Source: Clostridiales bacterium (lineage in GTDB: Bacteria > Bacillota > Clostridia > Lachnospirales > Lachnospiraceae). From it: a stretch of DNA of 58,595 bases. Shown here piece after piece: positions 1 to 58,595 of the stretch. The notes beneath the pieces are model-generated. The model did no database searches, was not told the origin of the DNA, and saw only the letters and a list, made by a program, of their open reading frames with translations. Numbering within the stretch: the first letter of the stretch is position 1; each line of letters starts with the position of its first letter. The stretch lies in the NCBI GenBank assembly GCA_020860715.1, contig JAJBTU010000034.1:38267-96861 (forward strand), given 5' to 3'. The position numbers and the translations under genes were made by a program.

Positions 1-1304
1 ATTGTAAATGTCTTTGTCACGGTGCCAGTGTAACTGCCGGCACCCGTAATGACAACGGTCGCTGTCCCTGCGTTTACATTGTTGCTGTAAACAGCAGTAT
101 AGTCCGTTCCCTCGGTCAGAGTTGTGGTGCCGTCGGTCACAATCAGCGGCGTTTTGGCGGTACCGTCATACGTACAGGTCGAAAAAGCAAAAGAGCAGGC
201 GGAAATACTATAATAAATCGAAGCATCGGTCAGATATTCATTTCCGTCCGAGCTGATGCTGATCGAAGCCCAGTTTGTAGCGTTGCCAAGATAATACACC
301 GTAGCCAGAGCGCTGCACTCGTCAAACGCATACTCGCCGATCGCAGTAACGCTTGCCGGGATCGTGATTGTCGTCAGGGCGCTGCAGGAACAAAACGCAT
401 CCGAATAAATCACTTTTACTCCGGATGGAATCGTAACGGATGTCAGAGCTCTGCATGCGCCGAATGTCATGGAGTAGATATACGTCAGTCCGGACGGCAG
501 CGTCACATCCGTCATACTTAAACAGTACAAAAACGCATATGAACCGATCGATGTCACACTGTCCGGTATCGTGAGAGAAGTCAATGCCGTACACTGGTAA
601 AACGCGCACGCACCAATCGATGTCAGTGTATCCGGAAGCGAGATGGTCGTCATTTCCATCAGATTTAAAAACGCATAATCTCCGATCGACGTCACGCCTT
701 CATTGACCACGACGGAAGTGATCTCATCATAATAACTCATCCAGGGGGCAAACGTCGACGACGCGGCGGAGTAATCCGCCATCTCACCGCTGCCGCTGAT
801 TGTCAGCACCCCATTGCTCAATGTCCATGTCAAAGCAGACGTATTACCGGAGCTTCCGCAGGTGCCGGAGTATGCAGCTGTTTCCTCTGATGCGTCCGTG
901 GTCACTTCCTCAATATCTTCGATCGAGATACTCGCGTCCGTATCTTCCTCTTCATCCGCTGCCGCGATCCCCGCGTCCTCATCTTCCTCTTCGTCCGCTG
1001 CCGCGATCCCCGCGTCTGTGTCGTCATCTTCATCCGCCGTTGCGATCCCCGCGTCTGTGTCGTCATCTTCATCCGCCGTTGCGATCCCCGCGTCTGTGTC
1101 GTCATCTTCATCCGCGGTCGAAATTTCTGCGTCTGTATCTGCGTCCGCATTTTCTTCTTCCGACAGAACCACAGCCTCCTGCTCATCTGCCGCACTGCAG
1201 ATCACGGTCTCCGCCGGTGTCAGTACAAATAACAGCAAAGCCATCATCGCCGCAATCGTTCGTTTCGCCAAAAAAGTCCGTTTCGTCAAAGATTTTTTCT
1301 TCAT
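1..1304 (-). CDS. BspA-like leucine-rich-repeat surface protein (C-terminus beyond window edge)
   Basis: Secreted surface protein; its 3' end is cut by the window. The start at 1304 (MKKKSLTKR) follows a purine-rich GGAGGCGG ribosome site and opens a signal peptide of lysines/arginines plus an AMMALLLFVLTPA core. Next comes an acidic linker of about five 13-residue repeats of the type DEDDDTDAGIATA. Then come LRR_5/BspA repeats of the pattern V-T-SIG-x-AF-x-C-x-AL-T-x-I-x-IP, about six copies, and an Ig-like segment (YDGTAKTPLIV...GTDYTAVYSNN). BspA-family proteins bind host or matrix proteins; that role here is inference. No anchor is visible because the C-terminus is missing. Divergent from queT, with its own promoter. 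Family call is firm; ligand unknown. Confidence 0.85.
   Translation of the reverse strand, partial: MKKKSLTKRTFLAKRTIAAMMALLLFVLTPAETVICSAADEQEAVVLSEEENADADTDAEISTADEDDDTDAGIATADEDDDTDAGIATADEDDDTDAGIAAADEEEDEDAGIAAADEEEDTDASISIEDIEEVTTDASEETAAYSGTCGSSGNTSALTWTLSNGVLTISGSGEMADYSAASSTFAPWMSYYDEITSVVVNEGVTSIGDYAFLNLMEMTTISLPDTLTSIGACAFYQCTALTSLTIPDSVTSIGSYAFLYCLSMTDVTLPSGLTYIYSMTFGACRALTSVTIPSGVKVIYSDAFCSCSALTTITIPASVTAIGEYAFDECSALATVYYLGNATNWASISISSDGNEYLTDASIYYSISACSFAFSTCTYDGTAKTPLIVTDGTTTLTEGTDYTAVYSNNVNAGTATVVITGAGSYTGTVTKTFT
922..1149 (-). repeat. 39-bp tandem repeat coding for an acidic linker
   Basis: Five 39-bp units run from 922 to 1116 (922, 961, 1000, 1039, 1078), followed by a degenerate sixth. 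The units at 1000, 1039 and 1078 are almost identical. The unit length is a multiple of three, so copy-number change would lengthen or shorten the Asp/Glu-rich linker between signal peptide and LRR domain without a frameshift. Confidence 0.85.
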
Positions 1305-1450
1305 TGCTTACCGCCTCCATCATCGACCATACACCTTGCATTTCCTGCCGGTTTCTGATGATTGTAAACTATATCTCGCGTCTCTCTGCTTCATAAGAGA
1401 TATACCCTAAGTCTTCGCAATCTCCAAAGGCTTAGTTCCAGCTAACTTTT
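1305..1450 (-). promoter_or_regulatory. Long structured 5' leader of the BspA-like gene
   Basis: About 145 nt separate the predicted transcription start from the ATG. Two stems are visible on the minus strand: a CTAAG/CTTAG pair around 1409-1435, and a TATATCTC/GAGATATA hairpin around 1371-1410. I could not match it to a riboswitch class; the c-di-GMP-I, c-di-GMP-II and preQ1 signatures are absent. It may be an unassigned regulatory leader or incidental structure. Confidence 0.3.
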
Positions 1451-1457
1451 TACAATT

Positions 1458-1486
1458 ATCTTACCACAAAGCCAGCGACAGGGCAA
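1458..1486 (-). promoter_or_regulatory. Sigma-A promoter of the BspA-like gene
   Basis: Minus-strand -35 TTGCCC (1481-1486) and -10 TAAGAT (1458-1463) with a 17-bp spacer. It lies about 150 bp upstream of the start codon. Confidence 0.6.
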
Positions 1487-1588
1487 CACAAAAGCTGCAA
1501 TAAATTATGCAATTATTAAATTTTTATTCAGAAACTGTAATATTCTTGCTTGTTTTGTAACATTTTTTCCATGCCGGCTATGCGCCTG

Positions 1589-1621
1589 TCTTCCGATGGT
1601 CTTCCGATGGTCTTCCGATGG
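1589..1621 (+). repeat. Three perfect copies of an 11-bp repeat
   Basis: TCTTCCGATGG is repeated exactly three times in tandem (1589, 1600, 1611). It ends 13 bp before the -35 box of queT. It may be a protein-binding array on one face of the helix or a slippage-prone repeat. Confidence 0.8.
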
Positions 1622-1633
1622 CGGGGATTTTCC

Positions 1634-1661
1634 TTGACAATTCACTGTTTTCTGATAGACT
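1634..1661 (+). promoter_or_regulatory. Sigma-A promoter of queT
   Basis: -35 TTGACA (1634-1639) and -10 TAGACT (1656-1661) with a 16-bp spacer. It leads into an untranslated region carrying the preQ1 riboswitch. Confidence 0.65.
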
Positions 1662-1728
1662 GAACAGCGTGACAAATCGCACCCGTTCCCATCCCACTTG
1701 CAGCGGGAACTGCGCATTCTGTCCGATC

Positions 1729-1768
1729 CGTCTGTTCGAAACCATCCAGACGTAAAATAAAACTAAGG
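1729..1768 (+). promoter_or_regulatory. preQ1-I riboswitch (translational type) upstream of queT
   Basis: Stem P1 is CGTCTG (1729-1734) paired with CAGACG (1747-1752). The loop TTCGAAACCATC contains the CC that can pair with the GG of the A-rich tail. The tail AAAATAAAACTAAGG runs straight into the ribosome site AAGGAG (1765-1770), ten bases before the ATG. This is the H-type pseudoknot layout of preQ1-I aptamers, closest in form to the Thermoanaerobacter example, where ligand binding hides the Shine-Dalgarno. The downstream gene being a queuosine-precursor transporter supports the call. Confidence 0.85.
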
Positions 1769-1780
1769 AGAGAATCAGAA

Positions 1781-2365
1781 ATGAAGAATCAAACACCCCA
1801 GTCACGGAGCGTTCTGTTCCTGACGCATGCGGCGCTCATTGCCGCGCTCTACGTTGTGCTCACGTACATCGCGAACGCACTCGGTCTTGCAAACGGCAGC
1901 ATTCAGGTCCGCTTTTCCGAAGCACTCACCATCCTGCCATACTTCACTCCAGCTGCCATCCCCGGGTTGTACATCGGCTGTCTGCTGGCCAACATACTGA
2001 CCGGCTGCGCGCTGCCCGATATTATTTTCGGACCGATCGCCACGCTGATCGGCGCGCTGGGCACGTACGTTCTCTGCAAAGGCGCCCTTTCACGCGAATC
2101 CCGGCAGGGCGGAGAACCAGTGCCGTCTGCAGCCGCCGCAAAAAAATCGTTTCCAGTCAGCAAATGGCTCGCGCCGATCCCCCCGATCGCGGCAAACGCG
2201 GTCATCGTACCGCTTGTTTTGCTGTACGGCTACGGCATCCGGCCGCTGTGGTTTTCCTTTTTGACAGTCACCGCCGGTGAGGTGATCTCCTGCGGAGTGT
2301 TCGGTCTGATCCTGCTTGCCGCATTATCCGGATACCGGGCACAGCTGTTTCCGGAGCAGGTGTAA
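1781..2365 (+). CDS. queT: QueT-family queuosine precursor (preQ1/preQ0) transporter
   Basis: Integral membrane protein of 194 residues with about five to six hydrophobic segments (FLTHAALIAALYVVLTYIA near the N-terminus; IPPIAANAVIVPLVLLYGYG near residue 130). The VRFSEALTILPYFTPAAIPGL stretch and GPIATLIGALGTYVL are typical of QueT S-components of ECF transporters, which import queuosine precursors for tRNA modification. An ECF energizing module is not in the window, as is usual for group II systems. A short hydrophilic insert (about residues 103-125) is present. The start ATG has AAGGAG ten bases upstream, inside the preQ1 riboswitch, which gives feedback control. Confidence 0.92.
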   Translation: MKNQTPQSRSVLFLTHAALIAALYVVLTYIANALGLANGSIQVRFSEALTILPYFTPAAIPGLYIGCLLANILTGCALPDIIFGPIATLIGALGTYVLCKGALSRESRQGGEPVPSAAAAKKSFPVSKWLAPIPPIAANAVIVPLVLLYGYGIRPLWFSFLTVTAGEVISCGVFGLILLAALSGYRAQLFPEQV

Positions 2366-2387
2366 GGTCAGCGTAAGCATTTAGAAA

Positions 2388-2417
2388 AGTCCGGCCGCCC
2401 ATTTGGGCAGCCGGACT
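2388..2417. terminator. Bidirectional terminator between queT and ppdK
   Basis: The 13-bp stem AGTCCGGC-c-GCCC / GGGC-a-GCCGGACT closes a 4-nt loop. It is flanked by an A-rich side on the left and GTTTCTC on the right. It sits between convergent queT and ppdK. Confidence 0.75.
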
Positions 2418-2521
2418 GTTTCTCTGATATTCTGTCGTATCTTTTTCTTACGTGGGATCCTGTGTCTAAGCCCGCATGGCAGGCAGGGACGTATGCTGTT
2501 CCAGAAAACACATCTTACCCA

Positions 2522-5152
2522 TCAAGCGTTCTTTTCAGCGATCGCTGCCTGTGCCGCCGCAAGCCTTGCGATCGGTACACGGAACGGTGAACAGGAGACG
2601 TAATCAAGGCCAATCTTATGGCAGTACTCCACGGAGGACGGGTCGCCGCCGTGCTCGCCGCAGATGCCGATGTGCAGATCCGGATTCACCGGACGGCCGA
2701 GTTCAATCGCCATCTCCATCAGCTTGCCGACGCCGTTCTGGTCAAGTTTCGCAAACGGATCATTCTCAAAAATCTTTGCGTCATAGTAGGAAGTCAGGAA
2801 CTTGCTCGCATCGTCGCGGGAGAAACCATAGCACATCTGTGTCAGGTCGTTTGTACCGAAGCAGAAGAAGTCTGCTTCCTTCGCGATATCCGCCGCCGTC
2901 AGAGCCGCACGCGGAATCTCGATCATCGTACCAACCTCGTATTTCAGGTCTGCGCCGGCCGCCCTGATCTCGGCGTCCGCCACCTCAACAACGGTCTTCT
3001 TGACATATTTCAGCTCCTTGGCATCGCCTACGAGCGGAATCATAATCTCCGGTACGATGTTCCAGTCCGGATGTTTTTTCTGTACGTTGATCGCAGCGCG
3101 GATAACTGCCATCGTCTGCATGCGGGCAATCTCCGGGAAGGTGATGTCCAGACGGCAGCCGCGGTGGCCCATCATCGGGTTGAACTCTTTGAGGGCGTCG
3201 ATCTGCTTGCGGATATGCTCCATGCTCTTATGCTGGGCGTCCGCCAGCTTACGGATGTCTTCTTCCTCGGTCGGTACAAACTCATGAAGCGGCGGATCCA
3301 GGAAACGAATGGTGACCGGATTGCCTTCCATCGCCTCATACAGCGCCTCGAAGTCCGCCTGCTGGTACGGAAGAATCTTCGCCAGCGCAGCTTCGCGCTC
3401 TTCCGTCGTCTCCGCGCAGATCATCTCGCGGAACGCATCGATACGCTCCTCACCGAAGAACATATGCTCGGTACGGCAAAGGCCGATGCCTTCCGCGCCA
3501 AGCTCGCGTGCTTTCCGCGCATCTCTCGGTGTGTCGGCGTTCGTCCTTACCTTCAGCTTTCGGTACTGATCCGCCCATGCCATGATACGTCCGAACTCGC
3601 CCGCGATCGTCGCGTCCACGGTCGGGATCAGACCCTCGTAGACATTACCGGTCGAACCGTCGATGGAAATCTCATCGCCCTCGTGGAACTCTTTATTGCC
3701 AATCGTAAACTTCTTGTGCAGCTCGTCCATCACAATGTCGCCGCAGCCGGATACACAGCAGGTACCCATGCCGCGCGCCACTACAGCCGCATGGCTGGTC
3801 ATACCGCCGCGGACAGTCAGGATGCCCTGTGCGCTCTTCATGCCCTCGATATCCTCCGGAGATGTCTCCAGACGAACCAGCACAACCTTCTCGCCTCTCG
3901 CCGCCCAGGCCTTAGCGTCCTCAGCCGAGAACACGATCCGGCCGCATGCGGCTCCCGGGGAAGCTCCCAGACCTCTGGTCATCGGCACAGCCTTGTGAAG
4001 GATATAGGAGTCAAACTGCGGGTGAAGCAGCGTATCCAGGTTTCTCGGATCGATCATCGCCACCGCTTCTTCCTCGGTGCGCTTGCCCTCATCTACAAGG
4101 TCGCAGGCAATCTTGAGAGCTGCCTGCGCGGTTCTCTTGCCGTTACGGGTCTGAAGCATGTAGAGTTTGTTGTTCTCTACGGTAAATTCCATGTCCTGCA
4201 TGTCTCTGTAGTGATCTTCCAGGATCGTGCAGACTTCTTTGAACTGCTTAAACGCCTCCGGGAACTTCTGCTCCATCTCGGAGATGTGCATCGGCGTACG
4301 TACGCCGGCAACTACGTCCTCGCCCTGCGCATTTGTCAGGAACTCACCGAACAGGCCCTTGGCGCCAGTCGCCGGGTCGCGCGTAAACGCCACGCCCGTG
4401 CCGCAGTCGTCGCCCATATTGCCGAACGCCATCATCTGCACATTCACAGCGGTACCCCAGGAATACGGGATGTCGTTGTCACGGCGGTAAACATTCGCAC
4501 GCGGGTTGTCCCAGGAGCGGAACACCGCCTTGATCGCCTCAACCAGCTGTACCTTCGGGTCATCCGGGAAATCGCTGCCGATCTTTTCCTTATACTCTGC
4601 CTTGAACTGATTTGCCAGTTCTTTCAGATCGTCTGCGTCAAGCTCCACGTCATGCACAACGCCTTTTTTCGCTTTCATCTTGTCAATCAGTTCTTCAAAA
4701 TACTTCTTGCCGACCTCCATGACGACGTCGGAAAACATCTGAATGAAACGACGATAGCAGTCCCAGGCCCAGCGCGGATTGCCTGACTTTGCGGCAAGCA
4801 CCTCCACTACTTCTTCATTCAGGCCAAGGTTCAGGATCGTATCCATCATACCCGGCATGGAAGCTCTCGCGCCGGAGCGGACGGAGACAAGCAGCGGATT
4901 CTGAATATCACCGAACTTTTTGCCGGTAATCTCTTCCATCTTGCCGATCGCCTCTACGATCTGGCCCATGATCTCATCATTGATCTGACGGCCATCCTCA
5001 TAATACTGCGTGCAGGCTTCCGTCGTGATCGTAAATCCCTGCGGCACCGGCAGACCCAGATTGGTCATCTCCGCAAGGTTCGCGCCCTTGCCGCCGAGCA
5101 GGTTCCGCATATTGGCGTTGCCTTCCGTAAACATATAAACCCATTTGTTCAT
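2522..5152 (-). CDS. ppdK: Pyruvate, phosphate dikinase
   Basis: Interconverts pyruvate + ATP + Pi with PEP + AMP + PPi in the cytosol. At 876 residues it matches the usual PPDK length. The N-terminal ATP-grasp region has GGKGANLAEM (about 21-30) and SVRSGARASMPGMMDTILN (about 90-110). The swivel domain has the catalytic histidine in GGMTSHAAVVARGMG (about 450-465). The C-terminal PEP/pyruvate TIM barrel ends with GICGEHGGDPSSVEYC. The start ATG has TCAGGAGGAAAGG upstream. Single-gene unit with its own promoter at 5191-5218. In clostridia PPDK often runs in the glycolytic direction and uses PPi; the neighbouring PPi-type phosphofructokinase fits. Confidence 0.97.
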   Translation of the reverse strand: MNKWVYMFTEGNANMRNLLGGKGANLAEMTNLGLPVPQGFTITTEACTQYYEDGRQINDEIMGQIVEAIGKMEEITGKKFGDIQNPLLVSVRSGARASMPGMMDTILNLGLNEEVVEVLAAKSGNPRWAWDCYRRFIQMFSDVVMEVGKKYFEELIDKMKAKKGVVHDVELDADDLKELANQFKAEYKEKIGSDFPDDPKVQLVEAIKAVFRSWDNPRANVYRRDNDIPYSWGTAVNVQMMAFGNMGDDCGTGVAFTRDPATGAKGLFGEFLTNAQGEDVVAGVRTPMHISEMEQKFPEAFKQFKEVCTILEDHYRDMQDMEFTVENNKLYMLQTRNGKRTAQAALKIACDLVDEGKRTEEEAVAMIDPRNLDTLLHPQFDSYILHKAVPMTRGLGASPGAACGRIVFSAEDAKAWAARGEKVVLVRLETSPEDIEGMKSAQGILTVRGGMTSHAAVVARGMGTCCVSGCGDIVMDELHKKFTIGNKEFHEGDEISIDGSTGNVYEGLIPTVDATIAGEFGRIMAWADQYRKLKVRTNADTPRDARKARELGAEGIGLCRTEHMFFGEERIDAFREMICAETTEEREAALAKILPYQQADFEALYEAMEGNPVTIRFLDPPLHEFVPTEEEDIRKLADAQHKSMEHIRKQIDALKEFNPMMGHRGCRLDITFPEIARMQTMAVIRAAINVQKKHPDWNIVPEIMIPLVGDAKELKYVKKTVVEVADAEIRAAGADLKYEVGTMIEIPRAALTAADIAKEADFFCFGTNDLTQMCYGFSRDDASKFLTSYYDAKIFENDPFAKLDQNGVGKLMEMAIELGRPVNPDLHIGICGEHGGDPSSVEYCHKIGLDYVSCSPFRVPIARLAAAQAAIAEKNA

Positions 5153-5190
5153 TTTGCCTTTCCTCCTGATAAATTTCTGTTCTGTCGACT

Positions 5191-5218
5191 ATTGTAACAT
5201 ATTTCCAATATCAGTCAA
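5191..5218 (-). promoter_or_regulatory. Sigma-A promoter of ppdK
   Basis: -35 TTGACT (5213-5218) and -10 TACAAT (5191-5196), 16-bp spacer, 39 bp from the start codon. The rest of the 5153-5510 gap holds only AT-rich sequence and the pfp terminator. Confidence 0.75.
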
Positions 5219-5391
5219 GAAATTCCTTGCCCAAATTGTATGTTTTTTGTGCAAATTCTTTGAAAACTCTATGTTAATTCGTTATTAAATTGTCGAAATC
5301 GTAAATTCCCCCAAATTTTCTTTTGTCACCGATTCAGGAAATGCCCTGCCTTTTCCCTGTAAAATGCCCGTCCCAATCTCCTTTATAAGAC

Positions 5392-5459
5392 GATAAAAGC
5401 CGCCTCCGCACCCGGAATCTTCTTATGAAAGAAAATTCAATGGCGACAGCGGAAGCGGC
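5392..5459 (-). terminator. Terminator downstream of pfp
   Basis: GCCGCTTCCGC pairs with GCGGAGGCGGC across a 39-nt loop and is followed on the minus strand by TTTTATC. The long loop is unusual, but the 11-bp GC arms and the T run fit a terminator. Confidence 0.6.
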
Positions 5460-5510
5460 CAGTTTTCCTATCAGTCAAATGTAAAAACAGTGGGACAAAA
5501 CAGCTGCAAA

Positions 5511-6758
5511 TTATTTTCTGTAAGAGCTGCGGTTCAGCACAAGGTGTTTCGGCACGCCGTTCACCATCAGCGGAGTCAGCTCACCTAAGATCAGCGGGCG
5601 TGCATACTCTACATATCCTTCGCCGATATCGGTGCCATCGTTGATGATCCATTCAGCCGGAACCGGTCTCTCCACGTTCGCGATTGCGTGAATATCATAG
5701 ATGCTGTAGCCAACCTGATACGGGCTGCGCTCTTTCACGTCGATCGTGATCATCATGCCGGTCTGACCCTCGTCAGCCGCCTTGCAGGCAAGATAGCCAA
5801 CATTGAACGCTTCATTGATATCGTTCAGGGAAGCGATATGGGTACCTGCTCTCTGCAGAGTAGAAAGTTCGATCGCACGGGTCTTAAGACCTGTCTCAGC
5901 CGCGATCTTATTTGCCAGAACCACCGCGCATCCGGAAAGCTGCTTGTGGCCGAACGCATCCACATAATCCGATCCCGCGCCAAGCTCGCATACGAAGCGG
6001 CCATCCGCAATCTTGATGCCCTCAGATACCGCAATCACAACGGAACTCTTCTTCTCTGAAAGATCCTTCACCCGGGCTACAAAATCATCCATATCAAATG
6101 TGGATTCCGGAAGGTAGATCATATCCGGGCCTTCGCAGTCCTCGTCTCTGGAAAGCGCTGCGGCAGCGGTCAGCCAGCCGGCATTGCGGCCCATGATCTC
6201 TACGATGCAGACGGTCGGCTTCTCGATACCGAAGCTGGCGTTGTCGCGGATCACCTCTTTCAGTGAAGTCGCAATATACTTTGCCGCGGAACCATAGCCC
6301 GGGCAATGATCCGTGATCGGAAGGTCATTGTCGATGGTCTTCGGAACGCCCATGAATCTCTGGGTCTTACCCTTGAGCGCCGCATAATCGGAAAGCATCT
6401 TGATCGTATCCATCGAATCGTTTCCGCCAATGTAGAACAGGCACTCGATGTTGTACTTCTCAAGGATTTCAAAAATCTTATCATAGACTGCCTCGTTGCC
6501 TTCGATCTTCGGCAGCTTGTAACGGCAGGAGCCAAGGAACGCCGACGGAGTTCTCTTCAGAAGCTCGATGTCCTTATCTTCCTTGATATAATCACGCATA
6601 TCCACCAAGTCTTCATTCAAAAAGCCCTGGATGCCGTGATGCATACCGTAAATCTTCTCCACGCCCAGCTCTCTCGCCTTGCTCACAACACCAGCCAGAG
6701 ATGAATTGATGACCGCCGTCGGTCCGCCGGACTGACCTACTACAATATTTCCTTTCAT
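5511..6758 (-). CDS. pfp: Pyrophosphate-type 6-phosphofructokinase
   Basis: Phosphorylates fructose 6-phosphate to fructose 1,6-bisphosphate, here probably with PPi. The 415 residues show GQSGGPTAVINSS at 8-20, YIGGNDSMDT at 109-118, PKTIDNDLPITDHCPGYGSAAKY from 139, and EIMGRNAGWLTAA. ATP-type enzymes have glycine at the positions of Asp114 (GGNDS) and Lys140 (PKTIDND); Asp plus Lys at these sites is the accepted mark of PPi use. Start ATG has CAGGAGGAAGTTACA upstream. Promoter at 6874-6902. It lies next to ppdK but each has its own promoter and terminator. Confidence 0.95.
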   Translation of the reverse strand: MKGNIVVGQSGGPTAVINSSLAGVVSKARELGVEKIYGMHHGIQGFLNEDLVDMRDYIKEDKDIELLKRTPSAFLGSCRYKLPKIEGNEAVYDKIFEILEKYNIECLFYIGGNDSMDTIKMLSDYAALKGKTQRFMGVPKTIDNDLPITDHCPGYGSAAKYIATSLKEVIRDNASFGIEKPTVCIVEIMGRNAGWLTAAAALSRDEDCEGPDMIYLPESTFDMDDFVARVKDLSEKKSSVVIAVSEGIKIADGRFVCELGAGSDYVDAFGHKQLSGCAVVLANKIAAETGLKTRAIELSTLQRAGTHIASLNDINEAFNVGYLACKAADEGQTGMMITIDVKERSPYQVGYSIYDIHAIANVERPVPAEWIINDGTDIGEGYVEYARPLILGELTPLMVNGVPKHLVLNRSSYRK

Positions 6759-6873
6759 TGTAACTTCCTCCTGTGGTTCTTGATATTCTTTTTTGTTTTG
6801 CGCGTTTTATAAACGCTCCTTTTATCCACGAAAACCCGGGAATGTCTCAAAGATCCCCGATTTTCCCGCAAGC

Positions 6874-6902
6874 AGTATAGCAGACTTTCCCATCTCCTGC
6901 AA
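6874..6902 (-). promoter_or_regulatory. Sigma-A promoter of pfp
   Basis: -35 TTGCAG (6897-6902) and -10 TATACT (6874-6879) with a 17-bp spacer; the TGC before the -10 makes it an extended -10. Confidence 0.75.
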
Positions 6903-6939
6903 GAGACAATTGCGTACATTTCACCGATTGCCATGCACA

Positions 6940-7086
6940 GCCCGCCCTGCACGGGGATGACCTCGGACTATTAAAGACAACGCCGGTTCTTAGCAAGCCC
7001 AAGCCGTCAGGCGACGGGCGCGCTTAGCACCGCTGCGTTGTTTTATAAGTGCGAACGTGTCCGAGGGCGCCCCGTGCAGGGCGGGC
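6940..7086. repeat. 147-nt nested palindromic element between glyS and pfp
   Basis: A 17-bp perfect outer stem (GCCCGCCCTGCACGGGG at 6940-6956 with its complement at 7070-7086) is followed inward by three more pairings. These are CCTCGGA/TCCGAGG (6961-6967 / 7060-7066), ACAACGC/GCGTTGT (6977-6983 / 7035-7041, extended by A-T and G-U pairs) and GCCC/GGGC (6997-7000 / 7016-7019) over an apical GCC-GTCA-GGC. Both flanks of the inner region carry CTTAGCA, forming a symmetric internal loop. It fills the gap between the glyS stop and the pfp promoter. It could be a dispersed palindromic repeat, a structured RNA, or a terminator for glyS; no T run follows it. Confidence 0.7.
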
Positions 7087-7113
7087 GTCACATATACATG
7101 CAGCACAATGGTC

Positions 7114-8502
7114 TTACCACGCAAACTTCTCCTCAAAGTACGCCTTCAGATCCTCAATCTTAATGCGTTCCTGCTCCATCGTATCACGGTCGCGCACCGT
7201 CACGGCGCCGTCCTCGGCGGACTCGAAATCGTAGGTCACGCAGAACGGCGTGCCGATCTCGTCCTGTCTGCGGTAACGTTTGCCGATGTTGCCGCGGTCA
7301 TCAAACTCACAGTTGTAATATTTGGAAAGTTCCGTGTAAATCTTCTCCGCGCCCTCGTTCAGCTTCTTTGAAAGCGGAAGTACGCCGATCTTTACCGGCG
7401 CGATCGCCGGATGGAAATGAAGGACCGTGCGCACGTCGCCGCCCTCCAGCGTCTCTTCATCGTAAGCGCTGCAAAGGAACGCCAGCACGACGCGGTCCGC
7501 GCCGAGCGACGGCTCGATCACGTACGGGATGTATTTCTCTTTTTTCTCTTCGTCAAAATAACTCATATCCTGGCCGGAGGTATTCTGATGCTGGGTCAGG
7601 TCATAATCGGTGCGGTCCGCGATGCCCCAGAGTTCGCCCCAGCCAAACGGAAACAGGAATTCAATATCGGTCGTTCCCTTGCTGTAGAAGCAGAGCTCCT
7701 CCGGATCATGATCGCGCAGGCGCAGCTCCTCCTCTTTCATGCCCAGCTTTTTCAGCCACTCAAAGCAGAAACTTCTCCAGTACTGGAACCAGTCAAGATC
7801 GGTGCCCGGCACACAGAAAAACTCCAGCTCCATCTGCTCAAATTCACGTGTACGGAATGTAAAGTTGCCCGGCGTGATCTCATTGCGGAATGATTTTCCG
7901 ATCTGCGCGATGCCGAACGGCAGCTTTTTGCGCGAGGTCCGCTGTACATTTTTGAAGTTCACAAAAATGCCCTGCGCCGTCTCCGGGCGAAGATAAACAG
8001 TGTTCTTCGCGTCCTCGGTGACGCCCTGAAAAGTCTTGAACATCAGGTTGAACTGACGGATATCCGTGAAATTGTGCTTGCCGCAGGACGGGCACGGAAT
8101 CTTGTGGTCTTCAATGTAGTCCCGCATCTCTTCCTGTGAAAACGCGTCGATCGGCTTGTCCAGCGTCAGGCCCTGCTTGGCGCAGAAATCCTCGATGACC
8201 TTGTCCGCACGGAAGCGCTCATGGCACTCCTTGCAGTCCATCAGCGGATCCGCGAAGCCGCCGAGATGCCCGGATGCCACCCAGGTCTGCGGGTTCATCA
8301 GGATCGCGCAGTCCACACCGACATTGTACGGATTCTCGCGGACAAATTTCTGCCACCAGGCCTGCTTCACGTTATTTTTGAGTTCTACGCCGAGATTGCC
8401 GTAATCCCAGGTGTTTGCAAGGCCGCCGTAAATCTCGCTGCCCGGATACACGAACCCTCTGCCTTTCGCAAGAGCCACGATCTTATCCATTGTCTTTTCC
8501 AT
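7114..8502 (-). CDS. glyS: Glycine--tRNA ligase (single-chain alpha2 type)
   Basis: Charges tRNA-Gly with glycine. The 462-residue protein is the homodimeric, eukaryote-like class II form: [22 protein letters not shown] near the N-terminus, class II motif 2 around [25 protein letters not shown], motif 3 around [14 protein letters not shown], and a C-terminal anticodon-binding domain ([19 protein letters not shown]...). [12 protein letters not shown] zinc-type segment is present. Start ATG has AGAGGAGATTATT upstream. It is the last gene of a co-directional run behind the lipoprotein gene, 73 bp away. No T-box leader is visible in that short gap. Confidence 0.96.
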
Positions 8503-8575
8503 AATAATCTCCTCTCCATCCTGCTTTGCCGGCAGCTGCCGGTCCCTGTTTTCCGGGATTTATACAAACCCGCCT

Positions 8576-9301
8576 TTATTCTGTATCGTACAGAATATAC
8601 ACACGGTTCGCAATCTTCTCTTCTTCGTAGGTCGTTTCCTCGCCTTCATACACCTTGCTCGAAGGAAGAATGAGCGCATCCTCTTCCTCCTCCTGCTCTC
8701 CGGTCGCATTCACGGTATCCGCAGAAATCATCTCGGCATTGGTGCTGATAAATGCCACCGCGCCATCTTCCACATGTACCTCCATCGGCGCCTGTACGAT
8801 CACCACCTGCAGCGACATATCCTTAAACACCTGACTGCTGCTCACTGCGCTTCCGCCGGCAGCGCCATCCTCCACCTGATAAAAGGACGCGTCAAACAGA
8901 TAGCCTTCAACCTGCGCGCCGATCGTGGAGCCGCTGTAAAATTCGACATTATTAAATTCCGCATAGTCTTCCGCGGATGAATACCAGAGTTTCAGCGTAA
9001 CAGACTGGCCTTCCGTCGTAAAACTTTCTTCCTTTATGGAGTCTTCGCCGTGTTCCGCATTGTAGGCAGTAATCTCCGAACGGATCATGTCCTCCAGCTC
9101 GCTCACATCATAATAGGACTCTTCCAGTGTATCCTGTACGATCTCCGTCACACTTCCGTCTGCCGCAATCGATATCGCGTCCGCCTCCTGCGGCGTCCAC
9201 GCCGTCCCCCCTTCAAGAAGCTGTTCCACCTCACTGCAGCCGCCAAGCAGCGTCACTGCCGCTAAAAGCGCTGCGGCCGCGGCTCTTCTTTTCGCTGTCA
9301 C
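8576..9301 (-). CDS. Putative lipoprotein of unknown function
   Basis: I chose a GTG start at 9301 because AAGGAGG lies six bases upstream (9308-9314). It gives 241 residues opening MTAKRRAAAAALLAAVTLLGGC, a lipoprotein signal with lipobox LLGGC and Cys22. The mature part has no family I recognise. It is acidic, contains YYDVSELEDMIRSEI and ends in an EEEE-rich stretch followed by ANRVYILYDTE. It is presumably tethered to the outer face of the membrane. It lies between recO and glyS in one orientation. The upstream ATG-containing extension lacks a ribosome site. Confidence 0.75.
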   Translation of the reverse strand: MTAKRRAAAAALLAAVTLLGGCSEVEQLLEGGTAWTPQEADAISIAADGSVTEIVQDTLEESYYDVSELEDMIRSEITAYNAEHGEDSIKEESFTTEGQSVTLKLWYSSAEDYAEFNNVEFYSGSTIGAQVEGYLFDASFYQVEDGAAGGSAVSSSQVFKDMSLQVVIVQAPMEVHVEDGAVAFISTNAEMISADTVNATGEQEEEEDALILPSSKVYEGEETTYEEEKIANRVYILYDTE

Positions 9302-9411
9302 CGCAATCCTCCTTAATAAATGACTCTCCCTTTTATGCCCCTGCCGGCACAAAAAACACAATTCCGATTTTTGCGTAACTTATAATATTATACAGGCAAT
9401 CTGCTTCGGTT

Positions 9412-10074
9412 TCAACTATTATTTGTCATCTGCTGCAGAATCTCAAGGGATTTAAAACTCCGGTCAATGGATATGCTGTTATAATAATCCTGCACCCGGC
9501 GAAACTCCCGGAACACTTCCGGCCGGAGTGTAAACTGGTACAGTTTCTGCATCGGTGCACGGATCACATAGGAAAGCGCATACCTCGTTGATTCCATGAG
9601 GCTGCGGTCGTTCGCCGCCTCATAGGGATATTCCCCGTTGATCACCATTGCCTTCATCTCAAAAACGCAGCGGATCAGCTCATTATCCGGCTCCTCCCGG
9701 GGCAGCGCACGAAGCGTCGCGTACAGAAGGTTCAGCATCCGGGAGGCTTCCAGGTTCTCCCTTGTATAGTATTCCGCAAGTTCCATAAAATAACAGGCGT
9801 AACAGGCCGCCTCAACATCCTGGCGCACTTCCCGGAAATACTCGCTGATCTCCGCCTGCACCAGCGTATACGCGTTTTTTCCCTCATAGACGGTAAAGCT
9901 GCCAAAAGCAAACGGCGTCGAGGCTGCGAGCAAAACACTGTTTGTCCGGCGCGCGCCGCGGGCAAACGCGGTAATCTTCCCGCGCTCCTTCGTTAAAAGA
10001 ACGGTCCGCCTGTCGTATTCCCCGGCCGGCACAGCTGACAAAACCATGCCCGTCACTTTCAGTGGATCGCTCAT
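9412..10074 (-). CDS. recO: DNA repair protein RecO
   Basis: Recombination mediator that helps load RecA through RecFOR. I place the start at 10074 (MSDPLKVTGMVLSAVP) because GGAGG lies five bases upstream and RecO proteins begin with this OB-fold strand; this gives 220 residues. An alternative is 10143, which overlaps the era stop as ATGA and would add a poorly conserved N-terminus. The body shows DRRTVLLTKERGKITAFARGARR, then YACYFMELAEYYTRE and the helical C-terminal half. The zinc-finger cysteines of some RecO proteins are not obvious. Directly downstream of era, the common Firmicutes order. Confidence 0.9.
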   Translation of the reverse strand: MSDPLKVTGMVLSAVPAGEYDRRTVLLTKERGKITAFARGARRTNSVLLAASTPFAFGSFTVYEGKNAYTLVQAEISEYFREVRQDVEAACYACYFMELAEYYTRENLEASRMLNLLYATLRALPREEPDNELIRCVFEMKAMVINGEYPYEAANDRSLMESTRYALSYVIRAPMQKLYQFTLRPEVFREFRRVQDYYNSISIDRSFKSLEILQQMTNNS

Positions 10075-10139
10075 CGCATCCTCCATCCTTTCCCCGTAAA
10101 GCTGCCCGCCGCAGCCTGCTTCTGATCCTGCCGGAAATA

Positions 10140-11303
10140 TCATTCCAGTTCTTTTTTGTCATAGCCGAAATTCTTTATCATAAAATCGCTATCCCGCCAG
10201 TCCTTTTTCACCTTCACCCACAACTGCAGATTCACCGGTTCCTCTAACATCTGCTCAATCTCATAGCGCGCCTGCGAACCAATCCTGCGCAGCATTGCGC
10301 CCTGCCTGCCGATGATCATGCCCTTATGCGAGTCCTTTTCACAGATGATGGTCGCCTCAATATCCATGATCCAGTCCGATGTCTCCCGCACATCAATCTC
10401 GGCCTGTTCACGACGGCCCGCCGGATCCCAGCCGGGCTTTTTCCCGCCGGCCGCAGCGGATTCCTCCGTCTCCGCAGGCACGGTGCGAACGCTCTCCTGT
10501 GTCCCGGACGGAGCCTCCGTCCGGGGGCCGTGCTCATGTCTGCGGCGGTTTCTGCGCCGCACAGCTTCCGCACGGCTGTCCTTCTTTTTCTGACTGCCTG
10601 CCGGGCGTTCCTTCATCACATCGATGGCGACTGCGATGCCGTGAGGAATCTCATCTTCCATGCAGCGCAGCACTTTCTCACGAATCAGTTCCGCCACGAT
10701 CTGTCTCTGCGGCTGATCGGTCACCGTATCATCGTCATAATATTTCGGTCCGTATGGAAGGCAGCGGAAAATTGCCTGAATCACCTCATCCATATGAAGT
10801 CCGCGCAGCGCACAGACCGGAATCATATCCGCAAAATCTCCGGCATTTCCGGCATTGCCCAAAAAAAGTTCCCGGTACGCCTCCATGCAGGCCGGAATTT
10901 CTCTCTTATCCACCGTATCCATCTTATTCAGGATCAGAATCACCGGCACTCCGGCTCTGCGAAGCAGCTGCGCGATGTGCTGCTCACCCTTCCCGATATA
11001 TTCCCCCGGCTCCACGAGCCAGAGCACCACGTCTACCTCCCGCAGCGTCTGCTCGGCGGCTTCCACCATATACTCGCCCAGCTTATTCTTCGCCTTGTGA
11101 ATACCAGGCGTATCAAGAAAAATAATCTGTCCCTGATCTGAAGTGTAAACCGTCTGAATGCGGTTCCGCGTCGTCTGCGGCTTGCTCGACGTAATCGCAA
11201 TCTTCTGCCCGATCAGGTGATTCATCAATGTGGATTTTCCCACATTCGGACGCCCGATCAAAGTCACAAAACCGGATTTAAATTTTGCGTTTTCCTTTTC
11301 CAT
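10140..11303 (-). CDS. era: GTPase Era with an unusual insertion in its KH region
   Basis: Ribosome-assembly GTPase that binds the 3' end of 16S rRNA. Start chosen at 11303 (MEKENAKFKSG) by comparison with family N-termini; the GGAGG is only two bases away, so the start is not certain. 387 residues against a usual 300. The G domain is complete: GRPNVGKST (17-25), DTPG (64-67), NKMD (127-130). The KH GxxG loop is IIGRQGAML (330-338). About 75-80 extra residues (roughly 233-312), rich in Arg/Lys, then Glu/Ala/Gly, interrupt the sequence between DVMKERP and the WIMDIEATI strand. recO follows with a possible ATGA overlap. Confidence 0.93.
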   Translation of the reverse strand: MEKENAKFKSGFVTLIGRPNVGKSTLMNHLIGQKIAITSSKPQTTRNRIQTVYTSDQGQIIFLDTPGIHKAKNKLGEYMVEAAEQTLREVDVVLWLVEPGEYIGKGEQHIAQLLRRAGVPVILILNKMDTVDKREIPACMEAYRELFLGNAGNAGDFADMIPVCALRGLHMDEVIQAIFRCLPYGPKYYDDDTVTDQPQRQIVAELIREKVLRCMEDEIPHGIAVAIDVMKERPAGSQKKKDSRAEAVRRRNRRRHEHGPRTEAPSGTQESVRTVPAETEESAAAGGKKPGWDPAGRREQAEIDVRETSDWIMDIEATIICEKDSHKGMIIGRQGAMLRRIGSQARYEIEQMLEEPVNLQLWVKVKKDWRDSDFMIKNFGYDKKELE

Positions 11304-11406
11304 ATCCTCCGATATTCCCTGTCTCCCTCGTTTTATTTTCCCGCTCCTGTACGTTCTCATTTATGCTTTCGTTTTATCATCCCGTTTTCTGTTCCCGCAT
11401 CTTCGG

Positions 11407-14361
11407 TCAGGCGTCCGCCCCGCCAAGAGGCCGGACAGTTCCAAACAGTTCTCCTGCCTCCCGGATCTTTTCCTCATTGCCCACAACGCAGATCGCGTCC
11501 GCATCCAGCACAGCCTGCACAAGCGGCGCAAGCGCGCGGATATCCTCCGGCGTCGCGGAGAGGACTTCGTCCCGCTCCCTCTGAAGATCGTCCCCGGTAA
11601 TCCCGCCGAAATACGCGTTCAGAGCGCGTGCGCCTTTCATTGACGGCGTCAGCGGCACATCCAGATCGCCGATCGCGCCGATGATGTATTTTGTCATCTC
11701 ACGCTCATCGGCATCAAAATCCCGCAAATAAGCCGGAATTCCCTCAAATATCTGATTTGTCCCGCGCAGATGCGGATCCCGGTAAGAGACAAAGAATGCA
11801 TCGCCCCTCCGGTAAAATGAGCACATGCACCCGTACGCGCCGCCTTTTACACGAATATTTACCCACATATACTCATAGCTCATCAGGACCTTCAGAATGC
11901 GCAGCGCACCCGTATAGGGGAAGCCCGCGTTCCGGAAATTGCCCGCGCGCGCCACATACTGCACCTGCCCCGGTGTGGTAAAACCTTCGTTCTTCTTTTC
12001 GAGAATCAGCTTTCTGCCCGGAGCGCAGACAGCCGGCTGCGCGCAGACAGGCAGTTCTTTTGCAAACGCCTCCAGCGGTGCGCGCAGAGCGGCAAGCCCG
12101 TCCGCGTCGCTCGTCACACTGACAAAAAGATGTTTCCTGTCAAACACCAGAGCGGTCAGTTCTTTCAGCTTTGCCTTCAGCACTTCTTTTTTCTCATCAA
12201 AATGTTTCTCCAGATCCGCCGCCAGATCATAGAACGCAATGCCGCTCACCGCGTCATTGAATGCATCAAACTCAGACAGATACGACAGCGCCCGTCCCGA
12301 CGCGGCCTGATGTCCGGCTGCGCTTAACTGCATCGAAAGACGCGATTCCAGCTTCGCAAGAATCTCATGCAGCCGTTTGTCGTCGTCAAACTTCGAGGTC
12401 AGTATCTCCTTCGACATCTCCAGCGCATACGGCAGCTTCTCATAAAGGGTGCGCGAACGGATCCCCATAAACGACCGGATGCCGCCTGGCGTCTGATACA
12501 CGCTGATCCCCACGGAAATACCTCCCGTGTTCCCATTGATATCATTGTTCAGATCACTGTAGGAAAAATGCTCCGTATCCACCATGCCAAGCACAGCCTT
12601 CAGGATCCCGAGATAGCCCAGATCCTCTGCCGGCACTGCATCCGCGTCAAACAGAAGATCCAGATAGGAAATCCCGTTCGTAAATACATCATGGTGCAGC
12701 ACCTTCAGACCGTCCCAGTCATATTCCGTATTTTCAAGGGAGGCCGCTTTCTTTCCAATGTCCTCGCGGGTCAGCATCGGAATCTTTTCCAGATCCGCCG
12801 CCGGCGTCGGGGTCTCCTGAAAGGCGCGCAGCCGCGCCGTAGCGGCAATCGTCTCCTGGATTTCCGACTCGCTTAACGATGCCTTATAAACACGCAGCTT
12901 CTCTTTTTGCGCCGCATCCGTCTTTGCCGTCAGACCGCGCTCGGGCACAAGCGTCACCAGAGATACATGTGTATTGTCCAGCAGATAGGTCCGGATCAGA
13001 TCTTCAAAATAAGTGGATTCCACGCGCTCCTTCAGGGCAGCGTAAATATCCAGCTGCTTCAAATAAGAAAAAGCCGCGGTATCATCATAAAGCCAGGAGT
13101 CAAACACATCCAGACCATACATCAGGCCCTTCGGCGCCGTACCGTAATCTGCCTCACGGAAACGAAACTCCATGGTATTGATGCCGGCATAGAGCGCTTT
13201 TTTATCCACGCCTTCCTCCACAATGTTCTCCAGAGTCTCCCGGATCACGGAAAGGAAACGCTCTGTGTCCTCCTCATTCGCGTTCTTTGCGATGATTGAC
13301 AGATACGGCTGATAAATTCCGCTTTCGTATTCGCCCATAATGTCATTGCCGATCCCGGCATCAAGAAGCGCCTGCTTCAGCTTTGCGCCCGGCGCGGACA
13401 AAAGCGCATACTCCAGCACCGCAAACGCGTTGGAAAGCTCCGTATCCGTGCTTACCCCGATCACCGCGTTCCAGGCCAGATAGGTATTGTCCTTCAGCGG
13501 GTCTGTCTCCGAAATGGGATAGTTCCGGCTCACCCGGCGCATTTTTTCAAAAGGCGCCTGCTGCATCCTGCCCGGGATCCCGTCTGAGCCGTGATTGGAA
13601 GCCGCCTTTGACGTCTCCGCCAGCACACTTAAGTACTCCGCATCCAGCCAGTTCAGCCGCTCCTCCATATCCATATTTCCGTAAAAATAAATATAGCTGT
13701 TCGACGGGTGATAATATTTGCTGTGGAAAGCCAGAAAATCCTCATATTTCAGATCCGGGATGCACTGCGGATCGCCGCCGGATTCCACGCCGTAAACCGT
13801 ATCCGGAAACAGGCTGTTCATAATCTCCCGCTCCAGCACATCTTCCGGGGAGGAATAAACTCCCTTCATCTCGTTGTACACCACGCCGTTGACCGTGATC
13901 TCATCCTCCGGATTTTCCAGCTGATAACTCCAGCCTTCCTGCCGGAAAATCTGTTCATTCCGATAGATGTTGGGATAAAACACAGCGTCAAGATACACGT
14001 CCATCAGGTTGCAGAAATCCTTCTCATTGCAGCTTGCAATCGGAAACACCGTCTTGTCCGGATAGGTCATCGCGTTCAGAAACGTATTCAGCGATCCCTT
14101 TACCAGCTCGACAAACGGATCCTTCGCCGGATATTTGCGGCTGCCGCAGAGCACACTGTGCTCCATAATATGCGGCGTGCCCGTGCTGTCCGTCGGCAGC
14201 GTTTTAAACGCAATGTCAAATACCTTATTCTCATCATCATTCTGCAGTACCAGAATCCGCGCACCGCTTTTCCTGTGGCGCAGCAGATATCCGTCCGAGC
14301 GGATGTCTTCAATCCATTCATGCTGCAGCAGTTCATACTGTGGAAGTGTCTCCATATTCAT
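11407..14361 (-). CDS. M16C (presequence-protease-like) zinc metalloprotease
   Basis: 984-residue two-lobed insulinase-family peptidase. The inverted zinc motif HxxEH is seen in GTPHIMEHSVLCGS (about residues 60-74), with the downstream metal ligand in NEMKGVYSSPEDVLERE. Further M16C features are KGSLNTFLNAMTYPDKTVFPIAS and the C-terminal half with RVKGGAYGCMCSFYRRGDAFFVSYRDPHL. The family degrades unstructured peptides in a closed chamber; bacterial members are cytosolic, and no signal peptide is visible here. Start ATG has AGAAGGGATGGG upstream. It lies between the DUF1461 gene and era, co-directional with both. Confidence 0.93.
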   Translation of the reverse strand: MNMETLPQYELLQHEWIEDIRSDGYLLRHRKSGARILVLQNDDENKVFDIAFKTLPTDSTGTPHIMEHSVLCGSRKYPAKDPFVELVKGSLNTFLNAMTYPDKTVFPIASCNEKDFCNLMDVYLDAVFYPNIYRNEQIFRQEGWSYQLENPEDEITVNGVVYNEMKGVYSSPEDVLEREIMNSLFPDTVYGVESGGDPQCIPDLKYEDFLAFHSKYYHPSNSYIYFYGNMDMEERLNWLDAEYLSVLAETSKAASNHGSDGIPGRMQQAPFEKMRRVSRNYPISETDPLKDNTYLAWNAVIGVSTDTELSNAFAVLEYALLSAPGAKLKQALLDAGIGNDIMGEYESGIYQPYLSIIAKNANEEDTERFLSVIRETLENIVEEGVDKKALYAGINTMEFRFREADYGTAPKGLMYGLDVFDSWLYDDTAAFSYLKQLDIYAALKERVESTYFEDLIRTYLLDNTHVSLVTLVPERGLTAKTDAAQKEKLRVYKASLSESEIQETIAATARLRAFQETPTPAADLEKIPMLTREDIGKKAASLENTEYDWDGLKVLHHDVFTNGISYLDLLFDADAVPAEDLGYLGILKAVLGMVDTEHFSYSDLNNDINGNTGGISVGISVYQTPGGIRSFMGIRSRTLYEKLPYALEMSKEILTSKFDDDKRLHEILAKLESRLSMQLSAAGHQAASGRALSYLSEFDAFNDAVSGIAFYDLAADLEKHFDEKKEVLKAKLKELTALVFDRKHLFVSVTSDADGLAALRAPLEAFAKELPVCAQPAVCAPGRKLILEKKNEGFTTPGQVQYVARAGNFRNAGFPYTGALRILKVLMSYEYMWVNIRVKGGAYGCMCSFYRRGDAFFVSYRDPHLRGTNQIFEGIPAYLRDFDADEREMTKYIIGAIGDLDVPLTPSMKGARALNAYFGGITGDDLQRERDEVLSATPEDIRALAPLVQAVLDADAICVVGNEEKIREAGELFGTVRPLGGADA

Positions 14362-14410
14362 GGTGTTATCCCATCCCTTCTAATAATTCTATTTCTTGTT
14401 TGCTTTCATA

Positions 14411-14474
14411 CTTCTTCACTGGCATACCGCTTCGCTGGCATATTTCTTCACTGGCATACTTCTTCACTGGCATA
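14411..14474 (-). repeat. 16-bp tandem repeat over the end of the DUF1461 gene
   Basis: Four 16-bp units (14411, 14427, 14443, 14459) of the type CTTCTTCACTGGCATA; two are identical and two differ by one or a few bases. The stop codon of the DUF1461 gene lies inside the repeat. Sixteen is not a multiple of three, so copy-number change shifts frame at the C-terminus. Confidence 0.85.
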
Positions 14475-15140
14475 CTTCTGCATCTTCCCCGCTCTGCGGT
14501 ATTTCCGGGTCAGCAGCCGATACAGTCCCCCGCATAGTATGCCCCCCAAAAACAAAACAATCAGAATCGCCGCGGCGCAATGTCCAAAAAAAGCATCCGG
14601 CAAGATCAGAATCACCGGATCCGTAATCGGATTGAACAGCCAGTAATCATTGTTAAAAAACAACTCATGGAACTGCACAAAAAACGTTTCCCAATTCAGA
14701 AACGCATATACGCCCAGTCCGACAGGAATCAGAAATGTCAGAATCGAAATCAGCTTCAGACACCCGTAATCCCTGCGCAGCAGCTTCCGGATCAGAAAGA
14801 TCAAAAACAGAACCCCCGTAACGACACAGAGAATCTGAATCGCCACAAAAATTTGCTTTACCTCTTTAAAATGCGTCTCGGCCTCATCTGACATCGGAAA
14901 ATCCGGAAATTCCAGTTCCTTTATCCCCTTTGTGAGCAGGTTGTAATCAATCAGCGCGTCGTAATTCTCCCGAATCAGTTCTTCTGAATATCCGGTCTGA
15001 CTCTCCAGATCCAGATATCCGATGTCAAAATAATAAATGCATCGAAGATTCAGCACCAGGACCACAGACAAACAGGCCAAAAAGAGAAAGCCGAGCAGAG
15101 ACAACAGCAGATTGCCCGGCGTCAGCGTCCGTTTTTTCAT
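14448..15140 (-). CDS. TIGR01906/DUF1461-family integral membrane protein
   Basis: 230 residues with a first membrane segment at about 10-30 (LLLSLLGFLFLACLSVVLVL). An extracytoplasmic part follows with the family hallmark YSEELIRENYDALIDYNLL, then three more segments (about 95-115, 125-145, 185-210). The family is widespread in Firmicutes; its function is not established. The C-terminus KYASEEVCQ is made by the 16-bp repeat and the natural end may differ. It heads the run that continues into the M16C protease. Promoter at 15192-15220. Confidence 0.8.
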   Translation of the reverse strand: MKKRTLTPGNLLLSLLGFLFLACLSVVLVLNLRCIYYFDIGYLDLESQTGYSEELIRENYDALIDYNLLTKGIKELEFPDFPMSDEAETHFKEVKQIFVAIQILCVVTGVLFLIFLIRKLLRRDYGCLKLISILTFLIPVGLGVYAFLNWETFFVQFHELFFNNDYWLFNPITDPVILILPDAFFGHCAAAILIVLFLGGILCGGLYRLLTRKYRRAGKMQKYASEEVCQ

Positions 15141-15191
15141 AAGCAGTTCTCCTAATTCCGTTCTTCCAATTCCGTTCTCTTCTAACGAGTC

Positions 15192-15220
15192 ATAGTATCA
15201 CAAAACAAAGCCCTTGTAAA
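15192..15220 (-). promoter_or_regulatory. Sigma-A promoter of the DUF1461/protease/era/recO run
   Basis: -35 TTTACA (15215-15220) and -10 TACTAT (15192-15197) with a 17-bp spacer. Confidence 0.55.
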
Positions 15221-15300
15221 TCAGAGTAACTCAAAAAAATGGATTCCGGCCGCGCTTATCATCCGCTTTCCATGAACGTCCCGAAAGATCGTTATTTTGC

Positions 15301-15340
15301 AAAAACCTCCGGAGAATCCGTTTCCAGATCCCCCGGAGGT
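15301..15340 (-). terminator. Terminator downstream of the repeat-domain surface protein
   Basis: ACCTCCGG/CCGGAGGT arms with further internal pairing, followed on the minus strand by TTTTTGC. Confidence 0.75.
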
Positions 15341-15412
15341 CATTTTACAAAATCCCCTTATTCTTTCTTATGATATGCAGATCCGCGCAGCGGTATGAGA
15401 GCTGCATGGATT

Positions 15413-18187
15413 TTACTCATCTCTCCTTCTTCTGCGGATAAATACCACCAGCAGAACAAGGAAGATCAGGCACGCCACTGCCGCGATTGCCACAACCTGC
15501 ATGATCGGCGTATCGTCACCGGTCTGAACGGATTCCAGAGACTCCACGATGTTAAACGTTACCGACGTTGTAGTCGTCGTACCATCCGCCACCCAGGAAC
15601 TGCCATCATACACCTGTCTCGCAAATGTTACGGTCAGTGTATATTCACCGGTCTTCTTGATCGACATTGAAGTCTCATACGGAGCGGAACTCCAGGTATT
15701 TGACACATTTCCGATCGTATACCCGGTCGGCACATAGCGTACATCTCCCGGGTTCGGATCCGTGATAGACATCCCTGCTCCGACCGGTGTGAAAGTCAGC
15801 TTCTCGTTTGCCACATAGGAGCCGCCCTCCTCGATTCCGCTGATGTAATTGTCCGCCCCTGTCGGTGCGTCCTCATAGGTCGCGGAGATCGTCACATTGC
15901 TCGCCGGCATCGTAAAGGTCGTCGATGCTTTTGACGCATCCGCAAATGTCACATTGCCGCTCGTCGCCGTCCAGGCTGAGAATACCTTGCCGCTCGCCGG
16001 ATAGTTGGAGGAAATGGTAACTGTATCGCCATAGTAGAAATACGTCGCGTTCGCGTTGCCGTTCTCCACCGTAACGCTGTACTGCACTTTCTTATAGTTC
16101 GCCGTCACCGACACATCCGCGGACGGCATTGTAAAGGTAGTCGTTGACTTCGAGGCATTCGCAAGCGTCACATTCTGTGTACCCACCGTCCAGGAATCAA
16201 ATTCATAACCGGTCGCCGGCGTATCCGCCGTGATCGTCACAGTCGTACCTGCCACGGCTTCCGTGTAATCCGCGGAGCCGCTCGTCACTATCACGTTGTA
16301 CTGAATGCCGGTATAATTCGCCACAAAACTCAGATCCTGATCCACGATCACCGTAACGGAGGTGTCCGAAGCACTGTCGCCCAGATCATAAGCGCCGTCG
16401 TTGACCGTCCAGCCGGAGAACTCATTTCCGCTTGCAGCCGCATTCGCCGTCACCGTGATCTGCGTCCCTTCCTCATACGTATTTTCTGAGTAAGTATTGT
16501 CGATCAGACCGCTGGAAACCTTTACCGTGTAGGTGTTCACATTATACACCGCCGTCACTTCCACATCACCGGCCGGCATCACAAAGGAAGTCGTCTCCGC
16601 ATCCCCATCCGCGAACTCCGCTGTGGCCGCAGTCCCTGTGCTTTCCCAGTGATCGAATGTTTTCCCTTCCAGTGCGGCAGCCGTAATCGTTACGGTGGTT
16701 CCGTACGCGCAGGCTGCGCTCTCGGCAGCAGCCGTTCCTGAAGTGCTGAGTGTTCCGTTTACCACAGTCACATTGTAGGAAGCCGCCGTATATACCGCAG
16801 ACACGGTTACATTGCCTGCCGGCATCGTAAAGGTGTATGTGCCGTCATTTTGAAGTACGGAAGTGATCGCCGTACCGGTGCTGTCCAAAACCGTCACACC
16901 GCTCAGTACATACCCTGTGGACGCCGCAGCCGGCGTGATGGTCACGGTCGCACCCTCTGCATAAGAAGATGCATCCGCCGTGCAGTTCTCCAGTGTAAGC
17001 GTGTATTTCGTAATCTCGGTATAATTTGCCTGCACAGTTACCGCCGCATCGGAAGCCGCAGCCTTAACAGTCACCGTGGCTGACAGCGGATCAGACGCTG
17101 ACGCCTCAATAACCGGGGCTTCACTTGTCCCCTCATACCCGACCACCGTCCAGGAATCAAAGGTATATCCTTCTTTCTCTGCCGCGGTAACGGTACAGGA
17201 ATACTCCGCAGCGGATACCGTCTGAATCTCCGTCTCTGTCTCGCCTGACAGAGAATCGCCATACTTATACTGTTTTGTCAGTGTATACGTATAGGTCGTT
17301 TCTGCAGCCGCATTTACATCGGTTGTTGTCAAATTCTCTTCTGAGGCAACCATGATGCCGTTGTCATCCGTGGCAGCTGCCGCATCCGTTTCATCCACAA
17401 CTACCACATTATTATCATCTGCAACTGCTGCAGCTGCTGCTTCTGTCGCCCCGGTCGCTTCTGTTGCTTCCGTCTCCTCGGTCGCTGCTTCCGTCACGGC
17501 CTCTGTCTCCTGTGTATAAGAAGCAGTGACGGTCACTTTGCCATTCGGCATCACAAGTGTCGTCTCTGCGCTGGATGCATCCGCTACCGTAACGGTCACT
17601 CCGTCTCCGGCCTCCACGGTCCATCCCGCAAACACATAGCCTTCCGCCGGAGCTGCCGCCGTGATCTTCACCGACTCGCCCTGCGTATAATAAGCGATGT
17701 CTTTCGTCGTATCTTCAGCGGCCAGAGCTGTCTTTTCCTCATCCGTAAACTCGTAATGATTCCCTGTCGTACCGGTACCGTCCGTCAGCGCAGTCTCGGA
17801 TGTGCCGTCCACTACGATCAGAACATATCCTGCCAGCGTCATCTGGATGGACGCCGGAACTGCTTCGGACTCAACCACTTCCGAGCCGTCCCCGGCGATG
17901 GCAATTACCGCCTCTGTCCCTGCGGTGTAAGATGCCGTAACCGCTTTATCCTCCGTTTCGTTTTTCCATGTACCGCTGCCGTCCGCAGTGGTCTGTGTCC
18001 CGTCTGTACCTGTGATCACGGTCCCTTCCGCGATGCCTGTCAGGCTGTCGCCCGGGAACAGCACGGCGCCCGCCAGTTCCTCCGATGTCACGTCATAAGC
18101 GGAAGCCGCCATTACCTGCGCCGCCGGTATGCACATCATCATACAGGCAAGCAGCAGCGCCAGTAATCTTCTCTGCTTTCTCTTCAT
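15413..18187 (-). CDS. Large cell-surface protein with divergent InlB B-repeats
   Basis: The start at 18187 (MKRKQRRLLALLLACMMM...) has GAAAGGGGTAAGATT upstream and gives 924 residues with a clear signal peptide ending near VMAASA. The body is a chain of about eight to nine beta-repeats of about 70 residues (YxVTVxxG...YxxGxTVTITA...GYxFxxWTV...TTFTMPxxxVTVxAxY), matching Flg_new_2/InlB B-repeat domains. A low-complexity EATE/ATEA and acidic stretch lies at about 240-300. The C-terminus is SVQTGDDT, a hydrophobic segment, then RRRRRDE, which resembles a sortase substrate with a non-LPXTG motif (SVQTG). Likely an adhesin or fibrous surface protein; no ligand can be named. Confidence 0.85.
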   Translation of the reverse strand: MKRKQRRLLALLLACMMMCIPAAQVMAASAYDVTSEELAGAVLFPGDSLTGIAEGTVITGTDGTQTTADGSGTWKNETEDKAVTASYTAGTEAVIAIAGDGSEVVESEAVPASIQMTLAGYVLIVVDGTSETALTDGTGTTGNHYEFTDEEKTALAAEDTTKDIAYYTQGESVKITAAAPAEGYVFAGWTVEAGDGVTVTVADASSAETTLVMPNGKVTVTASYTQETEAVTEAATEETEATEATGATEAAAAAVADDNNVVVVDETDAAAATDDNGIMVASEENLTTTDVNAAAETTYTYTLTKQYKYGDSLSGETETEIQTVSAAEYSCTVTAAEKEGYTFDSWTVVGYEGTSEAPVIEASASDPLSATVTVKAAASDAAVTVQANYTEITKYTLTLENCTADASSYAEGATVTITPAAASTGYVLSGVTVLDSTGTAITSVLQNDGTYTFTMPAGNVTVSAVYTAASYNVTVVNGTLSTSGTAAAESAACAYGTTVTITAAALEGKTFDHWESTGTAATAEFADGDAETTSFVMPAGDVEVTAVYNVNTYTVKVSSGLIDNTYSENTYEEGTQITVTANAAASGNEFSGWTVNDGAYDLGDSASDTSVTVIVDQDLSFVANYTGIQYNVIVTSGSADYTEAVAGTTVTITADTPATGYEFDSWTVGTQNVTLANASKSTTTFTMPSADVSVTANYKKVQYSVTVENGNANATYFYYGDTVTISSNYPASGKVFSAWTATSGNVTFADASKASTTFTMPASNVTISATYEDAPTGADNYISGIEEGGSYVANEKLTFTPVGAGMSITDPNPGDVRYVPTGYTIGNVSNTWSSAPYETSMSIKKTGEYTLTVTFARQVYDGSSWVADGTTTTTSVTFNIVESLESVQTGDDTPIMQVVAIAAVACLIFLVLLVVFIRRRRRDE

Positions 18188-18307
18188 AATCTTACCCCTT
18201 TCTTCTCCATAACAGAAAACCGCTGCCGGCAAAGAGAAGCCCTGCCGATGAATTCTTCCCTGATCCGTTCTGTAAACAGGATCCGCCGCGGCCTTTGATT
18301 TACCGTG

Positions 18308-18336
18308 ATTATAGCACAGTGTATTTTAAAACAAAT
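18308..18336 (-). promoter_or_regulatory. Extended -10 promoter of the repeat-domain surface protein
   Basis: Minus-strand TGCTATAAT, with -10 TATAAT at 18308-18313. The -35 is poor (TTTGTT-like), consistent with an extended -10 promoter. About 120 bp of leader precede the ATG. Confidence 0.5.
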
Positions 18337-18382
18337 GATGGTTTCCCTGTGCTTTTCTTAAGACTTTCTGAAAATATAAAGT

Positions 18383-18413
18383 AAAAAGCCCCGCAGGAAA
18401 CATCCTGCGGGGC
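18383..18413 (-). terminator. Terminator of rnpB
   Basis: The perfect 10-bp arms GCCCCGCAGG/CCTGCGGGGC close a 6-nt loop and are followed on the minus strand by TTTTTAC. It starts four bases past the predicted mature 3' end of the RNA. Confidence 0.9.
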
Positions 18414-18416
18414 CCT

Positions 18417-19008
18417 GCAAGCGGGACGATAAGCCGGGTTCTGTCGTGAGTGGTCATCTATCCAGGCCTGCCGTCGCCGGCAGGCTCGAGCGACCTACCT
18501 GAGGCTGACGGGCCGTCTGGTACTGCTCTTTTCGCCTCTGTGCGGTCTTGCTTCGGATGGGGTTTACATATGCCGCCTCTGTTGCCAGAATATGTCCTCA
18601 CTCTTACGAGTGAGGAAAATGCGGAGAGCCACGCAACGAAATCGCGCTGTGCGCGATAGCGCGGCCTGCGTCCTCACTCTTACGAGTGAGAAAAATGCGG
18701 AGAGCCACGCAATAAAATCGCGCTGTGCGCGATGGCGCGGCCTGCGTCCTCACTCTTACGAGTGAGGACATATGGCGCGGTAGTCTCTTACACTGCCCTT
18801 CCACCCTTACCGCCCAATGTTCCTGCTCTTACGAGTGAGAACACCGGGCGGCGGTTCATTTCTGTTGCACTGTCCCTGGAGTCACCTCCGCCGGACGTTA
18901 TCCGGCATCCCTGCCCTGTGAAGCCCGGACTTTCCTCGTCTGACGTCCGGCACTGCCTTTCGGCCTCCGCCGGAATGCGGTTCAGACGCGACCACTTATC
19001 CCACTTGC
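18417..19008 (-). ncRNA. rnpB: RNase P RNA, bacterial class A, with a tandem-repeat expansion
   Basis: The catalytic RNA of RNase P, which matures tRNA 5' ends. Conserved parts on the minus strand are GAGGAAAGTCCGGGC near the 5' end, CAGGGACAGTGCAACAGA, GTAAGAG (P13 loop), GTAAACCCC and the 3' ACAGAACCCGGCTTATCG. P1 pairs GCAAGTGGGA at the 5' end with TCCCGCTTGC at the 3' end. About 592 nt in all, against roughly 350-400 expected. The excess is a block of about 184 nt at 18590-18773 inserted next to the P14 hairpin (CTCTGGCAACAGAG); without it the RNA would be about 408 nt. Everything else looks intact, so it is probably functional. Confidence 0.95.
18596..18767 (-). repeat. 76-bp tandem repeat inside RNase P RNA
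   Basis: The hairpin CCTCACTC-TTAC-GAGTGAGG occurs at 18596, 18672 and 18748, exactly 76 bp apart. It is separated by two nearly identical 56-57 bp spacers that each contain ATCGCGC-TGT-GCGCGAT. The outer flanks (ATATGT.../...ACATAT) make the first and last hairpins arms of one larger palindrome. A shorter copy of the core hairpin (CTCTTACGAGTGAG, 18826-18839) forms the P12 loop of the same RNA. Confidence 0.9.
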
Positions 19009-19065
19009 TCTTATGCTTTTACCGGCGGATTCCTTATCCGCCGCTGCAGCCTGAAAACAGTCTTC

Positions 19066-19094
19066 AGTTTACCACAGGATATCTTTTGCCACAA
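19066..19094 (-). promoter_or_regulatory. Probable promoter of rnpB
   Basis: -35 TTGTGG (19089-19094) and -10 TAAACT (19066-19071) with a 17-bp spacer. A GGCGGAT/ATCCGCC hairpin (19023-19042) lies between it and the RNA's P1 helix, perhaps part of a processed 5' leader. Confidence 0.5.
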
Positions 19095-19118
19095 GTATCA
19101 AAATCCGCGGTTTTTGAA

Positions 19119-20822
19119 TTAATTCTCATAACAGCTTCCGCCGATAAACTCCCGGATCAGAGAATGGTTCGGAATATCATCTCCCGGAATCGGAAGAAAA
19201 TAATCCAGAAACTTCAGAAGGCGCTTCGCTTCCTCGTACTCCGGCTCACCGGGGTGAATGGAAAAAAGCAGCGGCTCCGCGTACTGTTTCAGAACAGCAA
19301 GTTCGTAGATCAGTGTAGAATTAAAAATAAAGTCCGCCGATTCCTGATAAGGAAAGATGTACTGCTGCTCCCCGCGCCGCACAGACGGCCACATGGCAAT
19401 GGTCCCCCGCGCGTCTGTGCCGCGCATACGCGCATCCCGCACCATCCGGCGAAGCAGACGGCCGTCAGTGGTCGGAATCCGGTTGTGTTCATCAATATTC
19501 AGCTGTGTGAGCGCGCTGATGTAAATTTTTACTTTCTGATCCGCGTGCAGGCGGTATGTCAGCCGGTCATTGAGACAGTGAATGCCCTCTATAATAAGAA
19601 TATCCTGCTCGCCGAGCGTCCGGACATCTCCTTTGTATTCCCGTTTTCCGGTCTTAAAATTAAAACTCGGAAGTTCGACGGTCTCGCCGGCCAGAAGAGC
19701 AAGCATATCTTCATTCAGTTTTTCTATATCAATGGCTTCCAGACATTCAAAGTTTGGTTTCCCGTTCTCATCCAGAGGGGTGTGCTCCCGCTCCACAAAA
19801 TAATTATCCGCCTCAATCGGATGCGGTTTCAGGCCGCACACGGACAGCTGGGTCGAAAGCCGGTGGGAAAAAGTCGTTTTCCCGGAAGAGGACGGACCTG
19901 CGATCAGTATCACTCTCTTCCGCGGCGCAGCGGCAATCTGCGCCGCTATCTCTGCGATCTTTTTTTCATGGTACGCTTCCTGAATCATAATCAGGTCCTT
20001 CGTTCGATGGTTTACAATATAGGTATTGAGCGCGCCGACCGTCGGGATTCCCAGAGTCCGGCCCCATTCGAGCGCTTCTTTCTGCGTCCGCCAGATCTTG
20101 ATCTGCGGAACATCCGTCCGCCCCTTATCGGCGCATTCCGCAAGTTTCCCCGGCTCCGCCTGAGAGGGGAAGCACAGCAGAAAGCCGTCCTCAAACAGCC
20201 GCAGATCAAAACAGGTCAGATAAGAAGCGTCCGGCAGCATGTAGCCGTAAAAATAGTCCTCAAAATTTTCCAGTTCATAGAGATTGACTTTCGAGGAACG
20301 GCGGTAGCGAAACAGTTCTTCCTTATCGTACATCCGGTATTCATGAAATCTGGCGCAGGCTTCCCAGGTCGCGACCGTCGTCTTGCGGATCGGCGCAGCC
20401 TGACGCACCAGTGCAAGCATATACTGCTTTACTTCCTCCAGAAAATCTTCCGTCAGAGGAATCTTCCCTTCCATCGTGCAGTAATAGCTCTCGCCTACGG
20501 AAAAATGTACGCCAACCTTTTCAATATTATGATTGTCTCCCACAGTGTGATATATTGCCTTGAGCATCAGCAGTACCAGCGATCTCCGGTATGTATCACA
20601 GCCCGCCTTGTCCTTCAGCGTTACAAAACGGATCCTGCTGCCCGCCGCCGCCTTTTTAGGCAGCTCGCGCAGTCTCCCATCGGCATTCACCAGCACAATC
20701 GGGCAGGAAAAATCGCTTTGATGCGCAGCCGCAATCTCTTTGTAGGACGTGCCCGCCGGATACTCCTCCGGCATCCCTTCCACATAAACCGTTATGGTTT
20801 CCTCATTTAAGCCGCCGTTCAT
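19119..20822 (-). CDS. Nucleoside kinase with TGS/ThrRS-like N-terminus and uridine-kinase domain
   Basis: 567 residues. The N-terminal third resembles the TGS and second additional domain of threonyl-tRNA synthetase (TITVYVEGMPEEYPAGTSYKEIA; GVHFSVGESYYCTMEGKIPLTEDFLEE). The C-terminal half is a PRK/uridine-kinase P-loop NTPase with Walker A GPSSSGKTTFSHRL (about residue 306) and IEADNYFVEREHTPLDENGKPNFE. Clostridial proteins of this shape are annotated as nucleoside kinases; the substrate is not settled. Start ATG has AGAGGGG eight bases upstream. It follows trmK in the dgt-dnaG-rpoD-trmK direction. Confidence 0.88.
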   Translation of the reverse strand: MNGGLNEETITVYVEGMPEEYPAGTSYKEIAAAHQSDFSCPIVLVNADGRLRELPKKAAAGSRIRFVTLKDKAGCDTYRRSLVLLMLKAIYHTVGDNHNIEKVGVHFSVGESYYCTMEGKIPLTEDFLEEVKQYMLALVRQAAPIRKTTVATWEACARFHEYRMYDKEELFRYRRSSKVNLYELENFEDYFYGYMLPDASYLTCFDLRLFEDGFLLCFPSQAEPGKLAECADKGRTDVPQIKIWRTQKEALEWGRTLGIPTVGALNTYIVNHRTKDLIMIQEAYHEKKIAEIAAQIAAAPRKRVILIAGPSSSGKTTFSHRLSTQLSVCGLKPHPIEADNYFVEREHTPLDENGKPNFECLEAIDIEKLNEDMLALLAGETVELPSFNFKTGKREYKGDVRTLGEQDILIIEGIHCLNDRLTYRLHADQKVKIYISALTQLNIDEHNRIPTTDGRLLRRMVRDARMRGTDARGTIAMWPSVRRGEQQYIFPYQESADFIFNSTLIYELAVLKQYAEPLLFSIHPGEPEYEEAKRLLKFLDYFLPIPGDDIPNHSLIREFIGGSCYEN

Positions 20823-20934
20823 TCACATATCCCCTCTTTCTGTTTTGATCCGGCCTTTTACCTTCACAGCCTTTGCCGGACTGCCGTCCCGGATCCGACG
20901 GCATGTTTCCGGCCGGCGCATCCGCAGCAGCCGC

Positions 20935-21786
20935 TTATGATTCCTGAAAAAAGACTGCCAGTGCCTCATCAATCAGCCAAATGCCGCGCCGCACCTCGGC
21001 CTCTCTCTGTTTTGCAGCCGCGCCAGGCGGAACATTCTTTTTGCCGCAGAGATCTCTGTTTTGCTCAAGTGTTTTCAGAATCCGCTCCTGCGCCGTCCGT
21101 TCATGCAAAAGATACTGATGCAGCACCGGATGCCGCATCCGCAGAAGTTCCGGCCCGAATGTCAGGCGCAGCGTATGAAGAACCGAATCCTCCGCAGGCA
21201 GCATATCCGCCGCATTTCCAATATTCTCCGTACCCTCTGCGGCAGAGCCGTCCTTTTTGTCCTGCCCGGTATGAGCCGAAGCCCCACCGGGTCCTTTGCC
21301 CGGCACAGCCTTCATCATCGGATAGTACTTGCCCTCCTCCATGACCATATCTTCCCGCACGACAGAAAAACCGGCCTCCTCCAGATACGCGCGTACCTGA
21401 GGCACTTCCGACTGCGGCTGCAGGATCAGTTCCGGCGCGCAGACGCCCTGTTCTTCTCTGAAAAGCCGGCGCCCGCTGCGCAGGATCCGTACGGTAAGCG
21501 CCCCGCCCATTCCGGCTATTACAATGCTCCGGGCCTCCCCCGGCTGCAGCGCCGCAAGGCCGTCTGACAGGCGGGTCTCAATCCGGTCGTCAAGCCCGTG
21601 TCCGTGAATGTGTTCCGCCGCGCGCGCAAGAGGTCCCCGGTTGACATCCATCGCGAATGCGCGCGGAACCAGATTGTTTTCCACAAGGTAAATCGGTATG
21701 TAAGCATGGTCCGTCCCGATATCCGCAAGGACAGAGCCGGGTGTCACCATGGCCGCGACCGCAAGAAGTCTTTTTGAAAGTTTCAT
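20935..21786 (-). CDS. trmK: tRNA (adenine(22)-N1)-methyltransferase TrmK
   Basis: SAM-dependent methylation of A22 in tRNA. Start placed at 21786 (MKLSKRLLAVAAMV) by comparison with the family; the ribosome site is weak (GGGAAG), and a TTG at 21849 would add 21 residues. The Rossmann core has VLADIGTDHAYIPIYLV, AMDVNRGPLARAAEHI and the catalytic-region IVIAGMGG, then LILQPQSEVPQVRAYLEEAGF. About 45 extra hydrophilic residues (GKGPGGASAHTGQDKKDGS...) sit between YYPMMKAVP and LRLTFGPELL. Downstream of rpoD, a common clostridial arrangement. Confidence 0.92.
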   Translation of the reverse strand: MKLSKRLLAVAAMVTPGSVLADIGTDHAYIPIYLVENNLVPRAFAMDVNRGPLARAAEHIHGHGLDDRIETRLSDGLAALQPGEARSIVIAGMGGALTVRILRSGRRLFREEQGVCAPELILQPQSEVPQVRAYLEEAGFSVVREDMVMEEGKYYPMMKAVPGKGPGGASAHTGQDKKDGSAAEGTENIGNAADMLPAEDSVLHTLRLTFGPELLRMRHPVLHQYLLHERTAQERILKTLEQNRDLCGKKNVPPGAAAKQREAEVRRGIWLIDEALAVFFQES

Positions 21787-21947
21787 ACTCTGTAATGTCT
21801 TCCCGTCTTTTGTCTTTTCCAGGCAGTTCCCCGCCTTTTGCTGTTTCAAAATTCTGCTCCCGCCATCCCCCGCACCGGTGTCGGATGCCGTCCATGACCC
21901 GGTCCGCGGCAGCCGGCCGGTTCTTTCTTATCCTGCTCGAAATGCGC

Positions 21948-22973
21948 TCAGTCCAGATAATCCTTCAGCTTCCGGCTCCGGCTGGGATGGCGCAGCTTGC
22001 GCAGAGCCTTTGCCTCAATCTGCCGGATGCGCTCTCTCGTCACGCAAAATTCCTTTCCTACCTCCTCCAGCGTCCGCGCCCGGCCGTCGTCCAGACCGAA
22101 CCGCAGGCGCAGCACCTTCTGCTCCCGCTCCGTCAGAGTGGAAAGCACTTCCACGAGCTGCTCCTGCAGCACGGTAAAGGTCGCCGCGTCAGCAGGCACC
22201 ATCGCGCGGTCGTCGCTGATAAAATCGCCCAGATGGGTATCGTCCTCTTCCCCGACCGGAGTTTCCAGAGATACCGGTTCCAGCGAAATCTTCAGGATCT
22301 CCGAAACGCGCTCCGGCTCCATGTGAAGCGCGGCAGCGATTTCCTCCTCAGTCGGTTCCCGGCCAAATTCCTGCAGGAGCCGGCGCGAGGTGCGGATGAC
22401 GCGGTTCATCGTTTCCACCATATGCACCGGGATCCGGATGGTGCGAGACTGATCCGCGATGGCCCGCGTGATTGCCTGGCGAATCCACCAGGTTGCGTAG
22501 GTGCTGAATTTGTATCCCTTGCGGTAATCAAACTTGTCCACCGCCTTCATCAGACCAAGGTTCCCCTCCTGCACCAGATCCAGAAGCTGCATTCCCCGTC
22601 CGCTGTAGCGCTTGGCAATGCTGACAACCAGTCTTAAATTCGACTCGGCAAGCCTGGCTTTCGCCGCTTCGTCGCCCTCACTCATCCGTTTCGCAAGGGC
22701 AAGCTCCTCCTCGGCGCTTAAAAGATCATACCGTCCGATCTCCTTTAAATAGATACGCACAGGGTCATCCATGGACATACCGTCCGTGTCAGGTTCCTGC
22801 GGCATTATGCCGTCCATCCCACCATCCTCGTCAAAGCCCGCCGCCACGATCTCTTCTATCGTGCCGTCCTCTTCAAAATCGTCCGGCTGCAGGATCAGGT
22901 GCTCCCGCTCACTCTCTGCCGGCTCCCGGCAGTCCTCCATCCTGCTCTGCATTCCCATAATCTGCGTATCCAT
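21948..22973 (-). CDS. rpoD: RNA polymerase primary sigma factor
   Basis: Housekeeping sigma-70. 341 residues, with a short acidic N-terminus in place of region 1.1. Region 1.2 is [22 protein letters not shown]; region 2 is [62 protein letters not shown]; region 4.2 is [30 protein letters not shown]. The start ATG has GCAGGAAAACAG upstream. It sits 35 bp after dnaG, the classic macromolecular-synthesis order. Promoters in this window with TTGACA/TATAAT-like boxes would be its targets. Confidence 0.97.
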
Positions 22974-23008
22974 CTGTTTTCCTGCCTTTACTCTAGCGCT
23001 ATCCTTTT

Positions 23009-24790
23009 TTATTCTTTCCTCTCCGGGAGAGAAATATGCAGCCCGGAAAGACTCTCCAGCCGCTTTTTGGCCTGAATCAGATCCTGCATTTCCTTTAAAT
23101 TCGTCGGATCAAGTCTGGCGCTCTGCTGTTCGACGGCATAGCTCATCACCTTGCGGATGGTGTCGGCAATTGCCTTTTCCTGCTCTTTTTTTGAAGCCAC
23201 CGGCACTTCCGTATTAAAAATCTGCGCAACCGTCCTCTGCTCGTCCGGCTCCGTAAAGTGATTCACGATCCGCGCCGGGTTCCGCTCATTTTTCGAAAGC
23301 TGGTCATACAACATCGACGCCACCTCGCTGTACAGCCCGTCCGTAAAGTCCTCCGGGCGGATGTACGCGGACACGGCGGGATAGATCTCCGGATATTCGG
23401 TCAGCCATGTCAGGATCAGCCGCTGTGAGCGCAGGATGCCGTCGTCCTTCTCCGACCGGGCTTCCCCGTCGATCCGGCGGGGAGCGGTGCGTACCGGCGC
23501 CCCCTGCATCAGAACATTCAGCACCATCTTCCGCATACCCTCATACGAAGTCTGGTATCTTTGGGCGACCGCCTCGATGTAATTCTCCCGCTCGATCTCC
23601 AGCTCCAGCCCCGCAATTTTCCCGGCCGCCTCCTGGAAAAACCGGGTCTTGCCGTCCGGGTCCTTCATATCGTACGACTTTTCCATCACCGAAATCTCAA
23701 AAAGAAAGCTGTTCTCCGCCTGCTCTATCCGCTCACGGAACGCGTCCGTCCCCAATGCCTTGATAAACTCATCCGGATCCTTATAGGGTTCCAGATGCAG
23801 TACGCGTGTGGACACCCCCGCTTCCTTCAAAAGCGGGATTGCCCGCAGGGCGGCCCGGATACCGGCTTCGTCACTGTCGTAAGTCAGGATCACCTCATCC
23901 GTATACCGTTTCAGGATGACGGCGTGCCGGCTTGTCAGCGCCGTGCCGAGAGAGGCCACCGCATTCGTAAACCCGGCCTGATGCATGGAAATCACATCCA
24001 TGTAGCCCTCGCAGACAAGCAGCGCCTTTTCCTTTGACGAACGCGCATAATTCAGCCCGTACAGGTTGCGGCTCTTATCAAAAATGACCGTCTCCGGCGA
24101 ATTCAGGTATTTCGGCTTGCCGTCCCCCATCACGCGCCCGCCAAAACCGATCACCTTATGATTCACATCCATGATCGGGAACATGACACGGTTCCAGAAC
24201 TTGTCGTACATGCCCTGCCGCTCGTTCACCTGCATCAGCCCGGACTCCTTCAGAAGCTGATCCGAAATATTCTGTTTTTTCAGATAACGGTACAGCGCCG
24301 TGCCGTCCTGCCCCGCGTATCCGAGTCCGAAATGCCGGATCGTCTCATCCGAGAGCGCGCGGTTCTTCAGATACGCCATGCCGCGCTGCCCCTGCGCGCT
24401 TTGAAGCTGGTAATAATAAAATTTCGCGGCAATCTTATTGATCTCCAGCACGCTGCTTCTCAAATCCCGTGCTTTCCGAGCTTCCTCAGTATACTCTTCC
24501 TCCGGCAGGGTCATCCCCACCCGCTCTGCCAGGACCCGCACCGCCTCCGGAAATGTATAGTTCTCATACTCCATGATAAAATTGAAAACGCCGCCGCCCG
24601 CACCGCAGCCAAAACAGTAATACATCTGTTTGGACGGACTGACCGAAAAGGACGGGGATTTTTCATTGTGAAACGGGCAGAGCCCAAAATAATTGCTCCC
24701 CCTGCGCTGCAGCTTCACATAGCCGGAAACCACGCTCACAATATCATTCCGCTGCCGGACTTCCTCAATCACGTCATCCGAGTAGTACAT
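23009..24790 (-). CDS. dnaG: DNA primase
   Basis: Makes RNA primers at the replication fork. 593 residues. The CHC2 zinc ribbon is [29 protein letters not shown] (about 38-66). The toprim core includes [26 protein letters not shown] and the acidic [21 protein letters not shown]. The C-terminal helicase-binding part runs from about 430. The start ATG lies behind AAAAAGGAGAATGAG. Between dgt and rpoD in one orientation. Confidence 0.97.
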
Positions 24791-24813
24791 GGTGTCTCAT
24801 TCTCCTTTTTATC

Positions 24814-25821
24814 TCATACCTGCCACGACTGTGGCACAAAAAGCTCGGTGTATTTCCGGATGGAGTACAGATCCGTCATCCCCGCGATATAGTCGCACAC
24901 CACCTTCTCCTGCGGCTCGCCGCGGGCCGTCATCAGATCCTGGTATTCCTCCGGCATCTGCTCCGGATATTCATTGTAGTAGCGGTACAGCTCCTGAATC
25001 ATGCGGATCGCCTTGCCCTCTTCGCTTTTTGCTTCCGGATTCAGATACACGCTCCGAAACATAAACGCGCGCAGATCCTGCATGGCCGTCTCCATCGTCT
25101 CCGACATCGCGATATGATCCTGCCCCTCACTGTTCATTACCACATCGTGAATCAGCGTATTCAGGCGTTTCCGCGTCGTATCGCCGATGACCCGGCGGCT
25201 CTCTTCCGGAATGTCCGACTCTTTCAGGATCCCGGCGCGCTCCGCGTCGTCAATGTCATGATTTATGTACGCGATCTTATCACAGTAACGGACCACCTGC
25301 CCCTCCAGGGTAGACGGATGCCCGGCCGTACGGTGATTGCGGATCCCGTCCCGCACCTCCCAGGTCAGGTTCAGACCCTCGCCCGACTTTTCCAGCAGTT
25401 CCACGACGCGGACGCTCTGTTCATAATGCGCAAAGCCGTATGGACACACCTCGTCCAGCGCATGCTCGCCGGCATGGCCAAACGGCGTATGCCCCAGATC
25501 GTGGCCGAGCGCAATCGCATCCACAAGATCTTCATTCAGCCGCAGCGCCTTCGCGATCGTGCGCGACAGCTGAGACACCTCCAGCGTGTGCGTCATGCGC
25601 GTGCGGTAATGGTCTCCCTCCGGAATCAGAAACACCTGCGTCTTCTGCTTCAGTCTCCGGAAGGATTTGCTGTGGAGGATCCGGTCCCGATCTCTCTGGT
25701 AAACGGTGCGTATGTCGCACTGCGGCTCGTCCACATCCCGTCCTCTGCTTTTGCTGCTGAACGAAGCGTACGGGCTGAAAATCTGATGTTCCAGTTCTTC
25801 TGTTTTTTCACGTATCGTCAT
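24814..25821 (-). CDS. dgt: Deoxyguanosinetriphosphate triphosphohydrolase-like HD protein
   Basis: HD-domain enzyme that removes triphosphate from dNTPs. The ATG at 25821 (MTIREKTEELEHQ) has AAAGGGG eight bases upstream; a GTG nine bases earlier has none. 335 residues. The metal site is spread over TRMTHTLEVSQLSRTIAKAL (first His) and DAIALGHDLGHTPFGHAGE (HD), with a later IAYINHDIDDA. First gene of the dgt-dnaG-rpoD-trmK run. The upstream gap (25822-26109) is AT-rich and carries promoters facing both ways. Confidence 0.93.
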   Translation of the reverse strand: MTIREKTEELEHQIFSPYASFSSKSRGRDVDEPQCDIRTVYQRDRDRILHSKSFRRLKQKTQVFLIPEGDHYRTRMTHTLEVSQLSRTIAKALRLNEDLVDAIALGHDLGHTPFGHAGEHALDEVCPYGFAHYEQSVRVVELLEKSGEGLNLTWEVRDGIRNHRTAGHPSTLEGQVVRYCDKIAYINHDIDDAERAGILKESDIPEESRRVIGDTTRKRLNTLIHDVVMNSEGQDHIAMSETMETAMQDLRAFMFRSVYLNPEAKSEEGKAIRMIQELYRYYNEYPEQMPEEYQDLMTARGEPQEKVVCDYIAGMTDLYSIRKYTELFVPQSWQV

Positions 25822-25985
25822 TTGTTTCACCCCTTTGTATCATTATATGCCAAAGCAGGCGAATATTTCCACATATTTTCATATATTTTCGTTTTTTTTC
25901 GTTTTTTCTCCATTCCCGCAAAATTTCTCTGTAAAAGTCCGCTAAGAATTTTCTCATTTCTCTTTTTTCTTTTTCTTCTCTGTGA

Positions 25986-26028
25986 TATAATTCATTTAAT
26001 TGTACCATGGAAACGAATATTTGTCCCA
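25986..26028. promoter_or_regulatory. Overlapping divergent promoters for dgt and the diguanylate cyclase gene
   Basis: On the plus strand TGATATAAT (extended -10, TATAAT at 25986-25991) points to the cyclase gene. On the minus strand TACAAT (rc at 25999-26004) with GGGACA 17 bp upstream points to dgt. The dgt -35 match is modest. The two elements are interleaved, so they could interfere. Confidence 0.4.
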
Positions 26029-26109
26029 CTTCTGTTCTGTTTTGCATCATTCGTTTTTATATACATACCCTGATTTACCTGAACCCATTTTCCCGGAAGG
26101 AGAACGGCC

Positions 26110-28683
26110 ATGCGTCCTGCGGATAAAAGACTGACGATCGGTGTGCTTGTCAGCGGAATACTGGATGATTTTACAGAACATATCTGTAACGGCATTATGG
26201 CGGAAGCCCGCGAAAATAATGTCGATATCCTGATTTTTCCCGGAAAATACCTGGATCGTGACCTCACAGACAACCGTGAGCTGATGTACGAATATCAGTA
26301 CAGCACGGTATTTTCCTATATTCAGAAAGGCTGTCTGGATGCCCTGATCGTCGCCGCGGACTGTATCGGCTGCTTCACCACGCCGGAACGGATCCGCCGT
26401 CTGCTGCAGCAGTTCGACGGGATTCCCTGCGTGATGATCGCTTCGAAAGTAGACGGCTATATCGGCGTTACATTTGAAAACGAGACCGGGATCCGGGAAG
26501 GGCTGGAATATCTGATCCACAGCTGCGGATGCCGGAACATCGGAATGATCGGCGGACATGACAACAACACCGATGCGCTGGAGCGGCACGAGATATTCAA
26601 CCGTGTTCTTTTGGAAAACGGTCTGGAGTGTTCTCCGCGCCGTTTTGCGGAAGGGAATCTCTCCTCCGAAAATGAGGAGGTATACCGCGCGTTTCTGGAT
26701 GCGAATCCGGATCTGGACGCAATTTTCTGCGTCAATGACGACACGGCGCTCGGCCTGTATGCAGAACTGGAAAGGCGCAAAATCGTACCGGGGCGCGACA
26801 TCTCCATCCTCGGTTTTGACGATTCGCCCGCCGGGGCAAAAGCCTCGCCGCCGCTTGCCACCGTACTGGCCGATCCCACCCAGCTTGGGGAGACTTCCGT
26901 GCACATGGCGCTGAATATCTATGAGGAATACCGGGCCGGTGAATCCCGCACCGGCGGCAGGCAGGATGCCGCTGTGACGGACCGCTCTTTTAAAGGACGG
27001 CGGAGCGTCTCTATTCCCACGCATTTTGTCCTGCGCGATTCCATCGTGCAGGCAAACGAGGGGCGGAAAAGCTGCGCGCAGATACTGGGCAGTCTCAATG
27101 TCAGCTTTCATGACATCTTTTATCACAATTATCACGCGGAAGCACAGATTAAAATGGATGATGTCCGCATTGCTTACGGCCGCCTGTTCGACCGTTTCGC
27201 AGCCTGCTTTATGCGCAGAGAAGAGTATGAAGCCCTGCCGGGCGTAAAACCTTCTGCCGCCGAAGCCGCATCTTCTGCGGTACATGATGACAGCGCTGCA
27301 GACAGTGTTTCGCAGAATCCGCAGCCCCATGGCGCAAAAGAGGCCGTTTCGAATGCGCGGCAGATACAGGCACAGCTGCATGAAATCGGCGACGCCGCCG
27401 ACGAATTATTGAAACCCGATGTGATCGGACTGGCTGATATCGACGGACTGATGACCAATTTTGAACAGTTTTACCACGCGCTTCTGGCTCAGCAGGATGA
27501 TCCAGATTCCCGCTTTGCGCTCAGAAATGCCTTTAATATGCTCTATCGGAAGATGATCCGTACCATGAACCACCAGTCCGCTTCCGTGATGGAAAAAGAA
27601 GATCAGACCAGCTACAATATGAAGCTGTTCGTACAGAATATTCTTCAGTTTGAACAGGGCAACGATGAGAGTTTCTGCTCCATTCTGAAAAATCTGGACT
27701 GGCTGGATATCCGGAAAGCCTGGCTGTACCTGCTTCCGGTTCCCCAAAAGCATCTGTTCCTGGAGCCGTTTGAGACGCCGCAAAGCCTTGAACTGAAAGC
27801 GGTGCTGAAAGACGGTGTGGTTCACACGGTCTCTCTTCCCGAACAGCCGCAGAGCCTTCACGAGATGTACCGTTTTACAAAACCTTCCGGGGAATGCGCA
27901 GGCGCGCAGATACTGCTCCCGCTGTTTTCCGGAAAAATTGTGTACGGTGTCCTGATCTGCGACATGGCGCCGTCCCTGTATTCCAATGGAGAATTTCTGG
28001 TAAACCAGCTGAGTTCCGCAATCAAGATGATCTCGCTTCTGCAGTCCAACGAAAAAATTCAGGCACAGCTGGAGGTCAATCTGGAGACTCTGAAAGATCA
28101 CAATATTGAACTGGACGCGATTTCCAAATCCGACCCGCTCACCGGTATTCTGAATGTCCGCGGTTTTTACTCTCTTGCAGAGGAGCGCATGGCCGCGCTG
28201 CGCCGTGAAGGACGGTATCAGGTCGTGATTTATGTAGATATGAATAATCTGAAGCCGATCAACGACCGCTTCGGTCACAAAGAAGGGGATTCCTCCCTGC
28301 GGCAGATCGGAAAGGCCTTAAAGCAGCTTTCAGAGGGGCGCGGCATCGCGGGCCGCATTGGCGGAGATGAATTTACCTGCCTGCTGGAAGTGCGCAGGCC
28401 GTCCGGAACAGACAGAGCGGAAGCCCCTGCTGACGCCAGAGCGGACAGTGACGCCGAATCCGGCGCGTTCGACAGCGGGGAAAGCATCATCGCCTCTCTG
28501 TATCAGAAATTTGACCGCTACAACCAGACCAGCGGCAAGCCCTATCTTCTGACCGTCTCGGCCGGAGCCTGTCTGATTGCCCCGGACGACAATATCACGC
28601 TGAAGGACGCGCTGATCCGCGCCGACCAGAAGCTGTATGAGGCGAAGAAAACGCGCAGCCGGGATGTGATGAAAACACTTTAA
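26110..28683 (+). CDS. Diguanylate cyclase with a LacI/PBP1-like sensor domain
   Basis: 857 residues, start after CCGGAAGGAGAACGGCC. Residues about 8-300 form a periplasmic-binding-protein-like/LacI-effector fold (TIGVLVSGILDDFTEHICNGIMAEARENNVDILIFPG; RNIGMIGGHDNN; ILGFDDSPAGAKASPPLATVLADPTQLGE). It has no helix-turn-helix and no signal peptide, so it is probably cytosolic. A helical middle part follows, then GGDEF from about 670: SDPLTGILNVRGFYSLAEERM, VIYVDMNNLKPINDRFGHKEGD and the active-site RIGGDEF (751-755). No RxxD inhibitory site is seen. A 25-residue hydrophilic insert follows the active site. It probably makes c-di-GMP in response to a sugar-like ligand (inference). No EAL partner is in the window. 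Confidence 0.88.
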   Translation: MRPADKRLTIGVLVSGILDDFTEHICNGIMAEARENNVDILIFPGKYLDRDLTDNRELMYEYQYSTVFSYIQKGCLDALIVAADCIGCFTTPERIRRLLQQFDGIPCVMIASKVDGYIGVTFENETGIREGLEYLIHSCGCRNIGMIGGHDNNTDALERHEIFNRVLLENGLECSPRRFAEGNLSSENEEVYRAFLDANPDLDAIFCVNDDTALGLYAELERRKIVPGRDISILGFDDSPAGAKASPPLATVLADPTQLGETSVHMALNIYEEYRAGESRTGGRQDAAVTDRSFKGRRSVSIPTHFVLRDSIVQANEGRKSCAQILGSLNVSFHDIFYHNYHAEAQIKMDDVRIAYGRLFDRFAACFMRREEYEALPGVKPSAAEAASSAVHDDSAADSVSQNPQPHGAKEAVSNARQIQAQLHEIGDAADELLKPDVIGLADIDGLMTNFEQFYHALLAQQDDPDSRFALRNAFNMLYRKMIRTMNHQSASVMEKEDQTSYNMKLFVQNILQFEQGNDESFCSILKNLDWLDIRKAWLYLLPVPQKHLFLEPFETPQSLELKAVLKDGVVHTVSLPEQPQSLHEMYRFTKPSGECAGAQILLPLFSGKIVYGVLICDMAPSLYSNGEFLVNQLSSAIKMISLLQSNEKIQAQLEVNLETLKDHNIELDAISKSDPLTGILNVRGFYSLAEERMAALRREGRYQVVIYVDMNNLKPINDRFGHKEGDSSLRQIGKALKQLSEGRGIAGRIGGDEFTCLLEVRRPSGTDRAEAPADARADSDAESGAFDSGESIIASLYQKFDRYNQTSGKPYLLTVSAGACLIAPDDNITLKDALIRADQKLYEAKKTRSRDVMKTL

Positions 28684-28714
28684 AAAAAGCCGGTCGATGT
28701 GACCGGCTTTTTTT
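28682..28714. terminator. Bidirectional terminator between the cyclase gene and the antiporter operon
   Basis: AAAAAAAGCCGGTC-GATGT-GACCGGCTTTTTTT, a perfect stem with T runs on both strands, lying between convergent genes. Confidence 0.95.
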
Positions 28715-28722
28715 GCACCATT

Positions 28723-31050
28723 TTACCACCAGAGAATATACACCAGCGTGAGGGTAAAACCTATGATCACCAGAAGCAGGCCGTACGACAGGCTGCGGCC
28801 GATGAGCGTATTGCTCTCTCTGCGGACATCATGGCGGAGCGCAAGTTCCCGCTGATAATCAACAGTACCCGGATTGCTGCGTCTCCATGTGCGGTTTGCA
28901 AGCCTTTGAACCGCATTCAGGAGGCTGCCCACCGCGTCTGTCAGCCAGGTACCTCTGGTGCGTTCCTGCGGAACCGGCGAATCTTTATATATCGTTCTGC
29001 GCAGGCCGACGACGGAAAAGTCCGCCAGACTGTCACACAGCCGCGCGATCACATGTCCGACCGGTATCAGGATGCGCACCAGCGTATCCGTTAGAACATC
29101 CAGTACCCGGCAGGCCGCTCCAAACAGGAACGACAGCACCTTCATCAGCAGCGGGCGGTAAATCCGCTCCTCCAGATCCAGCCAGGACGGCCAGGCGTTG
29201 ATATATTGTCCCGATTCGCCCAGCGAATCGAGGGCGTAGGCCGCGTCATTGCCCAATGGGCAATTTTGCATGACGCGGCTCTCCTTTCTCATCAGCAGCT
29301 TCCGGATCACAAACACATACACCGCCGCGCCGATCCCAATGGAAATCGCCGCGCCGGACAGGTTTTTCAGACTGAAGTAGCTGACGGTTTCTCCAAATTC
29401 ACCAAGTCCCATAAAAGTCTGGCCCAGCTTTGCCGCGCGGTCCATGATGCCGTGCGGGAACAGCCCCCAGATCAGCAGCACCAGTGCGCTTCCTGTAAGA
29501 GCAAAGGTGCTTATCGGATTCATATACGATTTCTGATCGTCATACGTCTTCTGCAATGCCTCATCTGTGTTTTTCTCCACAAAGATCGCCACAAACAGCT
29601 TCGTCATGTAGGCCACGGTCAGACCGCCGGAGAACAGGAACAGGTATTCCAGCGCGCGGAAAAGGAATCCGCCGCCATACTCCAGGATGCTCTCATGCAG
29701 CAGGGTCTTGCTGATGTAGCCGCCAAACAGCGGAATCCCGCCGATCGCCAGCGCGCCCACCAGAAAAATCCCCTTCAGAAGCGGTTTTTTGCGTCCATAG
29801 CCGCGGATTTCGTTCAAATCCAGAGCCTGTGTGTTCATGTAGATGACGCCGGCCGCCATAAAGAGTACCAGCTTGATCATCGAATGGTTCATCATATGAA
29901 GCAGCGTTCCGTGCACCGCAAGCGCGTTTTCCTCTCCGAGCATGCACTGCATCCCCACGCCGATGAGGATAAATCCGATCTGCGACATCGACGAGCAGGC
30001 CAGCGTGCGTTTCAGATTGATGGAAAATACCGCGAGCAGCGCTCCTCCGAACATTGTCGCCGCACCGATGGCCAGAAGCAGCAGCCCCCAGTTCTGATCA
30101 TACAGGAACAGGCCGGCCGTGACAGCGAGCACACCGAAGATCCCCGTCTTGGTCAGGATTCCGGAGAGCAGCGCGGACGCCGGCGCCGGCGCGACCGGAT
30201 GTGCCTTCGGCAGCCAGATGTGCAGCGGGAACGCGCCTGCCTTCGCGCCGAAGCCGAACAGCATACAGCCCCCAAGCGCATACAGCAGCGGTCTGTTTTC
30301 ATACGCCGCGGCGGCAGCCGGAAGTTCCGAGATGGTGAGCGTCCCCAGCTCGTGCCAGACGCCGAAAATGCCCATCAGCATGACAAGCCCTCCGAGCACC
30401 GCCACCGTCAGATAAGTATCCGCTGCGCGAAGCGCCGCGTTGTTTTCCTCATGCGCCACCCAGACGTAGGAGGTGAACGACATCATTTCAAAGAAAATAA
30501 AAGTCGTGTACAGATCCGCCGACAAAAAGACTCCCATCGTCGCACCGAGTGTCAGAAGAAAGAAAACATAAAAGCGATCGGGCACTGGTTCTTCCTCACA
30601 TGGTTCTGTATGATTCTGTTTCGCGCCGCCGCAGACAGAGGACACCCTCGCGTTCCGGCTCTCGTGCCCATGGAAATATTCCGGGCAAAGCAGCGCCGTC
30701 ATCATCCACATGAAGCAGGCAATCAGGCCGTAAAGCAGCCGGAACCCGTCCATCGTAAAGTGCAGGCCCATCCCGCAGACTCCGGGGATCGTCAGCGACA
30801 GCACGGTATCCGAGCCGAAAATCGACAGGACACCAGAACCTGCGGTAGTTTCCACCACAGCAGCGGTTCTGGCACCCGCACCGCCAGTCCGCACAGAAGC
30901 GATAAAAAGGCCAAGCATCAGCAAGAACTCTGTGACTGCTGTAAACGCACTGACCGCCGCGCTGCTTAAGCGCGGCCGCAAAAGCCACACAGCCAGCCCG
31001 CCAAGCATCGGATAAAAGACAAGTATCGCCAATATAACAGGAACGTTCAT
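28723..31050 (-). CDS. Antiporter-like proton-conducting membrane subunit (ND5/MrpA-N/MrpD-like), long form
   Basis: 775-residue multi-spanning protein of the complex-I antiporter family (proton_antipo_M). Key residues are kept: Glu188 in FFEMMSFTSYVWVAH, the lysine in FGFGAKAGAFPLHIWLPKAHPVAPAPASALLSG, and the lysine in GILTKTGIFGVL. After the antiporter core it continues about 180 residues with more helices and a hydrophilic stretch (RTIYKDSPVPQERTRG), ending in a last helix FTLTLVYILWW. Last gene of the operon. A loop insert of about 30 residues (HGHESRNARVSSVCGGAKQNH...) lies at 128-155. No NADH- or hydrogen-oxidising partners follow. Confidence 0.88.
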   Translation of the reverse strand: MNVPVILAILVFYPMLGGLAVWLLRPRLSSAAVSAFTAVTEFLLMLGLFIASVRTGGAGARTAAVVETTAGSGVLSIFGSDTVLSLTIPGVCGMGLHFTMDGFRLLYGLIACFMWMMTALLCPEYFHGHESRNARVSSVCGGAKQNHTEPCEEEPVPDRFYVFFLLTLGATMGVFLSADLYTTFIFFEMMSFTSYVWVAHEENNAALRAADTYLTVAVLGGLVMLMGIFGVWHELGTLTISELPAAAAAYENRPLLYALGGCMLFGFGAKAGAFPLHIWLPKAHPVAPAPASALLSGILTKTGIFGVLAVTAGLFLYDQNWGLLLLAIGAATMFGGALLAVFSINLKRTLACSSMSQIGFILIGVGMQCMLGEENALAVHGTLLHMMNHSMIKLVLFMAAGVIYMNTQALDLNEIRGYGRKKPLLKGIFLVGALAIGGIPLFGGYISKTLLHESILEYGGGFLFRALEYLFLFSGGLTVAYMTKLFVAIFVEKNTDEALQKTYDDQKSYMNPISTFALTGSALVLLIWGLFPHGIMDRAAKLGQTFMGLGEFGETVSYFSLKNLSGAAISIGIGAAVYVFVIRKLLMRKESRVMQNCPLGNDAAYALDSLGESGQYINAWPSWLDLEERIYRPLLMKVLSFLFGAACRVLDVLTDTLVRILIPVGHVIARLCDSLADFSVVGLRRTIYKDSPVPQERTRGTWLTDAVGSLLNAVQRLANRTWRRSNPGTVDYQRELALRHDVRRESNTLIGRSLSYGLLLVIIGFTLTLVYILWW

Positions 31051-31083
31051 GACCCTCTTCCTTCCTGAACCTGAATTCTTAGT

Positions 31084-32580
31084 TTACTGTATCGCCGACG
31101 CGATCTGCGTGAACACATCGATCAGGGGCTGCGGGTGCAGACCGATCACGAACATCGCCGCCACAAAAAGCACCAGCGGCAGGAGCATCATCCAGCCGGG
31201 ATCTCTGACTTCCTCAAAAGGAACGATCTGGTGTTCCGCAGACATTGCAGATGCGTCTCCCGGCTGCACAAACGCCCGCACGCTGATCGTCAGCATGTAA
31301 ATCGCAGTCAGCAGTGCGGAAATCATCAGTGCGATCACCCCGACCACCGCCAGAGGATGCGCGCTGTCCAGCGCAGCCTTTACCAGATTCCATTTACCGA
31401 CGAAGCCGGCCAGTCCGGGGACGCCCATCAGCGCCAGTCCGGAGACGGTAAAGACGGCAAACGTCTTCGGCATCTTTTTTCCCAGGCCGTCAAGCTGGTA
31501 AATGTACTCCCTGCCGCTCTGGCAGATGACCGCGCCTGCGCAGAAGAAGGAACAGATCTTGATCACCGCGTGGCAGATCATATGTGTCAGAGCACCGACC
31601 AGACCGAGCGGCGACATCAGCGCAACACCAAACAGAATATAAGAGAGATTGCTCACCGTCGACCAGGCCAGCCGCCGTTTCAGATGTGTTTCCTTTAAAG
31701 CGCGGCTGCAGCCGTAGACAATCGTAAAAATCACCGGGACCAGCACCACCGTCTGCGCCCAGGTCCCGCGCAGAAATTCCGTTCCGAAGCTGTAATAGGT
31801 GACGCGCATCGTCGCAAACGCGCCCGCCTTTACCACCGCCACCGCATGCAGCAGCGCCGTGACCGGAGTCGGCGCGACGCCGGCTTTCGGGAGCCATCCG
31901 GAAAACGGAAACATCGCCGCCTTGACGCTAAAGCCGAAAAAGCATAAAACGTAAATCAGCAGAAGCAGGTTTGTGCGGTCGCCGATCTTCGCCAGATCCA
32001 GCACGCCGCCCGCTGCAAAATCCGGGGAAGTGCCATAAACCAGAATGAAGATCACGCCGATAAATGCAAACGCCGCGCCGCCGAGCGAATAGTACAGATA
32101 GGTGCGCCCGGCCAAAACCGCCTCGCGCGTCAGAGTGTGAAGCACCAGCGGCACCGTTATGAGCGTCAGCATCTCATAAAAACAGTACATCGTCACCAGA
32201 TCTTCCGCAAAGGCAATTCCCATCGTGATGCCGTAGGTCACCGTATAAAACAGGAAGAAAAACTTTTCATGCTCCTCATGCTTCATATATTCAAACGCGT
32301 ACAGGGTGGCCAGCGGCCACAGCACGGAAATCAGCGCCGTAAATACGCTTCCCAGGCCGTCCAGCCGGAAACTTAACGTAATATTGCTGGTAAACCGGAA
32401 CAGGACAAAATGCTCCGCGGGACGGTTCAGAAGCAGCGAAACCGCCAGCACGGAATTCAGGAGCACCACGCCCTCTATATAAATCATCATCTGTTTTCTG
32501 CTTCTGAATGGAAGCACCGGAATCAGTGCCCCGCCGCAGATTGGAAGCAGTACAGCCACCGCCAGAAATACCGGACTCAT
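31084..32580 (-). CDS. Antiporter-like subunit (ND4/MrpD-like), third copy
   Basis: 498 residues, about 14 membrane helices. Family marks are Glu136 in MYCFYEMLTLITVPLVLHT, Lys220 in GFSVKAAMFPFSGWLPKAGVAPTPVTALLHAVAVVKAGA, and LSYILFGVALMSPLGLVGALTHMICHAVIKICSFF. It resembles complex-I NuoM and Mrp/Mbh D/H subunits. Start ATG has AAGGAGG seven bases upstream. It ends 33 bp before the next gene in the operon. The ion moved (H+ or Na+) cannot be read from sequence. Confidence 0.88.
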   Translation of the reverse strand: MSPVFLAVAVLLPICGGALIPVLPFRSRKQMMIYIEGVVLLNSVLAVSLLLNRPAEHFVLFRFTSNITLSFRLDGLGSVFTALISVLWPLATLYAFEYMKHEEHEKFFFLFYTVTYGITMGIAFAEDLVTMYCFYEMLTLITVPLVLHTLTREAVLAGRTYLYYSLGGAAFAFIGVIFILVYGTSPDFAAGGVLDLAKIGDRTNLLLLIYVLCFFGFSVKAAMFPFSGWLPKAGVAPTPVTALLHAVAVVKAGAFATMRVTYYSFGTEFLRGTWAQTVVLVPVIFTIVYGCSRALKETHLKRRLAWSTVSNLSYILFGVALMSPLGLVGALTHMICHAVIKICSFFCAGAVICQSGREYIYQLDGLGKKMPKTFAVFTVSGLALMGVPGLAGFVGKWNLVKAALDSAHPLAVVGVIALMISALLTAIYMLTISVRAFVQPGDASAMSAEHQIVPFEEVRDPGWMMLLPLVLFVAAMFVIGLHPQPLIDVFTQIASAIQ

Positions 32581-32742
32581 TTTACGTCCTCCTTACTGCA
32601 TGTCACTCAAGTCAATATATTCCCTGTTCATTATTTTCCTCTGGATGTCACTGTTCGGGCAACTGTTCCGTACCTTTACGGTTGCGAGACTTATCCCGCA
32701 CTTTGTGCGGAATGCCGCCCCGGCGAAGGAAAAACACAGGTA

Positions 32743-34371
32743 TCACAGCACCGCAGCCGCGATCTTGCTAACGAAACGGATCAGCGGGTTCGGAAACACG
32801 CCCAGTAAAACTGCCAGCGCCGCAAAAACCGCCAGCGGGATCAGCATCCCTAAAGGAGCCTCCGCAGCCGCCGCGGCTGAACTGCCGTCCGCTGCCTGCG
32901 CCGCCGAAGCATTCCCGGCCGCGTGCGCGGTGATCGCCGCGCCATGTGCGGAAGCGCCTTCCTTCTGCACATTCTCCCCCTGCTCCTTCTTCTTCGGGAA
33001 AAATCCGTTCGTCACGATCGGAAGCAGATAGCCCGCGGTCAGAAGCGCGGAAAGCAGCAGAACCGCCGGCCCTGCCCAGCTGTACGCGCCGACCTCCGCC
33101 TCCAGCGCGCCCTGCGCCAGATACCATTTGCTGATAAAGCCGCTGGTCGGCGGGATACCGATCAGGGCGAGCGACGCAAACGTAAAGCACCACAGCGTCT
33201 TCGGCATCTTTTTGCCGATCCCTTCCAGCTGGTCTACATTAGACAGACCCGCGCAGCAGATAAAGATACCGGCCGTGAGGAACAGCGCGCACTTAATGAA
33301 CGCATGAAAGACCACATGCAGAAGCGCTCCCTCCATCGCCGTCGGCGACAGTACGGAAAGTCCAAACAGGATATAGGACACCTGACTGACTGTCGAGTAG
33401 GCCAGCCGTTTTTTGAATACCTTTTCCCGGAAGGCGAGCATCGAACCCATGAACACGGTGAGCAGCGCCAGCGACATCCACGCGGTCTGCACCCAGGTAC
33501 CGCGGATAAAATCCGCTCCTACTGTGTAAAATACAACACGAATGATCGCAAGCACACCGGCTTTCGCAATGATACCGGAAAGCACTGCCGAGGCCGGCGC
33601 CGGTGCGACCGGATGCGCGGTCGGCAGCCACGCATGCAGCGGGAACATACCTGCTTTCGCTCCGAACCCAATCAGAGCCGCCATCACTGCCGCAAGCAGA
33701 ATACCCGTATGCCCCTCGGCCAGCGCCAGGTTCAGCGTGCCGCCCGCCGTAAAGGTCAGCGTATCGCAGTATCTATATAAGAAGAAAATCGCAAACAGCC
33801 CCAGATACGCACCGCACATGGAGTAAAACAGATATTTCAACGCCGCCATGATCGACTCCCGCGTCCCGGAGTGCAGCACCATCGGCATCGAGGTCAGCGT
33901 CATCAGCTCGTAAAAGAGATACAGCGTGACCAGATTGCCCGAAAAGCAGAGTGCCACGAGAACTCCGTACACGATCAGATAAAACCCGAAAAACCGCTGT
34001 TCCTTTCCCTCATGTTTCATATAAGTAAAGGAATAAAAGCACACCAGCACCCAGGCGATGCTGAATACCGTGACAAACAGCCGCCCGACATCATCGATCT
34101 GAAAATAGATCGGAATGCCCTCCATCAGTTCAAACCAGGTATAGCTGTTGTCCCCGCTCCACGCCGCAAGCAAAGCCAGAACCGCGGATACCACCAGAAC
34201 AACCGCAGTAATGCAGTGCAGACGGACCAGCCCTTCCGCGCTCTTGGCTGTCTTTTCCGGTACAGCCGCGCCCTCAGAATCGCTGCTGTGATCCGCCTTC
34301 GCAGAAGAAAGCAAAAGCAGCACGCCCGCGACGACCGGCAGAAAGATTGGAATCAAAATCCAAATGCCCAT
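32743..34371 (-). CDS. Antiporter-like subunit (MrpD/NuoM-like), second copy
   Basis: 542 residues. Glu155 in LYLFYELMTLTSMPMVLHSGT, Lys239 in GFGAKAGMFPLHAWLPTAHPVAPAPASAVLSG, and Lys270 in IIAKAGVLAI. A Glu/Ala-rich cytosolic loop (KKKEQGENVQKEGASAHGAA...) precedes the last helix. The start has GAGGAGGAAATT upstream. The 162-bp gap to the next gene (32581-32742) has only a small CCGCAC-TTT-GTGCGG hairpin and no gene I can support. Confidence 0.88.
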   Translation of the reverse strand: MGIWILIPIFLPVVAGVLLLLSSAKADHSSDSEGAAVPEKTAKSAEGLVRLHCITAVVLVVSAVLALLAAWSGDNSYTWFELMEGIPIYFQIDDVGRLFVTVFSIAWVLVCFYSFTYMKHEGKEQRFFGFYLIVYGVLVALCFSGNLVTLYLFYELMTLTSMPMVLHSGTRESIMAALKYLFYSMCGAYLGLFAIFFLYRYCDTLTFTAGGTLNLALAEGHTGILLAAVMAALIGFGAKAGMFPLHAWLPTAHPVAPAPASAVLSGIIAKAGVLAIIRVVFYTVGADFIRGTWVQTAWMSLALLTVFMGSMLAFREKVFKKRLAYSTVSQVSYILFGLSVLSPTAMEGALLHVVFHAFIKCALFLTAGIFICCAGLSNVDQLEGIGKKMPKTLWCFTFASLALIGIPPTSGFISKWYLAQGALEAEVGAYSWAGPAVLLLSALLTAGYLLPIVTNGFFPKKKEQGENVQKEGASAHGAAITAHAAGNASAAQAADGSSAAAAAEAPLGMLIPLAVFAALAVLLGVFPNPLIRFVSKIAAAVL

Positions 34372-34444
34372 AATTTCCTCCTCTTTATTTTCATGTCGTT
34401 GCTGATACCAGCCCCAACAGTGTCAAAACTGTGCATAGCCTCAT

Positions 34445-34598
34445 GCATCCGCAAGCAGACGGTAGGCAGATTTTTGCGGGTTTGCCGAGCATAGCTTTCC
34501 CTGCTTCGCCATTGTCTGAGCGAAGCGAGTTCCAGCGAAGCAGGGAATAATCAGCAGCGCAAGGCAAACGCAAAAATCAACGTGGCTGCGGTGGATGC
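34445..34598. repeat. 154-nt nested palindrome inside the antiporter operon
   Basis: GCATCC (34445-34450) pairs with GGATGC (34593-34598). GATTTTTGCG-gg-TTTGCC (34469-34486) pairs with GGCAAACGCAAAAATC (34563-34578) apart from two extra bases. CCCTGCTTCGC (34499-34509) pairs with GCGAAGCAGGG (34535-34545); a second GCGAAGC at 34520-34526 offers an alternative pairing. It lies between two antiporter-subunit genes that are otherwise in one operon, and its size and nested layout recall the element at 6940-7086. Rest of the 34372-34627 gap: nothing else seen. Confidence 0.7.
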
Positions 34599-34627
34599 TG
34601 AGGCGATCTGTTTTGTCACCGGACTGG

Positions 34628-36133
34628 TTACCCGAACATCTCCAGCCCTTTCGTGAGCAGATTCACGATCGGCTGAGAGCCCAGCCCGAGCACCAGATTC
34701 AGCGCAATAAACAGCACCAGCACCACTGTTTTCTGCGGCTGCTCCCGGACAGTAATCGTCCGTGTATCCGTCTCGATTCCCGCCCGATGCGGCGGCGTAT
34801 AAATCCGAATAACCGTTTTCATAAAATAAATCGCATTCAGCAGGGTACTCAGAGCCAGCGCGATCATCGCCGGGATCAGCTTGCCCGAGGTATCATAAGC
34901 CGCGGACGCAAAAAGCACCTTGGAGATAAAACCGGAAAACAGCGGAATGCCGACCATCGACAGCGAACCTGCCGTAAAGGCGACGCCCGCGATCTTATTC
35001 CGGTAGCCGGAGCCGGTCAGCCCGAAAAAGTCCGTGTCATGGCTGGAGACATCCGTCAGCCCCGAAGCCGATATAAACAGCATGGATTTGGTCGCGGCAT
35101 GGCTTAAAATATGAAACAGGCTGGCGATCATTCCCGCCGTCGTGCCAAGCCCGAAGCCCATGTAAATATAACCGATCTGCGCCACCGAAGACCAGGCGAT
35201 CATCCGGCGGATGTTGCTCTCGCGGATCGCGTTGACCGACCCGAAGATCATGCCCAGCACACCGAACACAAACAGAACGTTGATGACCTTGCTCTCGCGG
35301 ATCACATCGAATCCGATTACCCTGTAGAAAATCTTAATCACCAGAAAAATGTAGCCCTTGGAGACCAGTGAGGATAAGATCGCGGCGGACGACAGCGTCG
35401 AATATCCGTACGCGTCCGGCACCCAGGAGTGAAACGGAAACAGCGCGCTTTTGATCGCAAGGCCGACCGACATCAGTGTGATCGCAATCAACAGCGGAAT
35501 ATGGTATTCGCCCGACTGCTGCAGCAAAGCGACCTGCTCTTTGATATTGCTCATCAGCAGGTGTCCGGTCAGATCATACAGATAACAGATGCCCATCAGC
35601 AAAAGTCCCGATCCTAAAAGGCTCATGATCATATACCGCGTCGCCGCCTCAATTGCCCGGCCGTTCTGCCGGATCATGATCAGGCCGCAGGCCGAGATCG
35701 TATTAATCTCCACAAAAACATACGCCGTAAAGAGGTCGTTCGTATAAATCAGCGCAAGCAGGGAGGACAGCAGCAGGCCGACCATCACGTAGTAGAGGTT
35801 CTGCTTCGTCTCCTCCACTTCTTCCGCCAGTTCCCGGCGGCCGCCCAGCATACAGAGCAGCATGACCACGCAGAAAAAGACAGCCATAAACGCTTCCAGA
35901 ATACCGACGCGGATCTCATTGCCCCACGGTGCGGAAAAATGTCCCATCTGGTAAACATACGCCTCGCCGGTCTGAATCGTAAAGATCAGCACCGCCACGG
36001 ACATCACCAGAATCAGCGCGATGACAATCGTATTGACCCATTTCGCCGCCTTACTTTTTAAGATTGAGCAGAGCGGTCCAGAAAACAGCGCCAGAATAAT
36101 GGTCAGGAACGGAAAATTCTGAACGAGCTCCAT
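34628..36133 (-). CDS. mrpD: Mrp antiporter subunit D (MbhH-like)
   Basis: 501 residues. Start ATG at 36133 overlaps the stop of mrpC by one base (TGATG), with AAGGAGGGA upstream. Conserved: glutamate about 142 in TAYVFVEINTISACGLIMIRQ, lysine in SVGLAIKSALFPFHSWVPDAYGYSTLSSAAILSS, then SLVSKGYIFLVIKIFY and the ILSHAATKSMLFISA helix. This is the copy closest to true MrpD/MbhH because it directly follows C, as in Mrp and Mbh operons. It would carry one cation/proton path in the membrane. Confidence 0.9.
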   Translation of the reverse strand: MELVQNFPFLTIILALFSGPLCSILKSKAAKWVNTIVIALILVMSVAVLIFTIQTGEAYVYQMGHFSAPWGNEIRVGILEAFMAVFFCVVMLLCMLGGRRELAEEVEETKQNLYYVMVGLLLSSLLALIYTNDLFTAYVFVEINTISACGLIMIRQNGRAIEAATRYMIMSLLGSGLLLMGICYLYDLTGHLLMSNIKEQVALLQQSGEYHIPLLIAITLMSVGLAIKSALFPFHSWVPDAYGYSTLSSAAILSSLVSKGYIFLVIKIFYRVIGFDVIRESKVINVLFVFGVLGMIFGSVNAIRESNIRRMIAWSSVAQIGYIYMGFGLGTTAGMIASLFHILSHAATKSMLFISASGLTDVSSHDTDFFGLTGSGYRNKIAGVAFTAGSLSMVGIPLFSGFISKVLFASAAYDTSGKLIPAMIALALSTLLNAIYFMKTVIRIYTPPHRAGIETDTRTITVREQPQKTVVLVLFIALNLVLGLGSQPIVNLLTKGLEMFG

Positions 36134-36510
36134 CACAATCCCTCCTTCTTCAGCTGCGTGGAAATCTCGTCAAGATTCAGCGTATGATACCGGCGGTACA
36201 GACGGATGGTCAGTGAAAGCATCAGCGCCGAAACCGACACGGACACCACGATGCCGGTCAGCACCAGGCCGCTCGGGATCGGGTTGACATAAGCGTCCAC
36301 GCTCTGCACGCCGTCCACCACGATCGGCGCTTTGTGTCCCTCTATGTAACCTTTCAGCGCAAGGAACAGATAAATCGCCGTATCCATAATATTCATGCCG
36401 ATAATCTTTTTGATCAGGTTCGGCTGCAGAAGCAGATTGGAAAACCCGATCACAAACAGAAGCATCGCCACGGCTTCCTCATAATTGTTAATTAGATTTG
36501 AAATATTCAT
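36133..36510 (-). CDS. mrpC: Mrp antiporter subunit C (NuoK/MbhG-like)
   Basis: 125 residues from the ATG at 36510 (MNISNLINNYEEAVAM), chosen for GGAAAGGAG about ten bases upstream; an upstream extension has no ribosome site. Three helices: AVAMLLFVIGFSNLLLQ, KIIGMNIMDTAIYLFLALKG and GLVLTGIVVSVSVSALMLSLTI. NPIPSGLVLTGIVVS is the MrpC/NuoK signature. Lies between the B-type gene and mrpD. Confidence 0.9.
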   Translation of the reverse strand: MNISNLINNYEEAVAMLLFVIGFSNLLLQPNLIKKIIGMNIMDTAIYLFLALKGYIEGHKAPIVVDGVQSVDAYVNPIPSGLVLTGIVVSVSVSALMLSLTIRLYRRYHTLNLDEISTQLKKEGL

Positions 36511-36597
36511 CCTCAACCGTCTCCTTTCCCAAAGCAGGCAATCTCCGGCAGAAACGCAAAACAAAATCTGTCAGACTGACATCTGCAAAACGCATTC

Positions 36598-37722
36598 TCA
36601 ATAGCCTCCCTTGCGGAACATGGCGTAGAACGTGTACATCGTACCGGCCACCACAATGCCGACGCAGATATTCAGTACAAAGATCAGGCCGCTGCTTAAG
36701 ATTGCCCCCGGAGTTCCCAGCGGAATCACACTCTCGATCTCATTCGCTCCGGTATAAAACGAATAGCATTTCGAAAGAGAATAGCAGGCCAGCGCGGTAA
36801 AACTCGTGACCATGTAGGTCTTTGCCGTGAAGAAGCGCTCCGTCTTCGCAAAACCAAACGCATTCACATACAGGATCAGCCCCGCGCCGATCACCGCGCC
36901 GCCGGAAAATCCGCCGCCCGGCCCCAGATGCCCGCAGAGGATCACATAGATGCCGAAAATAAAAATCAGCGGCACCAGAATCTTTGCGACCGTCTGCAGG
37001 ATCACGTCATTTTTCGGTTCATAAATACGGTCGTTTGCGTGCTGCTTTTTTTTGTCCTCATCGCGGTCCAGCCGCAGCAGAATCAGCACCGTCATCGTCG
37101 CCGCAAAAAGCACATGCGACTCGCCGAGCGTATCAAACGCACGATAGTCCAGGATCATGCCCGTCACAATATTCACCGCGCCAGTCTCCTGCAGACCGCT
37201 CTCGATGTAGCGTGCAGAGACCTCATTGTTCACCGGACGGTCTTCCTCTCCCTCTGTCGGCAGCCAGGACACCGCCGTCAGAAGCATGATCAGCAGAAAC
37301 ACGCAGAATACCGCCGCACAGGCCCGGTAAATGCCCCGGAACGCGCGTATATCGCGGTTGCGGTCCGAATTGTATACCCACGCCGCAAGACGCGCTTTCT
37401 TCTCTTCCTCGTAGGATAAAGGCGCGGACGCGGTGCGTTTCCCGTCCATATCCAGGCCTCCCATTCCCAGGGCGCCCGAACCGCCTTGCTTCAGAATCCC
37501 TTTTCGCTTCGTTTTTTTGCCATCCGTATGTGCGGCCGTCTCCCCGGATGCCTCCGGTGCGATCTGTTGTACGCATTGTACGGATTCCGGATCGTCTTCA
37601 TGAGCATTCGGAGCCTTCATCTCCACTGTATCCAGGAACGGATCCTTCTCTCCACCCAGCCACTGGCGAAAGCGGAATGAACGGGTCTTCTGATATTCTT
37701 CCTCAGAGCGTTTTCTGCTCAT
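36598..37722 (-). CDS. mrpB: Fused MbhE-like + Mrp subunit B protein
   Basis: 374 residues. The ATG at 37722 overlaps the end of the upstream gene and has AAAGGAGG eight bases upstream, so it was preferred over an extension to 37785. Residues 1 to about 125 are a hydrophilic Lys/Glu-rich cytosolic tail not found in ordinary MrpB. A first helix (IYRACAAVFCVFLLIMLLTAVSWLP) and a loop ending NIVTGMILDYRAFDTLGE look like MbhE. The rest (VAKILVPLIFIFGIYVILCGHLGPGGGFSGGAVIGAGLILY) is MrpB/MbhF. In Pyrococcus Mbh these are separate genes; in Mrp the E part belongs to the MrpA C-terminus. Confidence 0.85.
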   Translation of the reverse strand: MSRKRSEEEYQKTRSFRFRQWLGGEKDPFLDTVEMKAPNAHEDDPESVQCVQQIAPEASGETAAHTDGKKTKRKGILKQGGSGALGMGGLDMDGKRTASAPLSYEEEKKARLAAWVYNSDRNRDIRAFRGIYRACAAVFCVFLLIMLLTAVSWLPTEGEEDRPVNNEVSARYIESGLQETGAVNIVTGMILDYRAFDTLGESHVLFAATMTVLILLRLDRDEDKKKQHANDRIYEPKNDVILQTVAKILVPLIFIFGIYVILCGHLGPGGGFSGGAVIGAGLILYVNAFGFAKTERFFTAKTYMVTSFTALACYSLSKCYSFYTGANEIESVIPLGTPGAILSSGLIFVLNICVGIVVAGTMYTFYAMFRKGGY

Positions 37723-38212
37723 TCTTTCCGCCTCCTTTTGCCTTTTTCTGTTTTGCAGCCATGTCTGCTTCTGTGGAGCAACCATCCACGGTCAAGATTA
37801 TCTCTTTGCCTGTATCCTTGTCAGAAAGCGCATTATCGGATGTTTCCACAGCAATATTCTCAACCGCCGGCCTATTACCCGCCTCAGCTATACCCACAGC
37901 CTCAGCAGTAAACGGTTCTTCCACTTCATTTCCGTCCTCGGTCGTGATCGGCTGCTCCGCTTCCTCTCCGTCCTCATCCGCGATCGCATGAATCTTCTTA
38001 AGCGTCACAAAAAACAGAATGCTCGTCACACCCGCGCCGACCGCCGCCTCCGTGATGGCCAGATCCGGCGATTCCAGCAGAATCCAGATGATCGACATCA
38101 CAAGACTGTATGACATATAGATCAGCAGCGAATTCAGAAGGTTCTTTGAAAGACTGACCGAAATCGCGCAGACCACCAGAAATCCCAGCAATATACAGGT
38201 AAAAAATTGCAT
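37703..38212 (-). CDS. MbhD-like (DUF4040) antiporter subunit with acidic tail
   Basis: 169 residues. The first about 75 hold three helices and the conserved motif ESPDLAITEAAVGAGVTSILFFVTLKKI of MbhD and the MrpA C-terminal region. The remaining about 90 residues (DEDGEEAEQPITTEDGNEVEE...) are an acidic, disordered-looking cytosolic tail absent from most family members. ATG with AGGAGG eight bases upstream, abutting the mrpG stop. Overlaps the next gene by 20 bp. Confidence 0.85.
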   Translation of the reverse strand: MQFFTCILLGFLVVCAISVSLSKNLLNSLLIYMSYSLVMSIIWILLESPDLAITEAAVGAGVTSILFFVTLKKIHAIADEDGEEAEQPITTEDGNEVEEPFTAEAVGIAEAGNRPAVENIAVETSDNALSDKDTGKEIILTVDGCSTEADMAAKQKKAKGGGKNEQKTL

Positions 38213-38215
38213 CGT

Positions 38216-38584
38216 CTACGCCTCCTGTCCTTCCTGCAATTCCTCCTCCAGAGTCTCAAGCGGCACCTCACGGTAATGCTTCTCCCGTTCCGGGTCCGTC
38301 GTCACCTCCAGCCGCGCAATCAGGTGGGAACTCGTCGGAGAAGAAAACCAGAGAAAGCAGACCACCAGAAACAGCTTCAATGAGGTAAGATTCGCCCCGT
38401 TCATCACGATCAGACCGACCAAAGAAAAGCCGATGCCGAGCGTATCTCCCATCGCCGCCGCGTGCATCCGGTTCAGCACATAATGAAAACGGTAGACGCC
38501 GATCATCTCCACCGCGAAAATGCCCAGTCCGAGCACAAGAAGAAGCGCGCCGATCAGAAAGCGCAGCCACTCAAACATCGCCAT
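38216..38584 (-). CDS. mrpG: Mrp antiporter subunit G
   Basis: 122 residues, three helices (FLIGALLLVLGLGIFAVEMIGVYRF; GDTLGIGFSLVGLIVMNG; LKLFLVVCFLWFSSPTSSHLIAR). VYRFHYVLNRMHAAAMGDTLGIG and SSPTSSHLIAR are typical of MrpG/MbhC. ATG at 38584 lies inside the end of mrpF (14-bp overlap) with AAAGGAG upstream. Confidence 0.9.
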   Translation of the reverse strand: MAMFEWLRFLIGALLLVLGLGIFAVEMIGVYRFHYVLNRMHAAAMGDTLGIGFSLVGLIVMNGANLTSLKLFLVVCFLWFSSPTSSHLIARLEVTTDPEREKHYREVPLETLEEELQEGQEA

Positions 38585-38981
38585 GATTCTTCTCCTTTCC
38601 CGCTGTGTCTGATATCATACTCTCCGCATCAGCGCCGCCCGCAGCTTCGGTCTGCGCCGCTGCTGTGCGGCCGGCCGTTTCCTTTTTCTCCAGGTATACG
38701 CCCATGTACACCTTCGTAAGTACAATCACCGCAAGGAAGCTGATCATCGCGTAGATCAGGCAAATATCCGCCAGATATCCCTCCTGCAGCATCAGCGTCA
38801 ATATCGCGATAATGACCATCACGATTGTTCCCATCATATTCACAGCGACCAGCCGGTCCGCCACCCGCGGCCCGATGATCGCCCGTATCAGGCAGAACAC
38901 CAGCAGGATTGCCAGAAAAATCAGCGCCGCCGTAAACAGCACCGTGTAAGCTGACGCAAGTCCCGGTATGCCCTCTCCCAT
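38571..38981 (-). CDS. mrpF: Mrp antiporter subunit F
   Basis: 136 residues. Family core IRAIIGPRVADRLVAVNMMGTIVMVIIAILTLMLQEGYLADICLIYAMISFLAVIVLTKVY, three helices. The C-terminal about 35 residues are Ala/Glu-rich and extra. Start has GAGGAGACGATAAC upstream. Between mrpE and mrpG. Confidence 0.9.
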   Translation of the reverse strand: MGEGIPGLASAYTVLFTAALIFLAILLVFCLIRAIIGPRVADRLVAVNMMGTIVMVIIAILTLMLQEGYLADICLIYAMISFLAVIVLTKVYMGVYLEKKETAGRTAAAQTEAAGGADAESMISDTAGKEKNHGDV

Positions 38982-39113
38982 GTTATCGTCTCCTCTCTAA
39001 AATCCACCACGCTGCACAGCCTGTTCCGCTGTGTTTTCCATATTTCTTTTCCGCAAAGCTGTTTCTGCAGCAGACAATACGCCTCAGTTTCAGGTTCTCA
39101 GCTTCAGACATTT

Positions 39114-39578
39114 TCAGGCATCTTCTTCCAGCTGTTCCAGCATCTTCGCACACACAGACGTCTCCATTCCCTCCGCCAGATCCTCATCCAGACAGTGTAC
39201 CAGATATTCCTCATCTTCCAGCGACACCGTGATCGTTCCCGGCGTCAGCGTGATCGCATTTGCCAGAAACGCACGTCCGGTCGGCGTCTTAAGATTCGAA
39301 CGAAAGCTGACCAGCACCGGCTTCAGTTCCTCTTCTTCCGATAAGATCATGTGGATCACCGCCAGATTCGCTTTTACGATCTCGCACACCAGAACGTACA
39401 CATAATGAATCATCCCCGGCAGCCGCCTGTAAATGCTGATCTCCTTTTTGATACTGTGGTCCAGAAAGGCACAGGTAAACGCAAAAATTGCCGCCGCAAC
39501 CCCCAGTCCAAACAATACGCTCTCTGTCGTCACAGAGCCAAAATATATGATCCATAATATAAAGTACAGCAGAAACAC
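39114..39578 (-). CDS. mrpE: Mrp antiporter subunit E
   Basis: 154 residues, first gene of the operon. GTG start at 39578 with AAAAAGGAGG seven to eight bases upstream. Two N-terminal helices, then EIVKANLAVIHMILSEEEELKPVLVSFRSNLKTPTGRAFLANAITLTPGTITVSLEDEEYLVHCLDE, the standard MrpE/MbhA cytosolic domain. No clear promoter was found. A 7-bp palindrome AAACGAT-GCAA-ATCGTTT (39602-39619) lies just upstream of the ribosome site and may be an operator. Confidence 0.9.
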   Translation of the reverse strand: MFLLYFILWIIYFGSVTTESVLFGLGVAAAIFAFTCAFLDHSIKKEISIYRRLPGMIHYVYVLVCEIVKANLAVIHMILSEEEELKPVLVSFRSNLKTPTGRAFLANAITLTPGTITVSLEDEEYLVHCLDEDLAEGMETSVCAKMLEQLEEDA

Positions 39579-39894
39579 CGTTGCCGCCTCCTTTTTATAG
39601 TAAACGATGCAAATCGTTTTATTTCCGCATCAATCATGTTTACAAATTTTTCATTCATTTTATCTCTTTTTTTATTTCATTCCAGAGTGAATTTCACACA
39701 TATTATCCGGCGTTTTTACAGGTTTATTGTTATATTTTTCGCCCCAAACGCACGGCGTCATTCTGCGCTTTATTCACAGGATTTTTCTGTATTTTATTCT
39801 ACACAGCTTCACGCGCTTTCGTCGTATAATTTCTGCTCGTCGCTGTACCGGGTTTGAACAGCAAAGCTGCTAATTTCCACTCGTGCCCGTGCGC

Positions 39895-39943
39895 ACAGGA
39901 AAATCCGCCGATATGAACTTTCATACCGGCGGATTTTCCTGTC
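39895..39943. terminator. Long hairpin, probable terminator of the DUF4143 ATPase gene
   Basis: ACAGGAAAATCCGCCG pairs perfectly with CGGCGGATTTTCCTGT across a 17-nt loop that itself can pair TATGAA/TTCATA. The four T's fall inside the stem rather than after it. It lies 24 bp past the ATPase stop. The remaining AT-rich gap (39620-39894) shows no gene. Confidence 0.6.
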
Positions 39944-39966
39944 AATATATAAGGCGCATATGACTT

Positions 39967-41307
39967 TCACCATGTCACATCCGCCAGATATCGTCTCAAA
40001 AGGAAGGCGCAGAAATACGGAAACGTATAAATATTATCACTGAAACCAATATTTCCTGCCGTCAGCTTGATCCCGGCCCTGATATCTGAATAATTCTCAT
40101 TCCGGATCAGGCTGCGAAGGGACTTTGCCATTCCATTGGTCGCTTTCACTTCCACCGGAAGCAGGCTTTTTTTCGTCCTCACAAAAAAATCCTCCTCCAG
40201 CGTGGAATTCTCCCGCTTATAGTAATAGAGGGAATACCCGCTTTTTACAAGCGCTTCCCCCACAATATTCTCATAAAGCGCACCTTTATATACACCAAGG
40301 TTTTTATTTGCCCTTAAATCTTCCTGCGCTTCATCGTCCAGCATGGCTACCAGCAGTCCGGAATCCTGAAAATAAATCTTGTATTTTGTCTCATCATAAT
40401 TTCCCTTAAGCGGAAGCTCCGGATAATTCAGACAATAACACACATTGATCAGTCCGGCGCTCTCCAGCCATTCAATGCATCCCCGATAATCTTTGAATCT
40501 GGCGTCCTTTGCAATTTTGGAAATCTGAAACTTCTTATTGTCTTTGGCCAGCTGCACCGGAATCTGATTGAAGACGTTCAGAATCCTTGTCTGATCCATC
40601 CCTTCCACGTATTTGCGGATATCCTCTCTGTAATCCTCAAGCAGCTGCCGCTGCATCCCCAGCGTTCCTTCAAATGTACCTTTTTCTATATATTCCCTGA
40701 CGACTGCCGGCATCCCTCCCAGGATGCAGTAATCCAGAAACAATTCCCCATATACAGACATTTCCAGCTGTGAAAAAGGCACCTGCTCCTTCATGTGGAT
40801 GAGCATTTCCTCCACCGTCCGGGCATCGTAGCCTTTCGCCAGAAGAAATTCCTCAAAATCCAGCGAGAACATTTCATAATCGGTCTTGTAACCCACACTG
40901 TTGCTCTCGATCCGTTTGTAAGATATGCCCAGAAGCGATCCGCTGCATATCACATCAAAGCGTCCGTCCAGCTTAAAAAACTTCAATGAGGTAGCGATAT
41001 CCGGAAAGTCCTGTATTTCGTCAAAAAATATCAGCGTTTTCCCTTCACGAAACTTTTTCTCCGGATCAATCCGGGAAATATTTTTTATAATGCTGTCCGT
41101 CTTATAACCATCCTCACAGATCAGTCTGTACTTTGGTTCCTCCACAAAATTAATAGAAACTACATTTTCATAATTCGCATTGCCAAAGCGCAGGATAGAC
41201 TCTGTCTTCCCGACCTGTCTGGAACCTTTTACGATCAGCGGATTATGATCCGGCGTATTCTTCCATTCCAAAAGGTAGCTGTCGATCTTTCTTTGCAGAT
41301 AAATCAT
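39967..41307 (-). CDS. AAA-family ATPase with DUF4143 domain
   Basis: 446 residues from the ATG at 41307 (MIYLQRKIDSYLLEW), with AAGGAGG about ten bases upstream. The N-terminal AAA_14 domain has Walker A IVKGSRQVGKTESIL (about 26-40), Walker B TLIFFDEIQDFPDIATSLKFF and sensor-like DVICSGSLLG. The C-terminal DUF4143 region (YFQDSGLLVAMLD... ALYENIVGEALVKSGYSLYYYKRENSTLEEDFFV...LLPVEVKA) resembles a restriction-endonuclease-like fold with an E...EVK pattern. These ATPases are common in anaerobes, often mobile or defence-linked; function is unknown. Not related by operon to its neighbours. Confidence 0.88.
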   Translation of the reverse strand: MIYLQRKIDSYLLEWKNTPDHNPLIVKGSRQVGKTESILRFGNANYENVVSINFVEEPKYRLICEDGYKTDSIIKNISRIDPEKKFREGKTLIFFDEIQDFPDIATSLKFFKLDGRFDVICSGSLLGISYKRIESNSVGYKTDYEMFSLDFEEFLLAKGYDARTVEEMLIHMKEQVPFSQLEMSVYGELFLDYCILGGMPAVVREYIEKGTFEGTLGMQRQLLEDYREDIRKYVEGMDQTRILNVFNQIPVQLAKDNKKFQISKIAKDARFKDYRGCIEWLESAGLINVCYCLNYPELPLKGNYDETKYKIYFQDSGLLVAMLDDEAQEDLRANKNLGVYKGALYENIVGEALVKSGYSLYYYKRENSTLEEDFFVRTKKSLLPVEVKATNGMAKSLRSLIRNENYSDIRAGIKLTAGNIGFSDNIYTFPYFCAFLLRRYLADVTW

Positions 41308-41334
41308 TTCCTGTACGCCTCCTTCCATGCAGGA

Positions 41335-41392
41335 AGTATACAAAAAAATGAGCGACTTTTCAAGCGTTTTCCCAAAAAAATGAGCGACTTTT
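41335..41392 (-). promoter_or_regulatory. Promoter with twin 20-bp direct repeats upstream of the DUF4143 ATPase
   Basis: -35 TTGAAA (41358-41363) and -10 TATACT (41335-41340), 17-bp spacer. A perfect 20-bp repeat (core AAAAGTCGCTCATTTTTTT on the minus strand) occurs at 41341-41360, filling the spacer, and again at 41373-41392, 32 bp away or about three helical turns. This is a strong candidate for a repressor operator pair. Confidence 0.75.
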
Positions 41393-41460
41393 ATTTATAT
41401 AGTCCAGAAAATATGATTTTTTACTGTTGTCCCCTGTCTTTCCTGTAAACCGCCCATGCT

Positions 41461-41817
41461 TTACTCTTTCATTTTCGGCTTAAAGATCCAGCTCGCGATA
41501 TAGGAAAAAATCAGCGCCGCGCTGATCCCGACCGCGCTCGCCTTCAGGCCGCCCTCGAACAGCCCCAGAAAGCCGTGGTCATCAATCGCTTCCTTTACGC
41601 CTTTCCAGAGCGTGTTCCCAAAGCCCAGAAGCGGCACAGATGCGCCCGCCCCGGCAAAATCGATCAGCTTATCATATAGCCCGACAGAGCCGAGTACCGC
41701 GCCAAGACATACCAGAATCACCATCACACGCCCCGGCATCAGTTTTGTTTTTTCCAGTAAAATCTGGACGAGGGCGCAGATCAGTCCGCCCACCCAGAAT
41801 GCATTGATGTAATCCAT
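41461..41817 (-). CDS. spoVAE: Stage V sporulation protein AE
   Basis: 118 residues from ATG 41817 (MDYINAFWVGGLICALVQILLEKT), ribosome site GGAAGGAG. Four hydrophobic stretches; GVKEAIDDHGFLGLFEGGLKASAVGISAAL is the SpoVAEb signature. Inner spore membrane component of the dipicolinate channel, made in the forespore. Separated from spoVAD by about 200 bp that contain a palindromic insert. Confidence 0.92.
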   Translation of the reverse strand: MDYINAFWVGGLICALVQILLEKTKLMPGRVMVILVCLGAVLGSVGLYDKLIDFAGAGASVPLLGFGNTLWKGVKEAIDDHGFLGLFEGGLKASAVGISAALIFSYIASWIFKPKMKE

Positions 41818-41844
41818 AATAACTCCTTCCAAAAAACTTTCTCC

Positions 41845-42017
41845 GTGCTGCTGTGTTGTTCAGAACATCAGGCCGCAGACCGCCCTTGCGGGCTATATGC
41901 CGCTTAAGCGTCATATGTCTGTGGCTGATGGGCGTTCCGCCCATCCCACCAGGAAGATACAGCCTTTCGCAGATAAATCTGCAAAGTCTGTATTTTCCTG
42001 GTGCTGCTGTTCAGAAC
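41845..42017. repeat. Palindromic insert with flanking direct repeats between spoVAD and spoVAE
   Basis: GTGCTGCTGT(gtt)GTTCAGAAC at 41845-41866 and GTGCTGCTGTTCAGAAC at 42001-42017 are direct repeats. Between them lie three hairpins: ATCAGGCCGCAGAC/GTCTGTGGCTGAT (41867-41930) with smaller stems inside; GATGGGCG-TTC-CGCCCATC (41928-41946); and an almost perfect 24-bp stem from CACCAGGAA...GCAGAT to ATCTGC...TTCCTGGTG (41947-42004). It looks like a small non-coding mobile element with duplicated ends, or a structured RNA. Confidence 0.7.
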
Positions 42018-42019
42018 TG

Positions 42020-43192
42020 TTATACATGCTCTAATATCACCGCGTGCGCGATGCCCGGCACCGTCTGTCCCTCATTAAAGCTGACTTTGGAGAGCAGCGC
42101 TCCGGTCGGCACGAACAGCACCCGCTTCCACTCGCCAGATTCCAGCTTCGGCAGAATGTAAGATGCCAGCACGACCGCCGAGCAGCCGCAGCCGCTCCCG
42201 CCCGCATGCGTATCCTGCTTTTCTTTATCATAAATCTCAATTCCGCAGTCCATATGTCGATCCGAAATATCCAGGCCTCTTTCTTTCATCAGATCGAGCA
42301 GGATATGCTGCCCGATATAGCCCAGATCACCCGTGATGATCTGATCATAGTCCTCCGGCCGCAGGTGAAAATCTTCCAGATTCCGGCAGATCGTATCCCC
42401 TGCCGCCGGCGCCATACAGGCGCCCATATTCATATTGTCACGGACTCCCATATCCACGATCCGCCCCGGTGTCGCACCCCGCACCCTCACATGACCGCAT
42501 TCCGCAGTGGATTCCGTTTCGTTGCTTTGGAAATGGCCCTTCGTACTTTTGCTTTCCGCAGAATCGGGATCTTCATTATGCAAACCTGATGCATTCTCAT
42601 CTCCGGTTCGGGCAAGGCCATTCCGGCCGCCGTTCAAAATAGAACCACCCGAGGCACACCGGGAGGACAGTACAAAAGCACCGCTTCCTGTGACCGTCCA
42701 GGAAGCGGAAAGGGGACGCTGATTCCCGTACCCCAGGGGAAAACGGAACTCTTTCTCGGCACTGCCGAAATGACTGGATGTGACCGCCGCCGCATAGTCC
42801 GCATAACCCCCGGCTATCGTCATCGCCGCCAGCATCAGCGATTCCCCGCAGGTCGAGCAGGCTCCGTACAGACCAAACAGCGGAATCTCCGTATCTCCGT
42901 TCCCGAAAGAAGTGGCGATGAGCTGCGCCAGCAGATCGCCGCCAAAGAGATATCGTATCTGACACGTTTCCAGCTGCGCCTTCCCGATGGCTGTCTGCAG
43001 CGCTTCCTTCTGCATCGTGCTCTCCGCCTTTTCCCAGGTATCCTCCCCGAATTCCGCCTCCGGCGCCACCAGATCAAAGAGATCGCCCAGCGGTCCCTCT
43101 CCTTCCTTTGGCCCCACCACTGACGCCGCACTGATAATATGCGGCGCATTCTGAAATTCCATGCTCCGGCTGCCCGCCATCTGATTCATCAT
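42020..43192 (-). CDS. spoVAD: Stage V sporulation protein AD
   Basis: 390 residues, thiolase-fold protein that binds dipicolinic acid in the SpoVA channel. YGACSTCGESLMLAAMTIAGGYADYAAAVTSSHFGSAEKEFRFPLGYGNQRP and the end region DTHAGGSGCGCSAVVLASYILPKL are typical. Normal length is about 335-340; about 60 hydrophilic residues (roughly 178-238, GGRNGLARTGDENASG...) are extra, just before RVRGATPGRIVDMGVRDNMNMGACMAPAA. Start ATG has AGGAGG seven bases upstream. No spoVAC is seen upstream, where many clostridia have it. Confidence 0.94.
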   Translation of the reverse strand: MMNQMAGSRSMEFQNAPHIISAASVVGPKEGEGPLGDLFDLVAPEAEFGEDTWEKAESTMQKEALQTAIGKAQLETCQIRYLFGGDLLAQLIATSFGNGDTEIPLFGLYGACSTCGESLMLAAMTIAGGYADYAAAVTSSHFGSAEKEFRFPLGYGNQRPLSASWTVTGSGAFVLSSRCASGGSILNGGRNGLARTGDENASGLHNEDPDSAESKSTKGHFQSNETESTAECGHVRVRGATPGRIVDMGVRDNMNMGACMAPAAGDTICRNLEDFHLRPEDYDQIITGDLGYIGQHILLDLMKERGLDISDRHMDCGIEIYDKEKQDTHAGGSGCGCSAVVLASYILPKLESGEWKRVLFVPTGALLSKVSFNEGQTVPGIAHAVILEHV

Positions 43193-43243
43193 ACGACTTC
43201 CTCCTGTCCTGAATCATTACACTTTCTCTGATTTTCTTTCTCA

Positions 43244-43273
43244 TAGCATCCCCGCTTCCGGGAAAAATATGCA
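43244..43273 (-). promoter_or_regulatory. Possible sigma-G-type promoter of spoVAD
   Basis: TGCATA (43268-43273) and GATGCTA (43244-43250) with a 17-bp spacer resemble the forespore sigma-G consensus (TGmATA / CATnnTA). No sigma-A boxes are visible nearby. The first base of the -10 is off. Confidence 0.4.
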
Positions 43274-43291
43274 GACTGGCTGAACGACAAG

Positions 43292-43333
43292 AAAAGCACC
43301 TGCAGACATTTCGTTATGCTTGCAGGTGCTTTT
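43292..43333. terminator. Bidirectional terminator between plsC/wHTH and spoVAD
   Basis: AAAAGCACCTGCA pairs perfectly with TGCAGGTGCTTTT across a 16-nt loop; the minus-strand exit is CTTTTCTTG. Confidence 0.85.
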
Positions 43334-43356
43334 GAATCATCCTGAATTCATTGTCT

Positions 43357-43527
43357 TTAACCAGTGGAGTCTGTCCTGATATAGCAGGTAGCTCTTCCGG
43401 TTCCTATTTTTATGATTTCTTTTTCCTCTGTAAGGCGTTTTATTGCAGATAAGGCAGCTGAGCGCCCGATACTGGGGCAGGAAATAATTACCTCCGCACT
43501 CGTAAACTTTCCTGTCTTGCGCGTCAA
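43357..43527 (-). pseudogene. Winged-helix fragment directly after plsC
   Basis: In the same frame as plsC and just past its stop, a 56-residue ORF from a TTG reads FTSAEVIISC-PSIGRSAALSAIKRLTEEKEIIKIGTGRATCYIR. This looks like the C-terminal winged helix of Fic/transcription-regulator proteins (xxSRSxxxRLLKxLxEEGxIxKIGTGRxTxY). There is no convincing ribosome site and no N-terminal partner, so I treat it as a remnant. A 72-residue ORF in another frame of the same strand is less protein-like. Confidence 0.45.
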
Positions 43528-43539
43528 AAAATGTGCTCT

Positions 43540-44256
43540 TTATGCATTCTCGCACTCCTCTATCTTTGCCCCGATCCGCGCTTTCACCATCGCGGCAATC
43601 TCCGTCGTCTTCATATCCTTATATTCCTCATAGGGAATCGGATCAAGGAAATGCGCCTGTACCGTCACCCGCTCAAGAGAGCCGGTGTCAAACGGCTTAT
43701 AGGAATCCACCAGCGCCACCGGCACGATCGGGCATTTCGCCTTTGTCGCGCTTTTAAAGCTGCCGCCCTTAAAATCCAGCAGCTGGTTGCCGTTGCGGCT
43801 GCGCGTCCCTTCCGCAAAAATAATGTACTTTTTCCCCTGCTTCACATCCTCAGCCACCTGCTGCACCACCTTCATCCCCTGCCGGGCGTCCGAACGATCC
43901 AGCGCAAGCGCCTCCAGGCAGATGATGATCTGCTTCAGCAGCGGAATATTGACCAGCTCTTTTTTCAGAACCGCGGTGACCGGCTTCTGATGCAGGTAAA
44001 TCAACACCATGACGTCAAACAGCCCCTGATGGTTCGGATAAAGAATATAACCGCCCTCCTGCGGCAGATTTTCCACGCCGCTTGATATGATGTCAACACG
44101 GCCGCCTTTGATGCCGCGCTCCGCAATCTCGTGGATGACCGCGTAGCGATCCTCCACCGAATAGCGCTCCGGGTGCGCCGCTCTGACCAGCAGCTGATAC
44201 AGTACCCGCGGCACATGCACAATGTTCACAATCAGCATCCATATAATTCTTTTCAT
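43540..44256 (-). CDS. plsC: 1-acyl-sn-glycerol-3-phosphate acyltransferase
   Basis: Second acylation step of phospholipid synthesis at the membrane. 238 residues. N-terminal hydrophobic helix (IIWMLIVNIVHVPRVLYQLLV), HX4D catalytic motif in YPNHQGLFDVMVL, FAEGTRSRNG as the substrate motif, and PIVPVALVDSYKPFD. Start ATG has GAGGAGAATTTGTA upstream. The next gene upstream (HAD) ends 123 bp away; nothing else is seen in that gap. Confidence 0.94.
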   Translation of the reverse strand: MKRIIWMLIVNIVHVPRVLYQLLVRAAHPERYSVEDRYAVIHEIAERGIKGGRVDIISSGVENLPQEGGYILYPNHQGLFDVMVLIYLHQKPVTAVLKKELVNIPLLKQIIICLEALALDRSDARQGMKVVQQVAEDVKQGKKYIIFAEGTRSRNGNQLLDFKGGSFKSATKAKCPIVPVALVDSYKPFDTGSLERVTVQAHFLDPIPYEEYKDMKTTEIAAMVKARIGAKIEECENA

Positions 44257-44379
44257 TACAAATTCTCCTCTTTGCCATTCCCCTCGGCCTTACCGTTCAC
44301 GCCTCTGCCATGGCAGCCGTCACTTTTGGCGTCATCCCCGGCATCAACTGTATCCTTCATAGCCTATTTTCGAAATCCT

Positions 44380-45075
44380 TCACGAAATTACCTCCCGCAG
44401 ATCCGCAAATGCCTCAATCACCGCATCCGCATGATCTACCGTTCCAAATCCGTATTTTGCATACACAAACGCAGCGCCTGCTTCCTCTGACGCATCGCTG
44501 TCTCCCTGTGTGTCGCCCACGTAGATGGGCGTCTTCAGGCCATTGCGCTCCGCCACCAGACGGATGTTTTCGCCCTTTGACTTTCCATTATTGCCAAAGC
44601 ACTCAAAATCCGTGATGTAATCCGAAAGTCCGGTCTTTTCAAGAAACATCTCGATATAACCTGCCTGACAATTGCTAACGATAAACACCGGCAGCTTTCC
44701 TGCCAGCTCCCGGATCGTCCGCGGCACTCCCGGGTAGCAGATCGGACATTCATCCTGACATCCGAATGCATCAGATGCTTTCCTCGTCGGCAGTTCCTCT
44801 CTCAGCGCCCGCTGTTCATAGGCGCAACAGACCTTCATGATCTGCTGCCGGTGTTCCGGCGTCAGATCCGGCAGCAGATTGTCCGCGATCACATTCATCG
44901 GCTTTCCAAAAAGCGCCCGCAGCATTTCCGGCGTCACTGTCCTGTCCGGGCAGCCGTTCTCACGCACGGCGCACGTCCACGCTTTGGTGACAATTCCCGT
45001 AGAATCCCACAAGGTTCCATCTACATCCAATATGATTCCGTCTGTTTTCTCCGGCATTTTTTCTTCTTTTGACAT
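44380..45075 (-). CDS. HAD-family hydrolase (phosphoglycolate-phosphatase-like)
   Basis: 231 residues with this start. Motif I ILDVDGTLWDSTG, motif II FIVSNCQAG, a motif III lysine near NNGKSKGENI, motif IV YVGDTQGDSDASEEAG. The cap region is alpha-helical, as in Gph/PgmB-like enzymes. It probably dephosphorylates a small phosphoester; substrate not predictable. The start is uncertain: several ATGs (45057, 45075, 45144 and further) lie in a purine-rich, repetitive Lys/Glu leader (MSEEG..., MSKEEKMPEK). 45075 was chosen for the GAAGGAAGG just upstream. Confidence 0.85.
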   Translation of the reverse strand: MSKEEKMPEKTDGIILDVDGTLWDSTGIVTKAWTCAVRENGCPDRTVTPEMLRALFGKPMNVIADNLLPDLTPEHRQQIMKVCCAYEQRALREELPTRKASDAFGCQDECPICYPGVPRTIRELAGKLPVFIVSNCQAGYIEMFLEKTGLSDYITDFECFGNNGKSKGENIRLVAERNGLKTPIYVGDTQGDSDASEEAGAAFVYAKYGFGTVDHADAVIEAFADLREVIS

Positions 45076-45216
45076 CCTTCCTTCTTTTAGCATCGTTCTC
45101 TCCGATATGATTCCCTCTTCTGACATTTTTTTCTCTCTTGTCATTCCCCGTATTTCCTGTCTGCGAAACGTCCCTGCTTTACAATACCAGAGCTGTCTTA
45201 CGCCCAAAACAGTGTT

Positions 45217-45768
45217 TCATTTTCGCGAACCTGTACCTTCCTCCAGAGCACTTAGCAGTTCCTCACAGTCCGCAAAGTACCCGACATCCTCAATCGCCCC
45301 ATAGTCAAGGAAGCCCTCCGCCTGGTTTTGCTCAAGCATCCGCCGCATCGGTTCATAATACCCGAAGGCGTTGAGGATTGCAATCGGTTTTTCCAGCTCT
45401 CCAAGCATTTTCAGGCAAAGGGTCCCGAAAAACTCATCGTATGTACCGATCCCGCCGGGCAGCACCGCAAAGCCATCCGCGATCTCCTCCATTTTTGACT
45501 TCCGGTCGCTCATCGTGTCCGTATGAATCACTTCCCGGCAGCCTGGATACGTCATATCTTCCGTATCAAAGAGCTTCGGAACCACGGCAATGATATCCCC
45601 GCCATTCTCCGAGACGCCCTCGGCTACCTTACCCATGATGCCCTCGTTATATCCGCCATACACAAGCGTATGCCCCCGTTTCGCCAGCAATTTTCCAAAC
45701 TTGTAACCAAGCTCAAAATATTTCTGATCCAGATGCTTTGACGAAGCACAGTAAACACAAATCTTCAT
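45217..45768 (-). CDS. LOG-family protein (TIGR00730)
   Basis: 183 residues. Rossmann-like nucleotide-binding fold with the family motif AVLPGGIGTYDEFF and VYGGYNEGIMGKVAEGV. The family includes cytokinin riboside 5'-monophosphate phosphoribohydrolases, which release the base from nucleoside 5'-monophosphates. Many bacterial members are annotated as lysine decarboxylases in error. Start ATG with AAGAAAGGATTCATC upstream. Co-directional with the HAD and plsC genes. Confidence 0.9.
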   Translation of the reverse strand: MKICVYCASSKHLDQKYFELGYKFGKLLAKRGHTLVYGGYNEGIMGKVAEGVSENGGDIIAVVPKLFDTEDMTYPGCREVIHTDTMSDRKSKMEEIADGFAVLPGGIGTYDEFFGTLCLKMLGELEKPIAILNAFGYYEPMRRMLEQNQAEGFLDYGAIEDVGYFADCEELLSALEEGTGSRK

Positions 45769-45847
45769 GATGAATCCTTTCTTTCTCCTTGTATGCCGTT
45801 AGGAAATACCACTCATTGAGCACAAAATCACTCGATATTCGCACCTG

Positions 45848-47656
45848 TCAGGATTCTTTCGCGTAGTCTGCTTCCGATTCCAATATCAGAACCTCTTTCC
45901 CGCGAAACGCAAACCCGTATTTCCGAACATTCTCGATCCCCCGCGCTCTGAGATCAGTCTCATATTTCTTATCCTCAATCTGCTTAAGCGCCCGCTTCGC
46001 AGTATCCTCCAGTGTTTCTTCCTTTTTCGGATCAAACACCTTAAATTCGATGATCATACCGTCCGATTTCCCATTTCTGGGTTCAATCGAGACATCATAG
46101 CGTCCGAAACCGCTCTCCCTGTTGGATGTCAGGATATGCGTGCGGTCCAAGTCCGCGATCAATCCCAGCGTAAATCCATGGTAAAACTGCTCCGCCGTTT
46201 CGCTTTCTGAAGCGGAACCTCCCACATCAAAAAAGCTGATCGTCCGGGATGTCACTTTTTCCATATAACGCTGCATCCCCTCCAGATTTCCGGCAAGCAG
46301 CATGCGAATAAATTCCGTGTACTCATCATATGACTCTGCAAACCATTTTTTTACCAGCTTCCGAAGCGCCACCCGCACTTCAAAATTCGTCAGCGCGATC
46401 TCATATCTTCCCTCCGAATACTCCCATTGCAGAGACGATTCTGCCAAAGTGTCCTGTGCCCAGAGAGACTCCTCATCCAGTTTCTGTCTCCATAGGGGAT
46501 CCGCATCAAAAACACTCCCCGATTCCATCAGGCTTCGCACGATCTTCACATAGCCGGTCGTCAGAAACCAGCTCCAGATTGTTTTTGAATCTCCTCGAAG
46601 CTCCGCGTAGGTGATCGACTCATCAATCTCTGTCTCAATGGTGCCGCCCTGCAGCAGGATCTCAAACTCATCCTTTATTTTCAGAGAGCCCTCCCGCACC
46701 AGATTCCCAACCAGCGCGTTTCCACTGGTATTCATCCAGTAAGGCTCCAGCTTTCCGCTTTTCAGGAAGTTCAGGATCGACCAGGGATTATAAATGTCCT
46801 TTTTCCTTCCAAACTGAAATCCGTCATACCAGTATTTTACCGCTTCTTTGCGGGCGGAAAATCCATAGATCTCAAGCGCGTCAAAAACCTCGCTCTCCGT
46901 AAAGCCAAAGCTGTCCTCATACTGCTCCGTCGTAGTCGTTACGACCGACAGATTGTTCAGGTCTGAAAAAATCGACTCCTGCGTAATCCTTGTAATACCA
47001 GTCAAAAGTCCCCGTCTCAGATACGGGTTGTCCTTAAACGCGGCGTGAAACATGCGGCGGATATACTTAATGGCTGATTCCCAATATCCTTCTGTATAAG
47101 CCTCCAACATAGGGGTGTCATATTCGTCAATCAGGATCAACACCGTCTCTCCATAATACTCATACATACATTGAGACAGAAACCGAACCGCGTCCATACA
47201 CTTCTCATCGCCTGCCTTTTGTGCCGTTATTTCTAAAAAATTTTCTTTCTCTGCTTCCGATAATTTATCCGATTCCAATAAATAAGAATGCTGCTCAAAC
47301 AGTCTTGCCAGCTGTATCTGCATGGCACGACACAAACTCTCATAGCTGTCCTGCTTCACGCTTGCCAGGCTTAAGCTGACCACCGGAAACGTGCCCTGCA
47401 TTGCCATGATTTCTTTTTCTTTTGAGATATAAAGACCGCCAAACAGCTCCGGCCGGTTCTGATACCGGACGGAAAAAAATGACTCGACCATATTCAAAGT
47501 TAAGGTTTTACCAAATCGCCGCGGCCTCGTGATCAACGTCACCTGATCCGCGCTTTCGTACCAGTCTTTGATAAAGCGCGTTTTATCAACGTAAAATACA
47601 TCTCTTTCGATGATATCCTCAAATTTCGTTATCCCCAGAGCGACTTTTTTCTTCAC
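45848..47656 (-). CDS. AAA-ATPase-like protein with C-terminal PD-(D/E)XK nuclease domain (first paralogue)
   Basis: 602 residues. GTG start at 47656 (MKKKVALGITKFEDII) with AAGGAGG seven bases upstream, preferred over an ATG two codons earlier. N-terminal PF09820-type ATPase: VFYVDKTRFIKDW, Walker-A-like ITRPRRFGKTLTLNM, Walker B VLILIDEYDTPMLEAY. The C-terminal DUF1703/PD-(D/E)XK region is FGRYDVSIEPRNGKSDGMIIEFKVFDPKKEETLEDTAKRALKQIEDKKY, with the D...ExK triad. These proteins are abundant in gut anaerobes; role unknown, possibly mobile-element or defence related. A paralogue lies at 51290-53002. Confidence 0.88.
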   Translation of the reverse strand: MKKKVALGITKFEDIIERDVFYVDKTRFIKDWYESADQVTLITRPRRFGKTLTLNMVESFFSVRYQNRPELFGGLYISKEKEIMAMQGTFPVVSLSLASVKQDSYESLCRAMQIQLARLFEQHSYLLESDKLSEAEKENFLEITAQKAGDEKCMDAVRFLSQCMYEYYGETVLILIDEYDTPMLEAYTEGYWESAIKYIRRMFHAAFKDNPYLRRGLLTGITRITQESIFSDLNNLSVVTTTTEQYEDSFGFTESEVFDALEIYGFSARKEAVKYWYDGFQFGRKKDIYNPWSILNFLKSGKLEPYWMNTSGNALVGNLVREGSLKIKDEFEILLQGGTIETEIDESITYAELRGDSKTIWSWFLTTGYVKIVRSLMESGSVFDADPLWRQKLDEESLWAQDTLAESSLQWEYSEGRYEIALTNFEVRVALRKLVKKWFAESYDEYTEFIRMLLAGNLEGMQRYMEKVTSRTISFFDVGGSASESETAEQFYHGFTLGLIADLDRTHILTSNRESGFGRYDVSIEPRNGKSDGMIIEFKVFDPKKEETLEDTAKRALKQIEDKKYETDLRARGIENVRKYGFAFRGKEVLILESEADYAKES

Positions 47657-47831
47657 GATCATCCCTCCTTTGAAAAGATTCCGGCACAGAAATCATTTAG
47701 CGCTTTTCTGCCATACAGTTCCTGTTCCTGATTCATTACATTTCATCTTTAACAGCAGTATAGCATACTTCCGGAAAAGATACTATCCTAAAAACTGGAG
47801 CGCTCTGCTCCTGTTCGTCTCAAAACAGGCC

Positions 47832-47859
47832 TTGACGCCCGCTGTTTGTTTATGATAAT
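47832..47859 (+). promoter_or_regulatory. Promoter-like boxes upstream of the GH127 remnant
   Basis: TTGACG (47832-47837) and GATAAT (47854-47859), 16-bp spacer. The ribosome site GAAAGGAG (47901-47908) is still intact before the ATG. Confidence 0.5.
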
Positions 47860-47915
47860 TTAGTTTATATCCTAAACAATCTGATATAAGCGTGCTGCAC
47901 GAAAGGAGATTTACT

Positions 47916-48932
47916 ATGGACTGGTCAGAGCACAATTCCCCGCTCTCTCTGCGGGATATTCAGGTGACCGACACATTCTGGAAAAAAGAAATGGAACTGG
48001 TGCGGACAGAAGTCATCCCCCTATCAGTGGGCAGCGCTGAATGATCAGGTGGAAGGCGCGGCTCCCAGCTATTGTATGCGGAATTTCAAGATTGCCGGCA
48101 AGATAAACCGGGAACGGAAGGAACTCGGCGGATCCTTTCAGGAGCCGCAGTTCACGCTCCGCGGATTTGAATCGCTGCCGGAGGATCCGGAACACCCGGG
48201 AGAAAAGTTTTACGGCTTTGTGTTTCAGGACAGCGACTTTTCGAAATGGATTGAGGCGGTCGGCTACTCGCTGACGCAGCATCCGGATCCGGATCTGGAA
48301 AAAACAGCGGACGAAGCGATCGACATCGTGTGCGCGGCGCAGGCCGGGGACGGCTATCTGGACACCTGCTACATCATCGGAGGCAGAGACAAAACCTTCA
48401 GCAACCTCCGCGACCACCACGAACTGTACTGCTTCGGGCATCTGACCGAAGGTGCGGTGGCCTATTATCAGGCGACCGGAAAAGAAAAACTTCTGAACGC
48501 CGCAAAACGCTACGCGGACTTTATCGCGGACACATTCGGGCCGGAAGAAGGAAAGTGCAAGGGCTACCCCGGACATGAAATTGCAGAAATGGCGCTGGTA
48601 CGCTTATACGAAGTGACCGGCGAAAAGAAATATCTGGACTTAAGCCGCTTCCTCGATGAAAGAGGCCGACAACGGCAAAGATCTGCACCTGCTGACGCTG
48701 GATCCGGATGCCGTTGCCCGAAGTGACGGACATCGGCATCTGCGGGAACCAGGCGAACGCCATCCTCTGGCCGGGATTCCGGCAGATCCCCGCTTCCCCG
48801 CAGGGCTCCCTCTATCGCCCCTGGAAAAAGCCGGAGAAAAAAGCCGTTACCCTGACATTCATTCCCTACTATATGTGGGCGAACCGCTCCGATGAAAACG
48901 GTTCTGAAATGCAGGTGTGGACACGGTATTAA
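47916..48932 (+). pseudogene. Decayed GH127 (DUF1680) beta-L-arabinofuranosidase-like gene
   Basis: The N-terminus (LSLRDIQVTDTFWKKEMELVRTEVIP) is out of frame with the continuation (QWAALNDQVEGAAPSYCMRNFKIAG... FYGFVFQDSDFSKWIEAVGY... GDGYLDTCYI). The break is one extra C in the run 48017-48021; removing it restores EVIPYQW. At about 48650 the reading jumps from LDLSRF to EADNGKDLHLLTLDPDA, implying loss of most of the catalytic and sandwich parts (a full enzyme has about 650 residues). A third frame change near 48710 leads to TDIGICGNQAN...WANRSDENGSEMQVWTRY, the normal family end. Clearly non-functional. It once hydrolysed arabinofuranosides (family inference). Confidence 0.85.
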
Positions 48933-48943
48933 AACAAATGCCG

Positions 48944-48990
48944 GATTGGCGATCCTACAGTTTCTCCGTGATCTCCAATCCGGCGATCAG
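48944..48990. repeat. 47-bp perfect repeat of the loaP-like gene's 3' end (copy 1)
   Basis: Identical to 50501-50547, which covers the last 12 codons of the LoaP-like gene and the first 11 bp after its stop. Here no coding context remains upstream. In this copy GCCGGATTGG (starting at 48940) and CCAATCCGGC form a 10-bp hairpin. The surrounding 48933-49115 shows no supportable gene. Confidence 0.9.
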
Positions 48991-49115
48991 CTGATGCCAT
49001 GCTTATCTTCTGTAAAGCACAATCTTAAATCCGCAACAAACATATCACAGTCATCAATCTTAGAAAAAATTGAAGCATTTCTTCCAGAGCCCTACTCATA
49101 CAAAATAATTACCTT

Positions 49116-49922
49116 TTAAACAGCAATAGCAACTTCCTTTGCATATTCTTCAACTTCATTAACTGTAATATGCAAATACCTTGCTATTTTTTCAATAGGC
49201 AAACCATCATTGATCATTTCTTTTACACACATTTTATTATTCTCACTAACGGCTTTATCACGCATTTCTTCCATAACACGACACATTGTCTCGATACCTC
49301 CTTCGCTCTCTTTAAAATATCGAACGCGGTCAGCTAACACACTGTAATTCATATCATCAGCATCTATACATCTGAAATCATGCATCAGCTTACCAACAGG
49401 GTCTTCATCATTCTTATAAGCGCCATTCACATAAATGATATGCGAACCATCGCCAAACAATTCGTTTGTCTCCTTAATCATGCGGTCAATGTGGTAAAGT
49501 GAAAGGTCTTTTCCCAGCACGTCATTTTCCGTAATAAAAATCACATAGCCCTCTGCCAGCTTTGAAAACTTTTCTCCCGGCTTCAGCATTCTTGTGTCAA
49601 GCATACTACTGTTAAATCTGGCTCTCTGTACGCCCGCACCCCGATCCTCACGTTGCACCTCTACGTCATATTGTTTACTTTCGCCATCTACAGCATGAAT
49701 GTCAAGCCTGACTGATCTTCCATTCGGGTTTTTTATCTCCCTTTGCCCAACTACCTGCGTCACGACCAGATCGTTCCTTCCCAGAATAATATTCAAAAGC
49801 AATTCTGTCGCTTCAATATTGCTATCAAAAACCACTCCCAAAAAATCATCATCCATGAGCCGAAGTCCCCGAAGCCTCTGGAGATCTTCTTCTCGCAGGC
49901 GCTGTTTCTCATCCATATCCAT
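49116..49922 (-). CDS. Rpn-family recombination-promoting nuclease / PD-(D/E)XK transposase-like protein
   Basis: 268 residues from ATG 49922 (MDMDEKQRLREEDL), ribosome site GGAAAGCGGG some distance upstream. PDDEXK_2 core: DDFLGVVFDSNIEATELLLNIILGR, then RSVRLDIHAVDGESKQYDVEVQRED (D...ExQ triad) and RARFNSSMLDTRMLKPGEKFSKLAEGYVIFITEND. Helical C-terminus with IEKIARYLHITVNEVEEYAKE, a possible small HTH. The Rpn family has DNA-nicking and recombination-promoting activity in E. coli. More AT-rich than the backbone; likely acquired. Confidence 0.88.
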   Translation of the reverse strand: MDMDEKQRLREEDLQRLRGLRLMDDDFLGVVFDSNIEATELLLNIILGRNDLVVTQVVGQREIKNPNGRSVRLDIHAVDGESKQYDVEVQREDRGAGVQRARFNSSMLDTRMLKPGEKFSKLAEGYVIFITENDVLGKDLSLYHIDRMIKETNELFGDGSHIIYVNGAYKNDEDPVGKLMHDFRCIDADDMNYSVLADRVRYFKESEGGIETMCRVMEEMRDKAVSENNKMCVKEMINDGLPIEKIARYLHITVNEVEEYAKEVAIAV

Positions 49923-49996
49923 CCAAACCACCCGCTTTCCTTTTCAGTTTAGAGAACTACAGGAAAAATGGCGAAACTATCTTCCCTTACGTTATT

Positions 49997-50025
49997 ATCT
50001 TACCATTGCACCATTTCTAAGTCAA
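49997..50025 (-). promoter_or_regulatory. Sigma-A promoter of the Rpn-like gene
   Basis: -35 TTGACT (50020-50025) and -10 TAAGAT (49997-50002), 17-bp spacer, 75 bp before the start. Confidence 0.7.
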
Positions 50026-50221
50026 GAACCGCATTTTCATCCAAAAAAGAAAGGCAACAGACCAATCCATGCAATCTATTTGCCCCTCTTTCATTGTCGC
50101 AAAAAGCATAGTAACATTTTGAAATATAATCATATATTCAGTGCAGCTTCTTCATTTCCATCCCCATCTGTCCCTGCTTCATCCCCATACAGACGCAAAT
50201 CTTCCATTTTAAATACAGAGC

Positions 50222-50473
50222 CTACTCCGCCATATCGTTGACAGAGAAGCAATGCCCGTCATCCCTTGTTTTCAGGTTGTGCTGCAGCCTGTCCTCTCCA
50301 CTCAGCATCAGGAGCAGGTACCACGGTGTATCATCAAAATATTTCTCTGGAATCTGGCTTCCCATTTCTTCCACTGCAGACGAATAGAAATAAGAAGTTT
50401 TCATATTAATCGGGTAGACCGTCCAGCGACTTCCGATCCCGTATGCGGTGTATCCGTTCGCATACCGCAGCGG
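50222..50473 (-). pseudogene. Orphan 83-residue C-terminal fragment
   Basis: An open frame reads RYANGYTAYGIGSRWTVYPINMKTSYFYS... and ends FSVNDMAE; the only ATG is 23 codons in and has no ribosome site. The composition (aromatic, Gly/Tyr) looks like the tail of a larger protein rather than a small gene. I do not recognise the family. It lies between the Rpn gene and the LoaP-like gene in a scarred stretch. Confidence 0.35.
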
Positions 50474-50500
50474 TTATCTGTATATTACAAAAAAATGGAA

Positions 50501-50547
50501 GATTGGCGATCCTACAGTTTCTCCGTGATCTCCAATCCGGCGATCAG
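50501..50547. repeat. 47-bp perfect repeat (copy 2, at the 3' end of the LoaP-like gene)
   Basis: Same 47 bp as 48944-48990. It includes GATTGG...CCAATC arms around the stop codon region. Confidence 0.9.
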
Positions 50548-51105
50548 CACATTCGTGCTGTCCTTTGCAAAGCTGCTGGGCATTTCCTCAGAAACCTTCA
50601 GCCACGCCAGCCGTTTGTGCCGGTCAATGCGCACGATCCGATTGTCATGGCCGGTCAGCGGTCCCTCCGTAACATGCGCCAGTCCATTCCTTAACACACC
50701 TTTCGACATCGGAATGTGATGCTCCGTGTCGCAAAGATCACTCAGCAGCTCCGAAAGTTCCTCCGGAATGGGAATCAGCGGCAGCTGCTGTTTCAGACAC
50801 TGCCGCGGGCTGCCGACCAGACGCGCATTCCATTCTTCCTCCAGCCTTTCCTTCACTTCCAAAGCCACCGCTTCCTCACAGTTCAGAAAAAGATAATCCG
50901 GAAAAAGCGTCGCCGTCACCGAGCGCCATTCTCCCTGAACGTGCCGCATCCGCTCAACCGTAATCCGAAACATATCACATGCGGAAGAAAGATCCATATC
51001 CGGTGCCGCACCCACAGCGCCCGACGTGTCCCAACCGGGTATCCAGTCAGCCGCTTTCGTATTCGAACCATCCGCCCTCTGCGGATTATACAGCGCGTAC
51101 AGCAA
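50512..51105 (-). CDS. LoaP-like NusG-family antitermination protein
   Basis: 197 residues from a TTG start at 51105 (LYALYNPQ), chosen because GAGGAGG lies seven bases upstream and the sequence then begins like an NGN domain. NGN part: FRITVERMRHVQGEWRSVTATLFPDYLFLNCEE. KOW part: VTEGPLTGHDNRIVRIDRHKRLAWLKV, very close to the LoaP form GPLKGxxxxIxKIDRHKRxAxLE. The ending VLIAGLEITEKL also matches. Residues 10-40 (RADGSNTKAADWIPGWDTSGAVG) replace part of the usual NGN and are odd. LoaP proteins let RNA polymerase read through terminators of long polysaccharide or antibiotic operons. No such operon follows here. Confidence 0.82.
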   Translation of the reverse strand: MLYALYNPQRADGSNTKAADWIPGWDTSGAVGAAPDMDLSSACDMFRITVERMRHVQGEWRSVTATLFPDYLFLNCEEAVALEVKERLEEEWNARLVGSPRQCLKQQLPLIPIPEELSELLSDLCDTEHHIPMSKGVLRNGLAHVTEGPLTGHDNRIVRIDRHKRLAWLKVSEEMPSSFAKDSTNVLIAGLEITEKL

Positions 51106-51184
51106 ACCCAACGCCTCCTCTCTTTCTATTTCCCCTTCGTTTATTTTTAAAAAGCATCCCTGTTAACATTCGGTAAAAAAGCAA

Positions 51185-51215
51185 TAAAAATAAGAGCCAT
51201 GTCTGGCTCTCATTT
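51185..51215 (-). terminator. Terminator downstream of the second AAA/PD-(D/E)XK gene
   Basis: AGAGCC-AGACAT-GGCTCT followed on the minus strand by TATTTTTATT. Confidence 0.8.
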
Positions 51216-51289
51216 TGATACAACAAATATAGGTTCAATCACACAGCCATGCTTCTTCGCATTCGTTCCTCCTGCATCCTTTCCCTTCA

Positions 51290-53002
51290 TCATTCCTTCT
51301 GCATGACAACCTTACACTTTTTCTTGTAGCACGCGATCCCGTATTTCAGGATGGTCAGCATGTCGTCCTCCCTCAACTCAGCTGTATAGTCGTTGTCATT
51401 GATCTGCCGTATGGCCTCTTCACATGCCTCGTCGAATTTTTCATTCTCCGCGTACTTTACCTCTATGATAATCCCGATCGACTCGTCCTCAATCTCAATC
51501 GCGATGTCATAATAACCTTCGCCTGATTCGCGGTTCGACTCCACAGACCAGCCGCTCTTATAAAAGAGGATTCCCAGCAGGATTCCGTGATAAAAATTTT
51601 CTTTAAACTCTTTCTTTACCGCAGTGTCCCGGATGCTGACCGTCTTATCCATAAAAGTTGTAAACAGACGTTCCACTGTGACGATATCACCATTCTTCAG
51701 GGCCAGACAAAACGCGTCTGCCGCCTCGCCGTCTTTTGCCACTTCTTTTTCAAAAAGTTTTAGGATAAACTCGCTGAAGATTGACCGGACTTCGGCATTT
51801 GGGATAACAAGTTTCACAAGATTCCCCGAAGATGCTCCGCTCTGTGTCAGATAACCGGTGGCGAACAGCAGGCTCCACATGTTTTCAATCGAATTGTACA
51901 TTGTGTCATAGGTAAGCTGTTCTTCTATCTTTTTCTGCACAGCCTGTCCGGCAAGCAGACGCTCGATCTGTGTCTTTGTCACGTCGTCTCCCAGCCGTTC
52001 GATGAACCTCCGCAGTTCATTATTTCCGCTGGAATTCGCCCAGTAGCTTTTCGGCGTTTTATCCGGATAAGTAAGCAGCTGCTCACACCAGTTAATCACA
52101 TCCCACGGGTTATACACATTCGCCTGAGCGACCTGATATCCATCATACCACTCTTTTGTCACTTCATAATATTCCGACAATCCATATGCATCCAGCATTT
52201 CTCGGACTTCTTTATCTGTGAACCCAAAGTATTCGTCACATCTGGCGTCAAGAAGTGTGTACATTTTCAGATTATTCAGCCCCGTGAAAATGCTCTCCTT
52301 CGACACTCTGAGACAGCCTGTCAGGACTGCAAAATACAGATTTTCATTGCTCTTGAGCGCGGAATCAAACATAGCACGGATAATACTGGTCATTTCCTGA
52401 TAGTATCCATTCTCATTTGCTTTTGCAAGCGGCACGTCGTATTCGTCTATCAGGATAATCACCTTTTTTCCGTAATGCTTTCTAAGGAGCATGGACAATG
52501 TGTTCAAGCTCGCTGTCACCACGGCTTCCGGAATCGCAAATACTCCCTGATTTGTCTCATCATATCGAATCAGCTGACGGTACAATCCTTTCTCGTCCTC
52601 ATTCAGTCGGGGACTTTCCAGAAGAAATCGAAACCGCAGGGCTTCTTTTCCGATGATCGTACACAATTCGGACAGGGCCCTGTCATAACGGTTTGCGTGA
52701 ACGGTCTTTAAGCTGAGGGATATCACAGGATACTGTCCCAGATATTTTTCGCACAGTTCCGTTTCCTGTGAAATAGCCAGCCCATCAAACAGGCTTTTGT
52801 CTGTCCCAAGTTCAAAGAAGTGTTTGAGCATACTCATATTAAGGCTTTTGCCGAATCGGCGCGGACGGGTAAAGAGATTGACCTCTCCCCAGTTGTTTAA
52901 CAGGTCTTTTATCAATCCTGTCTTATCAACATAGTAAAAGTCATTTGCCCGGATTTTCGCAAAATCGTCTATGCCGATCGGCATGCTTTTTTTACAGATC
53001 AC
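51290..53002 (-). CDS. AAA-ATPase-like protein with C-terminal PD-(D/E)XK nuclease domain (second paralogue)
   Basis: 570 residues. GTG start at 53002 (MICKKSMPIGIDDFAKIR) with AGAGGTG six bases upstream; a GTG at 53011 is possible. FYYVDKTGLIKDLL, Walker-A-like LFTRPRRFGKSLNMSML, Walker B KVIILIDEYDVPLAKA, C-terminal GEGYYDIAIEIEDESIGIIIEVKYAENEKFDEACEEAIRQINDNDY (D...ExK). Same architecture as the protein at 45848-47656 but clearly diverged, so not a recent duplication. Own promoter and terminator. Confidence 0.88.
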   Translation of the reverse strand: MICKKSMPIGIDDFAKIRANDFYYVDKTGLIKDLLNNWGEVNLFTRPRRFGKSLNMSMLKHFFELGTDKSLFDGLAISQETELCEKYLGQYPVISLSLKTVHANRYDRALSELCTIIGKEALRFRFLLESPRLNEDEKGLYRQLIRYDETNQGVFAIPEAVVTASLNTLSMLLRKHYGKKVIILIDEYDVPLAKANENGYYQEMTSIIRAMFDSALKSNENLYFAVLTGCLRVSKESIFTGLNNLKMYTLLDARCDEYFGFTDKEVREMLDAYGLSEYYEVTKEWYDGYQVAQANVYNPWDVINWCEQLLTYPDKTPKSYWANSSGNNELRRFIERLGDDVTKTQIERLLAGQAVQKKIEEQLTYDTMYNSIENMWSLLFATGYLTQSGASSGNLVKLVIPNAEVRSIFSEFILKLFEKEVAKDGEAADAFCLALKNGDIVTVERLFTTFMDKTVSIRDTAVKKEFKENFYHGILLGILFYKSGWSVESNRESGEGYYDIAIEIEDESIGIIIEVKYAENEKFDEACEEAIRQINDNDYTAELREDDMLTILKYGIACYKKKCKVVMQKE

Positions 53003-53047
53003 ACTGCTCACCTCTGCTTTCAGATCAATGATTCAGTTTGTGCTGTA

Positions 53048-53076
53048 ATTATACCCTTATCTGTGTTTCTTCTCAA
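53048..53076 (-). promoter_or_regulatory. Sigma-A promoter of the second AAA/PD-(D/E)XK gene
   Basis: -35 TTGAGA (53071-53076) and -10 TATAAT (53048-53053), 17-bp spacer. It sits right behind the dikinase-B stop; I see no terminator between them. Confidence 0.8.
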
Positions 53077-53149
53077 CCTAAATTTGATTTTTGCATATTT
53101 ATTTTTCGTTATTTTTTGCAGAGTTCACATTTATGAAACTGGCCTGCTA

Positions 53150-55072
53150 TCATTCACCAGCGTTTTTCTTTAATAGCGTGCAATAATCACTTGTATCAAG
53201 AGTACACATTGCGCCATTTGGATATCTTTTTTTATCAAATTTTCCAATTTGTACCGCAGGGATATGTTTTTCTCTCAAAATAGATGTCAGATGACACAGA
53301 ACCGGACTCTTTTCAAAGACAAAGCCAATTCTTTGTGGGGCATATTTTTCGATAATCACCCGCAATGAAATCTCCGGCCTTGGGCAGAAAAAGATTGCCG
53401 GTAGATCTGTGTCAAAATTCTCACAGGAATCAGGAGTCAGATATCTGACCTTCCCACTTATTCTCCCCCGCGATAAAATACCGGTATTCACATCCCGTGA
53501 GCATATGCTGTCTGCAGAATCTTCATCGGACAAATCTATAAAATATGGAGTCCCCTTTTTCCCCCTTGTCGGATCCTCATGACTCCCTGCCTCACGAAGA
53601 ATACCAAACTCTACCGATGCGGAAAAGGTTTTTAGTACTGGATTAAAACAGTTTATCAGGTCAAATAATTCCTCATCCTGCAGGGATACCAGAGAATCCG
53701 TATTATCATTACAAATACAATACAGGACATGTCCTTCAATTATCTTATACCAGGAATTCTGCCGCTGCTCTTTACGAATGCGGATTTCTCTGTCTGTTAT
53801 CACATACTGGCTTGCTGACATTAACCCCTGCGTAACAAAACAGCCCCTGATCAGTTCAATCAGATAACCATCCTCTAGTTTTCGGATTATCCCCGTATAT
53901 ATTGGATCGTATACCTCCTGTATCATGAAACAGTTAACCCAATATTGCTCTTTTGCGTTTTTGCCAATTTTTCGCAGACACTCCTCTATATTTTCATAAT
54001 CCGGAAAAGTTCGGATGCCATACCTGCAGCAGTCTCTTACATTTCCCAGGACTTTTTTCTTATCGCCAACAGGAACCGGATGCAACTGTTTTTCGTTGAA
54101 ATCCGTAGAAAGTTTCACGATACTATAGCCCTTGCAGTCCTGGCTCCTTTCCAAAATACAAGGCTCATCCTTGTCATTTTCACTGCTCTCAACACCATCC
54201 ACATATAGCCAGATATCAGGAAACCTGATATGATTTTGTTTCAAGGTTTCCCATAATTTTATCCGTCTTTTCCCTGCAAATCTTTCTTCTATACTCTCTG
54301 GCTGCTGCTTAACAGAAATCCATCTACTTTCTACATTTGTAATGCTGGATATCGGACGGCACTGCAGGAAAAAAAGTTCGTTCTCCTGCACCGCCCATTC
54401 CACATCAACCGGATAATTCAGGATTTTTTCCAATGTCTTCACTCGTGAGCAGATAGTTGTAATCATATCTTTTGAAACAAAATCAGGCAGGTCTTCTTTT
54501 ATCTGGAATGTTCCATTCAAAGGTGAAACAGAAAGTTCCATTCCCAGTTCTGAACCTTCTGCAAGTTTTTCTCCCGTTCCTTTCACAATGTTAATTACCA
54601 TTTCCATCCTGCAATCTGTCACCGGATTTGACGAAAACGCAATACCCGAATAATCCGCGATAATCCTGTCCTGCAGAATTATGCCCATTTTTGTATTTGC
54701 AGTATCTGAATTATGCATATCTGACTGTTTTCTTATACTTTTCAGTACAGTTTTTATCGCTTCAATGAGTTGTACAAATGTAAAATCCCCCATCACAGTT
54801 TCATAATATCCGCTCCGGCTCTCTTTCAAGCTGTCTTCATCTGTGGCTGATGAACGGACAGCCATCCTGTAGATCCCATTTTTCTCAAAACGGCAGCACT
54901 TCTCAAGCAGAAGATTCCATTCAACATCAAATACCTCCACAGAATCACAAGCCTCAACCACAATGCTTCCGGGAATCCGATACCCCATTTTATTCAGCAT
55001 GGAAAGGCCGGCGGCTTTCTGGCCAAAAACAGCCGCATCGTCTGCATCAATAATTTCAACAATCCTCAGCAC
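53150..55072 (-). CDS. PEP-synthase-like dikinase/phosphotransferase B
   Basis: 640 residues. GTG start at 55072 with GGGAGG eight bases upstream, overlapping the previous gene by 17 bp. N-terminal ATP-grasp (PPDK_N type): FGQKAAGLSMLNKMGYRIPGSIVV, MAVRSSATDEDSLKESRSGYYETV (70-93), SGIAFSSNPVTD, and PVDVEWAVQENELFFLQCRPIS (about 220-243). The central about 250 residues match dikinase A (YWVNCFMIQEVYDPIYTGIIRKLEDGYLIELIRGCFVTQG). The C-terminal swivel segment KSPVLCHLTSILREKHIPAVQIG carries His594. No PEP-binding TIM barrel. The layout resembles rifampin phosphotransferase and truncated PEP synthases. It probably moves phosphate from ATP through His to an unknown acceptor (inference). Confidence 0.8.
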   Translation of the reverse strand: MLRIVEIIDADDAAVFGQKAAGLSMLNKMGYRIPGSIVVEACDSVEVFDVEWNLLLEKCCRFEKNGIYRMAVRSSATDEDSLKESRSGYYETVMGDFTFVQLIEAIKTVLKSIRKQSDMHNSDTANTKMGIILQDRIIADYSGIAFSSNPVTDCRMEMVINIVKGTGEKLAEGSELGMELSVSPLNGTFQIKEDLPDFVSKDMITTICSRVKTLEKILNYPVDVEWAVQENELFFLQCRPISSITNVESRWISVKQQPESIEERFAGKRRIKLWETLKQNHIRFPDIWLYVDGVESSENDKDEPCILERSQDCKGYSIVKLSTDFNEKQLHPVPVGDKKKVLGNVRDCCRYGIRTFPDYENIEECLRKIGKNAKEQYWVNCFMIQEVYDPIYTGIIRKLEDGYLIELIRGCFVTQGLMSASQYVITDREIRIRKEQRQNSWYKIIEGHVLYCICNDNTDSLVSLQDEELFDLINCFNPVLKTFSASVEFGILREAGSHEDPTRGKKGTPYFIDLSDEDSADSICSRDVNTGILSRGRISGKVRYLTPDSCENFDTDLPAIFFCPRPEISLRVIIEKYAPQRIGFVFEKSPVLCHLTSILREKHIPAVQIGKFDKKRYPNGAMCTLDTSDYCTLLKKNAGE

Positions 55073-55639
55073 TATGCATACCTCCCGCTGCAGCTTTACT
55101 GCGTATTCTCAAATCTATACCGTTTTCACGTACATATGTAAATACATACTCCGGCACCAGTTCTTTCCATGATTCGCCAGCTGCAATCCGTTCCCTGACT
55201 TCCGTTCCACTTGTAATCCGCTGCTCATTACTTCTTTCCCACATCACTTCTACATGACATCCCAATTCTTCCAGAACCTTTTTTTCCGTATTCCCCATTG
55301 GTCATATATTGTCATATAAAACCTGGCATCCATCGGAACATAATTTCGCAATAGATCCGGATAGTTAATTGGAAAAGGAACAATATCAAATTCCTGCAGT
55401 GAAATGCCATTTTCCAGCATGGAACCGCGGATCATCTGAAAGCGCTCATAATAGGTCAAAGGATTGGCCAATGGCATTGAGCGGTGCGGCGCCGCATCTG
55501 AATAATTTGTCAGGCTTATATCAGGATTTGCGATACCTATAATCAGATACTTGCACCGTTTTTTCCCTGCTAAAAGATATTCCATGTGCCCTTTATGAAG
55601 CATCTGGAACCTGCCATGAATGACGCCAACGCTATCCAT
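55056..55639 (-). pseudogene. NMNAT-type nucleotidyltransferase gene with a one-base frameshift
   Basis: The first frame (ATG 55639, AGGAG seven bases upstream) gives VGVIHGRFQMLHKGHMEYLLAGKK, with the GRFQ and HxGH-type nucleotide-binding motif, and runs to FYMTIYDQWG. The next frame, entered at the G run rc 55293-55296, continues NTEKKVLEELGCHVEVMWE...RITSGTEVRERIAAGESWKELVPEYVFTYVRENGIDLRIR, with the SGTxVR motif of archaeal-type NMN adenylyltransferases. One extra G (W-G-N) would restore a protein of about 195 residues. It may be a real inactivation, a slippery or phase-variable site, or an assembly error. It lies between the two dikinase genes and overlaps the second. Confidence 0.8.
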
Positions 55640-55655
55640 CGTTCTTCTCCTCATA

Positions 55656-57542
55656 CTACATTTCAAGTAGCTTTTCTTTACTTTCTGTATCCAGCCGGTA
55701 GCAACCGTTTGCCTTCAGATCTCTGCCGTCAAAGCCTGTAATTGCCGGAATTCCCTTCTCCCTTAAGAGGAGTGAAAAATGGCAGAGCGCGGAGCCTTCC
55801 TTAAACACAAATCCAATGGAGCCTGGATCATACTTATTTAAAATCCCGGCAAACTCAATACCCGGCATCTCCGCATAAAAGATACACGCTTCATCATGGA
55901 TATCCTGAGACGACATCTCATTATACAAATGCATTTCCAACGCCTGATTTCCCAGATCTGACTGGAGGAATACCAGTTTCCCGGTACGTCTTCCCTTTGA
56001 TATTACTCCTTCTCGCAAACTTCCTGCCGTCATGTCAATCTTCCCTTTTTCCCTGGTGCAATCAATCAGGTACGGCTGGCATTTTTCTGATTTCAACAGG
56101 CCAAATTCAATAATTGTACCTTCATCCGCCAATGCCTGGAATGTATTTACAATTACCGTCACTGCGTCCTCCGCAATTCGTATCCATTTTGGTTTTCTCG
56201 GATTGCAGGTATACTGAATGACATTACCTTCTACAATTCCCTTATACGACCAGCATGGCACTTCTTTGGAATAGGTCACATTTCCTTCCATATCGCAAAG
56301 ATACCTTGAAATCGGTGCGGCCCCTTTCGGTAAAAAATGACCTTTCCCAATTTCAATGACATATCCATTTGGCAGCCTGCATAAACTTCCGGTATAAAGC
56401 GGTTCATATATTTCCTGTATAATCACAGAGCAGGCCCAGTATTTCCCCTGAATTCTCTTATAATAATCCCTCAGGCAGTCATCAATTGTTTCATATGGGC
56501 TAACCCGAATAATTTCAGACTGTACGTCCATCTCCTCTTCCACATAAGCTTCACTATTACCTACAAAACTTCGCAAAACCTTTCCCTTATCTCGCTTTGG
56601 GAACGTCATTACTACGCTGTAGCCTCTGCATTTATCACTTCTGGGAATTTTTCCTGTCTTTACAGGGATTTCCGGCTCGACACATTTACAAGCCAGCAGA
56701 AACGCATCTGAAATCGGAATGCCCAGTTTTTGTGCCTCCAGGCGCAGTTGTACCTTGTCACTTAGCATCAGGAATTCCGGTACTGCCCCGCACATCTTTT
56801 TGTGCACTTTATATATTCCATCCTGCTTTGGAAATATTCCTGTCACAGGTCTGCACTGCAAAAAATATAATCTGTTTTTTTTTCTGGATATACACCATTC
56901 AATGTCTACCGGCCGTGCAGCTTTCTTTTCAGTATACCGGCTTTTCATCAATAGTTTATACAAATTCAGCTTATCGATATTTACTTGATAATGTGGCAGC
57001 TTTATCCATTTATCTACATTATAAATAAGACTTTCTCCTGTTCGGAACCCTTCCATGAGATTCTGATTTTTTCCATTCACCATATTTATATTAATCTGAT
57101 TTTTTTTCGCATTAAGGGGATTGGAAGAAAACAGAACACCTCCGGACGTAGAATCTATCATTTCCTGTACAATAATTCCAATTTTATTTCCTCTTGCCTC
57201 TTTCAGAACCTCAGAGATCGCATCCACCAAGTGGTCGGAATCAATGTCCAAAAAACTGGTATAACTTCCCGCCATGCTGGAATACTCCCCGTCTTCATCC
57301 AATGCGGAAGATCGTACGGCAAACCGATTACATCGCTTTAGCTTTTTATTTATATGGTACCACATTTTTTCCATAAATTTCGGATTCTGGATCTGATCCA
57401 TTATGTTTTCATAATTCATCGCAGGAAGAAAAATCGCTCTGGGAACCCTTATCTTATTTCCATACAGCCAGTTTAACCAGAATGCCTTCCTGCCATATAT
57501 TTCTTTTTCAACGACCTGTCCCAACTCTTTTATTTCTTCCAT
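55656..57542 (-). CDS. PEP-synthase-like dikinase/phosphotransferase A
   Basis: 628 residues, ATG after AAGGTGG. N-terminal ATP-grasp: YGRKAFWLNWLYGNKIRVP, RFAVRSSALDEDGEYSSMAGSYTSFL (73-98), IVQEMIDSTSGGVLFSSNPLNA (124-145) and PVDIEWCISRKKNRLYFLQCRPV (211-233). Central region: CRGYSVVMTFPKRDKGKVLRSF... YWACSVIIQEIYEPLYTGSLCRLPNGYVIEIGKGHFLPKG... GTIIEFGLLKSEKCQPYLID, which reads like a second, degenerate ATP-grasp. The C-terminal swivel GSALCHFSLLLREKGIPAITG holds His588. Shares architecture with dikinase B. Follows the radical SAM gene by 16 bp and precedes the nucleotidyltransferase by 16 bp, so one operon. More AT-rich than the backbone. Confidence 0.82.
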   Translation of the reverse strand: MEEIKELGQVVEKEIYGRKAFWLNWLYGNKIRVPRAIFLPAMNYENIMDQIQNPKFMEKMWYHINKKLKRCNRFAVRSSALDEDGEYSSMAGSYTSFLDIDSDHLVDAISEVLKEARGNKIGIIVQEMIDSTSGGVLFSSNPLNAKKNQININMVNGKNQNLMEGFRTGESLIYNVDKWIKLPHYQVNIDKLNLYKLLMKSRYTEKKAARPVDIEWCISRKKNRLYFLQCRPVTGIFPKQDGIYKVHKKMCGAVPEFLMLSDKVQLRLEAQKLGIPISDAFLLACKCVEPEIPVKTGKIPRSDKCRGYSVVMTFPKRDKGKVLRSFVGNSEAYVEEEMDVQSEIIRVSPYETIDDCLRDYYKRIQGKYWACSVIIQEIYEPLYTGSLCRLPNGYVIEIGKGHFLPKGAAPISRYLCDMEGNVTYSKEVPCWSYKGIVEGNVIQYTCNPRKPKWIRIAEDAVTVIVNTFQALADEGTIIEFGLLKSEKCQPYLIDCTREKGKIDMTAGSLREGVISKGRRTGKLVFLQSDLGNQALEMHLYNEMSSQDIHDEACIFYAEMPGIEFAGILNKYDPGSIGFVFKEGSALCHFSLLLREKGIPAITGFDGRDLKANGCYRLDTESKEKLLEM

Positions 57543-57558
57543 ATTATTCCACCTTCAG

Positions 57559-58509
57559 TCATTTAGGTCTCCAGACTTTCTCCAGTTCCAGAAGAAAATC
57601 AGAGTCAAGAAATCTCCGGAATGGGATCAATACATCATCCGTATTCTTTATCAGGCATAAACGAATGAAATAAATCCCATTCCGCTTTTCCAGTCTCAAT
57701 CCGTAAAATCCTTCCCTGCATTTCTCCCTGCATTCACAGTTTTCACAGACAGGCGGAAACATATATACCTGATTATTTTTTCTGGTCGACTTAACAAATA
57801 ATATCTCACCATCGTCATTGCCCATCTGGAGTGATGAATTCGATATCCCTTCAAAATCGACTGGACGTAGCACTTCGTGAAATCCCATTTCCCGGCACAC
57901 GTCATAAATGGTACTTCTGCTCCGTTCATTATCCCTGTCATTTAAATTCGGCAATAAATAAATATGGAACCGACTTCCTTTTCTCTGGACACTCCGCAGA
58001 GTTTCAAGTACATATTTCGTGTACGCAAGGTCACTGAACACTACCACATTTACATCCGGTTCCATCCCCAGCAGGTTCAATGTCCTGATATTGCCAATCT
58101 GGTTTTGCAAAAACTGATCCGATATCCTCATGCCCTGCACATATTCGACAAAAATATCCGGAATACTGATATTTACTTTTTTGAGACCATTGGAAATCAG
58201 ATTACCCCAATAGGCTTCCTCTTTCCTGATCGTCCCGTTTGTTGTAAGATATATCTTCTCTACATCTGTCTCTTCATGCAGGAATTGAATAAATTGCGGC
58301 AGCCCTTCATAAATTAATGGTTCTCCGCCCGTAATGGCAGCTGCATTCATATGCAGCTTACGAAACAGTTCTACGATATACTCCCTTAAAAGTCCATCCG
58401 GCGCCAGTTCCTCTATGTCCGCATCGCCTCCCTCATGATGGCAATAGGCACATGCCCGGTTGCACCTGCCGGTCACCTTTATACGTAACGGATTATCAAT
58501 TATTTTCAT
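57559..58509 (-). CDS. Radical SAM enzyme (MoaA-like core) with a C-terminal cysteine cluster
   Basis: 316 residues, ATG after GAGAAGGAAAAGGCTG. The SAM cluster motif CxxxCxxC is Cys16/Cys20/Cys23 (GRCNRACAYCHHEGG), with AAITGGEPLIYEGL (GGEP 61-64) and YLTTNGT. The C-terminal region carries C255, C258, C260, C264 (VCENCECREKCREGFYGLRL) and C285 (IRLCLIKN), spaced like an auxiliary 4Fe-4S cluster of MoaA/SPASM-type enzymes. Reaction unknown; such enzymes alter carbon skeletons of nucleotides, sugars or peptides. First complete gene of the right-hand operon. Confidence 0.88.
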   Translation of the reverse strand: MKIIDNPLRIKVTGRCNRACAYCHHEGGDADIEELAPDGLLREYIVELFRKLHMNAAAITGGEPLIYEGLPQFIQFLHEETDVEKIYLTTNGTIRKEEAYWGNLISNGLKKVNISIPDIFVEYVQGMRISDQFLQNQIGNIRTLNLLGMEPDVNVVVFSDLAYTKYVLETLRSVQRKGSRFHIYLLPNLNDRDNERSRSTIYDVCREMGFHEVLRPVDFEGISNSSLQMGNDDGEILFVKSTRKNNQVYMFPPVCENCECREKCREGFYGLRLEKRNGIYFIRLCLIKNTDDVLIPFRRFLDSDFLLELEKVWRPK

Positions 58510-58595
58510 CAGCCTTTTCCTTCTCGATAATTTTCAGTTCTTCCTGTACTTCCAGAAAAATTATTACTCAAACAGCCATTTTTCGCCATTTTCAC
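58510..58595 (-). other. Right window edge: end of an upstream gene or leader
   Basis: 86 bp. One minus-strand frame reads ENGEKWLFE then stop (58564-58566), plausibly the tail of the preceding operon gene, but it is too short to prove. Another frame stays open to the radical SAM start (LEVQEELKIIEKEKADENN). I cannot choose between them. Confidence 0.25.

Follow-up and report, generated by a model that had tools for sequence, protein, structure and literature searches.

A PEP-synthase-type dikinase and a PhpF-like cytidylyltransferase form a recurrent pair across distant bacteria, with an unusual activated phosphorus compound as their possible product

What might be made by an operon which combines a radical SAM enzyme, two PEP-synthase-like dikinases and a nucleotidyltransferase? 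Such a set lies at one end of the window, the whole stretch of 58,595 nucleotides analysed here, from contig JAJBTU010000034.1 of a Clostridiales bacterium (Lachnospiraceae). The first-pass annotation had described four tightly packed genes, and the packing stood at 53150-58509 of the minus strand, where 16 bases separate the radical SAM gene from the dikinase B gene and the remaining neighbours overlap in the list of open reading frames, but the nucleotidyltransferase is not one reading frame. Upstream of the radical SAM gene only 86 bases remain before the window edge, where the contig stops. A direct reading of 58564..58593 (minus strand) gives the possible last codons (ENGEKWLFE and a stop) of a co-directional upstream gene, too short to identify and incomplete because the contig end cuts it. 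The region had been called AT-richer than its surroundings, as was borne out by the GC content of 0.405-0.429 in the three 2-kb bins of 52001-58000, against 0.463-0.583 in the preceding 26 bins. The operon, not found by homology search in 35 congeners, was probably acquired horizontally; weak matches in two relatives of the window genome (G050 and G059; 33%, in the ATP-grasp part) were taken as other PEP-synthase-type proteins. No description of the operon was found in the literature, as covered by the open-licence papers of PubMed Central.

Dikinase A (640 aa, 53150..55072, minus strand; PPDK_N, 2.6e-26) and dikinase B (628 aa, 55656..57542, minus strand; PPDK_N, 5.8e-25) are 30-31% identical to each other. 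Both have an ATP-grasp domain, a middle domain and a swivel histidine (H594 in A, H588 in B) which is invariant across 15 aligned dikinase proteins. Pfam agreed with the earlier description of a radical SAM protein accompanied by two ATP-grasp/phosphohistidine proteins devoid of a PEP-binding barrel, since no PEP/pyruvate barrel domain was matched in the dikinases at E<=0.1, and the PEP-utilizers family matched dikinase B only, under its cut-off. In a profile comparison to solved structures the dikinase matches stop at position 291, the ATP-grasp part matching 5fbs and the middle domain having no sequence match; when the parts were compared with each other by profile, the probabilities were 1% and 19%, and we do not claim the middle domain to be a duplicated ATP-grasp. 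5FBS is a structure of a rifampin phosphotransferase (excerpt of PMC12167813), and the analogy drawn at the outset with the ATP-grasp and swivel-histidine logic of that enzyme holds, given the PPDK_N matches, the conserved histidine and this profile match.

The MoaA-like radical SAM protein (316 aa, 57559..58509, minus strand; PF04055, 9.6e-13) carries the motif CNRACAYC and a C-terminal CENCECREKC. Its best NCBIfam model is MoaA, at 86.8 bits under a cut-off of 325.25, while the viperin model gave 30.6 bits, far under its cut-off of 180, and PADLOC a weak pVip match (1.3e-8). No close relative was found in the other compared loci (84 in total), nor was there any match at E<=1e-12 in the plasmid search.

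Regarding the nucleotidyltransferase, both of the motif groups reported at first are present, but in different frames: the N-terminal part, with GRFQMLHKGH, lies at 55250..55666 (minus strand; CTP_transf_like, 9.5e-8) and the C-terminal part, with SGTEVR, at 55056..55298 (minus strand; NCBIfam PRK01153, 6.3e-8). The overlap of the two frames contains a homopolymer run, the genome search too reports stops within the gene, and intact homologues are present in other genomes. Judged from the letters, the window copy may have lost its activity, may depend on slippage or may be misassembled. Its N-terminal part is 73% identical to the homologue of locus L034 over 131 columns. The family tree, built without an NMNAT outgroup, includes members from Streptomyces viridochromogenes (L083; 49% identity with the Enterococcus homologue) and Kitasatospora phosalacinea (L081; 48%), both of which we take to be PhpF from their host and cluster and not from annotation. 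The suggested likeness to PhpF holds, the family including these proteins of phosphinothricin-type clusters. PhpF itself is a PF01467 phosphonoformate cytidylyltransferase (excerpt of PMC6697681).

Co-occurrence of the four genes had been proposed as a check, and only part of the set proved to be conserved. The dikinase alignment was not conserved enough to serve as query, so genomes were scanned with the nucleotidyltransferase, the resulting 80 loci being the best 80 of 138 confirmed. A dikinase directly adjoins the PhpF-like gene in 20 of the 84 compared loci, from several phyla, but neither the full four-gene set nor two dikinases together were found in any of the others. These neighbourhood counts come from our own calls of open reading frames, whose starts can be mis-set in high-GC loci, and many contigs are short; L048 was left out of the locus counts because it is of the same species as L007, its genome being kept in the PEP mutase and SelD tests. 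In 48 genomes, of the 64 whose PhpF-like gene has no dikinase neighbour, no dikinase was found at E<=1e-50, in a search which found both of its positive controls (2/2). The 20 dikinase loci also carry a PLD-fold sensor (9/20), a pyrophosphatase-like DHH protein (7/20), a radical SAM gene (6/20) or a PhpG-type gene (2/20), and a cysteine desulfurase gene lies 3' in the operons of L007, L034 and L065. In L039 and L040, PhpG and enolase-type genes adjoin the dikinase, and dikinase A clusters with the dikinases of these two loci (support 95). For the orphan PhpF-like genes found in Oscillospiraceae and related groups, a scan of ten neighbours gave no partner, most of them being of housekeeping type or unknown.

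Our main reading, a tentative one to which we assign a probability of about 0.45, is that the pair constitutes a two-enzyme activation module, in which the dikinase would make a small P-X acid for the PhpF-like enzyme to cap with CMP. In a first step, a dikinase of the PEP-synthase/rifampin-phosphotransferase type would use its ATP-grasp domain to phosphorylate the swivel histidine, from which the phosphate would be passed to a small nucleophile X in the middle domain, yielding the P-X acid, AMP and Pi. In a second step, assigned by family and with a predicted reaction, the nucleotidyltransferase would couple the P-X acid to the CMP part of CTP, and the PPi set free could be removed by the neighbouring DHH protein where present. 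The dikinase would thus stand in for SelD (selenophosphate) or for the PEP-mutase route (phosphonoformate) of other members of the nucleotidyltransferase family. The third step would depend on the locus, as radical SAM tailoring, PhpG-type transfer or binding to the PLD-fold sensor; for the window operon, tailoring of X or of the nucleotide by the radical SAM enzyme is predicted. Counting against this model, the aligned dikinases have no invariant cysteine.

SelD, the selenide,water dikinase, whose reaction likewise cleaves ATP to AMP and Pi, immediately precedes the PhpF-like gene on five Rhodococcus plasmids. It holds the same position in L102, L103 and L105 and lies near the gene in L087, with a Cys-x-x-Lys loop. 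In an order sample of 392 evenly drawn genomes, 8/8 other carriers of a PhpF-like gene had SelD, against a background of 122/392 (Fisher p 7.6e-5), the eight belonging to one family and six genera and the background being that of the whole order sample and not of that family. Moreover, SelD is present in 25/30 genomes whose PhpF-like gene has neither a dikinase nor a PhpG-type gene nearby, versus 6/17 dikinase genomes (p 0.003 for 24/29, with L087 excluded). Its absence from the other five of those 30 genomes and from G740 counts against the SelD link, and the six dikinase genomes which also have SelD count against the stand-in model. The genome search found no SelD in the window genome, and none lies beside the PhpF-like gene in the three haloarchaeal plasmids examined, of seven matched. 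In the gut-clade PhpG-type genomes SelD was missing in 18/18 and PEP mutase in 6/6 tested, so the PhpF-like family also uses another donor. In other PhpG-type genomes SelD is common (13/16, among them two of the four genomes in which PEP mutase was looked for), and therefore its presence alone is not specific.

As to X, sulfur or selenium is our first guess, because of the SelD swap and of the cysteine desulfurase in three operons, and nitrogen the second, by analogy with the Campylobacter glutamine kinase. A far bolder version, which we regard as a long shot, makes the dikinase a PEP-synthase-type sulfide- or selenide-water dikinase replacing SelD, the pair producing CMP-thiophosphate or CMP-selenophosphate which would be tailored by viperin-like radical SAM enzymes and, as part of an antiviral immunity, recognised by PLD-fold sensors. 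If true, the same replacement logic would also explain a SelD-dependent selenium trait without an assigned pathway.

The presence of a pyrophosphatase, a PLD-fold sensor, viperin and cysteine desulfurase, together with some defence-gene neighbours, hints at an antiviral or signalling use, and a somewhat doubtful alternative takes the CMP-capped product to act against viruses as a nucleotide analogue, or to serve as a second messenger which the adjacent sensor reads. This proposal concerns the role and is compatible with the two-enzyme chemistry. Viperin occurs in 3/20 dikinase loci, two of which (Treponema and Sutterella) have an identical four-gene order, and among ten hand-picked neighbours IetAS adjoins L010, a type IIG restriction enzyme and a Snf2-type helicase adjoin L099, and NERD-UvrD adjoins L060. 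The sensor domain was modelled as a PLD fold, with TrmBL2 as its best match in Foldseek, and the varied N-terminal parts to which it is fused are probably membrane, DUF4062-like or SARP-like segments. The lack of matches to the operon in the congeners and the dikinase branches, longer than those of the nucleotidyltransferase, also fit such a use. Nevertheless, a specific defence neighbour or viperin was found in 5/19 loci (six if the unplaced PDC-S03 match lies elsewhere) versus 1-2/24 control loci with half of their neighbours scanned (122/244), and no significance is claimed. In addition, neither dikinase had a PADLOC match at E<=0.01, nor had the N-terminal half of the nucleotidyltransferase, phage records held no nucleotidyltransferase match at E<=1e-6, and the contig stretch examined has no sensor gene at the window operon. 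In viral contigs, the 14 nucleotidyltransferase matches were all short and 17 of 19 dikinase matches were limited to the ATP-grasp part. Neighbours matching DndA/SspA, mad3 or WYL were regarded as generic, since the controls contain the first two kinds as well and the third was judged likewise.

It is rather unlikely that the operon is a decaying acquired cluster without present function in this organism, as its split nucleotidyltransferase and the lack of matches in the congeners might suggest, since the reading frames of the two dikinases and of the radical SAM protein are uninterrupted, conserved residues are kept in the dikinases, and an assembly error could account for the split.

The earlier hypothesis of a phospho- or phosphono-metabolite was weakened in its phosphono version, no PEP mutase being found over the cut-off in the window genome, which makes an ordinary phosphonate origin unlikely. 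A fragment of a phosphonate or phosphinate natural-product pathway, in which the PhpF-like enzyme would use phosphonoformate imported or made elsewhere and the dikinase would phosphorylate another intermediate, is distinctly improbable. The kinship with PhpF, the PhpG and enolase-type genes of L039 and L040, a gene for a phosphonate-binding protein adjoining the PhpF-like gene of L049, and three dikinase genomes with PEP mutase favour it. Nonetheless, PEP mutase was over the cut-off in 4/4 tested phosphinothricin-type genomes (10 loci in that clade) versus 3/17 dikinase genomes, the window genome and 13/16 of the others having none, and 18/20 dikinase loci have no PhpG-type gene within 5 kb. 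NAD-related chemistry, with a true NMN adenylyltransferase in an operon remodelling the nicotinamide cofactor, is very improbable and nothing was found in favour of the suggested nucleotide-cofactor modification. Archaeal NMN adenylyltransferases are the closest solved structures (best E 8.6e-19) and that family gives the top NCBIfam matches of both halves, but these reach 34.7 and 32.4 of 127 bits, far under the cut-off though lowered by the split, and the PhpF-like family contains phosphinothricin-cluster proteins and SelD partners.

The dikinase and PhpF-like pair thus recurs in distant bacteria, and its product may be an unusual activated phosphorus compound. The PhpF cytidylyltransferase family is extended past PEP-mutase phosphonates, 31/38 tested family genomes having no PEP mutase over the cut-off. 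A survey of orphan SelD genomes left room for a further SelD-linked pathway (excerpt of PMC5029168), for which the PhpF-like module is a concrete candidate. Nucleotide chemistry of the P-N, P-S or P-Se kind can be tested on this enzyme pair; an excerpt of PMC6429109 describes P-S compounds as almost absent from biochemistry. The repeated viperin link makes an antiviral nucleotide worth testing.

Comparison with known systems places the operon between several of them. The window dikinases share the PPDK_N ATP-grasp and the C-terminal swivel histidine with rifampin phosphotransferase and the HpeHI/PpsAB dikinases, in which this pair of elements acts on small molecules (excerpt of PMC12167813), but their partner is a nucleotidyltransferase and their middle domain is the part unmatched in solved structures; the PEP-binding barrel of PEP synthase and PPDK was not found in them. 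Prokaryotic viperin accompanies the pair as its radical SAM enzyme at three other loci, whereas the window protein scores far under the viperin cut-off. The Campylobacter glutamine kinase, Cj1418, is PPDK-like, and the cytidylyltransferase, Cj1416, belongs to a different nucleotidyltransferase family. In that capsule phosphoramidate route, an L-glutamine kinase performs an ATP-dependent phosphorylation to a P-N acid and a cytidine diphosphoramidate-type intermediate follows later (excerpt of PMC6429109). The likeness lies in a kinase plus a CTP-dependent step, Cj1418 being likened by description and not by sequence, while the window operon has no hydrolase or sugar gene. SelD holds the place of the dikinase beside PhpF-like genes in the Rhodococcus plasmids and other loci, but it belongs to a family unrelated to the window dikinases and is missing from this genome. 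Finally, the window nucleotidyltransferase belongs to the same family as PhpF, with HxGH and SGTxxR-type motifs; nevertheless, its genome has no PEP mutase and the sequenced part of the operon neither a PhpG-type gene nor an enolase neighbour, and it is the dikinases which adjoin it instead.

The window carries, on its minus strand (53150-58509), an operon composed of a MoaA-like radical SAM gene, dikinase B, a split nucleotidyltransferase and dikinase A, a dikinase being here a PPDK_N ATP-grasp protein with a swivel histidine. The gaps and overlaps between genes given in the first-pass annotation agree with the open reading frames found, and the AT-richness it noted is borne out by base composition. 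The chief correction concerns the nucleotidyltransferase, which had been read as one gene and consists instead of two overlapping frames, an HxGH half and an SGTEVR half, each like intact homologues and differing in frame. PhpF-like genes interrupted by stops were also observed in a 1.4-Mb Bacilli MAG (L101, 9998-10569) and in a 1.1-Mb genome of the window's phylum (G740, locus L139). Since dikinase B had no match in 35 congeners (E<=1e-10) nor, as a single-sequence query, in the other 391 genomes of a sample of 392 evenly drawn from the window's order (E<=1e-20), the operon was probably acquired from elsewhere. The upstream side of the radical SAM gene lies 86 bases from the contig end. Downstream of the operon, on the same strand, stand two long genes with similar starts (45848-47662 and 51290-53011), the latter with AAA-ATPase_like and PDDEXK_9 domains and the former similar to it by eye.

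A species-genome collection was scanned with a nucleotidyltransferase alignment, giving 138 confirmed places, and the 84 loci compared were the best 80 of these 138, the window and four plasmid loci, less one duplicate species. Of the 28 matches among plasmid records, four covered a complete dikinase, one each from Treponema saccharophilum and Enterococcus gilvus and two from Rhodococcus, and each of the four lay directly 3' of a gene annotated as an adenylyltransferase/cytidyltransferase. A dikinase was located within 1.5 kb of the nucleotidyltransferase in 20 of the 84 loci, 2 with and 18 without PhpG/enolase-type genes within 5 kb, while 34 had PhpG/enolase-type genes without a dikinase and 30 had neither, some loci being shortened by contig ends. 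Within the contig stretch compared, no other locus had a second dikinase. Of the 64 genomes whose PhpF-like gene lacked a dikinase neighbour, 48 were searched, and none of the 48 had such a dikinase at E<=1e-50.

Among the 20 dikinase loci, the pair was preceded by a PLD-fold protein in 9 and followed by a pyrophosphatase-like DHH protein in 7; that of L034 scored 135.9 bits against the NCBIfam manganese-dependent pyrophosphatase, below the cut-off of 283, and that of L010 (Rhodococcus) had DHH and DHHA2 domains. Radical SAM genes were present in 6 (the window, the Treponema locus L007, plasmid locus L009, L060, L065 and L107), viperins in 3 of these 6, and cysteine desulfurases in 3 of the 20, the order nucleotidyltransferase, dikinase, cysteine desulfurase, viperin being common to Treponema and Sutterella. 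The PLD-fold alignment, with 8 of the 10 homologues in the cluster, revealed a common C-terminal domain preceded by regions that vary between hydrophobic helices, a DUF4062-like segment and winged-helix/BTAD-like segments, BTAD being a sub-threshold Pfam match and the DUF4062 and SARP labels presumptive. In the L034 model, mean pLDDT was 66-95, mostly >80, for ten-residue blocks from 101 to 284, and <50 in residues 1-66; the Foldseek matches, with a best E of 5.3e-6 and a query TM of 0.3-0.4, were to TrmBL2, TrmB and structures of the phospholipase-D fold. Since a catalytic HxK was not evident, this protein may be read as a sensor.

Judged by sequence, the nucleotidyltransferase is a member of the family of PhpF, the CTP:phosphonoformate cytidylyltransferase of phosphinothricin biosynthesis. 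Proteins of Streptomyces viridochromogenes and Kitasatospora phosalacinea, the phosphinothricin and phosalacine producers, fall inside its tree, and the PEP mutase coordinates of both genomes lie within the contig ranges of the loci, if contig numbers correspond. In this tree, built without an NMNAT outgroup, dikinase and PhpG-type loci are intermixed rather than forming two clades. The PhpG/enolase-type cluster was identified on representative loci only: against the NCBIfam PhpG model (CMP-5'-phosphonoformate--3-phosphoglycerate phosphonoformyl transferase; cut-off 545), an L039 frame scored 626 bits and an L050 frame 380, and enolase domains were also present. Gut Clostridia (L043, L045, L047, L051-L053, L056-L058, L061-L063, L095) display a run of PhpF-like, PhpG/enolase-type and DHH genes, often 3' of a LysR-type gene. 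Their genomes are small and lack SelD (selenide,water dikinase), and the five tested lack PEP mutase as well.

As regards the source of the phosphorus acid, PEP mutase exceeded its cut-off in 4/4 tested phosphinothricin-type genomes, 3/17 dikinase genomes and 0/17 others, and did not in the window genome. Seven Rhodococcus plasmids were matched: two are the dikinase loci, and in the other five SelD lies directly 5' of the PhpF-like gene. A SelD-type gene also precedes it in L102, L103 and L105 and is nearby in L087. In the order sample, a PhpF-like gene was found in 9/392 genomes, the window's and 8 others, and SelD in all 8 others versus 122/392 overall (Fisher p 7.6e-5 without the window genome, 5.0e-4 with it), these eight belonging to one family (six genera) and the comparison rate being order-wide, not that family's own. 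A phylum sample (319 genomes) added two carriers, one with SelD and one without. Within the 84-locus set, SelD exceeded its cut-off in 25/30 genomes with neither neighbour, 6/17 dikinase genomes (plasmid records L008-L010 left out), 13/16 PhpG-type genomes outside the gut clade and 0/18 inside it, this clade comprising 17 genomes labelled Clostridia, Clostridium or Eubacteriales and one Gastranaerophilales. This distribution suggests that the acid is supplied alternatively by SelD, a dikinase or PEP mutase, but SelD occurs in more than one class and the scheme does not account for the gut clade.

The SelD-linked plasmid operon (L124, 5675-9871, in Rhodococcus aetherivorans pN1; L127; L141, L142, L143) runs acyl-CoA dehydrogenase, SelD, PhpF-like nucleotidyltransferase and a gene of the alkaline phosphatase family, which in L127 is annotated as hypothetical; no description of this set was found. 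In the 3 haloarchaeal plasmids examined of 7 matched, SelD was not beside the PhpF-like gene; one encodes a DHHA2 protein, and another, on the opposite strand at a distance of about 4 kb, a PEP/pyruvate-binding protein. The SelD-positive genome of L049, with neither dikinase nor PhpG near its PhpF-like gene, has a phosphonate-binding ABC transporter protein gene 3' of it (10701-11603).

No published description of the dikinase and PhpF-like pair was found among open-licence PubMed Central papers, and the terms 'nucleotidyl' and 'cytidyl' are missing from the main text of two selenium surveys (PMC5322559, PMC5029168). A review likens CMP-phosphonoformate to antiviral nucleoside phosphonates (PMC12288639). 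A defence scan of 10 hand-picked neighbours and 123 neighbours of 19 dikinase loci, viperins being excluded from the count, gave specific matches to IetAS (L010), a type IIG restriction enzyme and a Snf2-type helicase (L099) and NERD-UvrD (L060), plus one PDC-S03 match whose locus is not named in the tally; in the control, with 122 of 244 neighbours scanned from 24 loci lacking the dikinase, the matches were a type II/orphan methyltransferase and PDC-S01. An antiviral role of this operon type is plausible.

The alignment shows the ATP-grasp residues and the swivel histidine conserved in both window dikinases, and the co-occurrence of the genes, their families and these conserved residues are the observed basis of a two-enzyme model. 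The dikinase would make a P-X acid, phosphate joined to a small nucleophile X, which the PhpF-like enzyme would convert into CMP-P-X; we place the probability of this model at about 0.45, and the reaction order, the use of CTP, the identity of X and the fate of the product are what we infer within it. The Campylobacter glutamine kinase is presumably a further member of the dikinase fold. According to the respective papers, this kinase forms N-phospho-glutamine (PMC6429109), dikinase relatives without the PEP barrel phosphorylate rifampin or phenols (PMC12167813), and PhpF uses CTP and phosphonoformate (PMC6697681), and it is from this known chemistry of barrel-less dikinases and of PhpF that the two-step model is drawn.
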